Positions 1-64,000 of a stretch of DNA of 64,000 nt are shown piece after piece. Numbering within the stretch: the first letter of the stretch is position 1; every line of letters starts with the position of its first letter. The stretch spans positions 599,632 to 663,631 of the forward strand of contig MFFN01000004.1 of assembly GCA_001777915.1 (NCBI GenBank), read 5' to 3'. Both the position numbers and the translations under genes were made by a program. The DNA comes from Candidatus Edwardsbacteria bacterium RifOxyA12_full_54_48 (lineage in GTDB: Bacteria; Edwardsbacteria; AC1; EtOH8). The notes beneath the pieces are model-generated. The model was not told the DNA's origin. It made no database searches and saw only the letters and a list, made by a program, of their open reading frames with translations.

Positions 1-656
1 ATGGTGATTTTCTCATGCCCGTATTGTGATGATGTGGCACAGAACGCGCACCCGTTCCTACAGCCGAGTGCCGAAAGGAAACAGATCTGCCGTTCGAGTG
101 CGATGCCGCTCCTGAAAAGACCGATCTTCGTGGGTATAAAATCCTGCCGCAGGGGGCCCTTTTTTGTGGCAATACCCCAGTTTTGTTCAAGGTAGTTCCG
201 CATAAACGTAAGGCCCTCACCACGACAGATACCATCGGCCAGTTTTGCGAACTCATGGACCTCGTGCGTGTCTTCACAGAATATAGCGGTACCGTACCCC
301 CCAAGTATGATTTGTACGCAGGGTGTTTCGGCCCGCAGCCACGTGACCATTTCGAGGACCTTTTTCGCCGAGAGTACAGTGAACGTCAAGGCGACGATAT
401 CGTAGGCGCCCCGCCTTACTTCATCAGTGAAACGTTTCCACGTCGGGTTCTCTAAAACAACAGAATTGACGGGCAGGTTCTGCGCGAGAAAGTGGAGAGG
501 GTACCAGCTCTGCATCTGGCGCAGAGAGAATATTCCCTGTCCAAGCGTGTTCCGATAATAGAAAAAATCCATAGTGTCATCTTCGGGCCGTGCTTTGGGG
601 TTTGGGATATACGGGGAAACGAAAAGCACCCGGGGGATTTTCATTTGTGAGTCCAT
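1..656 (-). CDS. B12-binding domain radical SAM protein (3' end cut by window edge)
   Basis: An open frame runs leftward from an ATG at 656 to the window edge, 218 codons with no stop. Residues about 80-150 look like a cobalamin-binding Rossmann fold, with YDIVALTFTVLSAKK and ILGGYGTAIF. The radical SAM cluster motif CRNGCAFC gives Cys199, Cys203 and Cys206 (CxxxCxxC). The family uses a [4Fe-4S] cluster and SAM to make radicals, often for methyl transfer or ring chemistry in secondary or lipid metabolism; the substrate cannot be told here. The start codon overlaps the stop of the upstream GNAT gene by one base (TGATG), so the two are translationally coupled. The catalytic barrel lies outside the window. 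Confidence 0.82.
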   Translation of the reverse strand, partial: MDSQMKIPRVLFVSPYIPNPKARPEDDTMDFFYYRNTLGQGIFSLRQMQSWYPLHFLAQNLPVNSVVLENPTWKRFTDEVRRGAYDIVALTFTVLSAKKVLEMVTWLRAETPCVQIILGGYGTAIFCEDTHEVHEFAKLADGICRGEGLTFMRNYLEQNWGIATKKGPLRQDFIPTKIGLFRSGIALERQICFLSALGCRNGCAFCATSSQYGHEKIT

Positions 657-1786
657 CAACAGATCTTCTTTCCGTATACGCGGTAGGTCTTACTGATATA
701 ACCACCGAGCTGACGTGCCGCTCTATTCATGGTTAAGTTGTCTTCCACTACCCACGACATCTCGGCAGCGGGCATGCCTGCCGCAACTATGTTTCTTGAG
801 ATGCGTGAGTAAAGGAGACTGCCGAAGCCGAGGTGGGCGTATTTTCGGCTTATCCCCGCGGTAATAACACGCGCGGTCCGTATATTTTTCTGTCCCGAGA
901 GAAATGTGAAAATACCAAATGGAAATAACCTCCCACTCCGGATCTTAATGAATATCTCGTTGAAATTCGGCAGTGCGAGGAGAAAACCAGCCGGTTCGCC
1001 CTTGTATTCAACGATAAGAACAAGGTCGGGTCTAATTATGTTTTTCATATCGTAGGCCATATATCGGAACTCCTCCCATGTCGCAGGTGTAAAACCCCAG
1101 TGGCCTGTCATGGCATCGTTATATAGCTCGTGGATGATTTTCAATTCATGTTCAAACCTGTCGGCACGTGCAGTACGAATTGTCACCTGGTATCGCTTTT
1201 CAATCCTGGCAGAGATGTCGTCGTGCTTCGAGTTCCATTTAAATTTATCTTTATCAATAAAATAAGAATAGAAATCTTTCTGTTTAACGAATCCTGCATC
1301 TTCAAACCGACGCCCGTACCAAGATGGATTATAGGTCATCATGAAAAACGGCGGCGTATCGAACCCGTCCACAAGGCAGCCGGTTGTGTAATGCATGTCG
1401 GGATTTACTGGACCGGTAATGGACGTGCATCCGCGCACGACAAGACTCTGCTCCGCGGCGCGCAGAAGAATATCGAATACCTTCGCATCGTCCTCTGCCT
1501 CAAAAAAACCGAAGAACCCCGTACTGCCCCCATGGAACCGGTTATGTTCATTGTTCTTAATGGCCGCGACTCTTCCCGCAGGTTTGCCGCCGCGAAGGGC
1601 GATGAACCAGTCAATTGAATTCTCCCTAAAAAAAGGGTTGTTCTTTACGTCGAAGAACTTACGCATATCGCTCACCAGGGGCGGAACCCAGTTTGGGTCA
1701 CCATCATAGATGTGCCAGGGGACTTTTATAAAGTGTCCTTGGGCCTGTCTGCCGTCAACTTTAATGATGGAGTATTCAGATTGCAT
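656..1786 (-). CDS. GNAT-fold N-acetyltransferase family protein
   Basis: A 376-residue protein of the long two-lobed GNAT type. The C-terminal lobe (about 300-370) carries the acetyl-CoA-binding pattern, with ITAGISRKYAHLGFGSLLY followed by a helix and an E-x-N-x-x-M-N segment typical of GNAT beta-5/alpha-4. I chose the ATG at 1786: an AAGGAG Shine-Dalgarno lies just upstream, whereas the longer frame from a TTG at 1801 would place that ribosome site inside the coding region. The acceptor substrate is unknown. It is coupled to the radical SAM gene downstream, so the two probably modify the same product. Homologues of this size are often annotated only as hypothetical. Confidence 0.75.
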   Translation of the reverse strand: MQSEYSIIKVDGRQAQGHFIKVPWHIYDGDPNWVPPLVSDMRKFFDVKNNPFFRENSIDWFIALRGGKPAGRVAAIKNNEHNRFHGGSTGFFGFFEAEDDAKVFDILLRAAEQSLVVRGCTSITGPVNPDMHYTTGCLVDGFDTPPFFMMTYNPSWYGRRFEDAGFVKQKDFYSYFIDKDKFKWNSKHDDISARIEKRYQVTIRTARADRFEHELKIIHELYNDAMTGHWGFTPATWEEFRYMAYDMKNIIRPDLVLIVEYKGEPAGFLLALPNFNEIFIKIRSGRLFPFGIFTFLSGQKNIRTARVITAGISRKYAHLGFGSLLYSRISRNIVAAGMPAAEMSWVVEDNLTMNRAARQLGGYISKTYRVYGKKIC

Positions 1787-2008
1787 TTTTCTCCTTGGCA
1801 AGATTGGGTATGAAAGTCATTCAGTAGCGAGGAATGCATTAATGTCAATGACGTAATATAAAACTGGTAAAAAAAGATTTGAAAAATATTATGTGCACAA
1901 GTACCAGCAGTTGCAAGGGAACCAATGTAAAATAATTAGTTAACAAGCAGAAAATAGTATATTACATCTAATTTATTATTTTATTACAATAATCTAAAGA
2001 AGTCAAAC

Positions 2009-2036
2009 TAAAAGCCGTGGCGTAATGCCACGGCTT
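2009..2036 (-). terminator. Intrinsic terminator downstream of msrB (minus strand)
   Basis: A perfect 10-bp stem (AAGCCGTGGC at 2012-2021, loop GTAAT, GCCACGGCTT at 2027-2036) is followed on the minus strand by TTTTAG. It ends transcription coming from msrB. The rest of the 1787-2091 gap is AT-rich with no gene visible; it also holds a GCTCAGTGCAGG word that recurs at 2105 and, partly, at 39361. Confidence 0.6.
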
Positions 2037-2091
2037 CTGACCTAACCCACTTCGACGTTGCTCAGTGCAGGCCTACCCACTTTCGCATGTT

Positions 2092-2583
2092 TCAATATAC
2101 TGTTTGCTCAGTGCAGGCTCTTCCCCATAAGGGAAGGTTCCCCCCCCCAAATAATTTTTTATACTCCCCGTACCCTTCCTTCTCCAGGTCCTCCACCGGG
2201 ATGAATCTCAGCGAAGCCGAGTTAATGCAGTAACGCAGGCCTGTCGGTTGCGGGCCGTCATCGAAGACATGGCCCAGGTGGGAGTCTCCGGCCTGGCTGC
2301 GCACTTCGGTCCTTATCCGGCCGAAACTGGTGTCCTTCTTTTCCACCACCAGTCTTGTCTCCAGGGGCCTGGTGAAGCTGGGCCAGCCGCAGTCGGAATC
2401 GAACTTGTCCTTGGAACTGAACAGGGGCTGGCCGGTGGTGATGTCAACATAAATGCCGTCACGCTTCTCGTCCCAGTATTTGTTGGCAAAGGGCGGCTCG
2501 GTGGCGCTCTTCCGGGTCACCTGGTATTGCAGGGAAGTCAAACGCTTTTTAAGTTCCGAATCCCCGGCTTTGGTGTGTTTCAT
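2092..2583 (-). CDS. msrB: Peptide-methionine (R)-S-oxide reductase MsrB
   Basis: MsrB reduces methionine-R-sulfoxide in oxidised proteins. The 163-residue protein has the family landmarks: CGWPSF at 65-70, the [11 protein letters not shown] segment at 101-111, and the catalytic cysteine Cys119 in [11 protein letters not shown]. The two CxxC zinc motifs found in some MsrBs are absent. The normal family end is near YKKLF at 141-145. The remaining residues are encoded by a run of nine C at 2140-2148 (G9 on the coding strand) followed by repeat-like sequence, so the tail is probably not functional and the run is prone to slippage. It is transcribed alone, away from the GyrI-like gene. Confidence 0.9.
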
Positions 2584-2729
2584 TTAAGAAACCTGATAAA
2601 AATTATTGTTGACGACGTACACTAATGTAACACATTTTTAAAATAAATCAAGAGGCTGGTGAAAATATCATTGAATATTGCTTTATCCGGTGGTATCATG
2701 ATGTGCAAATCATCAAAAAGGAGTAAGTC

Positions 2730-3371
2730 GTGTTAAAGAAAATCCTTTTAACGGGGCTTGCGGTGGGAGTTGTTGCGATCATCGTCATGGCTGTGCTCTT
2801 CTTTTTGAGCATGAAGGGCCCGGACCTGGCAAAATACCAATATTTAAAGGAACCGCAGATCTCCCCAAAGCCCAGCCAGAAGATGCTGGTGGTGGAGACC
2901 AGGGGGGATCCCAATATCGTGGGAGCCAAGGCCTTTGCCCTGCTTTTCAAGGTTTATTTTAAAACGGTAAAAGGCGGCAAAATACAGACCCCCCGGGCCC
3001 GCTGGCCCCAGGACCTGGGCACCAGCCTGGACGAATGGATAGGGCAATATGCCCTGCCGGTCCCGGAGCCCACGGATAAACTGCCCGATATCAGCATCGA
3101 GCCGGGATTCAAAATATCTCTGGCCGAATGGGAATACGGCATGGTGGCCGAGATCCTGCATATCGGCCCTTATTCAAAGGAAACCCCGACCGTCGAAAAG
3201 TTAAAAAAATACGTCCATGACAACGGCTATTACATAACCGGCCTGCACGAGGAGGAATATTTGAAAGGGCCGGGAATGTTCGGTCCGGGAGATCCGGGAA
3301 AATACCAGACCATCATCAGATACCGGGTGGAGAAAACGGCGGTTGGTGATACCAATTACTCCGGCAATTGA
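2730..3371 (+). CDS. Membrane-anchored GyrI-like small-molecule-binding domain protein
   Basis: The protein has 213 residues. Residues 5-30 form one hydrophobic membrane anchor. Residues about 40-205 resemble the GyrI-like effector-binding fold, including the telltale IGPYSKETPTVEKLKKY and a NGYYITGLHEEEYL segment near the end. Soluble relatives bind small hydrophobic or cationic molecules and often serve as sensor halves of regulators; here there is no DNA-binding domain, so it may act as a membrane-tethered binding protein. Translation starts at GTG with an AAAAAGGAG ribosome site 7 bases upstream. It is divergent from msrB. Function beyond ligand binding is unknown. Confidence 0.7.
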   Translation: MLKKILLTGLAVGVVAIIVMAVLFFLSMKGPDLAKYQYLKEPQISPKPSQKMLVVETRGDPNIVGAKAFALLFKVYFKTVKGGKIQTPRARWPQDLGTSLDEWIGQYALPVPEPTDKLPDISIEPGFKISLAEWEYGMVAEILHIGPYSKETPTVEKLKKYVHDNGYYITGLHEEEYLKGPGMFGPGDPGKYQTIIRYRVEKTAVGDTNYSGN

Positions 3372-3390
3372 ATAGGTTAATACTACCGGT

Positions 3391-3494
3391 TGTCATGCCA
3401 TTCCCGCATCAAGTGCGGGATAAATTCCGAATGGCATCCAGGCCTGGATTCCCGCCGGAGTTTACACTGAATGTAGTGAAGTGCGGGAATGACA
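3391..3494 (+). repeat. Composite palindromic intergenic repeat
   Basis: The element begins TGTCATGCCATTCCCGCA and ends GTGCGGGAATGACA, so its ends are inverted copies. Inside are nested hairpins: CCCGCA/TGCGGG and ATGCCATTC/GAATGGCAT. Shorter relatives with ATTCCCG arms occur at 24080, 26757 and 27022. It fills the gap between two genes and has no coding capacity. Confidence 0.6.
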
Positions 3495-3557
3495 CATTGC
3501 GCTATTTACCAGTCGAAATAATAATTTTTAAAACCAAATAAGAATAAAATATAACCT

Positions 3558-3905
3558 ATGCCAGTTATTCAGATATTCGGGACCGTCAAATGCCGGGACA
3601 CCCGGGCCGCCCAGAGATTCTTCAAGGAGCGCCGGCTAAAGTTTCAGTTCATCGACCTCAACCAGAAGGCTCTCAGCCGGGGGGAGCTGAACAGCGTCAA
3701 GAATGCGGTGGGTCTGGAGAACCTGCTGGATGCCGAGGGAAAGGAATACCAAAGACAGAATCTCAAATATCAGAAATACGATATAGAACAGGTCCTGCTG
3801 GAAAATCCCGGACTGTTCAGAACCCCCATCGTCCGCTGCGGGCCCAAGGCCACGGTCGGTTATCAGCCGGAGGTTTGGCAAAATTGGCTGGAGGCCGGAA
3901 CATAG
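3558..3905 (+). CDS. ArsC/Spx-like thioredoxin-fold protein
   Basis: A 115-residue protein of the ArsC/YffB/Spx family. The active-site loop is CRDT (Cys12-x-x-Thr15) after beta-1 (IQIFGTVKC). The C-terminal FRTPIVRCGPKATVGYQPEVW matches the family's conserved cis-Pro (TPIVR) region. Known members reduce arsenate with glutathione, or bind RNA polymerase (Spx). Only one redox cysteine is in the N-terminal loop, so a CxxC Spx-type switch is absent, and no ars genes are nearby. It is best left as a family assignment. It sits alone and is followed by a strong terminator at 3922. Confidence 0.75.
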   Translation: MPVIQIFGTVKCRDTRAAQRFFKERRLKFQFIDLNQKALSRGELNSVKNAVGLENLLDAEGKEYQRQNLKYQKYDIEQVLLENPGLFRTPIVRCGPKATVGYQPEVWQNWLEAGT

Positions 3906-3921
3906 CCTGAAAGAAAAATTC

Positions 3922-3945
3922 AGCCCCGTTTTAACGGGGCTTTTT
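3922..3945 (+). terminator. Intrinsic terminator after ArsC-like gene
   Basis: AGCCCCGTT and AACGGGGCT form a stem with a very short loop, followed by TTTTT. Position, 16 bases after the stop codon, and the U-tract make this a standard rho-independent terminator. Confidence 0.8.
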
Positions 3946-4006
3946 CAATTTATCTAATCTGGTTTCAAACCATAAAAATAACGAATAACCAAGGCCTATT
4001 TAATTC

Positions 4007-4035
4007 TTGACTTGCCATAAAAAAGGGTATATATT
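4007..4035 (+). promoter_or_regulatory. Sigma-70-type promoter for the DUF362 gene
   Basis: TTGACT at 4007-4012 and TATATT at 4030-4035 are separated by exactly 17 bases. The predicted transcript start is near 4042, about 20 bases before the coding start. It lies just after the previous terminator, consistent with a new transcription unit covering the DUF362, GGDEF and DUF885 genes. Confidence 0.55.
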
Positions 4036-4060
4036 GATAAACGGTTTGAAATAGTTTCTA

Positions 4061-5146
4061 ATGAATAATGCGATTTTCATGAAAAAGAACCTTATTTTTA
4101 TTGCCACCATAGCCTTGCTGACTGGGCAGATTGCCCTGGCCCAAAAGACTTCGCCGGTCTACTTCACCAAGGACCTTTCCGGCCAGGGAGTGCTCAAGGT
4201 CTACCGGATGATCAAGGACCAGGTGAAGGGCAAGGTGGCGGTCAAGGTGCATTTCGGAGAGGAGGGTAATAAAAATTACCTCAAGCCCGAACTGTCAAAA
4301 CCCTTGGTGGAACTTTTAAAGGCCACTTATGTGGAGACCAACGTGCTGTATTCCGGACCGCGCCAGAAAACAGAATCGCATCTTAAACTGGCCAAGGCCC
4401 ATGGCTTCGGCTTTGCGCCGATAGACATCCTGGACTCCGAGGGCGAAAAGGCCTATGCCTGCAGCACCGCCTGCTACACCCGGGTGCTGGCCGGCAGCCA
4501 CATGGACCGTTACAGCACCTTCATCATCTTCAGCCATTTCAAGGGGCACGGACTGGCCGGGTTCGGGGGGGCCATCAAGAACGTGGCCATGGGGCTGGCC
4601 TCCCGGATGGGCAAGCGGGCCATGCACGCCGACTACGTGCCCGATTATGATACCTCCAAGTGCATTCGCTGCGGGGCCTGCGTCAAGCAGTGTCCGGCCG
4701 GGGCCATCTCCATCAATCCCCTCAAGATAGACACCAGAAAGTGCATCGGATGCGGCCAGTGTCTCAAAGACTGTCCGGTGGAGGCTTTTGAGGCCAGCAA
4801 GGACCGGATAAGCTCCGAACTCTTCAATAAAAGATTGGTGGAATACGCCAAGGTGCTGGCCGACAGCAACCATTTCGTCTACATCAATGTGCTGGCCAAC
4901 CTCTCGCCGGACTGCGACTGTTCGGGGAGAGCCCGAAAGCCGTTCACCGGGGATATCGGGATCCTGTCCTCCACCGACCTGGTGGCCATCGAGCAGGCCA
5001 GCCTGGACCTGGTGAATAAGGCCCACAATTGCCAGGACGCCTTCCTCAAGGAGAGCGGCCGGAGCGGCAACATCCAGATAGAATACGCTGAGAAACTGGG
5101 GATGGGCAGCCGGAAGTACCGCTTGGTGAACCTCGATGGCAGATAG
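4061..5146 (+). CDS. Exported DUF362 family ferredoxin-domain protein
   Basis: A 361-residue protein. Residues 7-28 form a Sec-type signal peptide ending ALAQ. A DUF362 domain follows, then two ferredoxin clusters: CIRCGACVKQCP (Cys201, 204, 207, 211) and CIGCGQCLKDCP (Cys228, 231, 234, 238), which should bind two [4Fe-4S] centres. DUF362 proteins are redox proteins of largely unknown substrate. A signal peptide without a twin-arginine motif is odd for a protein with two Fe-S clusters, because assembly usually precedes export. An internal ATG at 4079 gives a cleaner leader (MKKN), and neither start has a clear ribosome site. The GGDEF gene follows five bases later. Confidence 0.82.
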   Translation: MNNAIFMKKNLIFIATIALLTGQIALAQKTSPVYFTKDLSGQGVLKVYRMIKDQVKGKVAVKVHFGEEGNKNYLKPELSKPLVELLKATYVETNVLYSGPRQKTESHLKLAKAHGFGFAPIDILDSEGEKAYACSTACYTRVLAGSHMDRYSTFIIFSHFKGHGLAGFGGAIKNVAMGLASRMGKRAMHADYVPDYDTSKCIRCGACVKQCPAGAISINPLKIDTRKCIGCGQCLKDCPVEAFEASKDRISSELFNKRLVEYAKVLADSNHFVYINVLANLSPDCDCSGRARKPFTGDIGILSSTDLVAIEQASLDLVNKAHNCQDAFLKESGRSGNIQIEYAEKLGMGSRKYRLVNLDGR

Positions 5147-5151
5147 GCCGG

Positions 5152-5997
5152 ATGAAGAGGCTTTTTAACATAATAGACGGGCTGCCCAAGCCCTGGGTGA
5201 TCGTTGCCAGTTTTTTAATGGTGGTTCTATTGGGGCTGGTAGATCACTGGACCGGCCCTCTGTGGGCCTTCTCCGCCTTCGACTGGTTTCCGGTGGCTCT
5301 GGCCGCCTGGTTCATAGGACTGGGCTGGGGGCTGGCAGTGGCCCTGACCGGAGCGGCGGTGTGGCTTATCGCCGACATCACCGGCGTAAGCAATTACAGT
5401 CACCCAATGATGCCATTGTGGAACACGGCCGCCCGGCTGACCGCCTTTCTGGTAATGGCCTACGCACTCTCGGCCCTTCGCCGGACCCTGGGGTCCGAGC
5501 GGCACCTGGCCCGCAACGACTTCCTGACCGATGCCGCCAACAGCCGCTGTTTCTCCGAGGCGGCCGAAAGGGCCATTGAGCAGGCCAAGAGGGACGGGAC
5601 CAGGATAGCCCTGGCCTATATCGATCTGGATAATTTCAAGGGCATCAATGACACCTTTGGGCACAGCGTGGGCGATCAACTGCTAAAACTGGTGGCGGAG
5701 ATAATCAAAAAGAATTTGCGGGATGGCGATCTGGTAGCCAGGCTGGGCGGCGATGAGTTTGGGGTGCTGCTGCCGATGGCCACCGAGGATTCGGTTCTGG
5801 CTGTCATGGAAAGGATGAGGGAACATTTCATGGCGGAGGTTAAAACTAGGAAATGGCCGGTAAGCTTCAGCATGGGGCTGGTGCTGTTTAAAAAACTGCC
5901 CGATAATGTTGATGAGATGATCAAACAAGCCGACAACCTGATGTATACGGTCAAGGGCAGCGGAAAGAACGGTATAAAATTCATAGTGTATCAATGA
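5152..5997 (+). CDS. Membrane-bound diguanylate cyclase (GGDEF)
   Basis: The enzyme makes cyclic di-GMP from two GTP. Residues 14-110 contain three to four membrane segments forming a small sensor module, and residues about 118-280 form the GGDEF domain. The active site reads GGDEF at 199-203. The inhibitory site RxxD is intact (Arg190 and Asp193) at the standard five-residue spacing, so product feedback is expected. IDLDNFKGINDTFGH at 158-171 carries the metal- and nucleotide-binding residues. It is closely spaced behind the DUF362 gene and probably cotranscribed. The input signal is unknown. Confidence 0.92.
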   Translation: MKRLFNIIDGLPKPWVIVASFLMVVLLGLVDHWTGPLWAFSAFDWFPVALAAWFIGLGWGLAVALTGAAVWLIADITGVSNYSHPMMPLWNTAARLTAFLVMAYALSALRRTLGSERHLARNDFLTDAANSRCFSEAAERAIEQAKRDGTRIALAYIDLDNFKGINDTFGHSVGDQLLKLVAEIIKKNLRDGDLVARLGGDEFGVLLPMATEDSVLAVMERMREHFMAEVKTRKWPVSFSMGLVLFKKLPDNVDEMIKQADNLMYTVKGSGKNGIKFIVYQ

Positions 5998-6016
5998 TAG
6001 TGAAAGGAAGACGGCA

Positions 6017-7825
6017 ATGAACAATCAGATCTTATTTTTTGCCTCACTTTTGCTGATGGTCTCCAATGCGGCCTGGGCCAAGCCGAACGACAGGGCCCCG
6101 GCCGATATCGAAGATCTCTTTAAGGGATATTTCCGGGAGAACATGGAGCTGTCTCCGGAGACCGCCAGCTCGCTGGGGCTGACACCGGCGATGGGCTATC
6201 CGGTCAACAACGACAAACTGGACGACGACTCCGAGGAGGTCCTGGAGAGGGCCTATGCCATGAACCGGAAATACCGCCAGTGGCTTAAAAGTTACGACCT
6301 TAAAAAGCTCACCCCTTCCCAGAGGATGGACGCCGAACTGCTGGCCTGGCAGCTGGACCGGATCCTGGACGGCTACAAATACCGCTATCACAATTACGTG
6401 GTCACCCCCATGCAGGGGGTCCACGCCACCCTGGTCACCGTGATGACCGAATACCACAATATCTCCAACCGCCAGGATGCCCTGGATTATCTGGCCCGCC
6501 TGGAAAAGATCGAAAAGAGGCTGGACCAATCGGCCGCCCGGATGCAATTGCAGTTCAAGAAAGGCATCCATCCCACGACCGGCATATTCCAGCATATCGG
6601 GCAGATGATGTCAGAATTCGTCGCCGCGCCGCCGGACAGCAATCTTTACTACACCTCCCTGAGCAACCGCATTGGACCTTTGAACGACATCCCCGGGGCC
6701 GAGAGGACCCAGATGCTGGATAAGGCCAAAAAGACAGTGACCGAAAGCATCTACCCCGCTTACCGGCGATACCTCTCGCAGCTGCAGGAATTGGGGGCCA
6801 AGGCCGGGCAGAACCCGGGAGCGTGGAAATTACCGGACGGCGATAAATATTACCGATACTGCCTGCGCAAACACACCAGCACCAAACTGTCCCCGGACCA
6901 GATCCACCAACTGGGGTTAAAGGAGGTGGCCCGGATCCAGGCCGAGGTCAATATCCTGCTGGACTCGCTGGGCATTCCGGCGGCCCGGAACTTCAGCGAT
7001 CGCTTGAACCAATACCGGCAAACCCTCAATTCACCGGAGAACCGGGATAAATTCACCTATCCCGCCACCCCCAACGGCAAAAGACAGGTGATCAAGGATT
7101 ACCAGGCCATCATCGATGACACCTGGGAAAGGCTGCCGGCATTGTTCGCCCTGATACCCAGGACAAAGGTCTCCGCCCAGCCGGTGCCGCAGTTCAAGGA
7201 GGCCTCCGGCGCCACCTATTACGAGCCCGGCTCACTGGACGGCCGGCGCCAGGGCACTTTCTATGTCAATCAGGGCTGGCTGCCCTTGAAGCCCAATATG
7301 GCCACCCTGGCCTACCACGAGGCCATCCCCGGTCATCATTTCCAGATCGCTTTGCAGCAGGAGATGCCGGACAACCGGATATTCAAGGCCCTGTTCTTCA
7401 TTCCGGGCTTCGGCGAGGGCTGGGCGCTGTATTCCGAGCGGCTGGCCAAGGAGCAGGGCTGGCTGCCCGACGCCTATTCCCGCCTGGGCTACCTCAACTC
7501 CGAACTTTTCCGGGCGGTGCGGCTGGTGCTGGATACCGGCATCCACCAGAAAAGATGGACCCTGGAGCAGGCCGCCGGATACATGAAGGACAACCTGGGC
7601 TGGGCCGGTTACGGCGAACTGGGGCGCTACAGCGTCTGGCCGGGCCAGGCCTGCTCCTACAAGGTGGGCGAGCTGAAGATCGTCGAACTGCGGGAGAGGA
7701 CCAAAGCCAAACTGGGAGGCAAATTCGACATCAAGGAATTCCACCGGATGGTGCTGCAACAGGGCAGCATCCCGCTGGAGATGCTGGAGAAACTGACCGA
7801 CGATTTCATACAGCGCAGCAGCTGA
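6017..7825 (+). CDS. DUF885 family exported metallopeptidase-like protein
   Basis: A 602-residue protein with a Sec signal peptide (1-21, ending AWA) and one long DUF885 domain. The signature YHEAIPGHHFQ places His434, Glu435 and His440/His441 as likely zinc ligands and catalytic residues. A second conserved block is FGEGWALYSERLAKE. Characterised relatives are rare; they behave as zinc-dependent peptidases or carboxypeptidase-like enzymes. The leader implies periplasmic or surface location. AAAGGAAG lies seven bases upstream of the ATG. It follows the GGDEF gene by 19 bases and is probably in the same transcript. Confidence 0.85.
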   Translation: MNNQILFFASLLLMVSNAAWAKPNDRAPADIEDLFKGYFRENMELSPETASSLGLTPAMGYPVNNDKLDDDSEEVLERAYAMNRKYRQWLKSYDLKKLTPSQRMDAELLAWQLDRILDGYKYRYHNYVVTPMQGVHATLVTVMTEYHNISNRQDALDYLARLEKIEKRLDQSAARMQLQFKKGIHPTTGIFQHIGQMMSEFVAAPPDSNLYYTSLSNRIGPLNDIPGAERTQMLDKAKKTVTESIYPAYRRYLSQLQELGAKAGQNPGAWKLPDGDKYYRYCLRKHTSTKLSPDQIHQLGLKEVARIQAEVNILLDSLGIPAARNFSDRLNQYRQTLNSPENRDKFTYPATPNGKRQVIKDYQAIIDDTWERLPALFALIPRTKVSAQPVPQFKEASGATYYEPGSLDGRRQGTFYVNQGWLPLKPNMATLAYHEAIPGHHFQIALQQEMPDNRIFKALFFIPGFGEGWALYSERLAKEQGWLPDAYSRLGYLNSELFRAVRLVLDTGIHQKRWTLEQAAGYMKDNLGWAGYGELGRYSVWPGQACSYKVGELKIVELRERTKAKLGGKFDIKEFHRMVLQQGSIPLEMLEKLTDDFIQRSS

Positions 7826-7924
7826 TGAAAACCGGGCGGGCTAATTATTTAAGTGGAATTATCCAGGCGGTTTTGCTATGATATCAGGATGATTGTTAAT
7901 CTTAGCGCCTTGAGTCTGAGGGGA

Positions 7925-8332
7925 ATGAACATTTACCCGATAAAGCGCCGGCGGTTGTTTATAGGTCTGGCCCTGATCCTGGTCGGCCTCTGGGGATGCA
8001 CCAACAGCAAGCCGGTCAGGCCGGAGAATGCTTCGGTGATCTATGCCAGCATCGCCAACATATATTTTACCGAACCCTCCCAGGAGATAAGTTTTGCCCT
8101 GAGGTATCTGGGGGGCTACGGTTCGCTGGCCTGGCATGTATCCAGCAAGCCGGACTGGGTGGAGCTGTTTCCCGACAGCGGATACCTGACCGGCGAGTTC
8201 CAGTATGTGACCGCCAGGCTGAACGGAGCGGTGGTGGCCTATCTGGCCAAGGGCACGTACAGCGGCCTGCTCACCATTTACTCCAGCGAGGGGTCCAAGG
8301 ACATCCCTGTCACTTTCGTCTACAGCAAATAA
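7925..8332 (+). CDS. Small BACON-domain lipoprotein
   Basis: A 135-residue protein. The chosen ATG has AGGGGA immediately upstream; a longer in-frame start at 7853 lacks a ribosome site. The N-terminus has a basic KRRR, a hydrophobic stretch and the lipobox LWGC, so it is lipid-anchored. The mature part has the BACON pattern: LAWHVSSKPDWVELFPDSG, then G-T-Y-S-G-x-L-T-I and a closing I-P-V-T-F-x-Y strand. BACON is a beta-sandwich often found in carbohydrate- or mucin-binding surface proteins of Bacteroidetes-like bacteria. Here it stands alone, so an adhesive or accessory role is only inference. Confidence 0.7.
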   Translation: MNIYPIKRRRLFIGLALILVGLWGCTNSKPVRPENASVIYASIANIYFTEPSQEISFALRYLGGYGSLAWHVSSKPDWVELFPDSGYLTGEFQYVTARLNGAVVAYLAKGTYSGLLTIYSSEGSKDIPVTFVYSK

Positions 8333-8346
8333 TAAGCAAGGATATC

Positions 8347-8832
8347 ATGGACCAGAAGATCATTACCCTGCCGGAATTGTCGGCCATCCGCCAAAGGGTC
8401 AAAAAGGAACATAAGAAAGTGGTCTTCACCAACGGGGTGTTCGACCTGCTGCACCGGGGGCATGTGGAGTATCTGCAGAAGGCCAGGCAGCTGGGGGACA
8501 TGCTTATCATCGGTCTGAATTCCGATGCCTCGGTGCACGCCATCAAAGGGCCCCAGCGTCCTCTGGTGAGCCAAGAGGACCGGGCAACGGTGCTGGCGGC
8601 CCTGGCCTGCGTGGATCATATCGTCTATTTCGATGAGGACACCCCGGCCGAGCTGATCGAGGCCATCCTGCCGGACATCCTGGTGAAAGGGGCCGATTAT
8701 TCGATCGAGCAGATAGTAGGCGCCGAGGCGGTGCTGAAGAACGGCGGGCAGGTGATACCCATCGAGCTGACGCCGGGGAGGTCCACCTCCGAACTGATCA
8801 GAAAGATCGCGGAGAGTTACGGCAGGGAGTGA
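8347..8832 (+). CDS. rfaE2: D-glycero-beta-D-manno-heptose 1-phosphate adenylyltransferase
   Basis: The enzyme transfers AMP to heptose 1-phosphate to give ADP-heptose, precursor of the LPS inner core. The 161-residue protein corresponds to the C-terminal domain of E. coli HldE only, so the kinase is encoded elsewhere. Nucleotidyltransferase motifs are clear: TNGVFDLLHRGHVEYL with HxGH at 36-39, and GRSTSELI near residue 150. I start at the ATG at 8347, preceded by AAGGAT; the same frame is open much further upstream but only through the BACON gene. Presence of this gene supports an LPS-bearing outer membrane. Confidence 0.92.
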   Translation: MDQKIITLPELSAIRQRVKKEHKKVVFTNGVFDLLHRGHVEYLQKARQLGDMLIIGLNSDASVHAIKGPQRPLVSQEDRATVLAALACVDHIVYFDEDTPAELIEAILPDILVKGADYSIEQIVGAEAVLKNGGQVIPIELTPGRSTSELIRKIAESYGRE

Positions 8833-8889
8833 AGTTTAACCAGTATTTAACCTAAAATAAAAACACAGGTTTCTAATTCATAAAAACCC

Positions 8890-9477
8890 GTGTCGGCCAA
8901 CGGTAAAAAATATCACCGGCGATCCATCCGCCTTCCGGAATACGATTATGGCCAGGAGGGGGCGTATTATGTGACAATCTGCGCCCAGGATCGCAAATGT
9001 ATTTTCGGGCAAATAAAAAACGGCCGGATGCAATTGAACGAATGGGGATCGATGGTACATTCGTTCTGGGAAAGATTGCCGGAACATTATTGCGGGTTGG
9101 TCTTGGATTCCTTTGTCATAATGCCCAATCACGTTCATTTTATAATTATCATTGCCAACGATGTTGTTCCGCGGGGTAGGGGCGAGGTCACCTCGCCCCT
9201 AGGGGACGGTGATAATAATTTAGTAATGGGCGAGGTGACCTCGCCCCTACGGGATTCGGCAAAACATACATTAGGACAGGTATTGGCATTTTATAAATAT
9301 CAAACGACAAAGGCAATTAATCTGGCAAATAGCACGCCAGGGCGTAAAATATGGCAACGAAATTATTTTGAACATATCATCCGCAATGAAAGATCTTATA
9401 ATGAGATCAGAAAATATATCATAGAAAATCCCAGATATTGGGCCGCAGACGATGAAAATCCCGAACGAAAATCATAA
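8890..9477 (+). CDS. REP-associated tyrosine transposase (RAYT, Y1 HUH family)
   Basis: A 195-residue single-strand transposase of the IS200-like Y1 type that mobilises REP palindromes. The HUH motif is His81-Val-His83 in MPNHVHFI, and the nucleophile is probably Tyr159 in QRNYFEHII. It starts at GTG. An imperfect 10-bp inverted repeat (8863-8872 with 8884-8893) spans the start. The linker between the HUH strand and the following helix (residues about 92-122) is encoded by two inverted palindromes, so the gene carries REP-like sequence inside its own frame. The frame remains open, so the protein may still be active. No terminal IS ends or passenger genes are seen. Confidence 0.88.
   Translation: MSANGKKYHRRSIRLPEYDYGQEGAYYVTICAQDRKCIFGQIKNGRMQLNEWGSMVHSFWERLPEHYCGLVLDSFVIMPNHVHFIIIIANDVVPRGRGEVTSPLGDGDNNLVMGEVTSPLRDSAKHTLGQVLAFYKYQTTKAINLANSTPGRKIWQRNYFEHIIRNERSYNEIRKYIIENPRYWAADDENPERKS
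9177..9250 (+). repeat. Two inverted REP-like palindromes inside the RAYT gene
   Basis: Palindrome one (9177-9201) has 12-base arms TAGGGGCGAGGT / ACCTCGCCCCTA around a central C. Palindrome two (9228-9246) has 9-base arms GGGCGAGGT / ACCTCGCCC around a central G. They share about 23 bases in opposite orientation, as in BIME repeat pairs. Related palindromes with the GTAGGGGCGA or GTAGGGCGGA lead occur at 26707 and 26975. Confidence 0.8.
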
Positions 9478-9492
9478 AAGGAGATAAAATAA

Positions 9493-9705
9493 ATGGAATG
9501 CTGGCATTGCGAACGGCCGGCCAATGCGGTCTGCAGTTTCTGCGGGCGCTCGGTCTGCAAGGAACACGCCAAGACCCTGCCCATCGTCCTGACCATGTAC
9601 CGCGACAAGCAGGACAAACTGAAGGGCCTGGCGGTATCGGACTCGGTATATTGCGGGGTGTGCCATCCCAAGGACGAGCCGGTGGACCTGGACGATATCG
9701 GGTAA
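9493..9705 (+). CDS. Small cysteine-rich zinc-finger-like protein
   Basis: A 70-residue protein with Cys/His pairs typical of a small treble-clef or B-box-like zinc fold: CWHC at 3-6, CSFC at 14-17, CKEH at 22-25 and CGVCH near residue 54. AAGGAG lies about nine bases before the ATG, so it is a genuinely translated gene. Its partner and function are unknown. It follows the RAYT gene by 15 bases but looks unrelated to it. Confidence 0.65.
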   Translation: MECWHCERPANAVCSFCGRSVCKEHAKTLPIVLTMYRDKQDKLKGLAVSDSVYCGVCHPKDEPVDLDDIG

Positions 9706-9714
9706 GGCTCCGGA

Positions 9715-9762
9715 ACGCAGATTACACAGATGGGACAGATCTGCGCAGATCTTGTTTTTCGG
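9715..9762 (+). repeat. Dispersed ACGCAGATTACACAGAT-type repeat with terminator-like palindrome
   Basis: ACGCAGATTACACAGAT is followed by a perfect 16-base palindrome (AGATCTGC/GCAGATCT, 9737-9752) and TTGTTTTTC. The palindrome plus T-tract could terminate the preceding gene. The leading word belongs to a class of repeats common between genes in environmental bacteria. Confidence 0.5.
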
Positions 9763-9792
9763 GTTCTGGTCCTTTAAAACATATTTTATGCT

Positions 9793-10224
9793 ATGACGGA
9801 TAATCCGGTCTTAAAAATAATCGAAAAGGCCTTCGGGGACAATTCCCTGCGGCAGAAGCTGCTGTCGGACATGCCGGAAACCCTGAAGAAGCTGGGGGTA
9901 AATCTGTCGCCCGAGCAAATGCAGGAGCTGCTCCGGGCGCTGGACGAGAGCGGGGAGGCTTTCGCTTCCGGGCTGGACCAGAGACTCTCCCAGAGCGGGG
10001 TCTCGCTTAATCCGCATTCATTGCTGCAACAGAGCAAAAAGAAGGCTGGCCAGAAAAAGGATACATTGGATCTGTCTGCGGTGCGCAATTCTTTCGGAGA
10101 TGCGGAGGTGGTAAAAGGGAAAAAAGCCCCAGAAGCTCGGGTGAGAGAAGATCATCAAGATATACCGGAGGGCGATGTGTCATACGATCAGGATGAGCCG
10201 GATTATGAGGTGGAGCGGGATTGA
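9793..10224 (+). CDS. Hypothetical protein, helical N-terminus and acidic tail
   Basis: I do not recognise this 143-residue protein firmly. Residues about 15-55 (SLRQKLLSDMPETLKKLG, then LSPEQMQELLRAL) predict two helices and loosely recall the leader or Nif11/nitrile-hydratase-like regions of some RiPP precursors. The middle is basic (KKKAGQKK) and the last 40 residues are strongly acidic and probably disordered. No peptide-modifying enzymes lie nearby, so a RiPP role is weak inference. No clear ribosome site precedes the ATG. It is followed by about 190 bases of AT-rich non-coding DNA (10225-10416) that probably holds the promoter of the giant gene. Confidence 0.5.
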   Translation: MTDNPVLKIIEKAFGDNSLRQKLLSDMPETLKKLGVNLSPEQMQELLRALDESGEAFASGLDQRLSQSGVSLNPHSLLQQSKKKAGQKKDTLDLSAVRNSFGDAEVVKGKKAPEARVREDHQDIPEGDVSYDQDEPDYEVERD

Positions 10225-10416
10225 GGTTGCCTAAATGTATAACAGAGGCCCCAAAAGTATTAAATAAATTTGTAACGGTGCTGATGTAAAACGAATATTA
10301 ATCTTTTATATCATAACGTTTTATCTTATTATGATAAATGGAACAATTTTTGCTGTTTGATTAAGTGTCCCCTCTGGATCTGTGAAGGAAAAAATAAACC
10401 TTGGGAGGTAATTGAT

Positions 10417-13400
10417 ATGAAAACGTCCAAAGCTATTTTACTGCTGTTTGGGGTCATTCTTATTTCCGGCCTGGCCCAGGCACAGTACTACCAGAAGAGC
10501 GCGCTGACCACCGGTATCGGGCCGAAAAATTTCGCCTATAACAGCGACAGCGGCAAGGTGTATGTCTCCAACACCGGGGAGTCCACCATCGGGATCATAA
10601 GAAACTATTCCTACCAGCCCTGCACCCTGGGCTACAGCCCCGGGCAGATGACCTACAATGCGTTGAGCAGAAAAATGTTCGTGGCCACCGGAGTGGGCTA
10701 TGTCTACATCCTCGATGCCGATGCTGACACGGTGGAAACATACCTGACGCCGGGGATGGGCCCGGTGAATCTGGCATACAACAGCGCGGTCAACAAGCTC
10801 TACGCCAACTCCTCGGCCTACGGGCTGTATATCTACAACGGCAGCACCTATTCCCAGCTGAATTATTTCACCGGATTCGAGGGCCGGCTGTACTCCTACC
10901 CCGGGACCCAGACCTACGTGGCCCACGGCTTTGACAGCCTGATCGGGGTTATCGACGGGGCCGGAGACGGCATAAACGATACCATAGTTTTGGGCGGCGT
11001 CACCTCGTACAGCGAGATGGTGGGCAGCCCCGAGATGCAGAAGCTGTATGTCACCCTGCCGGGCCGCAACCAGGTGGGGATCATCAATGCCGCCACCAAC
11101 AGCCTGATCACCACGGTCAGCGTGGGGGCAGGACCCTCGGCCCTGGCCTACTGCCCGGAGTACAAGAAAACCTACGTGGCCTGTCCGGGGGACATCAACA
11201 TCTGGGTGATAGACAGCATGAATGTGGCCAGTTCTTTTTCACTGGGGGATTCGATCACCGCCGTCTACTACAACCAGGCCAGCAGGCAGGTATGCTTTAC
11301 CGACCAGAACAATTCCATGCTAAGGGTGTGGGATCCCGTCGGGGACTACCTTGTCAAGACCATCAACCTGCCGGTCATCAACCCGGCCGGGGTGTTCGCC
11401 GATCCGGCCAGCGGGGATATCTATGTGTCGCTCACCGGGCTGGGCGGGCCCGGGGCGGTGGCGGTAATGGGCTACGATACGCTGGCTCCCGCCGGGGCCG
11501 TCATCTACAACACCCCGGACATCATCAACACCGACACCCTGACGGTGTTCTGGAGCCCGGGGGCCGATCCCGGAGGCTCCGGCATTGTGGCCTACGATGT
11601 CTACTTTCAGCCCGACTCCACCGAACCATCCATGAACACTTATTTCCCGCCGGACACCTCGGCGCTCCTGATGCTGAGCAGCGACTCCACCATGTACCAC
11701 CTGATGGTGGTGGCCCGGGACAGCGCCGGCAATCCGATCAACGTCGATTATCTCTGGCAGGACAGCGTCTATGTCGATTTCAGCTATGTCCTTCCGGTGG
11801 ACAGCATTCCCCCGGCCGCCCCGCTGACCCCCCTGATCTACGGGACAAACCCCGGCTTCTGGCTGAGCTCCGTCTACACCACCGCCCAGCTAAGCTGGGA
11901 CAACCCCGAGCCCGGCATCACCAAGGCCTTCTTCAAGCTGGGCTCCCCTCCGGGCTTCGAATTAGACCACCACGATTCCATGTACTCCTCCGGAGGAATG
12001 GCCGACACCTTCTATCTTCCGGTGGACACCCTCAACGGCGACTATCAGCTGTATATCTGGCTGGCCGACAGCTCTGGCAACTCCGGTTACAACAACCCGG
12101 CCGCGGTGGGCGTCAGGCGCGACCTGGACCCGCCCCTCAACACCATGGTCAAGCCGTTCCCCGGCGACACGGCCTACAGCACCAGCTTTCCGGTCAGCTG
12201 GACCGGGGGGATGGACGCGTTGTCGGGCATCGCCTCCTACCGGCTGAACTACCGGGTGGACACCAGCGGCAGTTGGTACACGGTGATAGATTATCATCCC
12301 GATACTTTGGTGGTCTTCTCCGGGGCGGTCCCGGGCCACCGCTATTATTTCGAGGCGGCGGCCTACGATTCGGCCTACAACCTGGAGACGATATTCAATG
12401 TCTCCGAGGCTTCGGTATTCGTGGCCCTCACCGCCGCCGACACCACCCGGCCGCAGATCATCTCCACCACCCCCGCCCAGGGCGACAGCCTGGTGTCCCT
12501 GGGTAACCAGATCTATATAAACTTTTCCGAGCCGGTGGATACTCTATCGTTAAGGTTTCACTGCACCCCCGACCCCGGCGGCTGGAACCTTTACTGGGGC
12601 TTCAGCCGGGATTACCTGATGCTGATCCATAATAATTTATTGCCCGGGACGGTCTACACCATCACGGTGGACTCGCTGGCTGACAGCTCGGGGAATCTTC
12701 TGGCCGCCGGCCCGGTGCCCAATCCCTGGTCTTTTGCCACCAAGCCCAGCATCACCCTGAGCACCGCCTGGCAGGGCGGGGCCTACCGCCTGTTCTCGGT
12801 CCCGCTGCTGGCAACCGACAGCTCGGCCCTTGGGATGCTGGGCGACGATCTGGGGGCCTACGGATCCACCGGCTGGCGCCTGATAGGATATAAGACCGAA
12901 GTGGATTCTTTCATCGAAAGGCCTTTTATAACCAACGGGCGGGGCTACTGGCTGGCATCGGTCAACAGCGCCTCCCTGGACGTGGCTGGGGCGGTCCACG
13001 ATTCCTTTGCCTCGGCGAAGATCCCGATGTTTCCCGGCTGGAACCTGATCGGAACGCCTTTCAACGCCCCGGTGGCGGTGGCCTCCCTCCAGGTGGTTGA
13101 TACCATCTGGAGGCCATACAGCGATCCTTCTTCTTGGGACCTGGTCAGCCCCCGGATGTGGCATTACACCGACAATACCCCGGACCTTGTCAACAACGGC
13201 GCCTGGGACAGTTTGTCTCCGGCCGACACCGCCGCCCGGATGAACCCCTGGAAGGGCTATGCCCTGTATGCCGCGACCGGATGCTCGCTTTACATTCAAA
13301 CCCTGGCCACCAAGGGAGGCCTGCCGAAGACGGCCCATAACGACTACCGGATTGACTGGCAGTTGGAGGTTAGCGCCGCCAGCGGCCGGGCCTCCGATGG

Positions 13401-14067
13401 GGGCCTCCGGCTGGGGGTGTCATCCCAGGCCAGGGAGGGCTACGACCGGCTGGACTCCGAGAAGCCGCCCTTGGTAAGCAACCAGGTCAAGATCTATATT
13501 CCCCATGATGACTGGGACCGCGGGCCCTGCCGGCAGTACCAGTACGACTTCCGCCCGCCGGCCGATCATATCGAATGGCCGCTGACGGCCCAGACCTCCG
13601 ATAAAGAGGGTGCCTTGTCGTTCAAATTAAGCGGGGCGCTTCCGTCGGGCCATAAACTTTACCTGGCGGACCGCTCGGCCGGCATCGGCCTGGAGATCGT
13701 CCCCGGCCAGCCGGTGGGTTTCAGCGGCACCGTGCAGTACTCCGTCATCTTTACGGATCGTAAACTTTCCCAGCTGAATATCAAGCCGCTGCATCTGCTG
13801 ATGAACCGGGCGGCCCCCAACCCCTTCCGGAATCAAATGAACCTATCCTACCAGATCCCCCGGGCCGGGCCGGTGAGCATCACCATCTACAACATCTCCG
13901 GACAGCGGGTCCGGACCCTGGTGGACCAGGATATGAGCCCGGGCTACTATTCGGCCGGGTGGGATGGCCGGGACGACGCCGGCAGCAGCATCTCCTCCGG
14001 GGTCTATTTCGTCCGCCTGGCCTCCGATGGGAAGGCCTTGACCCAGAAGATACTTAAGATCAAATAG
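10417..14067 (+). CDS. Giant secreted beta-propeller protein with C-terminal sorting domain
   Basis: A 1216-residue exported protein. I use the ATG with GGGAGG upstream; it gives a clean signal peptide ending AQAQ. Residues about 25-345 form a YVTN/NHL-like seven-bladed propeller with repeats such as GPKNFAYNSDSGKVYVS. Residues 350-690 are Ig/FN3-like. A Big_5-type Ig domain (RPQIISTTPAQGDSLVSLG) follows, then a module with GWNLIGTPFNAP. The last 90 residues are a FlgD-Ig/T9SS-type domain (AAPNPFRNQMNLSYQIP to GVYFVRLASDGK). It is expected at the cell surface. A FecR-domain gene follows 15 bases later, and the pair is duplicated just downstream. Confidence 0.8.
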   Translation: MKTSKAILLLFGVILISGLAQAQYYQKSALTTGIGPKNFAYNSDSGKVYVSNTGESTIGIIRNYSYQPCTLGYSPGQMTYNALSRKMFVATGVGYVYILDADADTVETYLTPGMGPVNLAYNSAVNKLYANSSAYGLYIYNGSTYSQLNYFTGFEGRLYSYPGTQTYVAHGFDSLIGVIDGAGDGINDTIVLGGVTSYSEMVGSPEMQKLYVTLPGRNQVGIINAATNSLITTVSVGAGPSALAYCPEYKKTYVACPGDINIWVIDSMNVASSFSLGDSITAVYYNQASRQVCFTDQNNSMLRVWDPVGDYLVKTINLPVINPAGVFADPASGDIYVSLTGLGGPGAVAVMGYDTLAPAGAVIYNTPDIINTDTLTVFWSPGADPGGSGIVAYDVYFQPDSTEPSMNTYFPPDTSALLMLSSDSTMYHLMVVARDSAGNPINVDYLWQDSVYVDFSYVLPVDSIPPAAPLTPLIYGTNPGFWLSSVYTTAQLSWDNPEPGITKAFFKLGSPPGFELDHHDSMYSSGGMADTFYLPVDTLNGDYQLYIWLADSSGNSGYNNPAAVGVRRDLDPPLNTMVKPFPGDTAYSTSFPVSWTGGMDALSGIASYRLNYRVDTSGSWYTVIDYHPDTLVVFSGAVPGHRYYFEAAAYDSAYNLETIFNVSEASVFVALTAADTTRPQIISTTPAQGDSLVSLGNQIYINFSEPVDTLSLRFHCTPDPGGWNLYWGFSRDYLMLIHNNLLPGTVYTITVDSLADSSGNLLAAGPVPNPWSFATKPSITLSTAWQGGAYRLFSVPLLATDSSALGMLGDDLGAYGSTGWRLIGYKTEVDSFIERPFITNGRGYWLASVNSASLDVAGAVHDSFASAKIPMFPGWNLIGTPFNAPVAVASLQVVDTIWRPYSDPSSWDLVSPRMWHYTDNTPDLVNNGAWDSLSPADTAARMNPWKGYALYAATGCSLYIQTLATKGGLPKTAHNDYRIDWQLEVSAASGRASDGGLRLGVSSQAREGYDRLDSEKPPLVSNQVKIYIPHDDWDRGPCRQYQYDFRPPADHIEWPLTAQTSDKEGALSFKLSGALPSGHKLYLADRSAGIGLEIVPGQPVGFSGTVQYSVIFTDRKLSQLNIKPLHLLMNRAAPNPFRNQMNLSYQIPRAGPVSITIYNISGQRVRTLVDQDMSPGYYSAGWDGRDDAGSSISSGVYFVRLASDGKALTQKILKIK

Positions 14068-14082
14068 AAGGAAAACGGCTGG

Positions 14083-14865
14083 ATGAAAAAAAGATATTAT
14101 TCATACATCGCAATACTTTCGGCCCTGTTCGTCCTGTGGCCGCTGAAATTATCCCAGGGGGAGTACCGGCCCACCGAAGCCAGGATAAATTTTTTAAAGG
14201 GCCCGGTCAACATTCAACGGGTGGCCACCGAAGCCTGGAGGCCGGCTTTTATCAAGATGTCCCTTTACACCGGCGACAAGGTCAGATGCCAGGAACTGGC
14301 CGAGACCGAGATCATCCTGAACGACGGCAGCATCCTCAAGCTTAGGGACAACAGCCTGATGGAGATCGAGCTGATGGAGCGGGACAAAAAGGACCGGGCC
14401 GCCCGGACCGCCCTGAAGGTCTACCAGGGCAAGCTCCTGGGGTCGATCAAGAAACTGGCCGGCAAGAGCTCCAAGTTCACGGTGTCGACGCCGACGGCGG
14501 TGGCCGGGATCCGGGGGACGGTGTTCGGGGTGTTCGTGGAGGGGGATTCCACCGAGCTGAACGTGCTGAAGGGTGAGGTGGCCATCCAGGGCGACTCCGG
14601 GGGCGAGGTGCTGGTGAAGGACAAGATGATGATCACGGTGGCCAAGGGGGACTCGGCCCACAACCCGGTGGTGATGACGGCGGCCAAGCTGGCGTTCATG
14701 ACCATGTGGGCCGGAGCGGCCATCAAGATAGGATCGATGGGGAGTGCGGCGGCGGTGGTGGCCACCACTGCAGTCATAATCATCGCCGGCGGCGGGGATG
14801 ACGAGCCGGCCCCGGAGCCGGGCGCCCAGACCATCCCCGCCCCGCCGGGATGGCCCAATCCGTAA
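14083..14865 (+). CDS. FecR-domain exported protein, copy 1
   Basis: A 260-residue protein. Residues 1-26 form a signal peptide. Residues about 35-165 form a FecR-type domain with LNDGSILKLRDNSLMEIE and the core TAVAGIRGTVFGVFVEGDS. A hydrophobic C-terminal stretch (about 200-245) may be a membrane segment, and the end is Pro-rich. FecR domains in sigma regulators sense outer-membrane receptors, but here there is no sigma factor or TonB receptor. AAGGAAAA precedes the ATG, 15 bases after the giant gene, so the two form an operon. Its 3' half is nearly identical in DNA to the second copy at 21418. Confidence 0.82.
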   Translation: MKKRYYSYIAILSALFVLWPLKLSQGEYRPTEARINFLKGPVNIQRVATEAWRPAFIKMSLYTGDKVRCQELAETEIILNDGSILKLRDNSLMEIELMERDKKDRAARTALKVYQGKLLGSIKKLAGKSSKFTVSTPTAVAGIRGTVFGVFVEGDSTELNVLKGEVAIQGDSGGEVLVKDKMMITVAKGDSAHNPVVMTAAKLAFMTMWAGAAIKIGSMGSAAAVVATTAVIIIAGGGDDEPAPEPGAQTIPAPPGWPNP

Positions 14866-14899
14866 TAAAGCCATCAAAATAAAATCAAAGGAATAAATA

Positions 14900-17800
14900 A
14901 TGCTGGGAGGGAACATGAAGAAATTAGGTTTGATAACAATAACGCTGCTGTTGGCCGCAATGCCTGGCTGGGCCGTCAGGTACGGGGTCAAAAAGCAGAT
15001 CTACACCGGGGCCAGCATGGCCTATCCGACCTACCTGGTCTACAGCAGCGTAAGCGACAGGATGTATTCGGGCAATGCCGGGCCGGGCAACTTTTTGGCC
15101 ATGGACTGCGCCGGGGACTCATCCTTGGGGCCGGTGGCGGGGGCCGTGAGCCCTTACCCCCCGGCCTACGATTCGGTGAACAACCGGTTCTACTACAAGG
15201 GCGGCAACGAAACCTTTTACGCGGTCGAGTGTGCCACCAACACCGTGGATACCTCCCTGGGTGGCTGGCAGGGCGGAACCTGGACCGCCTGCAATCCCGA
15301 CAACAACAAGATCTACGTCAACGATGACTGGAACGGGCAGACCCACGCATACAGCGCAGTCGATTATTCCTTCAACGGGGCGTTGACTAACTACTGCGGG
15401 TTTGTCCATTACTATTCGCCGACCAACAGCGTTTACGTTCCCAATGCCAACCCTCTGGGGACCAAGGATTCGCTGGGGGTCTTCAGCGGAGCCACCAACG
15501 CCCTGACCGCCGAGATATACATCCCGGGGATGATGTCAAACTTCAACAAGGCCATGGCCTCCAATCCGACGGCCAGTCGTCTTTACCTGTCCCTGCCCAA
15601 TACCGACCAGATGGCCATCGTCAACACCTCGGACAATACCCTGGCCAACATCCTGACGGTGGGAGACAACCCCTCCGATTTCGCCCTGTGTCCGATCAAT
15701 AAACGCATGTTCTTCGCCTGCAACGGCTCCAGCCAGTACTCCCTGCAGTTCATGGACAGCATGGACGTGCTGGACTCGGTGCTGGTGGGCGATTCGGCCA
15801 GCGCGGTGGTCTACAATCCGTCCGATTCCCTGATCTACGTCGGGTGCAACACCGGCGGGTACGTCAAGCTGGTGGACCCGAGGCTGGCGACCCCCGTGGT
15901 GATGGACAGCGTATATGTGGGATTCAACCCGCAATTCCGGGACATGGCGGTGGATGGAGGCGGCGACGTCTACTGCGCCATGTACAATTCCGACGACATC
16001 TACGTCATCGGCAAGATACCGCTGCGGATCTGGCAGTGCGTCAACTCCTTCTTTTGGGGAGAATACTTTACCTGGGACTACTCCGATGACGGCGGCTTCA
16101 GCTGGACCGGCAATTCCATGATGTACACGCCCAATGCCGCCACCGACAGCCTGATATACATCCCCAGCGGTTACACGGTGGACGTGGATGCCGCGGTGAC
16201 GGCCGACCAGCTGGTTATAACCGGCGGCCTGAACATCAATGCCGATTTCACCATCCTCGAGGGCCCGGGAACCGATGTCCAGGTCGACGGCTTCCTGCAA
16301 AGGCAGGGGGGGGGCTTTACCGTCATGCCCGGGGCCAGTCTGGTCTTCGGGCCCGGCAGCCAGTACAACCACCAGATGGATGGGGATACCATTCCGACCG
16401 CCAGCTGGGACAGCACTTCCGTGGTCAACATCACCGGGGTGATGACCACCATTCCGGCCGGGCTGGACCAGGCCTTCGGCAACCTGACCTGGGACTGCTT
16501 CCAGCAGGCCGGGGATCACATCCTGCCGGGCGGGGCTTCCTTCTCGGTGCGGGACCTCTCGGTCAACTCCACCGGCCCCGGCACACTGTGCCTAACCAGC
16601 GCCGCCAAGCCGGAGCTGACCGTCAACAACCTGCAGATCGGCATGGCCAATGCGGTGCTGGGCTCGGGCGGCAACCGCAAGCTGCATGTCAAGGGTGGCT
16701 TGTCAGTCATAGACCCCGGCTGGCTGTACCTGACAGACTCCCTGAACCCCGGCATCGACACCCTGTTCCTGTACGGTAATTACTTCCACACCATGGCCGG
16801 GATCGGCGGGGGCGGACCGGACTCCACCGCCATCGTTTTCTGCGGGGCCGACACCCAGCATTATGAAGGTCAGTTCGAGACCCTTACCGGGTATATCGAC
16901 TATCAGGTCCGGCCGGGTTCGATTTTGGATGTATCGCAATACGCGGCGGTGGGCATCGGCAGCCTGGGAAACTTTACCTTGATGCCGGGGGCCACCCTGG
17001 TGATCCGGGATGACGCCGGCATCTGGGCCACCGGAGGCGGCGGAGCCGTCCAGGTGGCCGGCTCCCGCAACTTCAGCAAGCAGGCCAACTACTGTTTCTA
17101 CGACGGGCCCGGGGGCTATGTCTACTGCGGCGACGGCCTGCCGGACACGGTCAACTGCCTGACCATCAACAACACCGTCGGCAGCGGCTGGTACCAGGAG
17201 TACTACAGCACCACCGTTATGGACACCTTCGCCCTGCTGGAAGGCTTCGTCGACGCCAACTACGACATCACCCTCAACGGTCCGGTGGTCCAGGGCACCG
17301 GGTACATCAACGGTTCCACCTCGGTGACGATCAGGGTGGGGGGCGGCGGCCCGGACTGCGTGCTGCCGGTGGCGGCGGGCTCCACGCTGCGGGGCCTGGT
17401 GCTGGACCGCCCCGGCCGGACCCTGACCCTGACCGGAAACCTTATGATATTCGACTCGCTGGCCCTGCTGGGCGGCACCCTGCAGACCGGCAGCTATGGG
17501 CTGATGTTCGAGCCCAATGCCAACATCGCCCGGAACGCAGGGAGCGAGCTGCTGGGCCTTTTCCCGCCGAGCTTTGCCGGCATGGTCAACCTGGGCTACG
17601 GCGGGGGAACAGTCACCGCCGGCCTGGAGATGCCGGCCAGTTCCATGGCCATCATGTCTCTGTCGCTCAACGTGGCCACCGACACCCTGGTGGTGGACCG
17701 CGATACATTGAACGTATGGAACAACCTGTTTCTCTCGGGCGGCCTCCGGTTCAACGGGAATAGTTTCTCGTCTTACGGCCTAATAGACACGATGGGACCG

Positions 17801-20800
17801 GCCGGTGAGCTGATCCTCACCGATACCAGCCAGGCCAGCTTCTTCGGGTCCATGGACCCCCTTTACCTGCCGGGCATCACCGGGGGGCGTCTTACGCTTG
17901 ACAACAGCACCGGCGGGAGCGTGATGCGGCGAAACATCACCTGCACCGGGATGCTGAACCTGAGCCTTGGAAATATGGTGGTGGGGGCCAATACGCTGAC
18001 CTTGGGCGACAGCCTGACCGGTTCCGGCCTTCTGGTCACCGACAGCACATCATCCCTGGTATTCCAGGGGAATGCCGTCACCCAGACAATGCCGTCCACG
18101 GTCAACAATTTAAGCAAACTTAGATGGGATCGCGCAGGTTTCCTGACCATCATGTCACCCCTGGTCCTGCATGACACCCTGTATCTGGTGCAGGGCGTGG
18201 TGGACAATTCCGCCAACCTAAGCCTGCGCACCGGCTCCACCATCGTCCGCAATTCCGGGAGCCTGTTGATGCCTCCGGTGCTGCAGAGCGACATCAACCT
18301 GGTCTATGGGCCGCACGGAGGCGGGACCCTGGCCGCCGGCAACGAGCTGCCGGGCGGGGCCTCCGATCTTTATCATTTGGCCGTCGGCTTAAACTCCCAG
18401 CCCAACGACACCATACTCCTGTCTTCCGACGCCCAGGTCAACGGACGATTGAGTATTTATGAAGGGGCCCTCAATATAGGCGGCAACGCCCTGACGCTGC
18501 TGGATAGCATCGATCTGTTCGCCGGCAGCCTGTCGGCCGACAGCACATCGACCCTGATGGTCCTCAACAATCCCTATATGTTCCGGCTGCCGCCGAACAT
18601 AAAAAACCTGGACAGCCTGGTGCTGGCCAGCTTTCCGGGGCTGGAGCTGGCCGACACGGTCCGTATCCGCTCCGGCTACCGGCAGACCACCGGCAGGATC
18701 GCCACCGGACAATTGGCCTACGGCCCGGCCGCCGCTTTGATCTATGACAATCTCGGGGCCGACACCACCTCCAATTTCGAGTTCCCGGTCATCGGCGGAC
18801 CCCGTGACCTGACAGTTGCCGCCGTGGCGCTTCAGCTACATGCCGACAGGACGATCAAAGGGAGCCTGAACCTGGACGGCGTTCTGAACACCGGCGCCAA
18901 CACCATCACCCTAGACACCCTGGGGAATTTGTGGCTGTTATCCGGTTACGTGGACGGCAAGCTGTCCAAACTCATCCCCGTTTCGGCTGACACCACCATC
19001 TACTACGAGCTGGGCACCGCCTCCGGGGGGTACAGCGAAGCCGGCATCCAGGTGTTCAACAACACCGTGCCGGCCTTCGTCACCACCGGGATCAAGGGAG
19101 CGGGACACCCGCTGGTCAACGATTCCAGCGCCTGCCTCAGGAAGACCTGGTCCTTCTCCGGGGCCGGACTGGCGGCCGACGCCAGCCTGATCACCCTGAA
19201 CTACCTGCCGTCGGATTTCAACAGCGGATTCTCCGAGGCGGCCGACGAATCCACCATGGTGGCCGGGCGCTACGACAACGGGGCCACCCCGGGCTGGCAG
19301 TTCCCGAACATCGCCGTCCGCAACATCTACGGCAATGCCGACGGCGGATCGATAGTCCTAAGCCAGGCCGGCAATTTCACCGACAATCCAGAGTTCACCC
19401 TGGGGCGCGATACAATGTCGATCTTCAACCCGGCGGCCGATACCACCCTGCCCTACATCGCGTCTAACCTGCCGCTGGACTGGGCATCGACGGTGGGTCT
19501 CTCGGACAGCGTGCGGATCACCTTCTCCGAGCCGGTCCGGAAATCCGGGGTCAGCTACAGCTTCGTGCCGGCTCCCGGCCTGGTGGATACGGCCTGGAGC
19601 GCGGACTCCACCACAATAGTATTCAATCACAGTCCGTTTTCCGAATTAACCTCCTACACCGTCAGGGTGCTGGGGGTGCAGGATACGGCCGGCAACTCTC
19701 TGACCGGGCGGGATAGCATCGGGTTCATGACCGCAGCGGCGTCGGACACCATCGGGCCGTACCTCAGCTTCGTCCAGCCCTTCAACGGTCAGACCGGGGT
19801 GATGCTGGACCAGCCGATCATGATCGGCTTCTCCGAGCCGGTGGACAGTTTTTCCCTGCGCTTCACCTGCACCCCCAACCCCGGCGGCTGGGTGCAGAAC
19901 TGGGATTCGACCGGATATAATGTCTTCCTGATGCACAACAACTTCCTTCCGGGCGCCAGTTATTCCTTCCGGGTGGATTCGGTCAGCGACATCAACAGCA
20001 ACCAATTGCGGACCGACACCACTACCGTGCCCAACCCCTGGACCTTCACCGCCCAGCCCTACGAGACCCTCAGCGTGGCCTGGACCGGAGGGGCCTACAA
20101 ACTGTTCTCGGTCCCGGTCAAGCCGGGGACCAATGCCGCCCTGACCAATCTGAGCGACGATCTGGGAGCCTACAGCGACAGCACCTGGCTGATGTTCGGA
20201 TATGATGCCGCCGCAAATTCGTTCCCGGCCCGTCCGGACATCTACAACGGCTACGGCTACTGGCTGGCCTCGGCCAACAACGCCACCATCGATATCCAGG
20301 GCCTGCAGCAGGACAATTACTCAAACGTCGGACTGCAGCCCGGCTGGAACCTGATCGGCTGTCCGTTCGAGGACCCGGTGCTGGTCCAGTCCATCGAGGT
20401 CATCGACACCCTGCAGCAGATGCGGACCTACAACGATACCACCAATAATATGTTCCTGAACGACAGCCTGGTCCGGCAGAGGATGTGGAGCTATTCCGAC
20501 CACAGTTACGATTTCGTCAACAACGGGGCCTGGGACAGCCTGTCGGCCTTCGACAGCGCCAGCCACCTGCAGCCCTGGCAGGGCTATGCGGTGTATGCTT
20601 TGCAGCCCTGCTCGCTGTTCATGATGCCGGCCTTCAAATCATCCGCCAAGGGGGTCCGCCTGGTGGCCTCCCCCAAGGTCGAGGTAAGCTGGCAGGCGGA
20701 ATTCTCGGCAAGCAGCGGCCAGGCCGCCGACCGGGGCATCAGGATCGGGATCTCGCCCCAGGCTAAGGCCGGCTACGACCGGCTGGACGCCGAAAAACCG

Positions 20801-21406
20801 CCGCTGGTCAGCAGCGACGTTATGGCCTACATCCCGCATGACGACTGGAACCAGGGTCCCTGCCGGTCATACCAATACGACTTCCGCCCCGGTTCCGACC
20901 ACGTCGAATGGCCGCTGACGGTCAGGACCTCCTCGGACGACCGGCCGGCGGAGCTGGCCTACAACCTGTCCCAAACAATTCCCGATGGTTACCAGCTTTA
21001 CCTGGTGGACCGCAGGACCGGCAAGGCCACGGTGATAAGCGGAAGCGGAAAGATGGGATTCTCCGGCAGCCGGGAGTTCGCCGTCATCTACACCAACCGG
21101 AGCCTGGGCGGTCTGGACCTGAAACCCCTGAGCTTTGACCTCAACCAGACCTATCCCAACCCCTTCGCCCAGAGCATCACCGTCAACTACCAGCTGGTGG
21201 CCGCCGGGCAGGTCAGCCTGAAGGTCTACAATGTGGCCGGACAGCTGGTCAGGACCCTGACCGAGGGAACCGCCCTGCCGGGCTATTACAGCCAGACCTG
21301 GAACGGCCGGGACAACGGCGGCCGGAAGATAGCTTCGGGCGTCTATATCATGCGCCTGGCGTCGGGCGGCCAGGAGCGGACCCGTAAATTAGTGAAGATC
21401 AAATAA
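14900..21406 (+). CDS. Giant secreted propeller/beta-helix surface protein with sorting domain
   Basis: About 2168 residues. An alternative ATG at 14915 has GGGAGG only four bases away; both starts give a signal peptide ending GWAV. Residues about 20-375 form a propeller related to the first giant protein. Residues about 380-1480 are a long run of strand-turn repeats with words like LTLGDSLTGSGLL and AGNELPGG, suggesting a beta-helix-like stalk. Two Big_5-like domains, the GWNLIGCPF module and a FlgD-Ig/T9SS-type sorting domain close it; the last about 500 residues clearly match the first protein. A run of nine G at 16306-16314 could slip and switch expression. It is probably a surface adhesin or appendage. 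Confidence 0.8.
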   Translation: MLGGNMKKLGLITITLLLAAMPGWAVRYGVKKQIYTGASMAYPTYLVYSSVSDRMYSGNAGPGNFLAMDCAGDSSLGPVAGAVSPYPPAYDSVNNRFYYKGGNETFYAVECATNTVDTSLGGWQGGTWTACNPDNNKIYVNDDWNGQTHAYSAVDYSFNGALTNYCGFVHYYSPTNSVYVPNANPLGTKDSLGVFSGATNALTAEIYIPGMMSNFNKAMASNPTASRLYLSLPNTDQMAIVNTSDNTLANILTVGDNPSDFALCPINKRMFFACNGSSQYSLQFMDSMDVLDSVLVGDSASAVVYNPSDSLIYVGCNTGGYVKLVDPRLATPVVMDSVYVGFNPQFRDMAVDGGGDVYCAMYNSDDIYVIGKIPLRIWQCVNSFFWGEYFTWDYSDDGGFSWTGNSMMYTPNAATDSLIYIPSGYTVDVDAAVTADQLVITGGLNINADFTILEGPGTDVQVDGFLQRQGGGFTVMPGASLVFGPGSQYNHQMDGDTIPTASWDSTSVVNITGVMTTIPAGLDQAFGNLTWDCFQQAGDHILPGGASFSVRDLSVNSTGPGTLCLTSAAKPELTVNNLQIGMANAVLGSGGNRKLHVKGGLSVIDPGWLYLTDSLNPGIDTLFLYGNYFHTMAGIGGGGPDSTAIVFCGADTQHYEGQFETLTGYIDYQVRPGSILDVSQYAAVGIGSLGNFTLMPGATLVIRDDAGIWATGGGGAVQVAGSRNFSKQANYCFYDGPGGYVYCGDGLPDTVNCLTINNTVGSGWYQEYYSTTVMDTFALLEGFVDANYDITLNGPVVQGTGYINGSTSVTIRVGGGGPDCVLPVAAGSTLRGLVLDRPGRTLTLTGNLMIFDSLALLGGTLQTGSYGLMFEPNANIARNAGSELLGLFPPSFAGMVNLGYGGGTVTAGLEMPASSMAIMSLSLNVATDTLVVDRDTLNVWNNLFLSGGLRFNGNSFSSYGLIDTMGPAGELILTDTSQASFFGSMDPLYLPGITGGRLTLDNSTGGSVMRRNITCTGMLNLSLGNMVVGANTLTLGDSLTGSGLLVTDSTSSLVFQGNAVTQTMPSTVNNLSKLRWDRAGFLTIMSPLVLHDTLYLVQGVVDNSANLSLRTGSTIVRNSGSLLMPPVLQSDINLVYGPHGGGTLAAGNELPGGASDLYHLAVGLNSQPNDTILLSSDAQVNGRLSIYEGALNIGGNALTLLDSIDLFAGSLSADSTSTLMVLNNPYMFRLPPNIKNLDSLVLASFPGLELADTVRIRSGYRQTTGRIATGQLAYGPAAALIYDNLGADTTSNFEFPVIGGPRDLTVAAVALQLHADRTIKGSLNLDGVLNTGANTITLDTLGNLWLLSGYVDGKLSKLIPVSADTTIYYELGTASGGYSEAGIQVFNNTVPAFVTTGIKGAGHPLVNDSSACLRKTWSFSGAGLAADASLITLNYLPSDFNSGFSEAADESTMVAGRYDNGATPGWQFPNIAVRNIYGNADGGSIVLSQAGNFTDNPEFTLGRDTMSIFNPAADTTLPYIASNLPLDWASTVGLSDSVRITFSEPVRKSGVSYSFVPAPGLVDTAWSADSTTIVFNHSPFSELTSYTVRVLGVQDTAGNSLTGRDSIGFMTAAASDTIGPYLSFVQPFNGQTGVMLDQPIMIGFSEPVDSFSLRFTCTPNPGGWVQNWDSTGYNVFLMHNNFLPGASYSFRVDSVSDINSNQLRTDTTTVPNPWTFTAQPYETLSVAWTGGAYKLFSVPVKPGTNAALTNLSDDLGAYSDSTWLMFGYDAAANSFPARPDIYNGYGYWLASANNATIDIQGLQQDNYSNVGLQPGWNLIGCPFEDPVLVQSIEVIDTLQQMRTYNDTTNNMFLNDSLVRQRMWSYSDHSYDFVNNGAWDSLSAFDSASHLQPWQGYAVYALQPCSLFMMPAFKSSAKGVRLVASPKVEVSWQAEFSASSGQAADRGIRIGISPQAKAGYDRLDAEKPPLVSSDVMAYIPHDDWNQGPCRSYQYDFRPGSDHVEWPLTVRTSSDDRPAELAYNLSQTIPDGYQLYLVDRRTGKATVISGSGKMGFSGSREFAVIYTNRSLGGLDLKPLSFDLNQTYPNPFAQSITVNYQLVAAGQVSLKVYNVAGQLVRTLTEGTALPGYYSQTWNGRDNGGRKIASGVYIMRLASGGQERTRKLVKIK

Positions 21407-21417
21407 GGAGATATAAA

Positions 21418-22233
21418 ATGAAAAAGATCGTCTCGATTTTAACCGCGGCCATAATGCTGATGGCCCTCCAGCCGGCCCGGGCCGAATTCAAGCCGTCCCA
21501 GGCCAGGATCACCTTCATCAAGGGAAAGGTGGAGGTGCAGCGCCAGGGCAGCCAGACACCGGTCCCGGCCATGATGAAGATGACGGTATATCCCGGGGAC
21601 ATGATCTCCACCGATGACGGGTCCGAGGCCGAATTGAAGCTGTCGGACGGCAGCATCCTCAAGCTGAAGGACCAGGGACGGCTGGAGATCGAGAGAATGG
21701 AGAGGCAGAAGAAGCCCCTGACCACCATAAATTCCTTCCGGCTGGCAGCCGGCAAGATCCTGGGCTCCATCCGCAAGCTGTCCTCCCAGGAATCAAAGTT
21801 CACGGTGACCACACCGACGGCGGTGGCCGGCATCCGGGGGACGGTGTTCGGGGTGTTCGTGGAGGGGGACTCCACCGAGCTGAACGTGCTGAAGGGTGAG
21901 GTGGCCATCCAAGGCGACGCCGGGGGCGAGGTGCTGGTGAAGGACAAGATGATGCTCACGGTGGCCAAGGGGGACTCGGCCCACAACCCGGTGGTGATGA
22001 CGGCGGCCAAGCTGGCGTTCATGACCATGTGGGCCGGAGCGGCCCTCAAGATAGGGTCGATGGGCAGCGCGGCGGCCACGGCCTGGTACGCCACCACGCC
22101 GGCCATCATCGGAGGTGCGGCGGCGGTGGTGGCCACCTCGGCGGTGGTGATCATCGCCAGCCAGAACGACGAGACCCCGGCCCCGGAGCCGGGCGCCCAG
22201 ACCATCCCCGCCCCGCCGGGCTGGCCGCAATAA
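21418..22233 (+). CDS. FecR-domain exported protein, copy 2
   Basis: A 271-residue paralogue of the FecR gene at 14083, with a signal peptide (ending PARA), FecR domain and hydrophobic C-terminus. The N-terminal half has diverged, but from about 21808 to 22060 the DNA is almost identical to 14490-14742, with only scattered changes. This copy has a small insertion (TAWYATTPAIIGGAA) before the last hydrophobic stretch. AAGGAG overlaps the stop region of the giant gene upstream, so it is coexpressed. The paired order giant-FecR suggests the FecR protein anchors, exports or regulates its neighbour; this is inference. Confidence 0.82.
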   Translation: MKKIVSILTAAIMLMALQPARAEFKPSQARITFIKGKVEVQRQGSQTPVPAMMKMTVYPGDMISTDDGSEAELKLSDGSILKLKDQGRLEIERMERQKKPLTTINSFRLAAGKILGSIRKLSSQESKFTVTTPTAVAGIRGTVFGVFVEGDSTELNVLKGEVAIQGDAGGEVLVKDKMMLTVAKGDSAHNPVVMTAAKLAFMTMWAGAALKIGSMGSAAATAWYATTPAIIGGAAAVVATSAVVIIASQNDETPAPEPGAQTIPAPPGWPQ

Positions 22234-22246
22234 ACCAACCTAACAG

Positions 22247-22312
22247 AACCCCGTGGGCTGTGTCCGCCTGTCTTAACAGGTCAGATGATCCGGACAGGTT
22301 TGCGGGGTTTCA
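22247..22312 (+). terminator. Nested three-stem structure after the surface-protein cluster
   Basis: Three stems are nested: AACCCCG (22247-22253) with CGGGGTT (22303-22309), GTCCG (22262-22266) with CGGAC (22291-22295), and CCTGT (22267-22271) with ACAGG (22276-22280) around CTTA. TTTCATTTT follows. It probably terminates the surface-protein operon; the branched shape is unusual for a simple terminator. Confidence 0.5.
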
Positions 22313-22368
22313 TTTTAAGACTGGCAAACAAAGGTCTTTTCTGTCATATAAAGAGGAAAAAGGGTTTT

Positions 22369-23106
22369 ATGAAGTGGGTGGTTTTGTTTCTTTTTGGGGG
22401 CTTGGGGCTGGCTTCCCTGACCGCCGGCCTGGTGTGGGGGGCCAAGAGGGCGGCCCTTTTCCGAACCGGATTGATCGCTCAGGGCAGGGTGGTGGCGATG
22501 CACCAGGGCGAGGTGGTCGACGACGAGGAAAGCCCCCGTCCATCCTATTATCCGATGGTGGAGTTCCGGACCCCGGATGGCCGGAGTTTCCAATTCAAGG
22601 GCAGCACCGGCAGTTCCAGCCCGGAGTTCACGATCGGGGCCGAGGTGGAGGTCAGATACAATCCCCAAAAACCCCAACAGGCCCAGTTGGCCAAGTTCTC
22701 CCATTTTTGGCTGGGGCCGCTGCTGCTGACCATCGGGGGACTATTGGCCCTGTTCCTGGCCTCGGGGGTGTTCTACATCTTCGGCGACATCGAGGGCGGG
22801 AAGAGCCCGGCCGGCCGGAGCATCAGAGCCCGGATGCTGGAGGCCAGCGGCAAGGCGGTCAGGATCGAGGGCCGGATCACCGGGGTCCGGGAAAGGGGCC
22901 GGGGCCGCTACGTATTCATCTGCCGGGGGGCCAGGCCGGGGTCAGATCGGGAGGAGGACTTCGAGTCGGAGGAGTTCGGGGTGAAGCCGGAGGGCGAACT
23001 GATCGGCCGGAGCGTGATTATCCTCATCAATCCCGACAAGAAGGATGAATACAGCGTCGAGCTGGGGCCGCTGCTCAAGGAGGTTGTGGAGAACCAATCC
23101 AGGTGA
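22369..23106 (+). CDS. DUF3592 membrane protein
   Basis: A 245-residue protein. I place the start at the ATG at 22369 with AAAAAGGG upstream; an upstream in-frame extension reads through the preceding hairpin region. Two membrane helices lie at about 1-25 and 110-140. Between them sits the DUF3592 domain, with RPSYYPMVEFRTPDGRSFQF and a closing VEVRYNPQKPQQAQL. A second, soluble beta domain follows (VRIEGRITGVRERGRGRYVF). DUF3592 proteins are widespread membrane proteins without known function. It stands alone between terminator-like structures. Confidence 0.75.
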   Translation: MKWVVLFLFGGLGLASLTAGLVWGAKRAALFRTGLIAQGRVVAMHQGEVVDDEESPRPSYYPMVEFRTPDGRSFQFKGSTGSSSPEFTIGAEVEVRYNPQKPQQAQLAKFSHFWLGPLLLTIGGLLALFLASGVFYIFGDIEGGKSPAGRSIRARMLEASGKAVRIEGRITGVRERGRGRYVFICRGARPGSDREEDFESEEFGVKPEGELIGRSVIILINPDKKDEYSVELGPLLKEVVENQSR

Positions 23107-23156
23107 CCAAGCGGTGATTCGATCGGAATCGATCAGTAATTTCTAAAAAATTCAAA

Positions 23157-23963
23157 ATGAAAATAATATTGCCCCCGGCATTTTTCATAGCCCTTCTGGC
23201 AGGGGTTTTAACGGCGGCTTTTCCGGGGTGCGCCCCCACCGTGTCCATAAAATACGACATCCACCGCAACCTGCCGATCATAGCGGACAACAGCCGCCCC
23301 GGGAAAACCTTTCAGGCCGGGGTGTTCCACGATTTCAGCAGCCGGGACACGGTCGAGATAGACTACTTCTACACCAGTCAGGTCAATCAGACCTTTTCGG
23401 CCTGGAACCAGTCTAACAGCCTATTGTACCTGTCCTATTCGCCCGTCGGGTCTTTTTCGGTCACAGGGATGATGGACGATGTGGGACCCGCCGCCGAACT
23501 GGTCTTCCGGCCAAAGATGGACGATCCCTGTCTGGCCCTGAGCGCCGCGGGATGGAAGAGTGATAAAGCTCTGTACTTCCGGGGCACGGCCGCGGGATCG
23601 CACCGCCCCTTCAGAAAGGATACTTCTGAAGTTGATGACGGCTTAAGCGGCCTCGGATTCTTCGGAAACCTGAGCTGGGCCCAGTATCCGGTCAGCATAG
23701 AATTCGACCAGACCTATTACGATACTTTGGGAACCGAGTATTCCTGGCGGCTGGCCGGCGAGGAGAAAGGTTCGGCCCTCATTGCCGGGGCCGGCCTGGA
23801 GGCGGACCTGGGCTGGATCAAGGCCCAGCTGGGGATATCCCATTCATTCGCCATGAAGGAGCGGGGGGTGCGGGTGGACCTGGGCAGCCAGCCGGCCTAC
23901 CTGACGGATGTCCGTCCGGCTCCGGTGACAAGGTTTCTGGCCGGGGTGATAGTGGGATTTTGA
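23157..23963 (+). CDS. Probable lipoprotein with outer-membrane beta-barrel-like sequence
   Basis: A 268-residue protein I do not recognise. The N-terminus has a hydrophobic leader and the lipobox-like FPGC. The rest alternates polar and apolar residues in strand-length blocks and ends VIVGF with a C-terminal Phe, features of outer-membrane barrels. A lipobox and a barrel together are unusual, so one of the two readings may be wrong. No ribosome site is evident. A strong terminator follows at 23992. Confidence 0.55.
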   Translation: MKIILPPAFFIALLAGVLTAAFPGCAPTVSIKYDIHRNLPIIADNSRPGKTFQAGVFHDFSSRDTVEIDYFYTSQVNQTFSAWNQSNSLLYLSYSPVGSFSVTGMMDDVGPAAELVFRPKMDDPCLALSAAGWKSDKALYFRGTAAGSHRPFRKDTSEVDDGLSGLGFFGNLSWAQYPVSIEFDQTYYDTLGTEYSWRLAGEEKGSALIAGAGLEADLGWIKAQLGISHSFAMKERGVRVDLGSQPAYLTDVRPAPVTRFLAGVIVGF

Positions 23964-23991
23964 AATATTTGCCAATAGGATTATGTCGTAA

Positions 23992-24026
23992 ACCGGGGCG
24001 ATCCGATATCGCCCCGGTCTTATTTA
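23992..24026 (+). terminator. Intrinsic terminator
   Basis: ACCGGGGCGAT (23992-24002) and ATCGCCCCGGT (24008-24018) form a perfect 11-bp stem around CCGAT, followed by CTTATTTAT. It ends the barrel-like gene. Confidence 0.75.
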
Positions 24027-24079
24027 TCCTTGATTTTAAAGGGGGTAAAGAGTTATAATAAATGTTCAAATCAACATGG

Positions 24080-24099
24080 ATTCCCGATTCCTCGGGAAT
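24080..24099 (+). repeat. ATTCCCG-type palindromic repeat
   Basis: ATTCCCGA and TCGGGAAT arms around TTCC, followed by GACAATC. It is a short member of the family at 3391 and 26757. Just beyond, at 24123, lies another repeat-like word (ATCCGCGAAAATCCGTGGCC). Both precede the glycyl-tRNA synthetase start. Confidence 0.6.
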
Positions 24100-24179
24100 G
24101 ACAATCGACATTTTTATATATGATCCGCGAAAATCCGTGGCCAATTAATTTAAGCAACAATAATTGCGAGGGAATTCAA

Positions 24180-25871
<1,692 letters not shown>

Positions 25872-25903
25872 CATATAATTGAAGGCATAATAAAGCAATA
25901 CTC

Positions 25904-25936
25904 AAAGGGCGGCCGGCATGCCGCCCTTTCTTTTTC
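25904..25936 (+). terminator. Intrinsic terminator after glyS
   Basis: AAAGGGCGG (25904-25912) and CCGCCCTTT (25921-25929) form a 9-bp stem around CCGGCATG, followed by CTTTTTC. It lies 33 bases after the glyS stop. Confidence 0.85.
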
Positions 25937-25972
25937 AAGGCCTTGGCCCGCAAATTCTAAGGGAATTTATTG

Positions 25973-26002
25973 TTGACATTATCCATTAAGTTATGATATG
26001 AT
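25973..26002 (+). promoter_or_regulatory. Sigma-70-type promoter for the Crp-like gene
   Basis: TTGACA at 25973-25978 and TATGAT at 25997-26002 with an 18-base spacer. A second TATGAT overlaps at 25992 but is too close to the -35. The coding start is 34 bases downstream with AAAAGGAG in front. Confidence 0.6.
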
Positions 26003-26035
26003 ATTTTGTTAAGTATGTTTTAAAAGGAGAATATA

Positions 26036-26680
26036 ATGGCCGAAGCTCAAGGGGCTTTCGAAAAGAACCTGGCCGCCGGGGAGGTCCTCTTTAAGGAGGG
26101 GGACAAAGGCGAGGAGATGTATCTGATAAAATCCGGCAAGGTGGAGATATCCAACAACGCCGGGGGGGTCAAAAAGGTCTTGGCCGAGTTGTCCGAGGGC
26201 TCATTCCTGGGCGAGATGGCCATCGTGGATGATGCCCCGCGCTCGGCTGCGGCCATAGCCCTAAGCGAGGTCTCACTGCTGATACTGGACCGGGCGGCCT
26301 TCAAGGCCCAGCTGCAGGAGAACCCCATGGTGGAATACCTGATCTCCAGCCTGGTCAAGCGCCTGCGGGAGACCAACGAACAGGTGAAGATACTGCTGCA
26401 GAAGGACGATGTCTGCCGGGTGGCGGCCTCGCTGCTGGCCATGGGCCGGGAGAAGGGCGCTCCGGACGGATCGGGAGTTTTCATCAAGGGCAGTTACACC
26501 CCGGAGGGACTGGCCAAGCAGGTGGGGGTCAGCATCCCCAAGGCCAAGGATATCCTGGAGAAGATGCAGGCCTCGTCGCTGATAGCCTTCTCTCCCGAGG
26601 GGATCAAGATCCCCTCCATGCCGGACCTGGAGGAATACTGGCGCTACGCCACCCTCAAGGAGAAGTTCAAGGAGATCTAG
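26036..26680 (+). CDS. Crp/Fnr-like cyclic-nucleotide-binding protein
   Basis: A 214-residue protein. Residues 10-115 are a cNMP-binding beta-roll, with the phosphate-binding cassette LGEMAIVDDAPRSAAAIA carrying the Gly-Glu and Arg-Ser pair expected for cAMP or a related ligand. A dimerisation helix (LISSLVKRLRETNEQVKILL) follows. The C-terminus has a winged-helix-like segment (YTPEGLAKQVGVSIPKAKDILEKMQ) where Crp has its recognition helix, but the usual Arg/Ser/Thr DNA contacts are weak, so DNA binding is likely but not certain. A class II cyclic-nucleotide phosphodiesterase gene lies in the same window at 41597. Confidence 0.8.
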   Translation: MAEAQGAFEKNLAAGEVLFKEGDKGEEMYLIKSGKVEISNNAGGVKKVLAELSEGSFLGEMAIVDDAPRSAAAIALSEVSLLILDRAAFKAQLQENPMVEYLISSLVKRLRETNEQVKILLQKDDVCRVAASLLAMGREKGAPDGSGVFIKGSYTPEGLAKQVGVSIPKAKDILEKMQASSLIAFSPEGIKIPSMPDLEEYWRYATLKEKFKEI

Positions 26681-26700
26681 TACCGGCCACAGAGATTTTT

Positions 26701-27037
26701 TATATTGTAGGGGCGAAAGGTCTTTCGCCCGGACCTCATTACCAGGCAATACAGTCATTCCCGTGCCGACGGGAATCCATGGGACCAGCCCCTTTTTAAC
26801 CACCAAGACACCAAGGCACAGAGATTTTTGTCACCCTGAGTTTTCCTTCTGTCTGGCAGGATGAGTGCCTTCGCCGTAGCTGCGGCACTCGAGGTAGCCA
26901 ATTATAAAAGCGAAGGCGAAATGGGTGACGATAACGCCATTTCAACCACAGAGGGCACAAAGAAAACATTATCGTAGGGCGGATCGCGATCCGCCCAGGT
27001 TCTCCGCCTGCCAAGGCAGGTCATTCCGGTGCAGACG
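26701..27037 (+). repeat. Intergenic cluster of mixed palindromic and word repeats
   Basis: The gap 26681-27087 holds no gene. In order it contains: GTAGGGGCGA palindrome (GGGCGAAAG/CTTTCGCCC, 26711-26730); ATTCCCGT/ACGGGAAT hairpin (26757-26776); AACCACCAAGACACCAAGG word (26798-); GAGTGCC/GGCACTC hairpin (26863-26890); AACCACAGAGGGCACAAAG word (26943-); a perfect GGGCGGATCG/CGATCCGCCC palindrome (26977-26996); CCTGCC/GGCAGG hairpin (27007-27020); and another ATTCC hairpin. At least three repeat families are therefore stacked in one gap. Confidence 0.75.
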
Positions 27038-27087
27038 GGAATCCAGGGCCAACATTTTTATAATTTCAATAATCAGATAGAGCGAAG

Positions 27088-28056
27088 ATGCGATTTCCCA
27101 AGGGCAGGTCAAGCCTCCAGAACGCCAAACTTGAATTCGTCCACCTGGACAACATTTTGGCCGACAATAAAAAAGAGCGGGCCAGCAAGATCTCCGGATA
27201 CCTGGAGATCATCTATCCCGACATGGTCCAGCTGCTGTATCTCAAGAAGGGCGAGCCGGTGAACGCCGGGCATTTCTCCCGCACCGAACGCAAGCAGATC
27301 TCCATCTCCGAGGTGATAGATAAGGCCAAAAAATCCACCACCGGCACGGTCTCCATCTACGAGACGCCGGAGGAGCTGGTGGACATGATGCTGGCCGTCT
27401 TCAGCGTCAAGCCGGTTTTCAAGAACCTGGACCTGTCCAATGTGGAACCGGAAAAGTTGTTCGAGAAGCTGACCTCGGTCAAGTTCGACGGCTTTATGGA
27501 GATCCGGCGGGGGGTGGATATCTCCTACGTCCGATTCAAGGAGGGGGCGCCGGTCTCCGGCTATTTCACCTGGAAGGTGGAGGGCATTACCCCCGACCTG
27601 CTGAAGGCGGCCCTCAAGGCTGCGGCCACCGCCCCCGGGGCGGTGATCGTGGACGCCTATGACAAACTGCCGGTGCTGGCCGAGCATGCCAGCCCCGCCC
27701 AGATAGAGCTGTTCGTCAAGGCCATGAACAAGCTGATGGCCGAAATGCGCAACATCGCCGGCCCCACCCTGGTCAGCAAGACCATCGCCTCCTCGAAGGA
27801 AGCGGCCTCGGTGCACTATCCCTTCCTCAAGGACTTCGATTCCGGAGACGAGATCAAGGGCGAGGGCAAGATCGTGACCACCTCCGAGGAGCTGGGCAAG
27901 GGATTTGCCGAATGGATGGATAATTTCGTCGACTCCTTCCGGATAGTGCTGGGCAAGCGCCTGGACGGGATAGTGCAGAACGCCCTGAAGGATTTCCGCT
28001 TCGCCCTCAAGGCCTCCAGCTTCGGACGGTACTCCAAGCTCAAGGATCTGCTCTAA
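27088..28056 (+). CDS. Hypothetical protein with DUF4388/PATAN-like regions
   Basis: A 322-residue soluble protein. Two regions have the look of PATAN/DUF4388 modules: SGYLEIIYPDMVQLLYLKKG then EPVNAG at about 35-65, and DGFMEIRRGVDISYVRFKEG then APVSGY at about 130-160. Such modules occur in signalling proteins of FCB-like and delta-proteobacterial species. A helical C-terminal part (about 200-320) has no recognisable match. It follows the Crp-like gene after a repeat-filled gap and precedes rsmI by 24 bases. Function unknown. Confidence 0.55.
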   Translation: MRFPKGRSSLQNAKLEFVHLDNILADNKKERASKISGYLEIIYPDMVQLLYLKKGEPVNAGHFSRTERKQISISEVIDKAKKSTTGTVSIYETPEELVDMMLAVFSVKPVFKNLDLSNVEPEKLFEKLTSVKFDGFMEIRRGVDISYVRFKEGAPVSGYFTWKVEGITPDLLKAALKAAATAPGAVIVDAYDKLPVLAEHASPAQIELFVKAMNKLMAEMRNIAGPTLVSKTIASSKEAASVHYPFLKDFDSGDEIKGEGKIVTTSEELGKGFAEWMDNFVDSFRIVLGKRLDGIVQNALKDFRFALKASSFGRYSKLKDLL

Positions 28057-28080
28057 ACCAACGTTCAAAGAGTGATTCAG

Positions 28081-28755
28081 ATGCCGGGAATATTATATTT
28101 AGTGGCCACGCCCATCGGCAACCTGGAGGACATCACCCTGAGGGCGCTGAAGGTCCTCCAGGAGGTTCAGTTGATCGCCGCCGAGGATACCCGGCACACC
28201 GGCCTGCTGCTGAAACACTACGGGATAAGCACCCCGTTAAGTTCTTTCTACTCTTACAACCAGAAGGGAAAAGCCCCGGAGCTGATCCGCCGGATGCAGG
28301 AAGGGGCCAATATGGCCCTGGTGTCCGACGCCGGGACCCCCGGCATCTCCGATCCGGCGGTGGCCCTGGTGGCCCAGGCGGTGGCGGCCGGCATCAAGGT
28401 GGTCCCCATCCCCGGGCCGACCGCCCTGATCTCCGCCCTGATCGCCTCCGGCCTGGACACCAGCCAGTTCGTCTTCACCGGATTCCTTCCGGTCAAGCCG
28501 GGCCGCCGGGCTAAGGTCCTGGGGCAGCTGGAGCGGGAATCCCGGACCATCGTGATCTACGAATCCCCCCACCGCATCAGCCGCACTTTGCAGGAACTGG
28601 CTGATGTTTTTAAATCCCGCCCGGCGGCGGTCTGCCGGGAGATCACCAAAATGTTCGAGGAATTCGAACGGGGCCCGCTGCCCGAGCTGGCGGAAAAGTA
28701 TCGAACCAAGAAGCCCAAGGGCGAATTTGTAATCGTTATTGCCGGAAAGGAATAG
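28081..28755 (+). CDS. rsmI: 16S rRNA (cytidine(1402)-2'-O)-methyltransferase
   Basis: RsmI methylates the 2'-hydroxyl of C1402 in the ribosomal P site using SAM. The 224-residue protein is a tetrapyrrole-methylase-fold enzyme with all landmarks: [19 protein letters not shown] near the start, [49 protein letters not shown] and FVFTGFLP. I use the ATG at 28081 (MPGILYL); an in-frame GTG nine bases earlier is possible. Its stop abuts the start of the next gene with no gap. Confidence 0.95.
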
Positions 28756-29367
28756 ATGTTTCCCAATTGGCTGAAGACCGGATTTGTCAACCTGTTCAAT
28801 CCGGTGATAAATTTCTTCATCTGGACCAGGGTCAAGCCCAACTGGCTGACCACCGCCGGATTTCTGTTCGGCCTGGGCTCCGGCCTGCTGTTCGCCACCG
28901 GCCATTTCTTCTGGGGCGGCCTGGTGGCCCTGCTGTCGGCCATCTGCGACGCCATCGACGGCTCGCTGGCCCGCCGCTCGGGCCGCAGCACCAAGTTCGG
29001 CATGTTCTACGACTCGGTGCTGGACCGCTACTCGGAGCTGGCCATGTTCATCGGGCTGTCCTATTACTATGCCGGCAGCGAGATGTGGCGGCTGGTCATC
29101 CTGACCGACCTGGCGCTGGCCGGCTCGTTGATGGTCAGCTACGCCCGGGCCAGGGCCGAGGGGCTGGGCGAGGACTGCAAGGTGGGCATCATGGAGCGGC
29201 CGGAACGGATAGCGGTGATCATCACCGCCTCGGTGTTCACCGGGATCTTCGACCAGCACTGGATATTCGAGATCGCCCTGTGGGTGCTGGCGGTATTCAC
29301 CAACGTCACCGCGCTGCAGAGGATCCTGCATATCCGCCAGAAGACCAAGGGGCAGGGGATTCCCTGA
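28756..29367 (+). CDS. CDP-alcohol phosphatidyltransferase, likely phosphatidylinositol-phosphate synthase
   Basis: An integral membrane enzyme of 203 residues with about five to six membrane helices. The family signature DGxxARx8GxxxDxxxD is intact: the first Asp-Gly is in [11 protein letters not shown] and the last two Asp are in [11 protein letters not shown]. Members swap CMP on a CDP-lipid for an alcohol phosphate. The next gene makes inositol 1-phosphate, so the acceptor here is very probably inositol phosphate, giving phosphatidylinositol phosphate as in actinobacteria and archaea. A ribosome site (AAAGGAA) lies inside the end of rsmI, so the genes are coupled. Confidence 0.85.
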
Positions 29368-29426
29368 ATAAGAGACAAGAAAACACCATCAGAAAAATAA
29401 AAATTCAGTTTTTAGGAAGGGACCAC

Positions 29427-30560
29427 ATGGCAAAGAAGATCATCAAAAAGACCGTCCAGCCGGCCGCCAAAAGTTCCGGCCAGCGCAAAGTCCGGGTGGC
29501 CATCATCGGGGTGGGCAACTGCGCCTCCTCCTTCGTCCAGGGCGTTCATTATTACCGCAACGCCAAGCCGGGCGACAAGGTCCCCGGCCTGATGCACGTC
29601 AACCTGGGCGGCTATCACATCTCGGACATCGAGTTCTCGGCCGCCATCGACATCGACAAGAACAAGGTGGGCAAGGACCTGGCCACCGCCATCTACACCA
29701 AGCCCAACAACACCTTCAAGTTCTGCCAGGTGCCCAAGAGCGGGATCACCGTCCAGCGCGGCATGCTGCACGACGGTCTGGGCAAGTATCTGTCCCAGAT
29801 CATCCAGAAGGCCCCGGGCTCCACGGTGGACATCGTCAAGCTGCTGCAGGACACCAAGACCGACGTGGTGGTCAGCTACCTGCCGGTGGGCTCGGAGATG
29901 GCCACCAAATGGTATGTGGAGCAGATACTGGAGGCCAAGTGCGCCTTTGTCAACTGCATTCCGGTGTTCATCGCCCGCGAGCAGTACTGGTCCAACCGCT
30001 TCAAGAAGGCCGGGGTGCCCTGCATCGGAGACGACATCAAGTCGCAGGTGGGGGCCACCATCACCCACCGGGTGCTGACCCGCCTGTTCATGGACCGGGG
30101 GGTCAAACTGCAGAAGACCTACCAGCTGAACTTCGGCGGCAACACCGACTTTCTGAACATGCTGGAGCGGGAGCGGCTGGAGTCCAAGAAGATCTCCAAG
30201 ACCAACGCCGTCACCTCCATGCTGGACTACAAGATGGATCCCGACGACATCCATGTCGGCCCGTCGGATTACGTGCCCTGGCTGCTGGACCGGAAATTCT
30301 GCCACATCAAGATGGAGGGCCAGACCTTCGGCGACGTGCCCCTGAACCTGGACATGAAGCTGGAAGTATGGGATTCCCCCAATTCGGCCGGGGTGGTGAT
30401 CGATGCGGTGCGCTGCGCCAAGCTGGCCCTGGACCACAAGCTCTCCGGGACCATGCTGGAGCCCTCCAGCTACTTCATGAAATCGCCCATGGTCCAGGTG
30501 CCGGACGACCAGGCCAAGAGGAACGTGGAAGAGTTCATCAAGAAACTGGGGCGGAAATAA
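29427..30560 (+). CDS. ino1: Myo-inositol-1-phosphate synthase
   Basis: The NAD-dependent enzyme isomerises glucose 6-phosphate to inositol 1-phosphate. The 377-residue protein starts at an ATG with GGAAGGG upstream. After a basic leader the Rossmann motif reads [18 protein letters not shown]. Other conserved blocks are [38 protein letters not shown] and [12 protein letters not shown], the last two lining the active site with catalytic lysines. The size matches the short prokaryotic form. It sits 59 bases after the CDP-alcohol phosphatidyltransferase; together they make inositol phospholipid headgroups. Confidence 0.95.
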
Positions 30561-30575
30561 ACTTGCTTTGAACGA

Positions 30576-30607
30576 GGGTTACTACGAGTGTGTGCTCGTA
30601 GTAACCC
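30576..30607 (+). terminator. Perfect 13-bp hairpin at the edge of the AT-rich islet
   Basis: GGGTTACTACGAG (30576-30588) and CTCGTAGTAACCC (30595-30607) pair perfectly around TGTGTG. There is no T-tract, so it may be a factor-dependent or bidirectional terminator, or an end structure of an inserted element. It lies 15 bases after ino1, where base composition turns AT-rich. Confidence 0.5.
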
Positions 30608-30632
30608 TAACAATGAGAGTGAGGGATCTGTA

Positions 30633-30899
30633 ATGGAAATTAAAATCGGCGCAGATGAGCTTATTCTTTGGCTAAGGAAAACCAATAACGCCGTAGGCAG
30701 AAACAATAAAGATTTAGGCAAAGAAATACGACAACAAATTGAAAGCCTTGGCGGTATTTTAATCAACGAAGATGTTGATGTACATTGGTCCAATGAAGGT
30801 CATAATATTGGAGATACGAATTTACCGAAAACAGCAGCACAGTACACAATAGATACAAGTAAATTGTGCAAACTATATGAATGGCTAACCACCTTATAA
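30633..30899 (+). CDS. Small hypothetical protein in AT-rich islet
   Basis: An 88-residue soluble protein with GAGGGA ahead of its ATG. It reads MEIKIGADELILWLRKTNN and ends with an amphipathic helix (KLCKLYEWLTTL). I do not recognise it. Codon use is AT-rich, unlike the GC-rich genes on both sides, which points to recent acquisition. It has no signal peptide or membrane segment. Confidence 0.55.
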   Translation: MEIKIGADELILWLRKTNNAVGRNNKDLGKEIRQQIESLGGILINEDVDVHWSNEGHNIGDTNLPKTAAQYTIDTSKLCKLYEWLTTL

Positions 30900-30996
30900 C
30901 GATTAAGTAATTTATTTGGCAATCCAATGTATCCAATAGTCGAAAAAATGCTCGTAAAAAATAAAGAGGTGCTGTTTAATAAAAAAAGGAAGTATC

Positions 30997-31851
30997 ATGA
31001 ATACAAAAACCATCTTTTTATGCTTCTCATTTTTTACCTATTCGTTACTTTTTGCACAAAGTAATATGGATATATTGGGACCAAAACCCAAACCAATAGA
31101 AAATGATACTTCTACCGGGCCACATTATGATAGTGATAAGCAGAGGCCATCACAAAAGAATAAAAGTTTAACAATTGTTACTCCCAAGTTGTATTGTAAT
31201 TCAGAAATAATTGAAAAGGAAAAAATAAAACAGATAATAAATATTGTAAAAAAAGACATATATCAAGTTTATCCAGAATTAAATAAAAAATTAGCTGGTA
31301 AAAGCGATCTTGAAAAAGAAGCTTACTTAGAAACAGAGGATGGAAAAAATTATGTTACAGATTTAAAAGAACGAAGATCTGATATTATTAATTCTTCATT
31401 TCTATTTAAATTAGAATCTTCACTCCCCGATTATGACCCCAGTATTAATGCTTTTGAAATATCTATCAAAGATTATCTATCAATTGATGATAGTTATACA
31501 AGTATTCAAAGCAGCAAAAGCAACAAAATATTCTATACAAACACAATAAATGCTATTTGGTGTAACGGGCTGCCTATAAAAATAAAATCGTTTCGTGGGG
31601 TATACTACTCCGTATTACGGATTAATCCTGGCTCTAAAGCAACAGCACTTATGTTGGAAAGAAACAAACATAACATTCATATTTATTTTGGGTTTAGATT
31701 AAGCGGGAAACTTAAGAAACTGCCGTATACTTCACTTCATAATGATGATATAGTGTGGGAAAGCTATGCTATGGCTAAAGATATGGTTATATTGTTGGTA
31801 GATTCAAAAACGGACAAAGTAGTATTTTCCAGAATGTATCATACAAAATAA
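30997..31851 (+). CDS. AT-rich exported hypothetical protein
   Basis: A 284-residue protein with AAAGGAAG before the ATG and a Sec signal peptide (1-20, ending LLFAQ). The mature part begins with a Pro/Lys-rich linker and continues as a mixed alpha/beta domain (IKQIINIVKKDIYQVYPELNKKL; SFRGVYYSVLRINPG). I do not recognise the family. The DNA is strongly AT-rich with A/T-ending codons and Lys/Asn/Ile-rich protein, unlike flanking genes. It ends two bases before the tmk start used here, so the two are now coupled. It was probably brought in by transfer. Confidence 0.6.
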   Translation: MNTKTIFLCFSFFTYSLLFAQSNMDILGPKPKPIENDTSTGPHYDSDKQRPSQKNKSLTIVTPKLYCNSEIIEKEKIKQIINIVKKDIYQVYPELNKKLAGKSDLEKEAYLETEDGKNYVTDLKERRSDIINSSFLFKLESSLPDYDPSINAFEISIKDYLSIDDSYTSIQSSKSNKIFYTNTINAIWCNGLPIKIKSFRGVYYSVLRINPGSKATALMLERNKHNIHIYFGFRLSGKLKKLPYTSLHNDDIVWESYAMAKDMVILLVDSKTDKVVFSRMYHTK

Positions 31852-31853
31852 GT

Positions 31854-32540
31854 ATGTCTATAAAAACAAACTGTTTGGAAGCAAGAAAAAGAAAGTCAAT
31901 TCCGATTATTAGAAAAGGCCTTTTCATAAGCTTTGAGGGCATCGAGGGCTGCGGGAAAAGCACCCAGGCCAAACTATTGGAGAGCTGGCTCAAGGCCCAG
32001 GGCTTTAAGGTAGTACTGACCAGGGAACCCGGCGGCCCTTCCATTTCCGAGAAGATAAGAAAGATCCTGCTGGACAGCCGCAACCAGGGGATGTCCGACC
32101 TCACCGAGCTGCTGCTGCTGCAGGCCTCCCGGGTCCAGCACCTGGCCCAGGTGATAGTGCCGGCCCTGAAGGCCGGGAAGGTGGTGATCTGCGACCGTTT
32201 TGCCGACTCCTCCACCGCCTACCAGGGCTACGGCCGGGGCCTGGACCTGAAGATGGTGGGTGAGCTCAACGATTTTGCGGTGGACGGCCACTGGCCCCAG
32301 CTGACGCTGGTGCTGGACCTGCCGGTGGAGAAGGGTTTCTTAAGGGCCCAAGGCCGGCGCCGCAGCTTGGACCGGATGGAGACCCAGGCCGTAAAATTTC
32401 ACAAAAGGGTCAGACAGGGTTTTAAGGCCATAGCCAAAGCAGATCCAGGGCGGGTCAAACTTTTGGATGGCAGCCAGCCGCCGGAGGTGATCCACGCCGC
32501 GGTGCGGCAGCTGGCGCTGAGCGCCATGAAAAAAAGATAA
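31854..32540 (+). CDS. tmk: Thymidylate kinase
   Basis: The enzyme phosphorylates dTMP to dTDP. Family motifs are intact: P-loop FEGIEGCGKSTQAK (about 27-40), the DRF/Y motif CDRFADSSTAYQGYGRG and LTREPGG. The lid region has RAQGRRRSLDRME. At 228 residues it is longer than the usual about 210 because of an N-terminal extension, MSIKTNCLEARKRKSIPIIR, encoded by AT-rich DNA. Normal enzymes begin at the equivalent of KGLFISFEG. The islet therefore seems to end near 31910 and to have supplied a new start. No in-frame ATG lies closer to the core. Confidence 0.93.
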   Translation: MSIKTNCLEARKRKSIPIIRKGLFISFEGIEGCGKSTQAKLLESWLKAQGFKVVLTREPGGPSISEKIRKILLDSRNQGMSDLTELLLLQASRVQHLAQVIVPALKAGKVVICDRFADSSTAYQGYGRGLDLKMVGELNDFAVDGHWPQLTLVLDLPVEKGFLRAQGRRRSLDRMETQAVKFHKRVRQGFKAIAKADPGRVKLLDGSQPPEVIHAAVRQLALSAMKKR

Positions 32541-32577
32541 CGTAACTATTCAGCGTTGTGAAAAGACGAAGTGGTTT

Positions 32578-33032
32578 TTTAACCACCGATAACACACAGA
32601 TGAACACCGAGAAAGGTAAAAGGGTTGATCTTCTATTTGAAGATTTGACCTATAAGATCATTGGTGCGGCAATTGAAGTGCACAAAATCTTGGGCCCAGG
32701 ATATTTGGAATCCGTTTATGAAGATGCTTTGTGTTACGAGTTGGAAGCTTTAGATATTCGTTTTCAGCGACAAGTGGATTTGGATGTCAAGTACAAGAAC
32801 GTCGTTTTCAAGAGAAAATTCAGGGCTGATCTGTTGGTGGAAGAGAAAGTTCTGGTTGAAAACAAAGCTATAACAACTCTAACCGCCAGCGATGAAGCGC
32901 AGTTGTTCAATTATTTAAAAACGACGGGACTGCGGGTAGGATTGCTCTTCAACTTTGGCAGTTCCAAGCTGCAAAAAATAAGGAGGATAGTGTGATCTAT
33001 CGGTGTCAATCGGTGCGCCATCCGTGGTCAAA
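32578..33032 (+). repeat. Imperfect inverted repeats bracketing the GxxExxY gene
   Basis: The left arm (32578-32612, TTTAACCACCGATAACACAC onward) and the reverse complement of the right arm (32998-33032) match at about 26 of 35 positions. Together they bracket only the GxxExxY gene, giving a 455-bp cassette. The left arm supplies the gene's start codon. Relatives of the ACCACxGAT word are scattered in other gaps. Confidence 0.55.
32600..32995 (+). CDS. GxxExxY family nuclease-like protein
   Basis: A 131-residue protein with the defining motif G-Y-L-E-S-V-Y (Gly34, Glu37, Tyr40) and a PD-(D/E)xK-like core: FRADLLVEEKVLVENKA. It begins MNTEKGKRVDLLFEDLTYKI; the longer frame from GTG 32558 lacks support. 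The family is very common in environmental genomes; the fold suggests a nuclease, but activity has not been shown to my knowledge. The start codon lies inside a dispersed ACCACxGATxxCAC repeat, and an inverted copy follows the stop. No partner gene lies in the cassette. Confidence 0.85.
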   Translation: MNTEKGKRVDLLFEDLTYKIIGAAIEVHKILGPGYLESVYEDALCYELEALDIRFQRQVDLDVKYKNVVFKRKFRADLLVEEKVLVENKAITTLTASDEAQLFNYLKTTGLRVGLLFNFGSSKLQKIRRIV

Positions 33033-33103
33033 TGGCTAGATAGTTACAAGATAGTGAAAGAATATTTATTATGGAAGACGGTATTCAGAAAGGCAGGTTC
33101 ATC

Positions 33104-34678
33104 ATGATCACCAGGCGTAAATTCGCTTTGATAGTGTCAGCAGTCGTGCTGTTCAGCGTGCTGGCCGGAGGGACGATAGGTCTGTTCGCTCAAAGCCGAA
33201 GCTTTGATCAGATCAATTTCCAGCTTCGGATATTCTCCACCGCCTTCAAGCAGGTGCTGGACCGCTACGTCACCGCCCCCGACCCGCAGAAGCTGATCTA
33301 CGGCGCCATCAAGGGCATGATGGAGACCCTGGACCCCCACTCGGTATTCATGGATGCCAAAACGTTCCGGGACCTAAAATCCAGCACCCAGGGCTCCTTC
33401 GGCGGCATCGGCATCCAGATCGGGGTGCGGGACGAGGTGCTGACGGTGATCGCCCCCATGGCCGGGACCCCGGCCTCGCGGATGGGCATCCAGGCCGGCG
33501 ACCGGATCGTCAAGATAGAGGGCAAACCCACCAAGGGCATCACCAGCGACGAGGCGGTGGGCAAGCTGCGGGGAGAACCCGGCAGCAACGTCACCATCAC
33601 CATCGAGCGCGAGGGGGTAAGCGAGCTGATGGATTACACCATCACCCGGGCCCTGATAGAGATCGAAAGCATTCCCTACTACGGATTCATCGCCGACAAG
33701 ATCGGCTACGTCTGGCTGGCCAACTTCTCACAGAAATCAGGTCCCGACCTTTCCAAAGCCCTGCAGGACCTGGAGAAGCAGGGGATGAAGCAGCTGATCC
33801 TGGACCTGCGCAGCAACCCCGGCGGATTGCTTAACGAGGCGGTGGAGGTCTCCAGCAATTTCCTGGATAACGGCTCCCTGGTGGTATTCACCAGGGGTCG
33901 CCTCAAGGAATCGGACCAGGATTACAAGGCCTCGGGCCAGGTGCTGTTCGGGCCCAAAAAGGGATCGATGGTGGTGCTGGTGAACCAAGGGTCAGCCTCG
34001 GCCTCGGAGATCGTGGCCGGCGCGGTGCAGGATTGGGACCGGGCCCTGGTGCTGGGACAGACCAGCTTCGGCAAGGGTTCGGTGCAGAATGTCATGCCCT
34101 TGGGCGATTCCATCGCCATCAAACTGACCACCGCCAAGTACTACACCCCCTCCGGGCGCTGCATCCACCGGGACAACAGCGCCTGGCAGTCGGGCGACCT
34201 GGACAGCCTGGTGGAGGATTCCACCGCGTCCCAGGAGGTCTATGCCACCCTGGGAGGCCTCAAACGCAAGGTCTACGGCGGCGGCGGCATCACCCCGGAT
34301 ATCAAGGTGGACCTGCCGCGCCTCAACCGCTTCCAGATGGACCTGGAGCGCAAGACGGTCTTCTTCAAGTTCGCCATCAAATACACGGTGGGCCACAGCA
34401 ACCTGCCGAAGGATCTTATAGTGGACGAATCCATGGTCGACGAATTCACCAAACTGCTCAAGGAGGACAAGATAGAATACACTCCCGAGGAGTTCAAGGA
34501 GAGCAGGGATTACGTCAAGCAGGGCATCAAGCGGGAATTGCTCTCCAAGCTTTACGGCGACAAGGCCCGCACCGCCTACCTGCTGCAGAACGACGCCCAG
34601 GCCCAGAAGGCGGTGGAGCTGCTGCAGAAGAACAAGGACCTCACCAAACTGCTCAAAGAAGGGCAGAACGGAAAGTAA
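33104..34678 (+). CDS. ctpA: S41 family C-terminal processing protease with PDZ domain
   Basis: A 524-residue periplasmic serine protease. The ATG at 33104 has AAAGGCAGG upstream. An N-terminal hydrophobic segment is followed by a helical region, a PDZ domain (about 90-165, GGIGIQIGVRDEVLTVIAP) and the S41 catalytic core. The catalytic Ser is Ser299 in QGSASASEIVAGA and the general base Lys324 in SFGKGSVQNVMP, the usual 25-residue spacing. A helical C-terminal extension (about 430-524) is rich in Lys/Glu/Gln. CtpA enzymes trim or degrade periplasmic proteins. It stands alone, between the GxxExxY cassette and a repeat-filled gap. Confidence 0.93.
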   Translation: MITRRKFALIVSAVVLFSVLAGGTIGLFAQSRSFDQINFQLRIFSTAFKQVLDRYVTAPDPQKLIYGAIKGMMETLDPHSVFMDAKTFRDLKSSTQGSFGGIGIQIGVRDEVLTVIAPMAGTPASRMGIQAGDRIVKIEGKPTKGITSDEAVGKLRGEPGSNVTITIEREGVSELMDYTITRALIEIESIPYYGFIADKIGYVWLANFSQKSGPDLSKALQDLEKQGMKQLILDLRSNPGGLLNEAVEVSSNFLDNGSLVVFTRGRLKESDQDYKASGQVLFGPKKGSMVVLVNQGSASASEIVAGAVQDWDRALVLGQTSFGKGSVQNVMPLGDSIAIKLTTAKYYTPSGRCIHRDNSAWQSGDLDSLVEDSTASQEVYATLGGLKRKVYGGGGITPDIKVDLPRLNRFQMDLERKTVFFKFAIKYTVGHSNLPKDLIVDESMVDEFTKLLKEDKIEYTPEEFKESRDYVKQGIKRELLSKLYGDKARTAYLLQNDAQAQKAVELLQKNKDLTKLLKEGQNGK

Positions 34679-34777
34679 CTTTCGAAAATAGTTATTGGTC
34701 TTTAGTTAATAGGGGTTTACCTTTGCCACCAAGCATGCACTGAGCGATGCCGAAATGACACTAAGATATTTAATCTG

Positions 34778-34925
34778 TTTATTGTCATTCCGAGATGATT
34801 GTCAACCCAACAGATTTGGTGATCCTTCGGCTTGGCGGGATCAGAAAATTTTTTCGAACGACCACCCCTAAATCCCCTCCTTGATCAAGGAGGGGACAGG
34901 GGAGGTCAAAACGACTCGGAACATG
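34778..34925 (+). repeat. Repeat-rich gap upstream of pstS
   Basis: The 34679-34964 gap has no gene. It contains TGTCATTCCGAGATGATTG and, at 34874-34895, a perfect 22-base palindrome (CCCCTCCTTGA/TCAAGGAGGGG) followed by ACAGGGGAGGTC, which repeats part of the arm. This type of element is a common intergenic repeat. It lies about 70 bases before pstS, where a promoter would be expected, so it could affect its expression. I saw no convincing Pho box. Confidence 0.55.
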
Positions 34926-34964
34926 GTTATACCGATTATAAAAACAAATATTATTTGAGGACTT

Positions 34965-35762
34965 ATGATGAATAAAGGAAATCTTATCGCCATGTCTCTT
35001 ATGACGGCGGTCCTGATCCTGGCCGGATGCGGCCAGAAGCGGGAGGCGGTCATCATGGCCGGCTCCACCGCCTTCCAGCCCTTCGCCGAGAAGCTGGCCG
35101 ACCAGTTCATGGTCCAAAATCCCGGGATCAACGTCACCGTCCAGGGCGGCGGCTCGGCGGTGGGCATCCAGTCGGCCCTGGCCGGCACCGCCCAGATAGG
35201 GATGGCCGACCTGGTGCAGCTGCCCGAGGAGGCCAAGGATCTCACCGCCACCGAGGTGGCCCGGGACGGCATCGCCATCGTGATCAACCCCGGCAACAGG
35301 ATCGAGGGGCTGACCATCAAGCAGGTGCGGGAGATCTTCAATGGGGTCATCGCCAACTGGAAACAGGTGGGCGGAGATGATCGTCCGATCACGGTGGTAT
35401 CCCGCGAGGCCGGATCGGGAACCAGGACCTCCTTCGAACAGATAGTGGGCGATATATCGCTGATAAAAGAAGCCCTGATCCAGGACTCCAACGGCACCAT
35501 CCGGGAGACTGTGGCCAACGACGCCAATGCGGTGGGTTACCTGTCGCATGGTCTGATAAACGAGAAGATCAAGCCGGTCAGACTGGACGGCGTGGAGTGC
35601 ACCACCGAGCAGATCATCAGCGGAAAGTTCAAGCTGGTCCGTCCGGTGTTCCTGCTGACCCAGGGACAGCCCCAGGGAGCGGTCAAGCAGGTGATAGACT
35701 ACATGCTTTCGGCGGAGGGCCAGGAGACCATCAAGAGCAGCGGCCTGATCCCTGTCAAATAG
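34965..35762 (+). CDS. pstS: Phosphate ABC transporter substrate-binding lipoprotein
   Basis: PstS captures phosphate and delivers it to PstCA. The 265-residue protein has a lipobox (LILAGC, Cys22) and the PstS fold: AGSTAFQPFAEKLADQF, QGGGSAVGIQSALAG, and SREAGSGTRTSFEQIV supply the phosphate-binding Ser, Thr and Arg residues. It is shorter than the E. coli periplasmic form and belongs to the lipoprotein group. GAGGA precedes the ATG. It is the first gene of a pst operon reading pstS-pstC-pstA-pstB1-pstB2-phoU; no PhoB/PhoR pair is in the window. Confidence 0.93.
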   Translation: MMNKGNLIAMSLMTAVLILAGCGQKREAVIMAGSTAFQPFAEKLADQFMVQNPGINVTVQGGGSAVGIQSALAGTAQIGMADLVQLPEEAKDLTATEVARDGIAIVINPGNRIEGLTIKQVREIFNGVIANWKQVGGDDRPITVVSREAGSGTRTSFEQIVGDISLIKEALIQDSNGTIRETVANDANAVGYLSHGLINEKIKPVRLDGVECTTEQIISGKFKLVRPVFLLTQGQPQGAVKQVIDYMLSAEGQETIKSSGLIPVK

Positions 35763-35780
35763 ATTGATTTTATCCAGCCA

Positions 35781-36638
35781 ATGAAATTCTTAGGCGAGAA
35801 GGGCGTTCGGAGAGTGCTGGCGGGGATAGCTTTTTCGGCTATCTCGGCCCTGCTCCTTATCGCCCTTTTTATCATCAAGGAGGGCCTGCCGTTCATCATC
35901 AGCTACGGCCCCCTAAAATTCCTGTTTTCCTCCGACTGGCAGCCCCAGGCCGGAAGGTTCGGGATCTGGCCCATGATCGTGGCCTCGGTGTGGGTGACCC
36001 TGGGGGCCATGCTGCTGGGGGCCCCGTTGGGGGTGGCCTGCGCCGTCTTTTTGACGGAATTCGTTCCCCGCCGGGTGATGGGGGTGATCAAGCCCACCAT
36101 CGAGCTGCTGGCCGGCATTCCCTCGGTGGTCTACGGGTTCATGGGGGTGATGGTGCTGGCCCCGCTGATCCGCTCCCAGCTGGGCGGGCCGGGGCTGTCG
36201 GTGCTGGCCGGGGCCATCATCCTGGGCGTGATGATCCTGCCCACCATCATCAGCATCTCCATCGATTCCATCCAGTCGGTGCCCAATTCTTACCGGGAGG
36301 GCTCCTTGGCTTTGGGCGCCACCCATTGGCAGACCACCTATATGGTGACGGTGCCGGCCGCCAAATCCGGCATCATCGCGGCCATCATCCTGGGCATGGG
36401 CCGGGCCATCGGCGAGACCATGGCGGTGATCATGGTGGCCGGCAACGCGGTCAAGATCCCCATATCGGCCCTGGACTCGGTCCGGACCCTGACCGCCAAC
36501 ATCGCCCTGGAGATGGGATACGCCACCGGGCAGCACCGCCAGGCCCTGTTCGCCACCGGGGTGGTGCTGCTGGTGATAATCATGATCCTGAACTCCCTGG
36601 CCGGAATGGCCATCAGGAAGAAGGCGGGTAAAAGATGA
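35781..36638 (+). CDS. pstC: Phosphate ABC transporter permease PstC
   Basis: A 285-residue inner-membrane permease with about six helices. The EAA-loop that docks the ATPase is clear: YREGSLALGATHWQTTYMV, followed by GIIAAIILGMGRAIGETMAV. An N-terminal helix and the periplasmic loop (PLKFLFSSDWQPQ) match PstC. It lies 18 bases after pstS and overlaps pstA by four bases, so all are cotranslated. Confidence 0.93.
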   Translation: MKFLGEKGVRRVLAGIAFSAISALLLIALFIIKEGLPFIISYGPLKFLFSSDWQPQAGRFGIWPMIVASVWVTLGAMLLGAPLGVACAVFLTEFVPRRVMGVIKPTIELLAGIPSVVYGFMGVMVLAPLIRSQLGGPGLSVLAGAIILGVMILPTIISISIDSIQSVPNSYREGSLALGATHWQTTYMVTVPAAKSGIIAAIILGMGRAIGETMAVIMVAGNAVKIPISALDSVRTLTANIALEMGYATGQHRQALFATGVVLLVIIMILNSLAGMAIRKKAGKR

Positions 36639-37471
36639 GAGTGCCGCCCAAATATACCCAGATGGCAGCCAAGCTGGTGATGGGCCTGGCCACCCTGGCC
36701 ACCCTGGCCATCCTGGTGTTCATCATCCTGTTCGTGCTGGAGAAGGGCCTTCCGGTGGTGGGATTCAAATTCCTGCTGACCAGCCCCCAGGACATGGGAA
36801 AGGCCGGGGGCATCTTCCCGGTGGTGGTCGGGACCATCCTTTTGACCCTGGTGGCCATAGCCATCGCCACGCCATTGGGGGTGGGCACCGCCATCTACCT
36901 GACCGAATACACCAGGGAGAGCCGGGCCACCAAGATCATCCGTTTCGGGGCCGACTGCCTGGCCGGGATCCCCTCCATCATCTTCGGCCTTTTCGGCTTC
37001 ATCTTCTTCGTCACCATACTACAAATGGGGTGGTCCATCCTGTCCGGCGGACTGACCCTGGCCTTCATGATCCTGCCCACCATCATCCGGACCTCGGAGG
37101 AGGCCATCAAATCGGTGCCCAATTCCTTCCGGGAGGTGTCGTTCTCTCTGGGGGCCACCCGCTGGGAGACCGTCCAGAAAGTGGTGCTGCCCAGCGCCCT
37201 GCCGGGCATCGTCACCGGGGTGATGCTGGGGGTGGGACGCTCCATCGGCGAGACCGCCGCGGTGATCTTCACCGCCGGCTCCTCTCTCCGGATGCCGTCC
37301 TCGCTGATGGACTCGGTCCGCACCATGTCGGTGCATTTCTACATCCTGGCCCGGGAGGGCATCTCCACCGAGAACGCCTACGGCACCGCGGCCATCCTGG
37401 TGATCACCATTCTGCTGATAAACCTGACGGCCTACGGACTGATGAACCGCTTCGTGGCCAGGAACAACTGA
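36635..37471 (+). CDS. pstA: Phosphate ABC transporter permease PstA
   Basis: A 278-residue permease, the partner of PstC in the membrane channel. The docking loop reads FREVSFSLGATRWETVQKV and is followed by GIVTGVMLGVGRSIGETAAV. PstC and PstA docking loops differ, so each could prefer a different ATPase subunit, which is relevant to the two PstB proteins encoded next. The start ATG overlaps the pstC stop, and the pstB1 start follows four bases after the stop. Confidence 0.93.
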   Translation: MRVPPKYTQMAAKLVMGLATLATLAILVFIILFVLEKGLPVVGFKFLLTSPQDMGKAGGIFPVVVGTILLTLVAIAIATPLGVGTAIYLTEYTRESRATKIIRFGADCLAGIPSIIFGLFGFIFFVTILQMGWSILSGGLTLAFMILPTIIRTSEEAIKSVPNSFREVSFSLGATRWETVQKVVLPSALPGIVTGVMLGVGRSIGETAAVIFTAGSSLRMPSSLMDSVRTMSVHFYILAREGISTENAYGTAAILVITILLINLTAYGLMNRFVARNN

Positions 37472-37475
37472 TAGC

Positions 37476-38240
37476 ATGATGAGCAACGAAATAAAAATAT
37501 CGGCCCAGGACCTCAAGGCCTTCTACGGGCCGGAGCAGCTGCTGATGTCCCTCAACATGGACATCCAGGCCAACCAGATACTGGGCATCATCGGGCCTTC
37601 CGGCTCAGGCAAGACCACCTTCCTGCGCAGCCTGAACCGGCTCAACGACCTGGTGCACGGCTTCCGGATCGAGGGCCGCATCCTGCTGGACGGGCAGGAC
37701 ATCTATCACCCCAACTCCGACGTGGTGGCCCTGCGCAAACGGGTGGGAATGCTGTTCGCCCTGCCGGTGCCCCTGCCCAAGAGCATCTACGAGAATGTGG
37801 TCTACGGACCCAGGCTGTCGGGCGCAGGAGACCGGAAAAAACTCGATCAGCTGGTGGAGGCCAGCCTGAAGTCGGCCTTCATCTGGGACGAGGTCAAGGA
37901 CCGTCTGAATTCACCGGCCATGCGCCTGTCCGGAGGACAGCAGCAGCGGCTGTGCCTGGCCAGGATCCTGGCCCAGGAGCCGGAGGTGATCCTGCTGGAC
38001 GAACCTTGCTCCGGGCTGGACCCCATCTCCACCGCCAAGATCGAGGAGGCCCTGACTATCCTCAAGCAGAAGTACACCGTCATCCTGGTCACCAACAACA
38101 CCAAGCAGGCGGCCCGGGTGGCCGACCAGACCGCCTTCTTCCTGATGGGCTCGCTTATCGAATACGGACCGACCAAAGATCTGTTCACCGTGCCAAATGA
38201 CAAAAGGACCAGCGATTACATCACCGGACGTTTCGGGTAA
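37476..38240 (+). CDS. pstB: PstB1: phosphate ABC ATPase with altered Q-loop and H-switch
   Basis: A 254-residue PstB-like ATPase. Walker A is GPSGSGKT (40-47), the signature is a perfect LSGGQ (151-155) and Walker B is VILLDEP with Glu176. Two normally invariant residues are changed: the Q-loop reads GMLFALPVPLP with Ala95 in place of Gln (PstB consensus VFQKPNPFP), and the switch reads LVTNNTKQAA with Asn207 in place of His. These should cripple hydrolysis at its own Walker site while leaving its signature able to serve a partner. The reading frame is clean, so this is not decay. The tail RTSDYITGRFG is conserved PstB. Confidence 0.93.
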   Translation: MMSNEIKISAQDLKAFYGPEQLLMSLNMDIQANQILGIIGPSGSGKTTFLRSLNRLNDLVHGFRIEGRILLDGQDIYHPNSDVVALRKRVGMLFALPVPLPKSIYENVVYGPRLSGAGDRKKLDQLVEASLKSAFIWDEVKDRLNSPAMRLSGGQQQRLCLARILAQEPEVILLDEPCSGLDPISTAKIEEALTILKQKYTVILVTNNTKQAARVADQTAFFLMGSLIEYGPTKDLFTVPNDKRTSDYITGRFG

Positions 38241-38362
38241 AGAGGTACCTGCCCACTAAACACACGAAAGGTTATTAACCGGTCAAAACAAGATATAAGA
38301 ACAATCCATTCGGCATGATACAGATCGAAAGATCCACCTATTTCCGCTTTTAACGAAATCAA

Positions 38363-39118
38363 ATGAACAACAAGATAGAAATAAATCGGCTCAACCTTTA
38401 TTACGGCAAATTCCAGGCCCTTAAGGCGGTGGACATGCCGATAAGGGAGAATTCCATCACCGCCCTGATCGGGCCTTCGGGTTGCGGCAAATCCACCCTG
38501 CTGCGCTGCCTCAACCGGATGAACGACCTGATCGCCGGGGTCAGGATAGACGGACGGGTGCTGCTGGACGGCAGGAATATCTACCGTCACGGCCTGAACG
38601 TGCCGGAGCTGAGAAAAAGGGTGGGCATGGTGTTCCAGCGGCCCAATCCCTTTCCCCATTCGGTGTTCGACAACGTGGCCTACGGGCTGAAGGTGGCCGG
38701 GATCAGTGATAAGAACCGCATTTCCGAAACAGTGGAGCGCAGCCTCAAAGGGGCCTGGCTGTGGGAGAATTTAAAGGATAGATTGGACCGTCCGGCCCTG
38801 GAACTGCCGTTGGACCAGCAGCAGCGTTTATGCATCGCCCGTTTGCTGGCGGTGGAGCCGGAGGTCATTCTGATGGACGAGCCTTGCTCGGCCCTGGATC
38901 CCATCGCCACCATGAAGGTGGAGGAGCTGATGCTGGATCTGTGCAAACGTTACACCATCGCCATCGTCACCCACAACATGCAGCAGGCGGCCCGGGTATC
39001 GGAATATTCCGGCTACATGCTGCTGGGCGATATGGTGGAGTTCGACCTGACCGCCAATATCTTCACCAACCCCAGGGACGCCCGCACCCAGGATTACATC
39101 ACCGGCCGCTACGGGTGA
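38363..39118 (+). CDS. pstB: PstB2: phosphate ABC ATPase with altered signature motif
   Basis: A 251-residue PstB paralogue. Walker A (GPSGCGKS, 37-44), Q-loop ([10 protein letters not shown], Gln92), Walker B (VILMDEP, Glu173) and switch His204 (VTHNMQQAA) are all canonical. The signature is not: LSGGQ is replaced by LPLDQ (148-152), followed by a normal QQRLCIAR. The loss complements that of PstB1, so a PstB1-PstB2 heterodimer would have exactly one complete ATP site: the PstB2 Walker site with the PstB1 signature. It lies 122 bases after pstB1 with no terminator between them. I see no ribosome site near the ATG. Confidence 0.93.
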
Positions 39119-39149
39119 TGGTTTTGGAACACGGATCGAGTCAGGTAGG

Positions 39150-39612
39150 TTCTCTCACCAAGCCACCAAGGATTTATCAATTTACTTAGGCACACTTTGA
39201 GAACCCAGGCATTTGCGTCATTCTGGGCTTGCTTTGAAGCTATCCACGTCGAAGAATCTGTCGATGGATCACTGAAGGTATATCACACAAAGCCACTAAG
39301 ACACGACGTTATTACTTAATAGAGCATTGTCACCACTTCGAAAATTTTATTTTTGCCAACCTCAGTGCAGGCTCTGGGGTCTCTTCCCGCTTGGCAGGTT
39401 GAAGGGGTGGCAAAAGGCTATGCTCACACATTCAGCCAGTCAGGCAAGGTGGCCTTCTCTGTGTGACAGTTTTATTTTTAAGCGTTCAAATTTTAATTTA
39501 TCACACAAAGCCGCCGAGCCACGAAGCCCACTGGTTTGCCAGAGATGGATTCGGTTGATGGCTACAAGTTAATTTATAGATTAATTCAGCTTGGTGTCTT
39601 GGTGGCAAATAA
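39150..39612 (+). repeat. Scattered CACAAAGCCACCAAG-type repeats between pstB2 and phoU
   Basis: The gap 39119-39662 has no gene. Copies of the CCAAGCCACCAAG word lie at 39155-39175, 39283-39308 and 39501-39530, and an inverted copy (TTGGTGTCTTGGTGGCAAA) at 39591-39609. Between them is a CTCAGTGCAGG word like those near 2060 and 2107. Spacing is irregular and the copies are diverged. The pst operon is therefore interrupted by about 540 bases of repeat DNA. Confidence 0.7.
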
Positions 39613-39662
39613 CATAGAAGGCTGATAATATCAAAAATCCTTAAAAAAAACGGGGAGCGCCA

Positions 39663-40325
39663 ATGGAAAGACATTTTGATACCGAGTTGACCCAGCTGAA
39701 ACAGCAGCTGCTGAAGATGGGGGCCCTGGCCGAGGCCATGATAGACGCCGCGGTCACCGCCCTGGTGGAAAGGAACGCTGATCAGTTGAAGCAGATATAT
39801 GAGAATGAGAAGCAGGTCAATAACCTTCAGGTGAGCATAGACGAGGACTGCTTGCGATTGACCGCCCTCTACCAGCCCACCGCCGGAGACCTGCGCTTCC
39901 TGCTGGGAGCCTCCAAGATCAACACCGAACTGGAGCGGCTGGGCGACCAGGCCATCAACATCTGCGAGGTGGTCAATAAGCTGCTGCAGGAGCCTCAGCT
40001 CAAGCCGCTGATAGACATCCCCAAGATGGTGTCCATCGCCACCGACATGGTCCGGGACAGCCTGAACGCCTTCGTGGAGCGCAATGTCGACAAGGCCCGG
40101 GCGGTGCTGCTGCAGGACGACCAGCTGGACGACCTGAAGGACAAGATAGTGGCCGAGCTGACCGAGTTCATGACCAAGGATTCCGGCTCGGTCAGCCGGG
40201 CCATTCAGCTGATCCTGGTGGCCCGCAGTCTGGAACGGATAGGCGACCATGCCACCAACATCGCCGAGGACGTCATCTTCGTGGTGCAGGGCAGGGATAT
40301 CCGGCATCATGCGCAAGATATGTGA
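39663..40325 (+). CDS. phoU: Phosphate signalling complex protein PhoU
   Basis: PhoU restrains PstSCAB and PHO signalling when phosphate is plentiful. The 220-residue protein is all-helical with two three-helix PhoU repeats; the E/DxxxD metal motifs appear in ELERLGDQAINICE and SLERIGDHATNIAED. GGGGAG precedes the ATG. It is separated from pstB2 by the repeat-filled gap and so may have its own promoter. The NYN-domain gene follows closely. Confidence 0.95.
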   Translation: MERHFDTELTQLKQQLLKMGALAEAMIDAAVTALVERNADQLKQIYENEKQVNNLQVSIDEDCLRLTALYQPTAGDLRFLLGASKINTELERLGDQAINICEVVNKLLQEPQLKPLIDIPKMVSIATDMVRDSLNAFVERNVDKARAVLLQDDQLDDLKDKIVAELTEFMTKDSGSVSRAIQLILVARSLERIGDHATNIAEDVIFVVQGRDIRHHAQDM

Positions 40326-40337
40326 TCATCGATCCCA

Positions 40338-40817
40338 ATGGCCAAGACCATCATAATTGACGGCTACAATCTGGCTTTCGCCTCCGGCAAGATAAGGCCG
40401 GTTCTGCTCAAGGAAAAGAAAGAAGGGCGGGCCTTGTTGCTGGACATTTTGGCTGGGTATAAGAAGGCATTGGGGTATGACATTACCGTCATCTTCGACG
40501 GGGCGGAAGGGAAGGAGCACAAGGGAGACAGGGTCAGGGGCATAAGGGTTTTTTACTCCAAGCCGCCCCAGAACGCCGACCGGGTGATCAAGGACAAAGC
40601 CTCAATTATGAAGAAGACCAAAACGTTGACCGTGGTCACCTCCGACCGGGAGCTGGCCCATCATGTCAAGGGGCGGCAGGTGGAGGTGATCGGCTCCGGG
40701 GCATTCTTGGAAAAGATGGAGCGGGAGATGACCCTGCGGGGCGCGGATAAGGAGAGGCCCGGGAAGATAGATGTGAAAGAGTGGATGGAATATTTTGGGA
40801 TAAAAGGGAAGGAATGA
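40338..40817 (+). CDS. YacP-like NYN domain ribonuclease
   Basis: A 159-residue protein of the YacP/Rae1 group with a PIN-like NYN fold. Conserved acidic positions are in IIIDGYNLAF (Asp8), TVIFDGAEG and VVTSDRELAHHV. B. subtilis Rae1 cleaves mRNA in the ribosomal A site; the same role here is inference. It starts 12 bases after phoU and has a weak ribosome site. Confidence 0.85.
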   Translation: MAKTIIIDGYNLAFASGKIRPVLLKEKKEGRALLLDILAGYKKALGYDITVIFDGAEGKEHKGDRVRGIRVFYSKPPQNADRVIKDKASIMKKTKTLTVVTSDRELAHHVKGRQVEVIGSGAFLEKMEREMTLRGADKERPGKIDVKEWMEYFGIKGKE

Positions 40818-40898
40818 AGATAAATCGATCGACCGGTCGGCGCATCTTTTCAATACCGGGTCCTACTGAATTTTAAGACACATTGCCAAGGGGGATCA

Positions 40899-41444
40899 AT
40901 GCTGGCTCCGTTATTCATCCTTAAAAACACCAAAGGCAAGGGCTGCGGGCTTTTCGCCAAACGGGACATTCCCAAGGGAACGGTGGTGTTCTATGAGTGT
41001 TCGCAATGCACCGTCATCCCCAAAGCCAAATTCGACAAGCTGACCAAGACCCAAAAGGAAAAGCTGTTGTTCCACGCCTACACCCGCCAGGACGGCTCGG
41101 TGGTCAATCCCTGCGGCGATTCCATTTACATGAACCATTCCTGTGATCCCAATATCCTGGATACCGGAAAGGGTTTTGATGTGGTGGTCCGGGACATCAA
41201 AAAAGGCCAGGAGGCCACCTGCGATTACCGGGTCTTTTATGATAAGGATTGGGGCTTTGAATGTCATTGTGGCAGCAAAAACTGCTGCGGGACATTCACC
41301 TGTCGCCGGCCGCTGGCCTCCGGGGTCAAGGCCTTTTGGGAAAAAATGACGGCCCCGGCGTTGAAACGGATATCGAAAGTACCCCAGCCGCTCAAAGAGC
41401 AATTTCTGAAGGAGTATCCGGCCAAGGCCCGGTATTTCAAATAG
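40899..41444 (+). CDS. SET domain protein-lysine methyltransferase-like protein
   Basis: A 181-residue protein with a complete small SET domain. The N-terminal GKGCGLFAKRDIPKGTVVFYE starts the fold; the knot motif YMNHSCDPN supplies the SAM- and lysine-site residues; CDYRVFYDKDWGFECHCGS leads into a post-SET cysteine cluster, CHCGSKNCCGTF. The family methylates lysines, mostly on histones in eukaryotes; bacterial targets are rarely known. AAGGGGG precedes the ATG. The gene stands alone with a hairpin downstream at 41523, giving no context clue to its target. Confidence 0.88.
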   Translation: MLAPLFILKNTKGKGCGLFAKRDIPKGTVVFYECSQCTVIPKAKFDKLTKTQKEKLLFHAYTRQDGSVVNPCGDSIYMNHSCDPNILDTGKGFDVVVRDIKKGQEATCDYRVFYDKDWGFECHCGSKNCCGTFTCRRPLASGVKAFWEKMTAPALKRISKVPQPLKEQFLKEYPAKARYFK

Positions 41445-41522
41445 CCATTGACCGGCCAAAGAACTGATTTTATGCTTGACTTTGCCATGGGTTTAAGTTA
41501 CATTTATTGCAAAGAGTTATCT

Positions 41523-41557
41523 GCCGGGATGCTCATAAGGCCCCGGCGGATGATTTT
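41523..41557 (+). terminator. Possible terminator after the SET gene
   Basis: GCCGGG (41523-41528) and CCCGGC (41542-41547) pair across a 13-base loop, followed by GGATGATTTTATG. The stem is short and the T-run weak. Confidence 0.35.
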
Positions 41558-41596
41558 ATGAATGGTTTTTAATAATCCTGTTATAGGAGTTCTGGG

Positions 41597-42358
41597 ATGA
41601 AGCTAAAGGTCCTGGGAGCATCGGGATCAAAACTGCCCGGTTTCGGTCTGACCAGCTTCCTGCTGGACAAAAACATCCTGATCGACACCGGGGCGGCCGC
41701 CTCCATGCTGGACTTTGACGAACAGCTGAGGCTGGATGCGGTCCTGCTGTCGCACATCCACATCGACCACAGCCTGGGGCTTTTACTGATGGCCGACAAC
41801 CTAGTGGGCAGCCTCAACAAATCCATCCAGATCATGAGCATCCCGGAGGTGCTGGACGGCCTGCGGGAGCATTTGTTCAACAACCAGGTATGGCCGGATT
41901 TCACCTCCATTCCCAACAGCAAGGATGCCATCTTCAAGCTGAAGCCCATGGCCGAGGGCAAGCCGGTGAAGCTGGGCAAGTACACCATCCGGGCCATCCG
42001 GGTCAGCCACTCGGTGCCGACGGTGGGCTTCATCATCAGCGACGGCAAGAGCTCCCTGCTGTACACCGCCGACACCCGGGCCACCGAAAAGATCTGGAAG
42101 GAGGCCAAGAAGATCCGGGGCCTTAAGGGGGTGCTGATAGAAACCTCTTTTCCCAACCGGCTTCACGGGCTGGCCGACCTGTCGGGCCATCTTACGCCGC
42201 ACGCCCTGCTGCAGGAGATAAACAAATCGGGGCTGAAGGTGCCGTTCTACGTCTTTCATATCAAGGCCATGTTCGTGGAGGAGGTGCAGAAGGAGATCGC
42301 CAGACTTAAAAATTCCCAGATCCGGCTGGCCATGGAAGGCGCCACCTATAATTTTTAG
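41597..42358 (+). CDS. Class II 3',5'-cyclic-nucleotide phosphodiesterase-like metallo-beta-lactamase-fold protein
   Basis: A 253-residue metallo-hydrolase. The zinc motif is SHIHIDHSLGLLL (His53-x-His55-x-Asp57-His58). The later blocks YTADTRA, LIETSFPNRL and SGHLTPHALLQEI followed by VFHIKAMF are the pattern of class II cyclic nucleotide phosphodiesterases rather than RNase Z. It would hydrolyse cAMP or cGMP. A Crp-like cNMP-binding protein is encoded 15 kb upstream, but no cyclase of class III is visible. TAGGAG lies nine bases before the ATG. Confidence 0.75.
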   Translation: MKLKVLGASGSKLPGFGLTSFLLDKNILIDTGAAASMLDFDEQLRLDAVLLSHIHIDHSLGLLLMADNLVGSLNKSIQIMSIPEVLDGLREHLFNNQVWPDFTSIPNSKDAIFKLKPMAEGKPVKLGKYTIRAIRVSHSVPTVGFIISDGKSSLLYTADTRATEKIWKEAKKIRGLKGVLIETSFPNRLHGLADLSGHLTPHALLQEINKSGLKVPFYVFHIKAMFVEEVQKEIARLKNSQIRLAMEGATYNF

Positions 42359-42381
42359 GATCCGACAATATCGCGTTCAGC

Positions 42382-42424
42382 AAGCCGGAACAATAGACGA
42401 TGTTTTATTTTCCGGCTTTGCCTT
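42382..42424 (+). terminator. Terminator-like hairpin after the phosphodiesterase gene
   Basis: AAGCCGGAA (42382-42390) and TTCCGGCTT (42410-42418) form a 9-bp stem with a 19-base loop, followed by TGCCTTTATAG. Confidence 0.5.
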
Positions 42425-42448
42425 TATAGTTTTCAAAGGGGTTGTAAA

Positions 42449-44098
42449 GTGAAAAAATTATTGATCATTTTGCTGGCCTTTTCGGCCGGCTGCGCCAAGC
42501 GCCAGGTGCTCAATCCGGAGCAGGCGCAGCAGACGGTGATGGACCAGGTGATGCAGGCCGCCATGCTGGAGCAGGACGGCCAGAATAAACCGGCCATCGA
42601 ACTTTACAAGAATGCCCTCCGGCTGGACAAGAGGTCGTCCCTGTTGAACCTGCTGATATCCCAGAATTACTACGAGCTGGGCAACGACACCCTGGCGGTG
42701 CTCTATGCCCGGCGGGCCGTCAAATTGGAGCCGGACAATCCCGACAACCGCCTGATGCTGGGCAACGCCTACCTGATGGCCCGGGAGCTGGAGCTTTCAT
42801 TGGAGCAGTATAAGGCGGCGGTCAAACTGAAGCCGGGCGACCCGGACATCTCCATTACCACCGCCGGGATTTACGAGGCCCTGGGCCGCCGTGATTCGGC
42901 CATCACCGTCATGGAAAGCATCGCCCGGCGGACCGGCGACCCGGACATCATCATGCAGCTGGGTTCCATGCTTATGCGCCACAAGCAGAGCGGACCGGCC
43001 AAAGAAATCTACCGGCAGGTGATAGGCCGGGATTCCTCCAACATCAGGGCCTGGATATCGCTGGCCGCCGTCTACGAGGTGGGCCAGCAGCCGGATTCGG
43101 CCCTGCATTTCTACGGCACCGCCGCCCGGCTGGATCCCGAAAACCTGAGCATCCAGAAGCATATCTTCAACCTGCTGCTGTCGGTAAACCAGTACCCGTG
43201 GGCGGCCCGCCAGGCCATGATCATTCTGGAAAGGGAGCCGGGGAACGCCGGTCTTCGTTTGCAGCTGGCCCGGCTGTTCTACCACCAGCAGGCCTTCCAG
43301 CCTGCCCAGGAGCAATTTCTGGCTGTCCTGGAGAGCGACAGCAATAACACCGAGGCTCTTTACACCGTGGCCCGGATAAGCTTTCAGCAGAAGGATTACC
43401 CCCGGGCGCTGCAGTATTTTCGGAGGACCACCGGCTTGCTGCCCAAAATGGCCGAAGGCTGGGTCTCTTTGGGCAATTGCTTCTTGGCCCTGGACCAGCC
43501 GGATTCCGCGGCAGCTGCATTTGAGAAGGCCCGGCGTTTGGGAGTAAAACAGGATATTGACCGTTTGATCGGCGCCGGATATTCCCTGTCCGAAAAGTAC
43601 CGGGAGGCCATACCATTCTTTCAGAATCAGTACCGAAAGAAACCCAAGGATCCCGATCTGATGTTCGGTCTGGCGGTGGCCTACGAGCGCAGCGGGGACT
43701 TTGATAACGCGGTAACAATGTTCAAAAAACTGCTCGAGCTAGATCCAAAGAGTGCTATCGTGCTGAACTATCTGGGCTATATGTATGCCGACAAGGGCGT
43801 CAACCTGGAGGAAGCCAAAGATCTGGTAGCCAGGGCCCTGGAGGCCGAGCCGGATAATGCCTTTTATATTGACAGCATGGGCTGGGTGTTTTATAAAACA
43901 GGCCGATTTGAAGAAGCCCGCCAGAGCCTGGAGAAAGCGGTCAGCCTTTTGCCAACGGACGCCACTTTAAGGGATCACCTGGGCGATGTTTACCTATCTC
44001 TCAATTTAAAACAGCAGGCCGTCGAGCAGTGGCAAAAGTCACTGGAACTCGATCCCGGCAAGGAAATGATACAGGAAAAGATAGATGCGGCAAGATAA
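42449..44098 (+). CDS. Tetratricopeptide repeat lipoprotein
   Basis: A 549-residue lipoprotein (lipobox FSAGC, Cys15) made almost entirely of about 12-13 TPR units. Typical repeats read ALYTVARISFQQKDYPRALQ and AIVLNYLGYMYADKGVNLEE. It starts at GTG. TPR lipoproteins scaffold outer-membrane complexes; the next gene is a LolB-like DUF4292 protein whose start overlaps this one by 14 bases. Together they may act in envelope assembly. It is the first gene of a long coupled operon reaching about 49.8 kb. Confidence 0.88.
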   Translation: MKKLLIILLAFSAGCAKRQVLNPEQAQQTVMDQVMQAAMLEQDGQNKPAIELYKNALRLDKRSSLLNLLISQNYYELGNDTLAVLYARRAVKLEPDNPDNRLMLGNAYLMARELELSLEQYKAAVKLKPGDPDISITTAGIYEALGRRDSAITVMESIARRTGDPDIIMQLGSMLMRHKQSGPAKEIYRQVIGRDSSNIRAWISLAAVYEVGQQPDSALHFYGTAARLDPENLSIQKHIFNLLLSVNQYPWAARQAMIILEREPGNAGLRLQLARLFYHQQAFQPAQEQFLAVLESDSNNTEALYTVARISFQQKDYPRALQYFRRTTGLLPKMAEGWVSLGNCFLALDQPDSAAAAFEKARRLGVKQDIDRLIGAGYSLSEKYREAIPFFQNQYRKKPKDPDLMFGLAVAYERSGDFDNAVTMFKKLLELDPKSAIVLNYLGYMYADKGVNLEEAKDLVARALEAEPDNAFYIDSMGWVFYKTGRFEEARQSLEKAVSLLPTDATLRDHLGDVYLSLNLKQQAVEQWQKSLELDPGKEMIQEKIDAAR

Positions 44099-44867
44099 AA
44101 ACAGATCAAGTTCTAATCATCGGATCATAACTCTGGCGGTCCTCTGTTTCATGATGGTCGGGTGCGCCCATGTCAAACGGGCTGAAAAAGGAGACCTGGA
44201 AGATCTTTGGAACAAAGCCTGGTCGTCATTCAAGACGGATGACCAGCCTTTCTCGGCCCAGGGAAAGATAACCTACGATTCGCCCAAGCTGACCCAGTCC
44301 CTGAACTTCGTCTGGCGCCAGGATGGCAGCCGGCATATCCGGATAGATATCTCCGGATTTTTTGGCATCAGCCTGGCCTCGGCCTGCATATCAGACGATA
44401 AGGCCTGGCTGAATGTTCCCCTGAAGTCCCTGTACGTCAGTGGCTCCATATCGGACGTCGATTCGATGGCCGAAAAAGCGGCCGGGATCGGCATCGAAGG
44501 ACTTTTGGAGGTCTTGCAGGGCCGCCCGCCGCTGGAGGCCGGCCGATATTCCATAGCCCAGGATGCGGAGAAATTCTATCTATTTGTCTTTACCAAAAAG
44601 GACACCACCGTAACCTACCGGCTGGATCGGCATAATGCCAGGATCGTCGGCTATCAATTGGATATCACGGGAAAGCCGGAATACAGCATCGGCTATAACG
44701 ACTGGAAGCCCTTCAACAACAGCTTCCGGCCGCAGGCGGTGGAAATATTTTCTTACCGGGACCAGACCGGGCTTACTGTTAAATTCTCCTCCGTGAGCCC
44801 AGAGCGGTCATTTGCCAAAGACGTTTGGGAACAGCCGGCGCCCCGAAGGGGTTTTGGCGATGAGTGA
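44085..44867 (+). CDS. DUF4292 family lipoprotein (LolB-like fold)
   Basis: A 260-residue lipoprotein with lipobox MMVGC. The mature part matches DUF4292: FSAQGKITYDSPKLTQSLNF, then RIDISGFFGISLASACI and a central YVSGSISDVDS. DUF4292 proteins share a half-barrel fold with LolA/LolB, which handle lipoproteins, so a role in outer-membrane lipoprotein insertion is plausible but inferred. The coupling with the TPR lipoprotein upstream is notable, as that arrangement recurs in Bacteroidetes-like genomes. Confidence 0.75.
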   Translation: MRQDKNRSSSNHRIITLAVLCFMMVGCAHVKRAEKGDLEDLWNKAWSSFKTDDQPFSAQGKITYDSPKLTQSLNFVWRQDGSRHIRIDISGFFGISLASACISDDKAWLNVPLKSLYVSGSISDVDSMAEKAAGIGIEGLLEVLQGRPPLEAGRYSIAQDAEKFYLFVFTKKDTTVTYRLDRHNARIVGYQLDITGKPEYSIGYNDWKPFNNSFRPQAVEIFSYRDQTGLTVKFSSVSPERSFAKDVWEQPAPRRGFGDE

Positions 44868-45426
44868 GGAGGCAAATAAACACGGCTGGAAAACGGTCGG
44901 GACCAAACAGGCCTATCAAAACCCGTGGATAGCGGTCCGCGAGGACCGGATAATCTATCCCAACGGGCAGCCCGGCATCTACGGGGTGGTGGAGAAGGGG
45001 CCGGGAGTGGCGGTCATCGCCCTGGACAACCAAAAGAACCTCTGCCTGGTAAGGCAATACCGTTATCCCCTGGACGATGTCTTCCTGGAACTGCCGGCCG
45101 GGGCCATCCATCAGGGCGAGACCGAGATCGAGTCCGTCAGAAGGGAATTATTCGAGGAGACGGGCATCCGGGCCGGGCGTTTAGAGAGGCTGGGAAATTT
45201 CTATACCGCCCTGGGCCACGAGACGGCCGAGATCATCGCCTATCTGGCCGATCAACTGGAACCGGACCGGCACTCGCTGGCCAACCAGCAGCATGACGAG
45301 TCCATACTGGAGATAGTACGGCTGCCCGTTGGCCGGGTAAAACAGATGATGGCCCGGGACGAGATAAAATGCGGGATCTCTTTGGCGGCGTTAAGCCTGC
45401 TGTTCGTTAAATATCCGGGGCTGTGA
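44860..45426 (+). CDS. Nudix hydrolase, ADP-ribose pyrophosphatase type
   Basis: A 188-residue Nudix enzyme that should cleave ADP-ribose to AMP and ribose 5-phosphate. The Nudix box spans 81-103: it begins GAIHQGE and ends RELFEETGI, matching G-x5-E-x7-REuxEExGu. The upstream ELPAG and following YTALGHETAEI fit the ADP-ribose subfamily. I use the ATG at 44860, which overlaps the DUF4292 stop by eight bases; an earlier in-frame ATG would lie deep in that gene. Confidence 0.85.
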   Translation: MSEEANKHGWKTVGTKQAYQNPWIAVREDRIIYPNGQPGIYGVVEKGPGVAVIALDNQKNLCLVRQYRYPLDDVFLELPAGAIHQGETEIESVRRELFEETGIRAGRLERLGNFYTALGHETAEIIAYLADQLEPDRHSLANQQHDESILEIVRLPVGRVKQMMARDEIKCGISLAALSLLFVKYPGL

Positions 45427-46085
45427 TCGTGCCCGCCGGAGCCATCATATTCTACAGCGATCAGGTGATGCCGGAGAACGAAAGGCTGGACAGGCGGTTC
45501 CTTGAGCTGATCAACAAAGACCGGCCGAAGCTGGCTTACATCCCTTCGGCTTCGGACGGCACCCGGAGATATTATCGCGAGAAGTGCCAGTATTATAAAA
45601 GGTACGGCATAGAGGATCTTTTATATTTCGACCTGAACAGGGAATACGATCCGGCTAAGACCGAAGAACTGCTGGCCTGTGATGCCATTCATCTATCCGG
45701 CGGTGATCCGTTCCAGTTTTTGGGATCTATCAGAAAACGAAAATTTGGGCCGGTGCTGAAAGAATATCTGAATAAAGGCGGCATACTGCTGGGCATCAGC
45801 GCCGGGGCCATAGTGCTGACCCCCAGCATCAACATCTCGCATGTCTTTTATAGATCCCGGACCGACCAGCATCAGGCGGTGAGCCTGGTGGATTTTCACT
45901 TTTTGCCGCACTGGAACTTGCGGCAAGACCAAGTGGATGCCGTTAAAAAGTTCTCCATAGATAACCAAGCCATGGTCTATGCCTGCCAGGACGGGGACGG
46001 GATGGTGGTCCACGACGGCAATATAGAATTGGTGGGAAATGTGGTGAGGATAGAGAAGGGAAAGGCTTTTGTAAATAATGAATGA
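45423..46085 (+). CDS. Peptidase S51-like (type 1 glutamine amidotransferase fold) protein
   Basis: A 220-residue protein of the S51 dipeptidase E/cyanophycinase fold. The nucleophile elbow is GISAGA with Ser126; LSGGDPFQFLGSIR matches the conserved loop before it. E. coli PepE cleaves Asp-x dipeptides. The catalytic His and Glu are less easily placed, so specificity is open. It starts at GTG within the Nudix stop codon (GTGA), which shows tight coupling. Confidence 0.75.
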   Translation: MIVPAGAIIFYSDQVMPENERLDRRFLELINKDRPKLAYIPSASDGTRRYYREKCQYYKRYGIEDLLYFDLNREYDPAKTEELLACDAIHLSGGDPFQFLGSIRKRKFGPVLKEYLNKGGILLGISAGAIVLTPSINISHVFYRSRTDQHQAVSLVDFHFLPHWNLRQDQVDAVKKFSIDNQAMVYACQDGDGMVVHDGNIELVGNVVRIEKGKAFVNNE

Positions 46086-46863
46086 TTCTGAGATCAAACA
46101 ATATTGGGAAGAAAATGCCGAGGCTTGGACGGCTCTTTCCCGGGCCGGGTATGACGTATACCGTGATCATGTTAACGCTCCAGCTTTCTTGAAGATGTTG
46201 CCCTTGGTCAAAGGCCAGAAGGGGATGGATATCGGATGTGGTGAAGGACATAACACAAGGCTAGTGGCCCAGCAGGGTGCAATCTTAACAGGAATAGATA
46301 TATCGGAAGCTTTTATAAAGCAAGCTATAAGCAAGGAGACGGAGCACCCTTTGGGAATAAAGTACCAGGTTTCCTCGGGACAGAAAATGGATTTCACTGA
46401 AGGAAGCTTCGATTTCTGCATGGCCACAATGAGTTTAATGGACATGGCTGATCCGATAAAGGCCATAGGTGAAGCATATCGGGTTCTTAAACCAGGCGGG
46501 TTTTTCCAATTTTCGATATCGCATCCCTGTTTTGCCACCCCGAAATGGAAATGGCTAAGGGACGAGTCCGGCCGGAAATCAGCTTTAGCCTGCGGTGATT
46601 ATTTCCTTCAACCCAAGGATAGTATCGAAAAATGGATATTTGGAGCGGCTCCGGATGAAGAAAAGAAAAAATACCCACTTTTCAAGACCCCTCGTTTTAC
46701 ATTGATCTTGAGCAATTGGATCAACTTCTTGATAAAGGCCGGATTTACAATAGAAGAACTTTGCGAACCGTATCCCGATGAAGAAACCGCCAATAAGTGT
46801 CCGGATGTGGCCGATGCCTCCATTGTGGCATATTTTTTAATCATACGTTGCAGGAAACCATGA
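46078..46863 (+). CDS. Class I SAM-dependent methyltransferase
   Basis: A 261-residue methyltransferase. Motif I is GMDIGCGEGHNTRLVAQQG (about 49-67), then TGIDISEAFI and the later AYRVLKPGGFFQFSISHPCF. The fold resembles small-molecule methyltransferases (type 11). The substrate is unknown. Base composition is somewhat AT-richer than its neighbours. The start overlaps the S51 gene by eight bases and its stop overlaps cutA (ATGA). Confidence 0.85.
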   Translation: MNDSEIKQYWEENAEAWTALSRAGYDVYRDHVNAPAFLKMLPLVKGQKGMDIGCGEGHNTRLVAQQGAILTGIDISEAFIKQAISKETEHPLGIKYQVSSGQKMDFTEGSFDFCMATMSLMDMADPIKAIGEAYRVLKPGGFFQFSISHPCFATPKWKWLRDESGRKSALACGDYFLQPKDSIEKWIFGAAPDEEKKKYPLFKTPRFTLILSNWINFLIKAGFTIEELCEPYPDEETANKCPDVADASIVAYFLIIRCRKP

Positions 46864-47270
46864 ATTGTATAATCATCTATTCCACCTTTCCTTCCCGGGA
46901 GCTGGCCGAAAGAACGGCCCGCACCCTGCTGGAGGAACAATTAGTGGCCGGGGCCAATATGGTTCAGGCCGAATCCCTGTTCCGCTGGCAGGGGAAGATC
47001 GAGCAGCGGGCCGAATGGGCGGTGTTCTTTCAGGCCGAGCGGAATTTTTACAAACGGATAGAATCACGCATCAAACAACTGCATTCCGACCAGACCCCCC
47101 AGATCGTGATGTGGAAGATGAAGGACGGATACGTTCCGTTTCTCAACTGGGTGATCGACCAGACCAGCCGCCCGGTGCTGAAAAGGGAGCGGAGGGATAA
47201 GGGCAAAGAGTTCCGGAAGAAGAAGTCCGAGCTGTTGAAGGGAAGAAAAAAAGATGGAACGGCAAGCTGA
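46860..47270 (+). CDS. cutA: Divalent cation tolerance protein CutA
   Basis: A 136-residue CutA1 family protein, a trimeric PII-like fold. It shows IIYSTFPSRELAERTARTLL, AESLFRWQGKIEQ and the end QIVMWKMKDGYVPFLNWV. A Lys/Arg-rich tail of about 30 residues extends beyond the normal length. The ATG overlaps the methyltransferase stop (ATGA). CutA was linked to copper tolerance in E. coli, but its molecular role is unsettled. Confidence 0.85.
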   Translation: MNCIIIYSTFPSRELAERTARTLLEEQLVAGANMVQAESLFRWQGKIEQRAEWAVFFQAERNFYKRIESRIKQLHSDQTPQIVMWKMKDGYVPFLNWVIDQTSRPVLKRERRDKGKEFRKKKSELLKGRKKDGTAS

Positions 47271-47787
47271 ACCTGCCATTTTCAGCGAAGAGCAGCGGTT
47301 TGGCCAAGTCTGGCTGTGGATCATCATACTCGGAATGGATGTTTTTTTCTTCACATTGTTTTTTGCGCAGTTTTTAGGTCCGGTACGGCCTCAAACCAGC
47401 GGACCTGCCGACTGGTTCGGTTTGATCCTGGTCTCCCTGCTGTGCCTTGGCATAACCGGGCTATTTGTTTACCTAAAGTTGATCACCCGGGTCACCAGCC
47501 AGGGCCTCTCCATCCAATTCTTGCCACTCCATAGGAAACCTGCAGTAATATCATTTTCGGATATCAGTGAATGTTCAATTCGCACCTACCGGCCGATAAT
47601 GGAATACGGCGGGTGGGGGATCAAGCGGGGGATCGGAGGGCTGGCCTACAATGTTTCAGGAAACCAGGGGTTGCAATTGGTTCTTACCGATGGCAGAAAA
47701 ATATTGATCGGGACCCAGAAGCCGGAACAATTTATTAACGCAATGAGCTCAGCCGGGAAAATCAAAAGGATACAAGATGGAGTGTAA
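47254..47787 (+). CDS. Two-helix membrane protein with PH-like domain
   Basis: A 177-residue protein with two membrane helices (about 20-42 and 55-77) and a cytosolic beta domain. That part contains [29 protein letters not shown] and [20 protein letters not shown], a pattern seen in bacterial PH-like proteins (possibly DUF6141). Function unknown. It overlaps cutA by 17 bases and the next gene by 11. Confidence 0.65.
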
Positions 47788-47971
47788 TAAGATAAATAAC
47801 CTAAAAAGCTGCAACTGCAGCTACCAGCCGTGCTCCCGCAAGGGGGTCTGCTGCGAATGTATAGCCTATCACCGGGCCATGGACCAGCTGCCGGCCTGTT
47901 ATTTCTCGGAAAAAATTGAAAGAAGCTGCGACCGATCAATAGAAGCCTTCATCAAGGATCAGAAACGTTGA
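47777..47971 (+). CDS. Small cysteine-rich protein, DUF6485-like
   Basis: A 64-residue protein with seven to eight cysteines: [19 protein letters not shown], then [12 protein letters not shown], and PACYFSE. This matches a widespread small family (DUF6485) of unknown function, probably metal-binding. AAAGGAT lies before the ATG. It overlaps both neighbours, so it is part of the coupled operon and not a chance reading frame. Confidence 0.75.
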
Positions 47972-48426
47972 GAATAGACCAAAGCTGGTATGTCAAGCCG
48001 CCGGGTATAGCCGAGCATACCTCCTGTGGCGGGGTGGTGGTCAGAAAGGTTGGAGATCGGATCCTGGTGGCGCTGGTCACCGAGCCGGGATTTAAGGAAT
48101 ACATCCTTCCCAAGGGCCATGTTGAATCCGGGGAGAATCTGGAGCAGGCCGCCCGGCGGGAGATAGCCGAAGAAGCGGGCTTCACGGAGTTAAAGCTGGT
48201 TAAAAGCCTGGGATCGATCGGACGCTTGGATTTCCGGAAACGCTCCTGGGGCACCATGCACTACTTTCTATTCACCACCAGTCAGGAGGAGACCAGCCCC
48301 AGCGATCCGGAACACCAGTACATCGTGAAATGGTTTCCGATAGATGCCCTGCCCGAAATGTTCTGGCCGGAGCAGGGAGCGCTGATAGAAGATAATACCG
48401 ATATGATCAGAAAGATTTTTGAATAA
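47968..48426 (+). CDS. Nudix hydrolase, MutT/diadenosine polyphosphate type
   Basis: A 152-residue Nudix protein. The box begins [13 protein letters not shown] and ends [10 protein letters not shown]. The preceding ILPKG and following [13 protein letters not shown] resemble the Ap4A or dinucleoside polyphosphate hydrolase group. It starts at TTG overlapping the previous stop (TTGA), with AAGGA nine bases upstream; no ATG lies near the required N-terminus. This is the second Nudix gene in the operon. Confidence 0.8.
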
Positions 48427-48427
48427 T

Positions 48428-49126
48428 ATGCTGGGTACAGTCGTCAACACCGGAGCCATAATTGCAGGAAGCGTCCTGGGGCTCTTGCTGCATCGGAAAC
48501 TATCGGCCCGATATTCCGAGATAGTAATGAAAGCCATCGGCCTGTTCACCATCGTCATCGGGCTGGATCTGGCCTTTAAGAGCAACCGGATGCTGCCGGT
48601 ACTTATATCACTGGTTTTGGGAGGACTGCTAGGCGAATTATTGAAGCTGGACGAAAAACTGGAATCGTTGGGTCGAAAACTCAGGGAAAGATATTCCCGG
48701 GATGCCGGTTCGTCTTTCGTGCCGGGATTTGTGGCCAGCGCGCTGCTGTTCTGCGTCGGACCCCTGGCCATAGTGGGCAGCCTGGAGAGCGGACTTAGGG
48801 CGGACCATACCGTGCTATTCACCAAATCGCTGATGGATGGCATTGCTTCGGTTGCTCTGGCCTCGGCCATGGGCCTGGGTGTGATATTCTCGGCCGGGAC
48901 GGTCCTGGTATATCAGGGATTGCTGACAGTGACAGCCATAATATTCAAGGGACTGTTGCCAATGCCCTATGTCAACCTGATGTCGGCGGTGGGTGGGATA
49001 CTGCTGCTGGGGGTGGCCCTCAACCTGATACTTGACATAAAATTGAAAGTGGCCAACCTGCTTCCGGCCATTTTTATTTCGCCGTTGGTCTTGAAGATCG
49101 CTTTGATGATAGTCACGATAAAATAA
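48428..49126 (+). CDS. DUF554 family membrane protein
   Basis: A 232-residue protein with about seven membrane helices. It begins MLGTVVNTGAIIAGSVLGLL, the usual DUF554 start, and has the internal repeat pattern with LLFCVGPLAIVGSLESGL and a closing NLLPAIFISPLV. DUF554 members are thought to be transporters but lack assigned substrates. A TTG nine bases upstream is also in frame. It overlaps or abuts the Nudix gene. Confidence 0.85.
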   Translation: MLGTVVNTGAIIAGSVLGLLLHRKLSARYSEIVMKAIGLFTIVIGLDLAFKSNRMLPVLISLVLGGLLGELLKLDEKLESLGRKLRERYSRDAGSSFVPGFVASALLFCVGPLAIVGSLESGLRADHTVLFTKSLMDGIASVALASAMGLGVIFSAGTVLVYQGLLTVTAIIFKGLLPMPYVNLMSAVGGILLLGVALNLILDIKLKVANLLPAIFISPLVLKIALMIVTIK

Positions 49127-49128
49127 CC

Positions 49129-49797
49129 ATGGAAAAAGACAGCAGGATAAATACCGAAAATCTCCGCGCCATCGCCCTGGATGAGGGGATGGCCGTCTTC
49201 GGCGTGGCCGAGCTTGACCCCATCAGACAAACATTTCACCCCGATATCGTCCGGGCCGCCGAAGGGCTAAAATACGGAATATCAATAGGCTTCCGTCTTT
49301 CCGATCCCACCCTAGACGATATTGCCGACCGGCCCACCCTGTTGTATAAGCACCACTACAAGGTGGCCAACTATACGTTGGACAGGGCCGGGGCCAGGCT
49401 GGAAGCCTGCATCCAATCCAACGGTTATAAAGCCCTGCCCATTCCGGCCTCGCAGACCATAGACTGGGAGAAGCACCTGGGCCACCTGTCCCACAAGGCC
49501 GTGGCGGTTCAGGCCGGCTTGGGATGGATAGGAAAGTCGGCCCTGTTCATCCATTCCGAACACCGGGCCCGGCTTCGGCTGGTAACCGTTCTGACCGACA
49601 TGCCGCTGGAGGCGGGAAGCCCCGTCAAAAGATCCTGCGGCAGTTGCCAGCTTTGCATCAAGGCCTGCCCGGCCGGGGCCATATCGGACCAGGGCTACGA
49701 CAAGCCCAAGTGCATCGCCCAGCTGAGGGAGTTCTCGCACCTGCCGGGCATCGGGCAGTATATCTGCGGAGTGTGCGTCAAGGTATGCCGGGGATAG
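49129..49797 (+). CDS. Double-[4Fe-4S] reductase-like protein (QueG-related)
   Basis: A 222-residue protein resembling the C-terminal part of epoxyqueuosine-reductase-type enzymes. It has KAVAVQAGLGWIGKSALFI, then RSCGSCQLCIKACPAGA, a CxxCxxCxxxCP cluster, and further Cys in KCIAQ and YICGVCVKVC for the second cluster. The family's cobalamin-binding half is shorter than in QueG, so the substrate is uncertain. It closes the coupled operon; the end is marked by a CACGAAATACACGAAA word repeat. Confidence 0.75.
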   Translation: MEKDSRINTENLRAIALDEGMAVFGVAELDPIRQTFHPDIVRAAEGLKYGISIGFRLSDPTLDDIADRPTLLYKHHYKVANYTLDRAGARLEACIQSNGYKALPIPASQTIDWEKHLGHLSHKAVAVQAGLGWIGKSALFIHSEHRARLRLVTVLTDMPLEAGSPVKRSCGSCQLCIKACPAGAISDQGYDKPKCIAQLREFSHLPGIGQYICGVCVKVCRG

Positions 49798-49836
49798 AAC
49801 TTTTCCCACGAAATACACGAAAAGGGATAAAAATAA

Positions 49837-50799
49837 ATGGATATAAACAGCGATGAATTCAAGGACCGATCAGGCGGATTAAAAGCCTTCGGGGTGGTGC
49901 TGATAATTTTAGGGGCCTTTAACCTGCTGATGATCCCGTTGGCTGTGCTGGGCAGTGTAATGGGCCGGTCCGCCGGCGCCGGGCAGTCGGCCGGATATTG
50001 GGCCTTCTCTCTGGCCGTCAATCTGCTGACCTACCTGTTCCTGGGAGGGACCTTTCTGTGGACCGGGATCGATTCCATCCGGCTTAAACGCTGGGTGCGG
50101 CCGGTGCTTCTCTCCATCGGCTGGGTGTGGTTGCTGCTGGGCTTGATGGTCACGGCCCTGATATTTTTCCTATTGCCCAGGATGATGGGATATTTCATGC
50201 CGCCTGATGTGTCGGCCCCATCAAGCATCATCAATATCGTGATCGCGGTATCCGGAACAGTGTCATTTATTTTCATGGTCCTGCTGCCCGGGCTGTTGGT
50301 ATGGTTCTATTCCCAAAATGCAGTAAAGCGGACCATAGAGGCAAAGGATCCCGGTCCGGCCTGGACCGATGCCTGTCCTCCCCCGGTGCTGGCAATAAGC
50401 CTGTTCTATGGGGTAAGCGCTGTATTGACGCTACCTGCTTCATTTATGGGTGTTACCTATGCCTTTGGTCACTTGATTACCGGGGTGCCTGCAATTCTTA
50501 TTATGTTAGCTGCTGCAGTTATAGCAGGTTATATATGTTACGGTTTTTATAAACTAGATATTCGAGCTTGGTGGGTATCGATTGCGACAACGTTGTTTTG
50601 GTCTGCCGCCTTCCTCTTTACTCTTTCAGAGGAAGATATGGTTCGAATGTTTTCATTTACCGGCAATGATCAAAACATTAAATTTGGTCAAAGTTGGATG
50701 CAATTTGTCTGGAACTATCAGATCCCGGTTATGATAATTTCTGCTATAACCTTTATTGCGTATCTTCTATATATCAAAAAATATTTCAAGCGGACCTGA
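49837..50799 (+). CDS. Multi-pass membrane protein, unknown
   Basis: A 320-residue integral membrane protein with about seven to eight helices. I do not recognise the family. AAGGGA precedes the ATG. The first 200 codons are GC-rich like the neighbours, but from about 50440 to the end codons become AT-rich (LIMLAAAVIAGYICYGFYKL region onwards). The protein frame is unbroken, so the 3' third may have been replaced by recombination. Confidence 0.6.
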   Translation: MDINSDEFKDRSGGLKAFGVVLIILGAFNLLMIPLAVLGSVMGRSAGAGQSAGYWAFSLAVNLLTYLFLGGTFLWTGIDSIRLKRWVRPVLLSIGWVWLLLGLMVTALIFFLLPRMMGYFMPPDVSAPSSIINIVIAVSGTVSFIFMVLLPGLLVWFYSQNAVKRTIEAKDPGPAWTDACPPPVLAISLFYGVSAVLTLPASFMGVTYAFGHLITGVPAILIMLAAAVIAGYICYGFYKLDIRAWWVSIATTLFWSAAFLFTLSEEDMVRMFSFTGNDQNIKFGQSWMQFVWNYQIPVMIISAITFIAYLLYIKKYFKRT

Positions 50800-50805
50800 A
50801 TTGCT

Positions 50806-51348
50806 ATGGCAATAGTCAGGAGCGTTAAGCCGGTCAAGTTCTTCCTGGGCCTGATCTACTCCCAGGAGGTGAGCCTGTGGGATCTGGAGCGGGAACTGCA
50901 GAAACGCTTCGGCACCATCGACCGCAAAAGCCCGGTGCTGGATTTCAGCGGCTCCACCGATTATTATTCCCCGGAGATGGGCCCAAAACTTTTCCGGGCC
51001 TGGTGGAGCCTGCACCAGCTGGGAGATCCCGGAAAACTGCCGGAGCTTAAGCTGCTATCGAACCAACTGGAGGATGAATACCTTAAGGCCAGTGAAGGCA
51101 CCGGCCGGATAGTCAACATCGATCCCGGATATGTAAACGAGGCCCGGGTGATACTGGCCTCCTGCAAGGATTTTTCCCACCGGGTCTACCTGGGCCAGGG
51201 AATATACGGGGATGTCACCCTCATCTACCGGGGCGACGGATTCAAGCCGCTGGAATGGACCTACCCCGACTACCAATGCCCCGAGGCTTTTAGATATTTC
51301 CAAGCATTGAAGGACGATTACCGAAAACAGATCAAGGAGGCGAAATGA
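50806..51348 (+). CDS. DUF4416 family protein
   Basis: A 180-residue soluble protein matching DUF4416: VKPVKFFLGLIYSQEVSLWD, FSGSTDYYSPEMGPKLFRAW, NIDPGYVNEARVILASCKDF and IYLGQGIYGDVTLIYR-like text (observed RVYLGQGIYGDVTLIYRG). The family is common in deep-branching anaerobes and has no known function. The next gene's start overlaps its stop (ATGA). Confidence 0.85.
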   Translation: MAIVRSVKPVKFFLGLIYSQEVSLWDLERELQKRFGTIDRKSPVLDFSGSTDYYSPEMGPKLFRAWWSLHQLGDPGKLPELKLLSNQLEDEYLKASEGTGRIVNIDPGYVNEARVILASCKDFSHRVYLGQGIYGDVTLIYRGDGFKPLEWTYPDYQCPEAFRYFQALKDDYRKQIKEAK

Positions 51349-51812
51349 CCGAGGAGAAAAGCAAGGTGATTTTAGAATGGACCGTCTTCCCGCTGGCGGA
51401 ATCAAAAACCAAGGCCCTGATAGCCATTTTGACCCCGCCGCTGGCGATGCTGGTCATCTATCTTTTGATGCAGTCCTGGCTGTGGGCCGGGCTGGGTTTT
51501 TTGCTGCTGTTCTCCTCGGAGTTCCCGTTCTTTCTTAAATCCCGGTATACCTTCGACCAGCAGGGGGTAAGCATGAAGCGTGGCGGGGTGACCATCACCC
51601 GCAAGTGGGAGCAGATCAACAGTTATTATCCCGACAAGAACGGGGTGCTGCTGTCGCCCTTTGCCAAACAGACCTGGCTGGAGAATTTCCGGGGCATCTA
51701 TCTTCAATACGGAAAACACCGGGACCAGATAATGGCGGTGCTTAGGGACAAGGTGAAAGTGGCGAAAATAGCCCAAAAAGAAACCATCAAAAATGATTCG
51801 GAGCCAAAATGA
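51345..51812 (+). CDS. Membrane protein with PH-like domain
   Basis: A 155-residue protein with two membrane helices (about 25-60) and a basic soluble part containing YTFDQQGVSMKRGGVTITRK and WEQINSYYPDKNGVLLSPF, a pattern of bacterial PH domains. Function unknown. It overlaps the M1 peptidase start by four bases (ATGA), so the two are translated together. Confidence 0.6.
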   Translation: MTEEKSKVILEWTVFPLAESKTKALIAILTPPLAMLVIYLLMQSWLWAGLGFLLLFSSEFPFFLKSRYTFDQQGVSMKRGGVTITRKWEQINSYYPDKNGVLLSPFAKQTWLENFRGIYLQYGKHRDQIMAVLRDKVKVAKIAQKETIKNDSEPK

Positions 51813-54757
51813 AAAAGATCCATTCATTCACAGCCGTCCTGCTCCTTGTCTTTGCCGGCGTTTGCCAGGCATGGCAGCAGAGGGTGGAATATAATATCGA
51901 AGCCCGGCTGGATACGGCAGAGCACAGGATATATGCCACCCAGCACCTGCGGTATTTCAACAATTCGCCGGATACTTTGACCGCTGTTTGGTTCCACCTG
52001 TATCCCAATGCCTACCGGGACAACTCCTCCTTCTTCGCCCGGGAGGCCGAGCAGCAGCAGGATTACCGGTCCCGGCACTCCTCCCCGGAGGATAAGGGAT
52101 GGATCAAGATAAATTCCCTGCTGGTGTCCGACAGCACCGCAGTATTCAAATACGGCCCAGAATATGGTGTCCCATTTATCCGGGGCGGCCGAGCGGATGA
52201 AATGGCGATATTCGGTGATTACGGAGGCACCCACCCGGCTGTTAATAAAAAATTCAAAGAACCAAAATATAAGCTGGATTCCACCTCGGCCAGCCTGGAA
52301 CTGCCAATTCCCTTGGCTCCCGGTGATTCAGTAGATTTCTATTTCGATTTTACTGTCAAGGTGCCGAAATTCTTCTCCCGGATGGGGCATGAGGGAACTC
52401 ATTACGAGATCTCCCAATGGTATCCCAAGATCGCCGTTTATGATGCCAAGGGCTGGCACGCCGACGGCTACCACTACATCGGGGAATTCTACGGGGATTA
52501 CGGATCTTTCCAAGTCGGTTTGGAGACCCCGAAAGACCTCAAAATAGGCGCCACCGGATCGCAGGTGCTTGAATACGACGACCAGGGACAGCCGTTAGAC
52601 GATATAGCGGGATATCACCTGTTCGCCGCCGACAATGTCCATGATTTTGCCTGGTGCGCCGATCCGGAATACATCGAAACCACCGAGCAGCACGGGGATA
52701 TCGGCATCACGGTTCTGGTCCGCCCTAAAGATAAAGAACGCTGGAAAAATGTGATGCAGTATGCCAAGGACGCCCTGGATCATTATGGAAGGTGGTACGG
52801 CCAATACCCCTACCCCGCCCTGACGGTCTGCGACGGCGACATGGCGGCCGGGGGCGGCATGGAGTATCCCAATCTGGTGATCGTTTCCACCGGCGAGGAC
52901 CAATACACCCGGACCCTGGAGATGGTGGTGATGCACGAGATCGGCCACCAGTGGTTCTACGGCATCCTGGGCAACAACGAGATGGACCAGGCCTGGCTGG
53001 ACGAGGGTATCAACTCCTTTTCGGAGCAGAGATATTTTGAGGAGAAATACGGGCCGGCCGGCAACTACCTGGCCAAGGAATCATTAAGAAAATTGCTGCC
53101 CGAGGCCAGCAACCGGAACGTGGGCCGGATGATTCCCTACCTTTATTCTGCCAATAGAATGGACCAGCCGGTCGATGCCAGGGCCTGCATCTCCGGGGAG
53201 ATGGGGCAGTATGCCGCCAGCGCCTACATGAAGCCGGCGGCCATGATGTGGTGGCTAAAAGGATATCTGGGGAATTCTACTTTCGACCGGGTGATGCAGG
53301 GTTATTACCGCGACAACCAGTTCCGACATGTCGGTACTGAAAAATTCTATGAAGCAGTGGAAAAATATTCACAAAAAGACGTCAAGCCATATTTTGCCCC
53401 CTGGTTAAAAACCACCGGAATGAGCGATTACTCGGTGGCTTCGGTGCGTCAGATAAAGGAACAAAGAAATACCTACAGTATCACCCTGGCCAGAAAGGGG
53501 AATCTGGCCATCCCGGCGGCATTTTCAGCCGAGGATGCCATCAATAAAAAATACGACGTTTTATGGAGCGGCAGGGGAAGGGATACAACCTTTCTTCTGC
53601 AGACCGACGGAAAGCTGGTCTCCGCAGTGATCGATCCCGACAATGTTTTACTGGAGACCAATCGCTGGAATAACTGCCGGCCCCGCAGATACAGGGTAAC
53701 CCTGGGTCCCCGCCTGCCGTCCTTCGAATCGTACAACATGTTCTGGCTGCCGGTTCCCTGGTACGATAATGTCAACGGTTTTAGGTTGGGAACCATGCTG
53801 CACGGGGCCTACCTGGCCGACGGCGATCCCATGGTGGGACATCATCAGTGGACCTTCTCGCCCTTCTACGGCTTCAAGTCCAAAGAGATCAGCTTCAGCT
53901 TCGATTACCAGACCCCGGTGGGCTTGCGCCCCCGACCGCCCCGGGCATATCTTACCGCCGGCTCGGCCTTCGACATCAACTACGCCGGGATCGGGCTCAA
54001 ACGGACCTGGGGGCCGCGGCTGATGCTGGATCCCACCGAGAGCTTCGACCTGAAGCTGGATTATACCCGCTACAAGGATTACCGCTTCTGGGACCCCCGG
54101 GATGTCGATACCGCAGCGGTGGTCAGCCTGATGGCCCAGCGGGGTTATGGCCTGACCCGGCATTGGGGCCGGTCATCGTTCCTCAGCCGGATAACGATAG
54201 GATACATACAGCGGCCGGAATCGGATATCAATAATTATCTCAAATTCGAACTGGAGGAGAAGCTCAACGTCAGGATCAATAAACATATCAACCCCAGATT
54301 CCGGCTGACTGTCGGTTACATCCAGGGGCCGGCCCCGGCTCAGGAGCAGTTCTTTCTGGCCGGGAGTTTCAAGACCACCGGCCTGGACAACATGCTGGCC
54401 TCCGGAAAGGACTGGTTCTCCACCCAGGAGCATTACCACGTGGACGGCGGGGCCAATCTGCCGGGATATTACGGCACCCATATCCGGGGCCGGAATATGT
54501 GGGCGGTCAACCTGACCCTGCCGGTTATGAAAAGCCCGCTGTCACTTTTCGCCGGGGCCGGGCAGGTGTCCAACGATTGGTTGGAGTTCACCGCCGGAAG
54601 CATCCGGGCCGATGCCGGGCTGTCATTGGCCCTGGGGCCCATGCGGCTGATGTTCCCGCTGTGGATAAATAAACCCGAAGAGGGCAAGAAACAGTTCGAT
54701 TGGCGGTGGACCATCGGCTTCGGCGGCAGCGGGGAAGGGATGGGGATAAAGTTTTAA
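51809..54757 (+). CDS. M1 family metallopeptidase with barrel-like C-terminal region
   Basis: A 982-residue protein with a signal peptide ending CQAW. Residues about 20-540 form an M1 aminopeptidase: the exopeptidase motif is GGGMEYPN (a GxMEN variant) and the zinc site is HEIGHQWFYG with His376, Glu377, His380 and, 18 residues on, Glu399. Residues about 630-982 are unlike M1: they alternate in beta strands, have aromatic girdles (FSPFYGFKSKEISFSFDY) and end WTIGFGGSGEGMGIKF with a terminal Phe. This suggests an outer-membrane barrel or surface-antigen-like anchor fused to the enzyme, putting the peptidase at the cell surface or periplasmic face. Confidence 0.85.
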   Translation: MKKIHSFTAVLLLVFAGVCQAWQQRVEYNIEARLDTAEHRIYATQHLRYFNNSPDTLTAVWFHLYPNAYRDNSSFFAREAEQQQDYRSRHSSPEDKGWIKINSLLVSDSTAVFKYGPEYGVPFIRGGRADEMAIFGDYGGTHPAVNKKFKEPKYKLDSTSASLELPIPLAPGDSVDFYFDFTVKVPKFFSRMGHEGTHYEISQWYPKIAVYDAKGWHADGYHYIGEFYGDYGSFQVGLETPKDLKIGATGSQVLEYDDQGQPLDDIAGYHLFAADNVHDFAWCADPEYIETTEQHGDIGITVLVRPKDKERWKNVMQYAKDALDHYGRWYGQYPYPALTVCDGDMAAGGGMEYPNLVIVSTGEDQYTRTLEMVVMHEIGHQWFYGILGNNEMDQAWLDEGINSFSEQRYFEEKYGPAGNYLAKESLRKLLPEASNRNVGRMIPYLYSANRMDQPVDARACISGEMGQYAASAYMKPAAMMWWLKGYLGNSTFDRVMQGYYRDNQFRHVGTEKFYEAVEKYSQKDVKPYFAPWLKTTGMSDYSVASVRQIKEQRNTYSITLARKGNLAIPAAFSAEDAINKKYDVLWSGRGRDTTFLLQTDGKLVSAVIDPDNVLLETNRWNNCRPRRYRVTLGPRLPSFESYNMFWLPVPWYDNVNGFRLGTMLHGAYLADGDPMVGHHQWTFSPFYGFKSKEISFSFDYQTPVGLRPRPPRAYLTAGSAFDINYAGIGLKRTWGPRLMLDPTESFDLKLDYTRYKDYRFWDPRDVDTAAVVSLMAQRGYGLTRHWGRSSFLSRITIGYIQRPESDINNYLKFELEEKLNVRINKHINPRFRLTVGYIQGPAPAQEQFFLAGSFKTTGLDNMLASGKDWFSTQEHYHVDGGANLPGYYGTHIRGRNMWAVNLTLPVMKSPLSLFAGAGQVSNDWLEFTAGSIRADAGLSLALGPMRLMFPLWINKPEEGKKQFDWRWTIGFGGSGEGMGIKF

Positions 54758-54763
54758 ATATTC

Positions 54764-55275
54764 GGTCTCCTCGATACTAGCCTTTGGCTAACTCGGTAAC
54801 CGAAAAATACGATTGTCCGATTTTGGTCATTAAGCACAGATTGAGTTATGTCTATGATGGGTTACATGTACATACTTAAGTGCAATGATGGCACCTATTA
54901 TACCGGCAGTACAGTGAACCTCAAAAAAAGACTGAACGAACACCAAAGTGGTGTGGGGGCGAACTACACAAAAAAACGGTTGCCGGTTGATTTGGTTTAT
55001 TATGAAGAATATCCCAGAATAGATCAGGCATTCTATCGGGAAAAGCAGATACAAAACTGGAGTCGAAAAAAGAAAAAATCATTAATAATGGGCGAGTTTT
55101 CAGAGTTACCAAAGCTGGCCAAGAAAATTTTTAGAAAAAGCTAATAAAAAACCGCCAGGGTTAATATTTGTTATTTTTTCAGCGCACTTAATATTGTTAA
55201 GCCTGGTCGTCGAGTGCCGGACAGAATCAGGCGCTATAAAGCACCTCCACTCTGAACCGGCGTATCGAGACGACA
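54764..55275 (+). repeat. Inverted repeats flanking the GIY-YIG gene
   Basis: GGTCTCCTCGATAC at 54764-54777 matches, in inverse orientation, GTATCGAGACGACA at 55262-55275 (11 of 14). Next to the left arm are small hairpins TAGCC/GGCTA (54778-54790) and TCGGT/ACCGA (54793-54803). The CTCGATAC word belongs to a repeat class common between genes of environmental bacteria. Confidence 0.45.
54848..55144 (+). CDS. GIY-YIG nuclease superfamily protein
   Basis: A 98-residue stand-alone GIY-YIG protein of the YhbQ/UPF0213 type. The motif pair is YMYILKCNDGTYYTGSTVNL; the following KKRLNEHQSG has the conserved Arg, and EYPRIDQAFYREKQIQNWSR carries the catalytic Glu. The tail is very basic. AT-richer than its neighbours, and bracketed by short inverted repeats. 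Role unknown; relatives act on DNA in vitro in a few cases. Confidence 0.85.
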   Translation: MSMMGYMYILKCNDGTYYTGSTVNLKKRLNEHQSGVGANYTKKRLPVDLVYYEEYPRIDQAFYREKQIQNWSRKKKKSLIMGEFSELPKLAKKIFRKS

Positions 55276-55313
55276 GGAAGGTAATGCATTATTTTATCAG
55301 GCAATAAAAAGGC

Positions 55314-56078
55314 ATGAAATATCTGACCCTGGCCCTGGTCCAGATGCGTTGCCAGAAGGCGGCCATAGAAGACAATATAAAAGAGATGCGCCGATATCTT
55401 GACCAGGCCAAAGGTGCCAAGGCCGACATCGTCTGCTTTCCCGAGATGAACATCACCGGATATATCGACCCCCGGCAGCATCCGGAGGCGGTCATCTCCC
55501 GGGACCATCCCGCCATCAAAGAAATCAACGGGTTAAGCCGGGAATACCATACTACCATCATCGCCGGGTTCGTGGAGCAAAATAACGCAGACAAACCATT
55601 CATCACCCAATTTGTTGCGGAAGGCGGATCGATCAAGGGATACTACCGCAAGAAGACCGTCAAGGAGGATGAGATAAAACGGTTCAGTCCGGGAGAGGAA
55701 CAGCCGATATTTGCCATTAAAGGCCTGACCTACGGTTTGTCAATCTGTGCCGATCTCGATGATGGAAACATTTTTAAAGAGCTGGCCCGCCAGGGGGCCA
55801 AAATGGTCATAGAGTGCGCCGCCCCAGGCCTTTACGGAGACCAGAAAACCAGGAACTGGCAGGAGGGTTACGATTGGTGGAGGGGAGAATGCTTCGGCAA
55901 GCTGGGCAAATATGCCGCCGACAACGGCATCCATATTGCGGTGGCCACCCAGGCCGGCCGGACGACGGACGAGGATTTCCCGGGAGGGGGCTATTTGTTT
56001 TCCCCTGATGGCAGGTGCTTGGCTCAGTCGGCCGGCTGGAAAGAGGGGATGCTGACGGCAAAAATCCCATCAGGATGA
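55314..56078 (+). CDS. Carbon-nitrogen hydrolase (nitrilase superfamily)
   Basis: A 254-residue amidase of the nitrilase superfamily. The catalytic triad is visible: Glu44 (CFPEMNITGY), Lys113 (YYRKKTV) and Cys145 (LSICADLDD). It should hydrolyse a small amide or carbamoyl compound; the cysteine elbow SICADL differs from the common C-Y/W-D form, so the substrate cannot be named. AAAAGG lies before the ATG. It ends at a bidirectional terminator shared with the parvulin operon on the other strand. Confidence 0.85.
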   Translation: MKYLTLALVQMRCQKAAIEDNIKEMRRYLDQAKGAKADIVCFPEMNITGYIDPRQHPEAVISRDHPAIKEINGLSREYHTTIIAGFVEQNNADKPFITQFVAEGGSIKGYYRKKTVKEDEIKRFSPGEEQPIFAIKGLTYGLSICADLDDGNIFKELARQGAKMVIECAAPGLYGDQKTRNWQEGYDWWRGECFGKLGKYAADNGIHIAVATQAGRTTDEDFPGGGYLFSPDGRCLAQSAGWKEGMLTAKIPSG

Positions 56079-56097
56079 TGTTTTATTTCTGAATATA

Positions 56098-56127
56098 AAA
56101 GCCCCGCCGTTGGCGGGGCTTTTTGTT
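56098..56127. terminator. Bidirectional intrinsic terminator
   Basis: AAAGCCCCGCC (56098-56108) and GGCGGGGCTTT (56112-56122) form a perfect 11-bp stem with a three-base loop. An A-run precedes and a T-run follows, so it terminates both the nitrilase gene (+) and the parvulin operon (-). Confidence 0.85.
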
Positions 56128-56137
56128 TGTATCGCGT

Positions 56138-57418
56138 TTATAATTTGCGTTCGATGAAGTACTGGGCCTTCAGCTTCTTCATCCAGGCTTCGTAGAGCTC
56201 CTGCATCTTTTTGGATTTCAAATACTCCACCAACTGGTCCTTCACCGATTCCAGGGTGGGGGTCTTGGCCGGGTAGCGCTTTTCCAGCTTGACGATATGG
56301 AAACCGGTGGGGGTCTCGATCACATCGCTGACCTCGCCCTCCTTCAGGATGGCCAGCTCGTCCTTGATCTCGGCCGGAAAGCCCTCCACCGGAATGCCCA
56401 TCAGTTTGCCGTCGGTGTTCTTGGCCTCGGGATCGTCGGAGTAGGTCTTGGCCAGCTTGTTGAAATTTTCCTTGCCCACGATCACCCTCTCGTGCAGGGC
56501 GGTGACGGTCCTTTTGGCCCGGGCAATATCGGCCGTCGAGGGGGCCACCATGATCAGGATGTGGGCGGCGTGAACCTGGTCGCCCTTCTTCTCCAGCAGT
56601 TTGATGATGTGAAATCCGAACTGGGTGACGATCACGCCGGACACCTGCCCCGGCTTGAGGGCGAAGGCCGCCTGCTCGAACTCCGGCACCATCTGGTTGC
56701 GCCCGAACCAGCCCAGATCGCCGCCCTTGACGGCGGAACCTTCATCGTCCGAATATTTTTTGGCCACCTCGGCGAATGGTTTTTTCAGCTTGAGCTGGTT
56801 CAACACCTGTTGGACCTTGGCCTGGGCATCGGTCTTGGATTTCTGGCCCGGCTTGGGAGTTATCAATATATGCGACAGATCGACCTTCTCCGGCTCGCCG
56901 GGGATGGAATCCTTGTGGCTGGCAAAGAAAGCCTCCAGCTCCTTGGTGGTCGGCGGGGTGACCTGGGAGCGAAGGTTCCGGTCGATCAATCGCTGAACGA
57001 TCAGCATGTTCTTGACGTCGCTGCGGTGTTTGGCCTTGAGCTGGGCCACCGTGGTGCCCTCGATCTTGAGCTGGGCGCTGAACTGTTCCTCGGTGGGGAA
57101 CTGGGACCTCATCTCGGCGATCCGCTGGTCCAGTATCTCGTCTATCTCGGTGTCTTTTACAAAAATGGATTCCTTTTTGGCCTGGGCCAGCATCACGTAG
57201 TTCTCTATCTTCTGCTCCAGGGCCATCTTTTGCAGTGAATCCAGCGGGGTGGGATCCTGGGGAACCTGCATCCGGTAAAGCTGGACCTGGCGGTCCACCT
57301 CGCTCTTGAGGATCGGCTGGTCGCCCACCCTCCCGATGACGGCATCCAGGGTGTCGCCGGCCCGGGCAATGCCGCCCAACAACAGCAATAGAGCCAGCAG
57401 GGTCTTGGAAATCTTCAT
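56138..57418 (-). CDS. SurA-like periplasmic peptidyl-prolyl isomerase
   Basis: A 426-residue chaperone with signal peptide (1-20, ending ARA), an N-terminal SurA-type helical domain (DAVIGRVGDQPILKSEVDRQ) and two parvulin domains. The first (about 172-267) has VDLSHILITP, GGDLGWFGRNQMVPEFEQA and FGFHIIKL. The second (about 283-380) has VHAAHILIM and TGFHIVKL but a weaker core. SurA escorts outer-membrane proteins through the periplasm. GAGAGG precedes the ATG. It is the last of three parvulin genes in one operon. Confidence 0.9.
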   Translation of the reverse strand: MKISKTLLALLLLLGGIARAGDTLDAVIGRVGDQPILKSEVDRQVQLYRMQVPQDPTPLDSLQKMALEQKIENYVMLAQAKKESIFVKDTEIDEILDQRIAEMRSQFPTEEQFSAQLKIEGTTVAQLKAKHRSDVKNMLIVQRLIDRNLRSQVTPPTTKELEAFFASHKDSIPGEPEKVDLSHILITPKPGQKSKTDAQAKVQQVLNQLKLKKPFAEVAKKYSDDEGSAVKGGDLGWFGRNQMVPEFEQAAFALKPGQVSGVIVTQFGFHIIKLLEKKGDQVHAAHILIMVAPSTADIARAKRTVTALHERVIVGKENFNKLAKTYSDDPEAKNTDGKLMGIPVEGFPAEIKDELAILKEGEVSDVIETPTGFHIVKLEKRYPAKTPTLESVKDQLVEYLKSKKMQELYEAWMKKLKAQYFIERKL

Positions 57419-57459
57419 TATTACCTCTCGTAAATATTAGGCGTGATTTGATCTGGGGA

Positions 57460-58278
57460 TCATTTTATCAATTCCGGATGGCTCTCCACCTTGGAGGCCA
57501 GCCTCAGGCTGTCGCTGATATTGTCGAACCGTGTCTTCTGGCGGAGCATGGTCAGCCCGTAGACCAGATCCTCCCGGATGTCCTCGAACTTGACACTCTG
57601 GGAGGGGCGGCGGTCGGTGACCTTCATGATATGGTAGCCGTCCGACAGCTTGATGGGTTCTGATATTCCGCCCTTCTTTAGAGAGAAGACCTTTTCCTCG
57701 AAATCGATCGGGATCTGGCCGCTGCCGCGCCGCAGGTATATCCCCAGGTCTCCGCCCTTGTCCTTGGTGGTGGGATCCAGTGATTTTTCCCGGGCCAGCT
57801 TGGCAAAATCCTCGCCATTGTCCAGGGAGGCCTTGACCATCTGGGCCTGGTCTTCCGTGGCGGTGAGGATCTGGCTGAGTTTTACCTCCGCCTGGTACTC
57901 CTCCTGGTGGGCCTCGAAATATTCCTTGGCCTCGGTGTCGCTGACCTTCAGCTTCTCCACGATCTCCTTCTGGATGAACTGATTGGCTAGGATCTCCTTC
58001 TGCAGGTCGCGGATCTGCTTAGCTATCTTGGGCTCCTTGTCCAGCCCCTTCTTCTGGGCTTCCTGGTAGAACAGCTCGGTGTTCACCCAGCGGCGGACGA
58101 ACTCCTCCTTCTGGGCCGGAGTGACGTTGGTCATCCCCTCGGGCAGGATATCATTGAAATCCTGCTGAACCAGCACCGCCTGGTTGACCCGGGCAATGGC
58201 CGGCTGATCGGATGATTTCTTCCCGCAGCCGAATACGGCCAGCCCCAGGACGGCCAGGGATATCAGGATTCTCTTCAT
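57460..58278 (-). CDS. PrsA-like parvulin lipoprotein
   Basis: A 272-residue lipoprotein (lipobox AVFGC, Cys18) with a SurA/PrsA-type helical N-domain and one parvulin domain (about 135-225): VKLSQILTAT, then GGDLGIYLRRGSGQIPIDF and LSDGYHIMKVTD. GGAGGAGA precedes the ATG, and it starts one base after the stop of the upstream parvulin gene. It probably works with its neighbours in folding exported proteins. Confidence 0.88.
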   Translation of the reverse strand: MKRILISLAVLGLAVFGCGKKSSDQPAIARVNQAVLVQQDFNDILPEGMTNVTPAQKEEFVRRWVNTELFYQEAQKKGLDKEPKIAKQIRDLQKEILANQFIQKEIVEKLKVSDTEAKEYFEAHQEEYQAEVKLSQILTATEDQAQMVKASLDNGEDFAKLAREKSLDPTTKDKGGDLGIYLRRGSGQIPIDFEEKVFSLKKGGISEPIKLSDGYHIMKVTDRRPSQSVKFEDIREDLVYGLTMLRQKTRFDNISDSLRLASKVESHPELIK

Positions 58279-58279
58279 G

Positions 58280-59941
58280 CTATTTCTCCTCCACGGCGGT
58301 TGAAGCCTCGGCCTTGGCCAGAAGGGCCTGGTCGATCTCGACCGGATATTTGGCCTTGAGGGAGGTCAGCAGGTCGCCCAGTATGGCCTCCTCCTGGGAC
58401 TGCCGCAGCTTGAACTCTATCTCCCGCTGGGACTCCTCGAAGGTCCGCTGTTTGGCCGGGGTCTTCTCGGTGACCTTGATGACGGCGAAATTATTGCGAT
58501 AGGCAAAGGGGCGGCTGGGCTGGTTGAGGGCCAGGCCGAAGGCCATCCGGGAAAGCTCCGGAAGTTCGGCGTCGTTGCTCTCCACCCACCGCAGGGCTCC
58601 GCCGGAGGCCTTGGAGGGATCCACCGAACGCTCCCTGGCCAGCTGGGAGAAATCGGCCCCCTTGGACAGCAGGCTGTAGATCTCCTGGGCCTGGGCCATC
58701 TCCGGCACGGCGATGATGTAAACCAGGGCCTTGGCCGGCTGGTAGAACTCCTTTTTATTTTTCTGATAATACTGCTTGGCCTGATCGGGGCCCAGCAGCA
58801 CCTTGCCGGAGACGTCCTCCCGATAGTAAGCCTCGGCCAGCATATTGTCCCTGGTCCGGCTGAGCTGGTCTTTGACCTTGGGGTTCTGCTCGATGCCCTT
58901 GGATTTGGCCCGGGCCAGCAGCAGGTCGCTGACGATCAGCCCCTCCACCTGTTCCTTCAGGCGGTCGGCCTGGTTCAGGTCCAGGGCCCCGCGCATATAG
59001 CGGTTCACGTTATCATACAGGGTCTGCACCGTCCAGGAGCCGCCGTTGTAGGTGATGACGGTCTTCTTGAGTTCCTCGGGGGAGGCCTGGGGCAGGGCCG
59101 GCAGGGGCTGGCCGGGGGCCTGCTTGGCGGCCAGGGCCTGGATGATATCGCCCTTGATCTTTATATTGGCGCCATCCCGAAGCTTGGTGATGTATTTATT
59201 GGCCAGCTCCCTGGGCCGGGTGGAGGAGATCTGCTGTTTGATGCGGTCCTTCATTTCTTCGAAAGGCTGAAGCGGCACCTCCCGCAGGGAATCCAGCCGG
59301 ATGATGTGGAAGCCGAAGGCGGTCTTTATGGGCTTGCTGGTCTGGCCCGGCTTCATGGAAAAGGCCGCCGCCTGAAATTCCTCGACCATCTTGCCCCAGC
59401 CGAACCATCCCAGGTCGCCGCCACGCTGAGCGGAGCCTCGGTCGACCGATTTGCTGCCGGCCAGCTGGGCGAAATCTCCGCCGCCTTTAAGGGCCTGGGC
59501 GACCTCTTTGGCCTCCTCTTCGGTCTTCACCAGGATATGGCTGGCCTTGGCTTCCTTGCCCAGCCGTTCATAAAATTTCTTGACATCCGAATCGGAGGGC
59601 TGGGCCCTTTTGAGGATCTCGTCCCTGTAAAGCTCCTGCAGCAGGATGTTCTTCTTGAGCTCTTCCAGGTCCTGGACCAGTTTGGGATCCTTGTCCATTC
59701 CCCGGGCCACCGCCTCATTGACCATCAATTTCTGGTCCACCATCCGGTTAAGCAGTTCCTGCTTGCCGGCCAAAACAGCGGCCGAATCGCCGGGGATCAT
59801 AGGCGGCTTGTAGGCATCCTGGAACTCGCCCAGGGTTATTTTGCTGCCGCCGACACTGGCGATGGTCTTATTGCGGCTGCTGCACGAGGTTAGCGCTATG
59901 GTCAAGCTTAAGATCAGGGCGGTAGAAAGCCATCGTTTCAT
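58280..59941 (-). CDS. Large parvulin-domain lipoprotein
   Basis: A 553-residue lipoprotein (lipobox ALTSC). It has a helical chaperone region and two parvulin domains: the first with KASHILVKTEEEA, GGDLGWFGWGKMVEEFQAA and FGFHIIRLD, the second with ALVYIIAVPEMAQ and GGALRWVESNDAELPELSR. The second lacks the usual HI(L/V) pair and may be inactive. I start at ATG 59941 with AAGGAG upstream; the longer frame from a TTG at 59962 would cover that site. It is the first gene of the operon. The 207-base gap to proS carries divergent promoters. Confidence 0.88.
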   Translation of the reverse strand: MKRWLSTALILSLTIALTSCSSRNKTIASVGGSKITLGEFQDAYKPPMIPGDSAAVLAGKQELLNRMVDQKLMVNEAVARGMDKDPKLVQDLEELKKNILLQELYRDEILKRAQPSDSDVKKFYERLGKEAKASHILVKTEEEAKEVAQALKGGGDFAQLAGSKSVDRGSAQRGGDLGWFGWGKMVEEFQAAAFSMKPGQTSKPIKTAFGFHIIRLDSLREVPLQPFEEMKDRIKQQISSTRPRELANKYITKLRDGANIKIKGDIIQALAAKQAPGQPLPALPQASPEELKKTVITYNGGSWTVQTLYDNVNRYMRGALDLNQADRLKEQVEGLIVSDLLLARAKSKGIEQNPKVKDQLSRTRDNMLAEAYYREDVSGKVLLGPDQAKQYYQKNKKEFYQPAKALVYIIAVPEMAQAQEIYSLLSKGADFSQLARERSVDPSKASGGALRWVESNDAELPELSRMAFGLALNQPSRPFAYRNNFAVIKVTEKTPAKQRTFEESQREIEFKLRQSQEEAILGDLLTSLKAKYPVEIDQALLAKAEASTAVEEK

Positions 59942-60077
59942 TTTTCTTAAACTCCTTAACAATTAGATTGGATTATAAACGGTTATTAAATGCAAAACAT
60001 CAGTTTATCATAGTTAAGCGCTGTTTGCAATATGAATTTTTAAAATATTACGACTCCGTGACGGCCGCAGAAATCTA

Positions 60078-60107
60078 TTGAGAAACCGGGGCCGATTCTG
60101 TTATAAT
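60078..60107 (+). promoter_or_regulatory. Sigma-70-type promoter for proS
   Basis: TTGAGA (60078-60083) and a perfect TATAAT (60102-60107) with an 18-base spacer. The proS start is 42 bases downstream. Confidence 0.55.
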
Positions 60108-60148
60108 AAAAGCCCGTCAACTGTTAAACTTAATAAATGAGGTGACCT

Positions 60149-61870
60149 TTGCGCTGGAGTAAAGCTTTCATACCCACCATCAAGGAGGACCAGGCCGAGG
60201 CCGAGATGCAGAGCCATCAGCTGATGCTGAGATCCGGAATGATCCGCCAACTGACCGCCGGGGTCTACGAATATCTGCCCCTGGGGTGGCGGGTGTTCCT
60301 GAAGGTGATGCAGATAGTCCGGGAGGAGATGAACCGGGCCGGGGCCCAGGAGCTTTTTCTGCCGGCCCTGGCGCCGGCCGAGATCTGGCAGGAGAGCGGG
60401 CGGTGGGAGGATTTCGGGGACGAGATGTTCCGGGTCAAGGACCGTAAAAAAAGGGACTATGCCCTGTGCCCCACCCACGAGGAGATCATCACCGACCTGG
60501 CCCGGGCCAAGCTTCGTTCCTACCGGGACCTGCCCCAGAACTGGTACCAGATGCAGGTCAAGTTCCGCGACGAGCCCCGGCCCCGCTCCGGGGTGCTCCG
60601 GGTGCGGCACTTCATAATGAAGGACGCCTACAGCATGGACCGGGACCAGGCCGGGCTGGACATCTCCTACCAGGCCATGTACGACGCCTACCACCGTATA
60701 TTCTCCCGCTGCGGCATCAAATTCTTCGTGGTGGGGGCCTCCTCGGGGCTGATGGGGGGCAGCGGCTCCCAGGAGTTCATGGTGGCCTCGCCCTCCGGCG
60801 AGGATTCCTGCGCGGTCTGCCCGGCCTGCGGATACGCCGCCAACCTGGAAGTGGCCCAATCCCAGGTCGCCAGCCCGGCCTATCCCGCTGCGGCACTGGC
60901 CGAGGTGCCCACCCCGGAGAAGCGGACAGTGGAGGAGGTCTGCGGGTTCCTGAAAATTCCCGCCTCGCAGCTGGTCAAGAGCCTGCTATATATGGCGGAC
61001 GGCCAGCCAGTGTTCGCCCTGGTCCGGGGCGACGATGAATTGAACGAGTCCAAGCTCCAGACGGCCCTGGGGTCTGGCAACTTCCGTCCGGCCACCCCGG
61101 AGGAGGTGCTTAAAACAACCCAGGCCAATGTGGGTTTCATCTCCCCGGTGGGGATCGACGGCATAAAAGTGCTGGCCGACCTGGCTCTGCAGGGCGCCCA
61201 GGGCATGGTCTCCGGCGCCAATAAGGACCACCATCACCTGAGCGGCATCGACCTGGCCCGCGACGTCAAGGTGGAGAGATATGCCGATCTCCGGATGGTC
61301 AGGGCCGAGGAGCCCTGCATAAAATGCGGCCAGCCGCTGATCGTCACCCAGGCCATCGAGCTGGGGCACGTCTTCAAGCTGGGCACCAAGTATTCCCAGG
61401 CATTAAAGGCCAATTTCGTGGACGAGGACGGCAGCGAAAAACCGCTGGTGATGGGCTCCTACGGCATCGGGATCGAGCGGGTGGCGGCCTGCATCATCGA
61501 GCAGAGCCACGACCAGTCGGGCATCATCTGGCCGCTGGCGGTGGCGCCCTATCAGGTGATCATCAGCCAGCTGGGCGGGCCGGGCACCGAATCGGCCAAG
61601 GTTTCGGAATCCCTGTATAATGAACTGCAGGACGCCCGGTTCGAGGTCCTGCTGGACGACCGCGAGGAGCGGCCGGGCTTCAAGTTCAAGGACGCCGACC
61701 TGACCGGAATTCCCATCCGCATCAACGTGGGCGAGAAGAGCCTGCGGGAGGGGCTGGTGGAGATCAAACAGCGCCGGGACGGGCAGGTGTTCAAAGTGCG
61801 CCCCGAGGAGGTGCGCCGCAAGATCCAGGAGCTGACCTCGGTGGAGATGTGGCCGCTGAAGCAGCAGTAG
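60149..61870 (+). CDS. proS: Prolyl-tRNA synthetase, bacterial type with editing domain
   Basis: The enzyme charges tRNA-Pro. It starts at TTG with GAGGTGA upstream. The 573-residue protein has class II motifs (GVYEYLPLGWRVFLKV; motif 2 VKFRDEPRPRSGVLRVRHF; motif 3 SYGIGIERVAACIIEQ). Between motifs 2 and 3, about 240-375, lies the YbaK-type editing insertion that clears Ala-tRNA-Pro (QLVKSLLYMADGQPVFALVR; GANKDHHHLSG). The C-terminal HGTP anticodon domain ends EVRRKIQELTS. Length and order match E. coli-type ProRS. Confidence 0.96.
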   Translation: MRWSKAFIPTIKEDQAEAEMQSHQLMLRSGMIRQLTAGVYEYLPLGWRVFLKVMQIVREEMNRAGAQELFLPALAPAEIWQESGRWEDFGDEMFRVKDRKKRDYALCPTHEEIITDLARAKLRSYRDLPQNWYQMQVKFRDEPRPRSGVLRVRHFIMKDAYSMDRDQAGLDISYQAMYDAYHRIFSRCGIKFFVVGASSGLMGGSGSQEFMVASPSGEDSCAVCPACGYAANLEVAQSQVASPAYPAAALAEVPTPEKRTVEEVCGFLKIPASQLVKSLLYMADGQPVFALVRGDDELNESKLQTALGSGNFRPATPEEVLKTTQANVGFISPVGIDGIKVLADLALQGAQGMVSGANKDHHHLSGIDLARDVKVERYADLRMVRAEEPCIKCGQPLIVTQAIELGHVFKLGTKYSQALKANFVDEDGSEKPLVMGSYGIGIERVAACIIEQSHDQSGIIWPLAVAPYQVIISQLGGPGTESAKVSESLYNELQDARFEVLLDDREERPGFKFKDADLTGIPIRINVGEKSLREGLVEIKQRRDGQVFKVRPEEVRRKIQELTSVEMWPLKQQ

Positions 61871-61952
61871 GTGTTCATTTAATTTATTCATATTCACCAA
61901 TTTTTTTTGGTAAGTTGGATATTCCGACAGAGGGCGCTATAAAACATATTAG

Positions 61953-61986
61953 AAAAGGCTGGGACTATGCCCCGGCCTTTTTTCTT
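61953..61986 (+). terminator. Intrinsic terminator after proS
   Basis: AAAAGGCTGGG and CCCGGCCTTTT pair (one G-U) around a short loop, followed by TTTCTTT. It lies about 80 bases after the proS stop. Confidence 0.7.
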
Positions 61987-62030
61987 TCCTGCCGGGGTAA
62001 TTGCATTTCCCGGCAACGCTGTGGTAATAT

Positions 62031-62783
62031 ATGTCCATGGAGTTTTCACCCCATCTCATCGAAGCAATAAAAAAGGCCCGGAGCTGTCTGGTCCTGACCG
62101 GGGCCGGGGTCTCGGCCGAGAGCGGCCTGCAGACCTTCCGGGGCATGCAGGGTTTATGGGATGATTTCGATCCCATGAAACTGGCCACCCCGGAGGCCTT
62201 CGCCTGCGAGCCGAAAAAGGTCTGGGAATGGTACCAGTGGCGCCGGGAGAAACTGCCGCTGGTCCAGCCCAACCCTGCTCATAAGGCCATCGCGGAGATG
62301 GAAAGATATTTCGACGATTTTCTGCTGGTCACCCAGAACATAGACGGCCTGCATCAACGGGCCGGCAGCACCAAGATGGTGGAGCTGCACGGAAATCTCA
62401 ACCGCAACAAGTGCTCCCGCTGCGGCCTGATGATAGAGACCCTGCCGGCCTCCGACGAGATCCCGCCCCGCTGTCAGTGCGGCGGGCGCATTCGTCCGGA
62501 CGTGGTCTGGTTCGGCGAGATGCTGCCGGAGGCGGTCCTCAGGCAAGCCTGGCGGGCGGCCGAGAATGCCGACCTGTTCCTTTCGATGGGCACCTCCTCG
62601 GTGGTCCAGCCGGCGGCCTCCCTGGGACTGGTGGCCAAAAATAACGGGGCGGTCTTGATCGAGGTGAACCTGGAGAAAACTGAACTGAGCGGCATTTTCG
62701 ACCAGGTCTTTTTGGGGAAGGGCGGCCAGGTAATGCCTTCGATCCTGGAGGAGATCATAAAGGCCAAGGCCGGCGGGAACTGA
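62031..62783 (+). CDS. cobB: Sirtuin NAD-dependent protein deacylase, class III (CobB)
   Basis: A 250-residue SIR2 enzyme that removes acyl groups from lysines using NAD. Motifs: TGAGVSAESGLQTFRG (23-38), TQNIDGLHQRAG (101-112), catalytic His120, and zinc ligands Cys128, 131, 148 and 150. Tyr68-x-x-Arg71 (WYQWRR) is the class III pair that favours succinyl or malonyl lysine, so desuccinylase activity is likely. The ATG at 62031 gives the normal length. It is monocistronic and follows the proS terminator. Confidence 0.93.
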   Translation: MSMEFSPHLIEAIKKARSCLVLTGAGVSAESGLQTFRGMQGLWDDFDPMKLATPEAFACEPKKVWEWYQWRREKLPLVQPNPAHKAIAEMERYFDDFLLVTQNIDGLHQRAGSTKMVELHGNLNRNKCSRCGLMIETLPASDEIPPRCQCGGRIRPDVVWFGEMLPEAVLRQAWRAAENADLFLSMGTSSVVQPAASLGLVAKNNGAVLIEVNLEKTELSGIFDQVFLGKGGQVMPSILEEIIKAKAGGN

Positions 62784-62839
62784 ATGATTGGCAATGGTTT
62801 TGCAACGCTCAAGGGCTGGCTGTCGGCCTAAGTATTGTA

Positions 62840-62868
62840 TTGACAGGGCCGGCTTTTTGTAATAATAT
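62840..62868 (+). promoter_or_regulatory. Sigma-70-type promoter for the GWxTD lipoprotein gene
   Basis: TTGACA (62840-62845) and TAATAT (62863-62868) with a 17-base spacer. The coding start is 54 bases downstream. Confidence 0.5.
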
Positions 62869-62921
62869 GAAGATAAGATTTTCAGGGCCCGGGTCCATCA
62901 CTGATGACGGGGGTGGCCGAT

Positions 62922-64000
62922 ATGAATCGGAAAGTCTTGAAAAATTCTTGGAGCAGCGGCAGGCATCAGCGCCTGATCTTTACGATGTCCGGCCTGATGC
63001 TTTTTATGTTTGCTGGATGCGCCACCACCTCTTTTTGGCAAAAATGGGATCAAACGGAACAGAAAAGATATTTCGGCCTTACTTTCATCGAGGGCGATTC
63101 CATCCCGGCCAGGTACCGCAGCATCCCGGATCAGGAATCGCGGGACGCTTGGTATAAGCTGTATTGGGCGGTAAAAGATCCGGAGGGATGGTTGCTGCCC
63201 CAGCACCAGGCCAGGCTGGACAAGGCCTGGAACGAATACGGCGGCAAAATGTTCTTTCGGGATGACCGCAGCCGCATCCTGGTAAGGTACGGCCCGCCGG
63301 AAAGCCAGGCCGGCAACCAGCCCTTCAGGCATGCCCTGGGCTCGGAGCGGCTGGCCGGAGGGGAATACATAAAGGAAAGAACCTGGATGATCTGGGAATA
63401 TCCCTCCCAGGGCCGCTATTACGATTTTCTGCTGAACCACAGCCGCTTTGAACTTATTGCCGCCACCTTCAGCGACAAGATGCATCCGGTGGCCTATTTT
63501 TCGGCCGACTCTGGCGGAAGGCGAACCGGGACATCCCCCAGGGCGGAGAGACCGCTGGATTGCGGTCATGGCCGGTTCAGGTCGGCCGACGGCAGCAAGG
63601 TCCGCTGGGAGATATATTGGCGGATCCCGGCGGCAGAGTACAAACAGCATGGTCAGGATAAAAGATATTCAGGTATATTCCAGCTGTATGGCAATGACAA
63701 ATTGATCTCCAGCGACACGGTGGATTATGCCATTAAATATACCGGGGAGGAGCTGCTGCTGCCCCGGGCCTACGGCCAGAGAAATTTAGATCTGATACCA
63801 GGGCGGTACAAAATGAAAATAGAGTTGATCCCCCAGCCCGGCGACACGGTTTATACCGGCGAGATGGAGGCCGAGCTGGTGGGATACCGTTCCGGGGTCC
63901 GGGAGGCCAGCGATGTCGAGATGGCTGTTCTGCAGGACAGCAGCTATGTCTCCTCCGATTTCCGCAAAGGGAAATTCCGCAGAATAATGCCGGCGGTCTC
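62922..64000 (+). CDS. GWxTD-domain lipoprotein (3' end cut by window edge)
   Basis: An open frame from ATG 62922 runs 359 codons to the window edge without a stop. The N-terminus has basic residues, a hydrophobic stretch and the lipobox MFAGC. The mature part has GWxTD-family features: DAWYKLYWAVKDPEGW, SRILVRYGPPES and WEYPSQGRYYDFLL. The family is found in FCB-like bacteria and is of unknown function, probably envelope-associated. A good promoter lies upstream and a G-rich ribosome site (GGGGGT) precedes the ATG. It is absent from simple searches for closed reading frames because its stop is outside. Confidence 0.75.
   Translation, partial: MNRKVLKNSWSSGRHQRLIFTMSGLMLFMFAGCATTSFWQKWDQTEQKRYFGLTFIEGDSIPARYRSIPDQESRDAWYKLYWAVKDPEGWLLPQHQARLDKAWNEYGGKMFFRDDRSRILVRYGPPESQAGNQPFRHALGSERLAGGEYIKERTWMIWEYPSQGRYYDFLLNHSRFELIAATFSDKMHPVAYFSADSGGRRTGTSPRAERPLDCGHGRFRSADGSKVRWEIYWRIPAAEYKQHGQDKRYSGIFQLYGNDKLISSDTVDYAIKYTGEELLLPRAYGQRNLDLIPGRYKMKIELIPQPGDTVYTGEMEAELVGYRSGVREASDVEMAVLQDSSYVSSDFRKGKFRRIMPAV

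Follow-up and report, generated by a model that had tools for sequence, protein, structure and literature searches.

In the E. coli phosphate importer PstSCAB, PstB forms a homodimer whose two ATP sites are both complete (PDB 9k3x, 9k3s). Each ATP site of an ABC protein is composed of Walker A, Walker B, the Q-loop and the switch of one subunit, and the signature of the other (PMC3434365; PMC7756269). Two pstB genes in tandem within one pst operon have been described as PstB1/PstB2 in E. faecalis and as PstBA/PstBB in B. subtilis (PMC12096839; PMC11466899), and a tandem PstB pair of Nostoc punctiforme has been mentioned (PMC12096839). In the E. faecalis copies, the motifs that were compared are canonical (PMC12096839).

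Outside the Pst family, TAP1/2, TM287/288, BmrCD, CFTR and MRP1, which are exporters or a channel, have deviations that are distributed over two NBDs and affect one composite site (PMC7756269). In exporters of this type, the degenerate site is thought to remain closed or occupied, thereby controlling the consensus site, and loss of transport has been reported for Pdr5 on conversion of both sites to the canonical form (PMC7756269). Importers, too, are already known to carry degenerate sites: one has been noted from sequence in RbsA and NupO, which have fused NBDs, have lost the Walker A Lys and are filed as type II importers (PMC11466899). The E. coli importer DppBCDF has two distinct, separately encoded NBD subunits, DppD and DppF, but the motifs of both are working and both hydrolyse ATP (PMC12136057).

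A pst operon with two complementary PstB variants

The window analysed here, a stretch of 64,000 nucleotides from Candidatus Edwardsbacteria bacterium RifOxyA12_full_54_48, contains an operon with the gene order pstS-pstC-pstA-pstB1-pstB2-phoU, in which the genes flanking the pstB pair were identified by profile scores (Table 1). Both PstB1 and PstB2 exceed the curated equivalog cut-off for PstB (NCBIfam TIGR00972, 343.2 bits), and their genes adjoin pstS, pstC, pstA and phoU. The AlphaFold2 (AF2) single-chain models of PstB1 (pLDDT 94.5) and PstB2 (pLDDT 95.2) both show a confident, intact NBD fold, and among PDB entries the PstB1 model most closely matches E. coli PstB chains (9k3s, TM 0.91; 9k3x, TM 0.94, with 51% identity to 9k3x_C). 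Operon, family and fold are common to this system and canonical PstSCAB. However, neither protein has the full motif set that a homodimer needs for both ATP sites to be complete, and the system is a variant rather than a standard form of Pst.

The original prediction held that PstB1 combines an LSGGQ signature with Ala95 and Asn207, that PstB2 combines Gln92 and His204 with an LPLDQ signature, and that both proteins retain Walker A and the Walker B Glu. All of these residues were confirmed in the sequence at the named positions, and the Walker A Lys and Walker B Asp-Glu are present in both proteins. Because the signature comes from the subunit opposite to the one providing Walker motifs, Q-loop and switch, a dimer of PstB1 and PstB2 is predicted to have one complete and one degenerate site, with the key losses confined to the latter.

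Table 1. Features of the asymmetric pst operon, in window coordinates. PstB1 residue numbers count from the first ATG (254-aa numbering).
Feature	Position	Strand	Basis or remark
pstS, phosphate-binding protein	34965..35762	+	TIGR02136 214.8 bits, cut-off 206.6; conserved operon order
pstC, permease	35781..36638	+	TIGR02138 291.9 bits, cut-off 196.45
pstA, permease	36635..37471	+	TIGR00974 282 bits, cut-off 193.45
pstB1, ATPase subunit without Q-loop Gln and switch His	37476..38240	+	254 aa; TIGR00972 353.8 bits
PstB1 Walker A GPSGSGKT (degenerate site)	37593..37616	+	class-specific Cys to Ser, Ser to Thr here
PstB1 Ala95 replacing Q-loop Gln, codon GCC	37758..37760	+	A/P/D in 42/42 PstB1-type
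PstB1 signature LSGGQ 151-155, intact, predicted to serve complete site	37926..37940	+	sequence
PstB1 Walker B PEVILLDE, catalytic Glu kept	37980..38003	+	sequence
PstB1 Asn207 replacing switch His, codon AAC	38094..38096	+	Asn in 42/42 PstB1-type
pstB2, ATPase subunit with Q-loop and switch intact, signature lost	38363..39118	+	251 aa; TIGR00972 372.1 bits
PstB2 Walker A (complete site)	38471..38497	+	sequence
PstB2 Q-loop Gln92	38636..38638	+	sequence
PstB2 degenerate signature LPLDQ 148-152, Asp at second Gly	38804..38818	+	Asp/Glu there in 42/43
PstB2 Walker B PEVILMDE	38858..38881	+	sequence
PstB2 switch His204	38972..38974	+	sequence
phoU, final gene of conserved operon	39663..40325	+	TIGR02135 211.8 bits, cut-off 130.25

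The surroundings of the pair show further features. The pstB1-pstB2 spacer (window 38241-38362; also L039, L040 and L041) is highly variable within the genus, though the pair itself is fixed; 125, 483, 733 and 966 bp separate the aligned coding stretches. A dispersed short repeat, CACAAAGCCACNAAG, follows pstB2 and has five matches in the window (39156-39604, 26801-26815) versus 0.45 expected. Downstream of phoU, at window 40899-41444, lies a gene for a bacterial SET-domain protein (PF00856, 49.7 bits).

Conservation of the pair among close relatives

The pair was found in 9/10 genomes of the same family, the window genome included; in the tenth (G004, 94% complete), no PstB was detected at the thresholds used. 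All nine pairs consist of a PstB1 with Ala, Asn and LSGGQ and a PstB2 with Gln, His and LPLDQ. The same nine genomes each encode a third PstB, which is canonical in 9/9 and has its own permease genes adjoining wherever enough flank was fetched. In the window's genome, this copy belongs to a second, canonical operon, pstS-C-A-B-phoU, on another contig (L038 7161-11367), while in three relatives (G005, G006 and G007) the canonical cassette lies directly upstream of the asymmetric operon.

Comparisons within the genus gave dN/dS values of 0.08–0.18 for PstB1, 0.07–0.16 for PstB2 and 0.02–0.06 for the canonical copy. Given values of 0.07–0.18, PstB1 and PstB2 are both under purifying selection, somewhat relaxed compared with canonical PstB. 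The Asn207 codon shows synonymous AAC/AAT variation among relatives. We therefore rejected a sequencing error or lone mutation as the source of the replacements: every same-family relative having the genes has the same residues, the Asn207 codon varies synonymously, and dN/dS is low.

These data also bear on the view that PstB1 and PstB2 are redundant, decaying paralogues, that is, tandem duplicates that drift while the canonical third PstB performs transport. The complete canonical cluster elsewhere in the window genome is consistent with this view. However, the dN/dS values speak against it, and decay would neither repeat the same two losses in 42 proteins together with a complementary loss in the partner nor place an acid at one fixed position of the signature. 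Furthermore, no PstB besides the pair was found in at least seven near-complete genomes (see below). We consider decay largely refuted and assign it the slightest of chances.

An exactly complementary pattern across bacteria

We surveyed a domain-wide sample of 386 genomes with PstB1 as the query and a second sample of 385 genomes, partly overlapping the first, with a PstB1-type profile, and re-searched multi-copy genomes. In addition, 80 named loci were fetched via generic PstB patterns, which returned mostly canonical proteins, so that the list of named hosts is a sample. All PstBs from the fetched DNA were classified by their aligned Q-loop, signature and switch residues. The survey sample was partly selected by similarity to PstB1 and PstB2, and the numbers consequently show the rule, not the frequency.

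The 231 distinct PstB-like proteins comprise 144 canonical ones, 42 with an intact signature and replacements of both Gln and His, 44 that keep Gln and His and have lost the signature, and one odd protein. In the second group, Gln is replaced by Ala (36), Pro (4) or Asp (2), and His by Asn in all 42; in the third, the signature reads LPLDQ, LSLEQ, LSAEQ, LSPEQ, LTLEQ, LSGEQ, LQLEQ and others. A chance origin of the pattern is excluded, because it is present in full in 42 PstB1-type and 43 PstB2-type proteins and in part in 0/144 canonical PstBs. Two of the 231 proteins break the rule, neither of them a member of an asymmetric pair. One is the third PstB-like gene of L240 (7517-8257), located 3′ of an asymmetric pair, which keeps Gln, carries Asn in place of the switch His, reads LSNGQ at the signature, and is a different kind of degenerate PstB; the other, in L248 (4415-5161), is a non-tandem, long-branch protein with Gln, His and LSLGQ. 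In a sub-group comprising L240, L241, L242 and L243, the Q-loop Gln is replaced by Pro (FPLPVGLP) and the switch reads VTNLVQQ.

Forty-one of 45 distinct tandem pairs consist of a gene lacking Gln and His followed by a gene lacking the signature, always in that order. The other four comprise three pairs that are canonical in both copies, by which we rejected the idea that tandem pstB genes as such cause degeneracy, and one PstB2-type gene followed by the odd protein. Two pstB genes in a row are indeed known in Firmicutes, as the original prediction stated, but those copies are canonical: the sole named Firmicute pair in our set, that of Ammoniphilus (L112), is canonical in both PstBs and lies outside both asymmetric clades in the second tree described below. 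The window pair shares with the Firmicute pairs the adjacency of two pstB genes and lacks their canonical motifs, and an identity with the Firmicute-type tandem PstB was rejected on the basis of the E. faecalis and Ammoniphilus pairs.

The E. faecalis system raises the alternative that two PstB1 or two PstB2 assemble as homodimers on one shared PstC-PstA, since deletions of pstB1 and pstB2 differ there and PstB2 overexpression replaces PstB1 (PMC12096839). The E. faecalis PstBs, however, are canonical in all motifs, whereas homodimers of the proteins studied here would have zero complete sites, something essential being absent from both, and 41 pairs show exactly complementary losses. Alternative homodimers are thus very improbable.

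In the 386-genome sample, 18 of about 256 family codes include asymmetric pairs, and the 385-genome sample adds one further family (f264), giving at least 19 coded families. Named hosts include Aminicenantes (L103), Elusimicrobia (L104), Planctomycetota (L107), WOR-1 (L109), Ignavibacteriota (L125) and Syntrophorhabdus (L137); no cyanobacterium is named as such in the fetched set. Two genomes appeared to lack a complete pair: in G339, PstB2 is encoded on a different contig, so that the pair is split, and G247 probably has an operon split by contig breaks. The original prediction had counted canonical residues in homologous operons as evidence against the pair; the changed residues were instead found to be conserved together. 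Its residue pattern is correct, but its scope was too narrow, as the pair represents a conserved multi-phylum system rather than a one-genome oddity.

To locate the class-specific changes, we screened all alignment columns against 144 canonical PstBs, selecting those in which canonical agreement is ≥80% and the class keeps that residue in ≤20% (253-aa numbering). PstB2-type proteins depart in only three columns, namely both signature glycines and the nearby residue 161; the second glycine (n = 43) is replaced by Glu in 30 proteins, by Asp in 12 and by Tyr in one. PstB1-type proteins depart in and just before Walker A, at Q-loop positions 94, 97 and 99, in the D-loop (Ala to Gly), at two helix positions (163 and 191) and at switch positions 203, 206, 208 and 209, while the full-column screen found no PstB1-type departure at LSGGQ or the catalytic Glu. 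This unbiased screen supports the earlier proposal that all changes fall on one composite site: losses across the two NBDs are confined to that site, and the Walker B Asp-Glu is kept in 42/42 PstB1-type proteins.

Trees were built after removal of the Q-loop, signature and switch columns (quick trees with SH-aLRT support, without bootstraps). PstB1-type proteins group in a single clade (SH-aLRT 97 in the first tree and 95 in the second), PstB2-type proteins form one clade in the first tree (97) and likewise in the second except for the non-tandem outlier L248, and the sub-clades of the two types match. The distance matrices of PstB1 and PstB2 are correlated over 41 pairs (r = 0.86) and after thinning to 29 pairs (r = 0.77; 0/2000 permutations as high), which shows co-inheritance as a pair and, as shared ancestry alone suffices, is no proof of contact. 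Median identity is 56–59% between distant pairs and 50% within a pair. The PstC and PstA trees, which carry long-branch warnings, place the asymmetric system in two groups, not one; separate PstC/PstA clades are only partly supported, and we set them aside as an argument.

The order pstS-pstC-pstA-pstB1-pstB2-phoU is retained in nearly all loci with enough flank, and a coexisting canonical pstB has its own pstS/C/A genes. In seven genomes (G192, G155, G156, G293, G365, G065 and G208; 92–99% complete), and likewise in G265 (97% complete), the pair members are the only PstB matches. Because both PstB matches in these near-complete genomes are pair members, the asymmetric Pst is the sole Pst system in several organisms, barring genes missed in draft assemblies.

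This distribution is relevant to a further explanation, in which the heterodimer acts mainly as a Pi sensor for PhoU (and PhoR), the degenerate site slowing the cycle so that the state of the transporter reports Pi, while another system performs bulk uptake. Consistent with such a split, pstB2 is followed by phoU in nearly all operons, many hosts also have a canonical cassette, and E. coli PstB mutants predicted to be state-locked set PhoR signalling (PMC5775613). Against it, the complete site is fully conserved, PstS, PstC and PstA are retained, and the pair is without another PstB in several genomes; nor does a signalling role exclude transport. We regard a mainly regulatory role as improbable.

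A predicted one-site importer

It is highly probable, in our judgement, that the operon encodes a PstSCAB-type phosphate importer driven by PstB1 and PstB2 as an obligate heterodimer, in which one ATP site is catalytic and the other degenerate, and the best reading of the pair is that it is ancient and forms a one-site type I importer. Specifically, PstB1 and PstB2 would pair head-to-tail under PstC-PstA, creating two unequal ATP sites. The catalytic site would be formed by Walker A/B, Gln92 and His204 of PstB2 and LSGGQ of PstB1, and the degenerate site by Walker A/B of PstB1, without Gln and His, and the acidic signature LPLDQ of PstB2. ATP hydrolysis at the single catalytic site would power the PstC-PstA cycle, with Pi as the putative substrate, as judged from family assignment.

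The degenerate site would hold nucleotide without useful hydrolysis or be partly open, serving as a hinge or clamp. Productive hydrolysis there is unlikely, because Gln and His are missing and the signature faced is acidic. Keeping the Walker A Lys and the Walker B Asp-Glu, the site may nevertheless hold nucleotide, and a clamp role is proposed by analogy with CFTR, TAP and TM287/288. More tentatively, and with a likelihood that we place a little below even, the pair may define a widespread, ancient Pst branch with one catalytic site, one ATP per cycle and a nucleotide-filled dead site acting as a permanent clamp.

Loss of the catalytic Glu at the degenerate site is common, though not universal, among exporters. 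In the pair studied here, by contrast, it is Gln, His and the signature that have gone, whereas the Glu remains, so that residual hydrolysis is possible. The NBDs are, moreover, separate proteins of a binding-protein-dependent importer. Two further points weigh against the proposed mechanism: pstB1 and pstB2 of G339 are on different contigs, and replacement of the switch His by Asn alone is tolerated in one exporter, Asn mutants of MRP1 NBS2 being reported to have retained transport (PMC7756269). Judged by its motifs, the pair still stands as a probable counterpart of ABC transporters with one degenerate site, differing from RbsA and NupO in its two separate genes and from DppBCDF in its predicted single working site.

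The second signature glycine replaced in PstB2 is equivalent to CFTR Gly551 (CFTR LSGGQ, residues 548–552). The CFTR substitution G551D results in a severe gating defect (PMC3434365). PstB2 offers a selected, presumably working context for an acid at this position.

A literature search, which covered few subscription journals, found no site-asymmetric PstB pair. An exactly complementary broken PstB pair in many bacterial phyla thus seems to have gone unnoticed, apparently because both genes are annotated simply as pstB, a label that the present findings would correct. Whether one or two ATP are hydrolysed per cycle of an ABC importer is a long-standing question that has usually been tackled with engineered mutants. 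PstB1/PstB2 appears to be a natural experiment on this question, for which the canonical cassette that often shares the genome provides a matched control. If the proposed mechanism is true, the pair would represent a natural one-site type I importer, often coexisting with a two-site Pst in the same cell.
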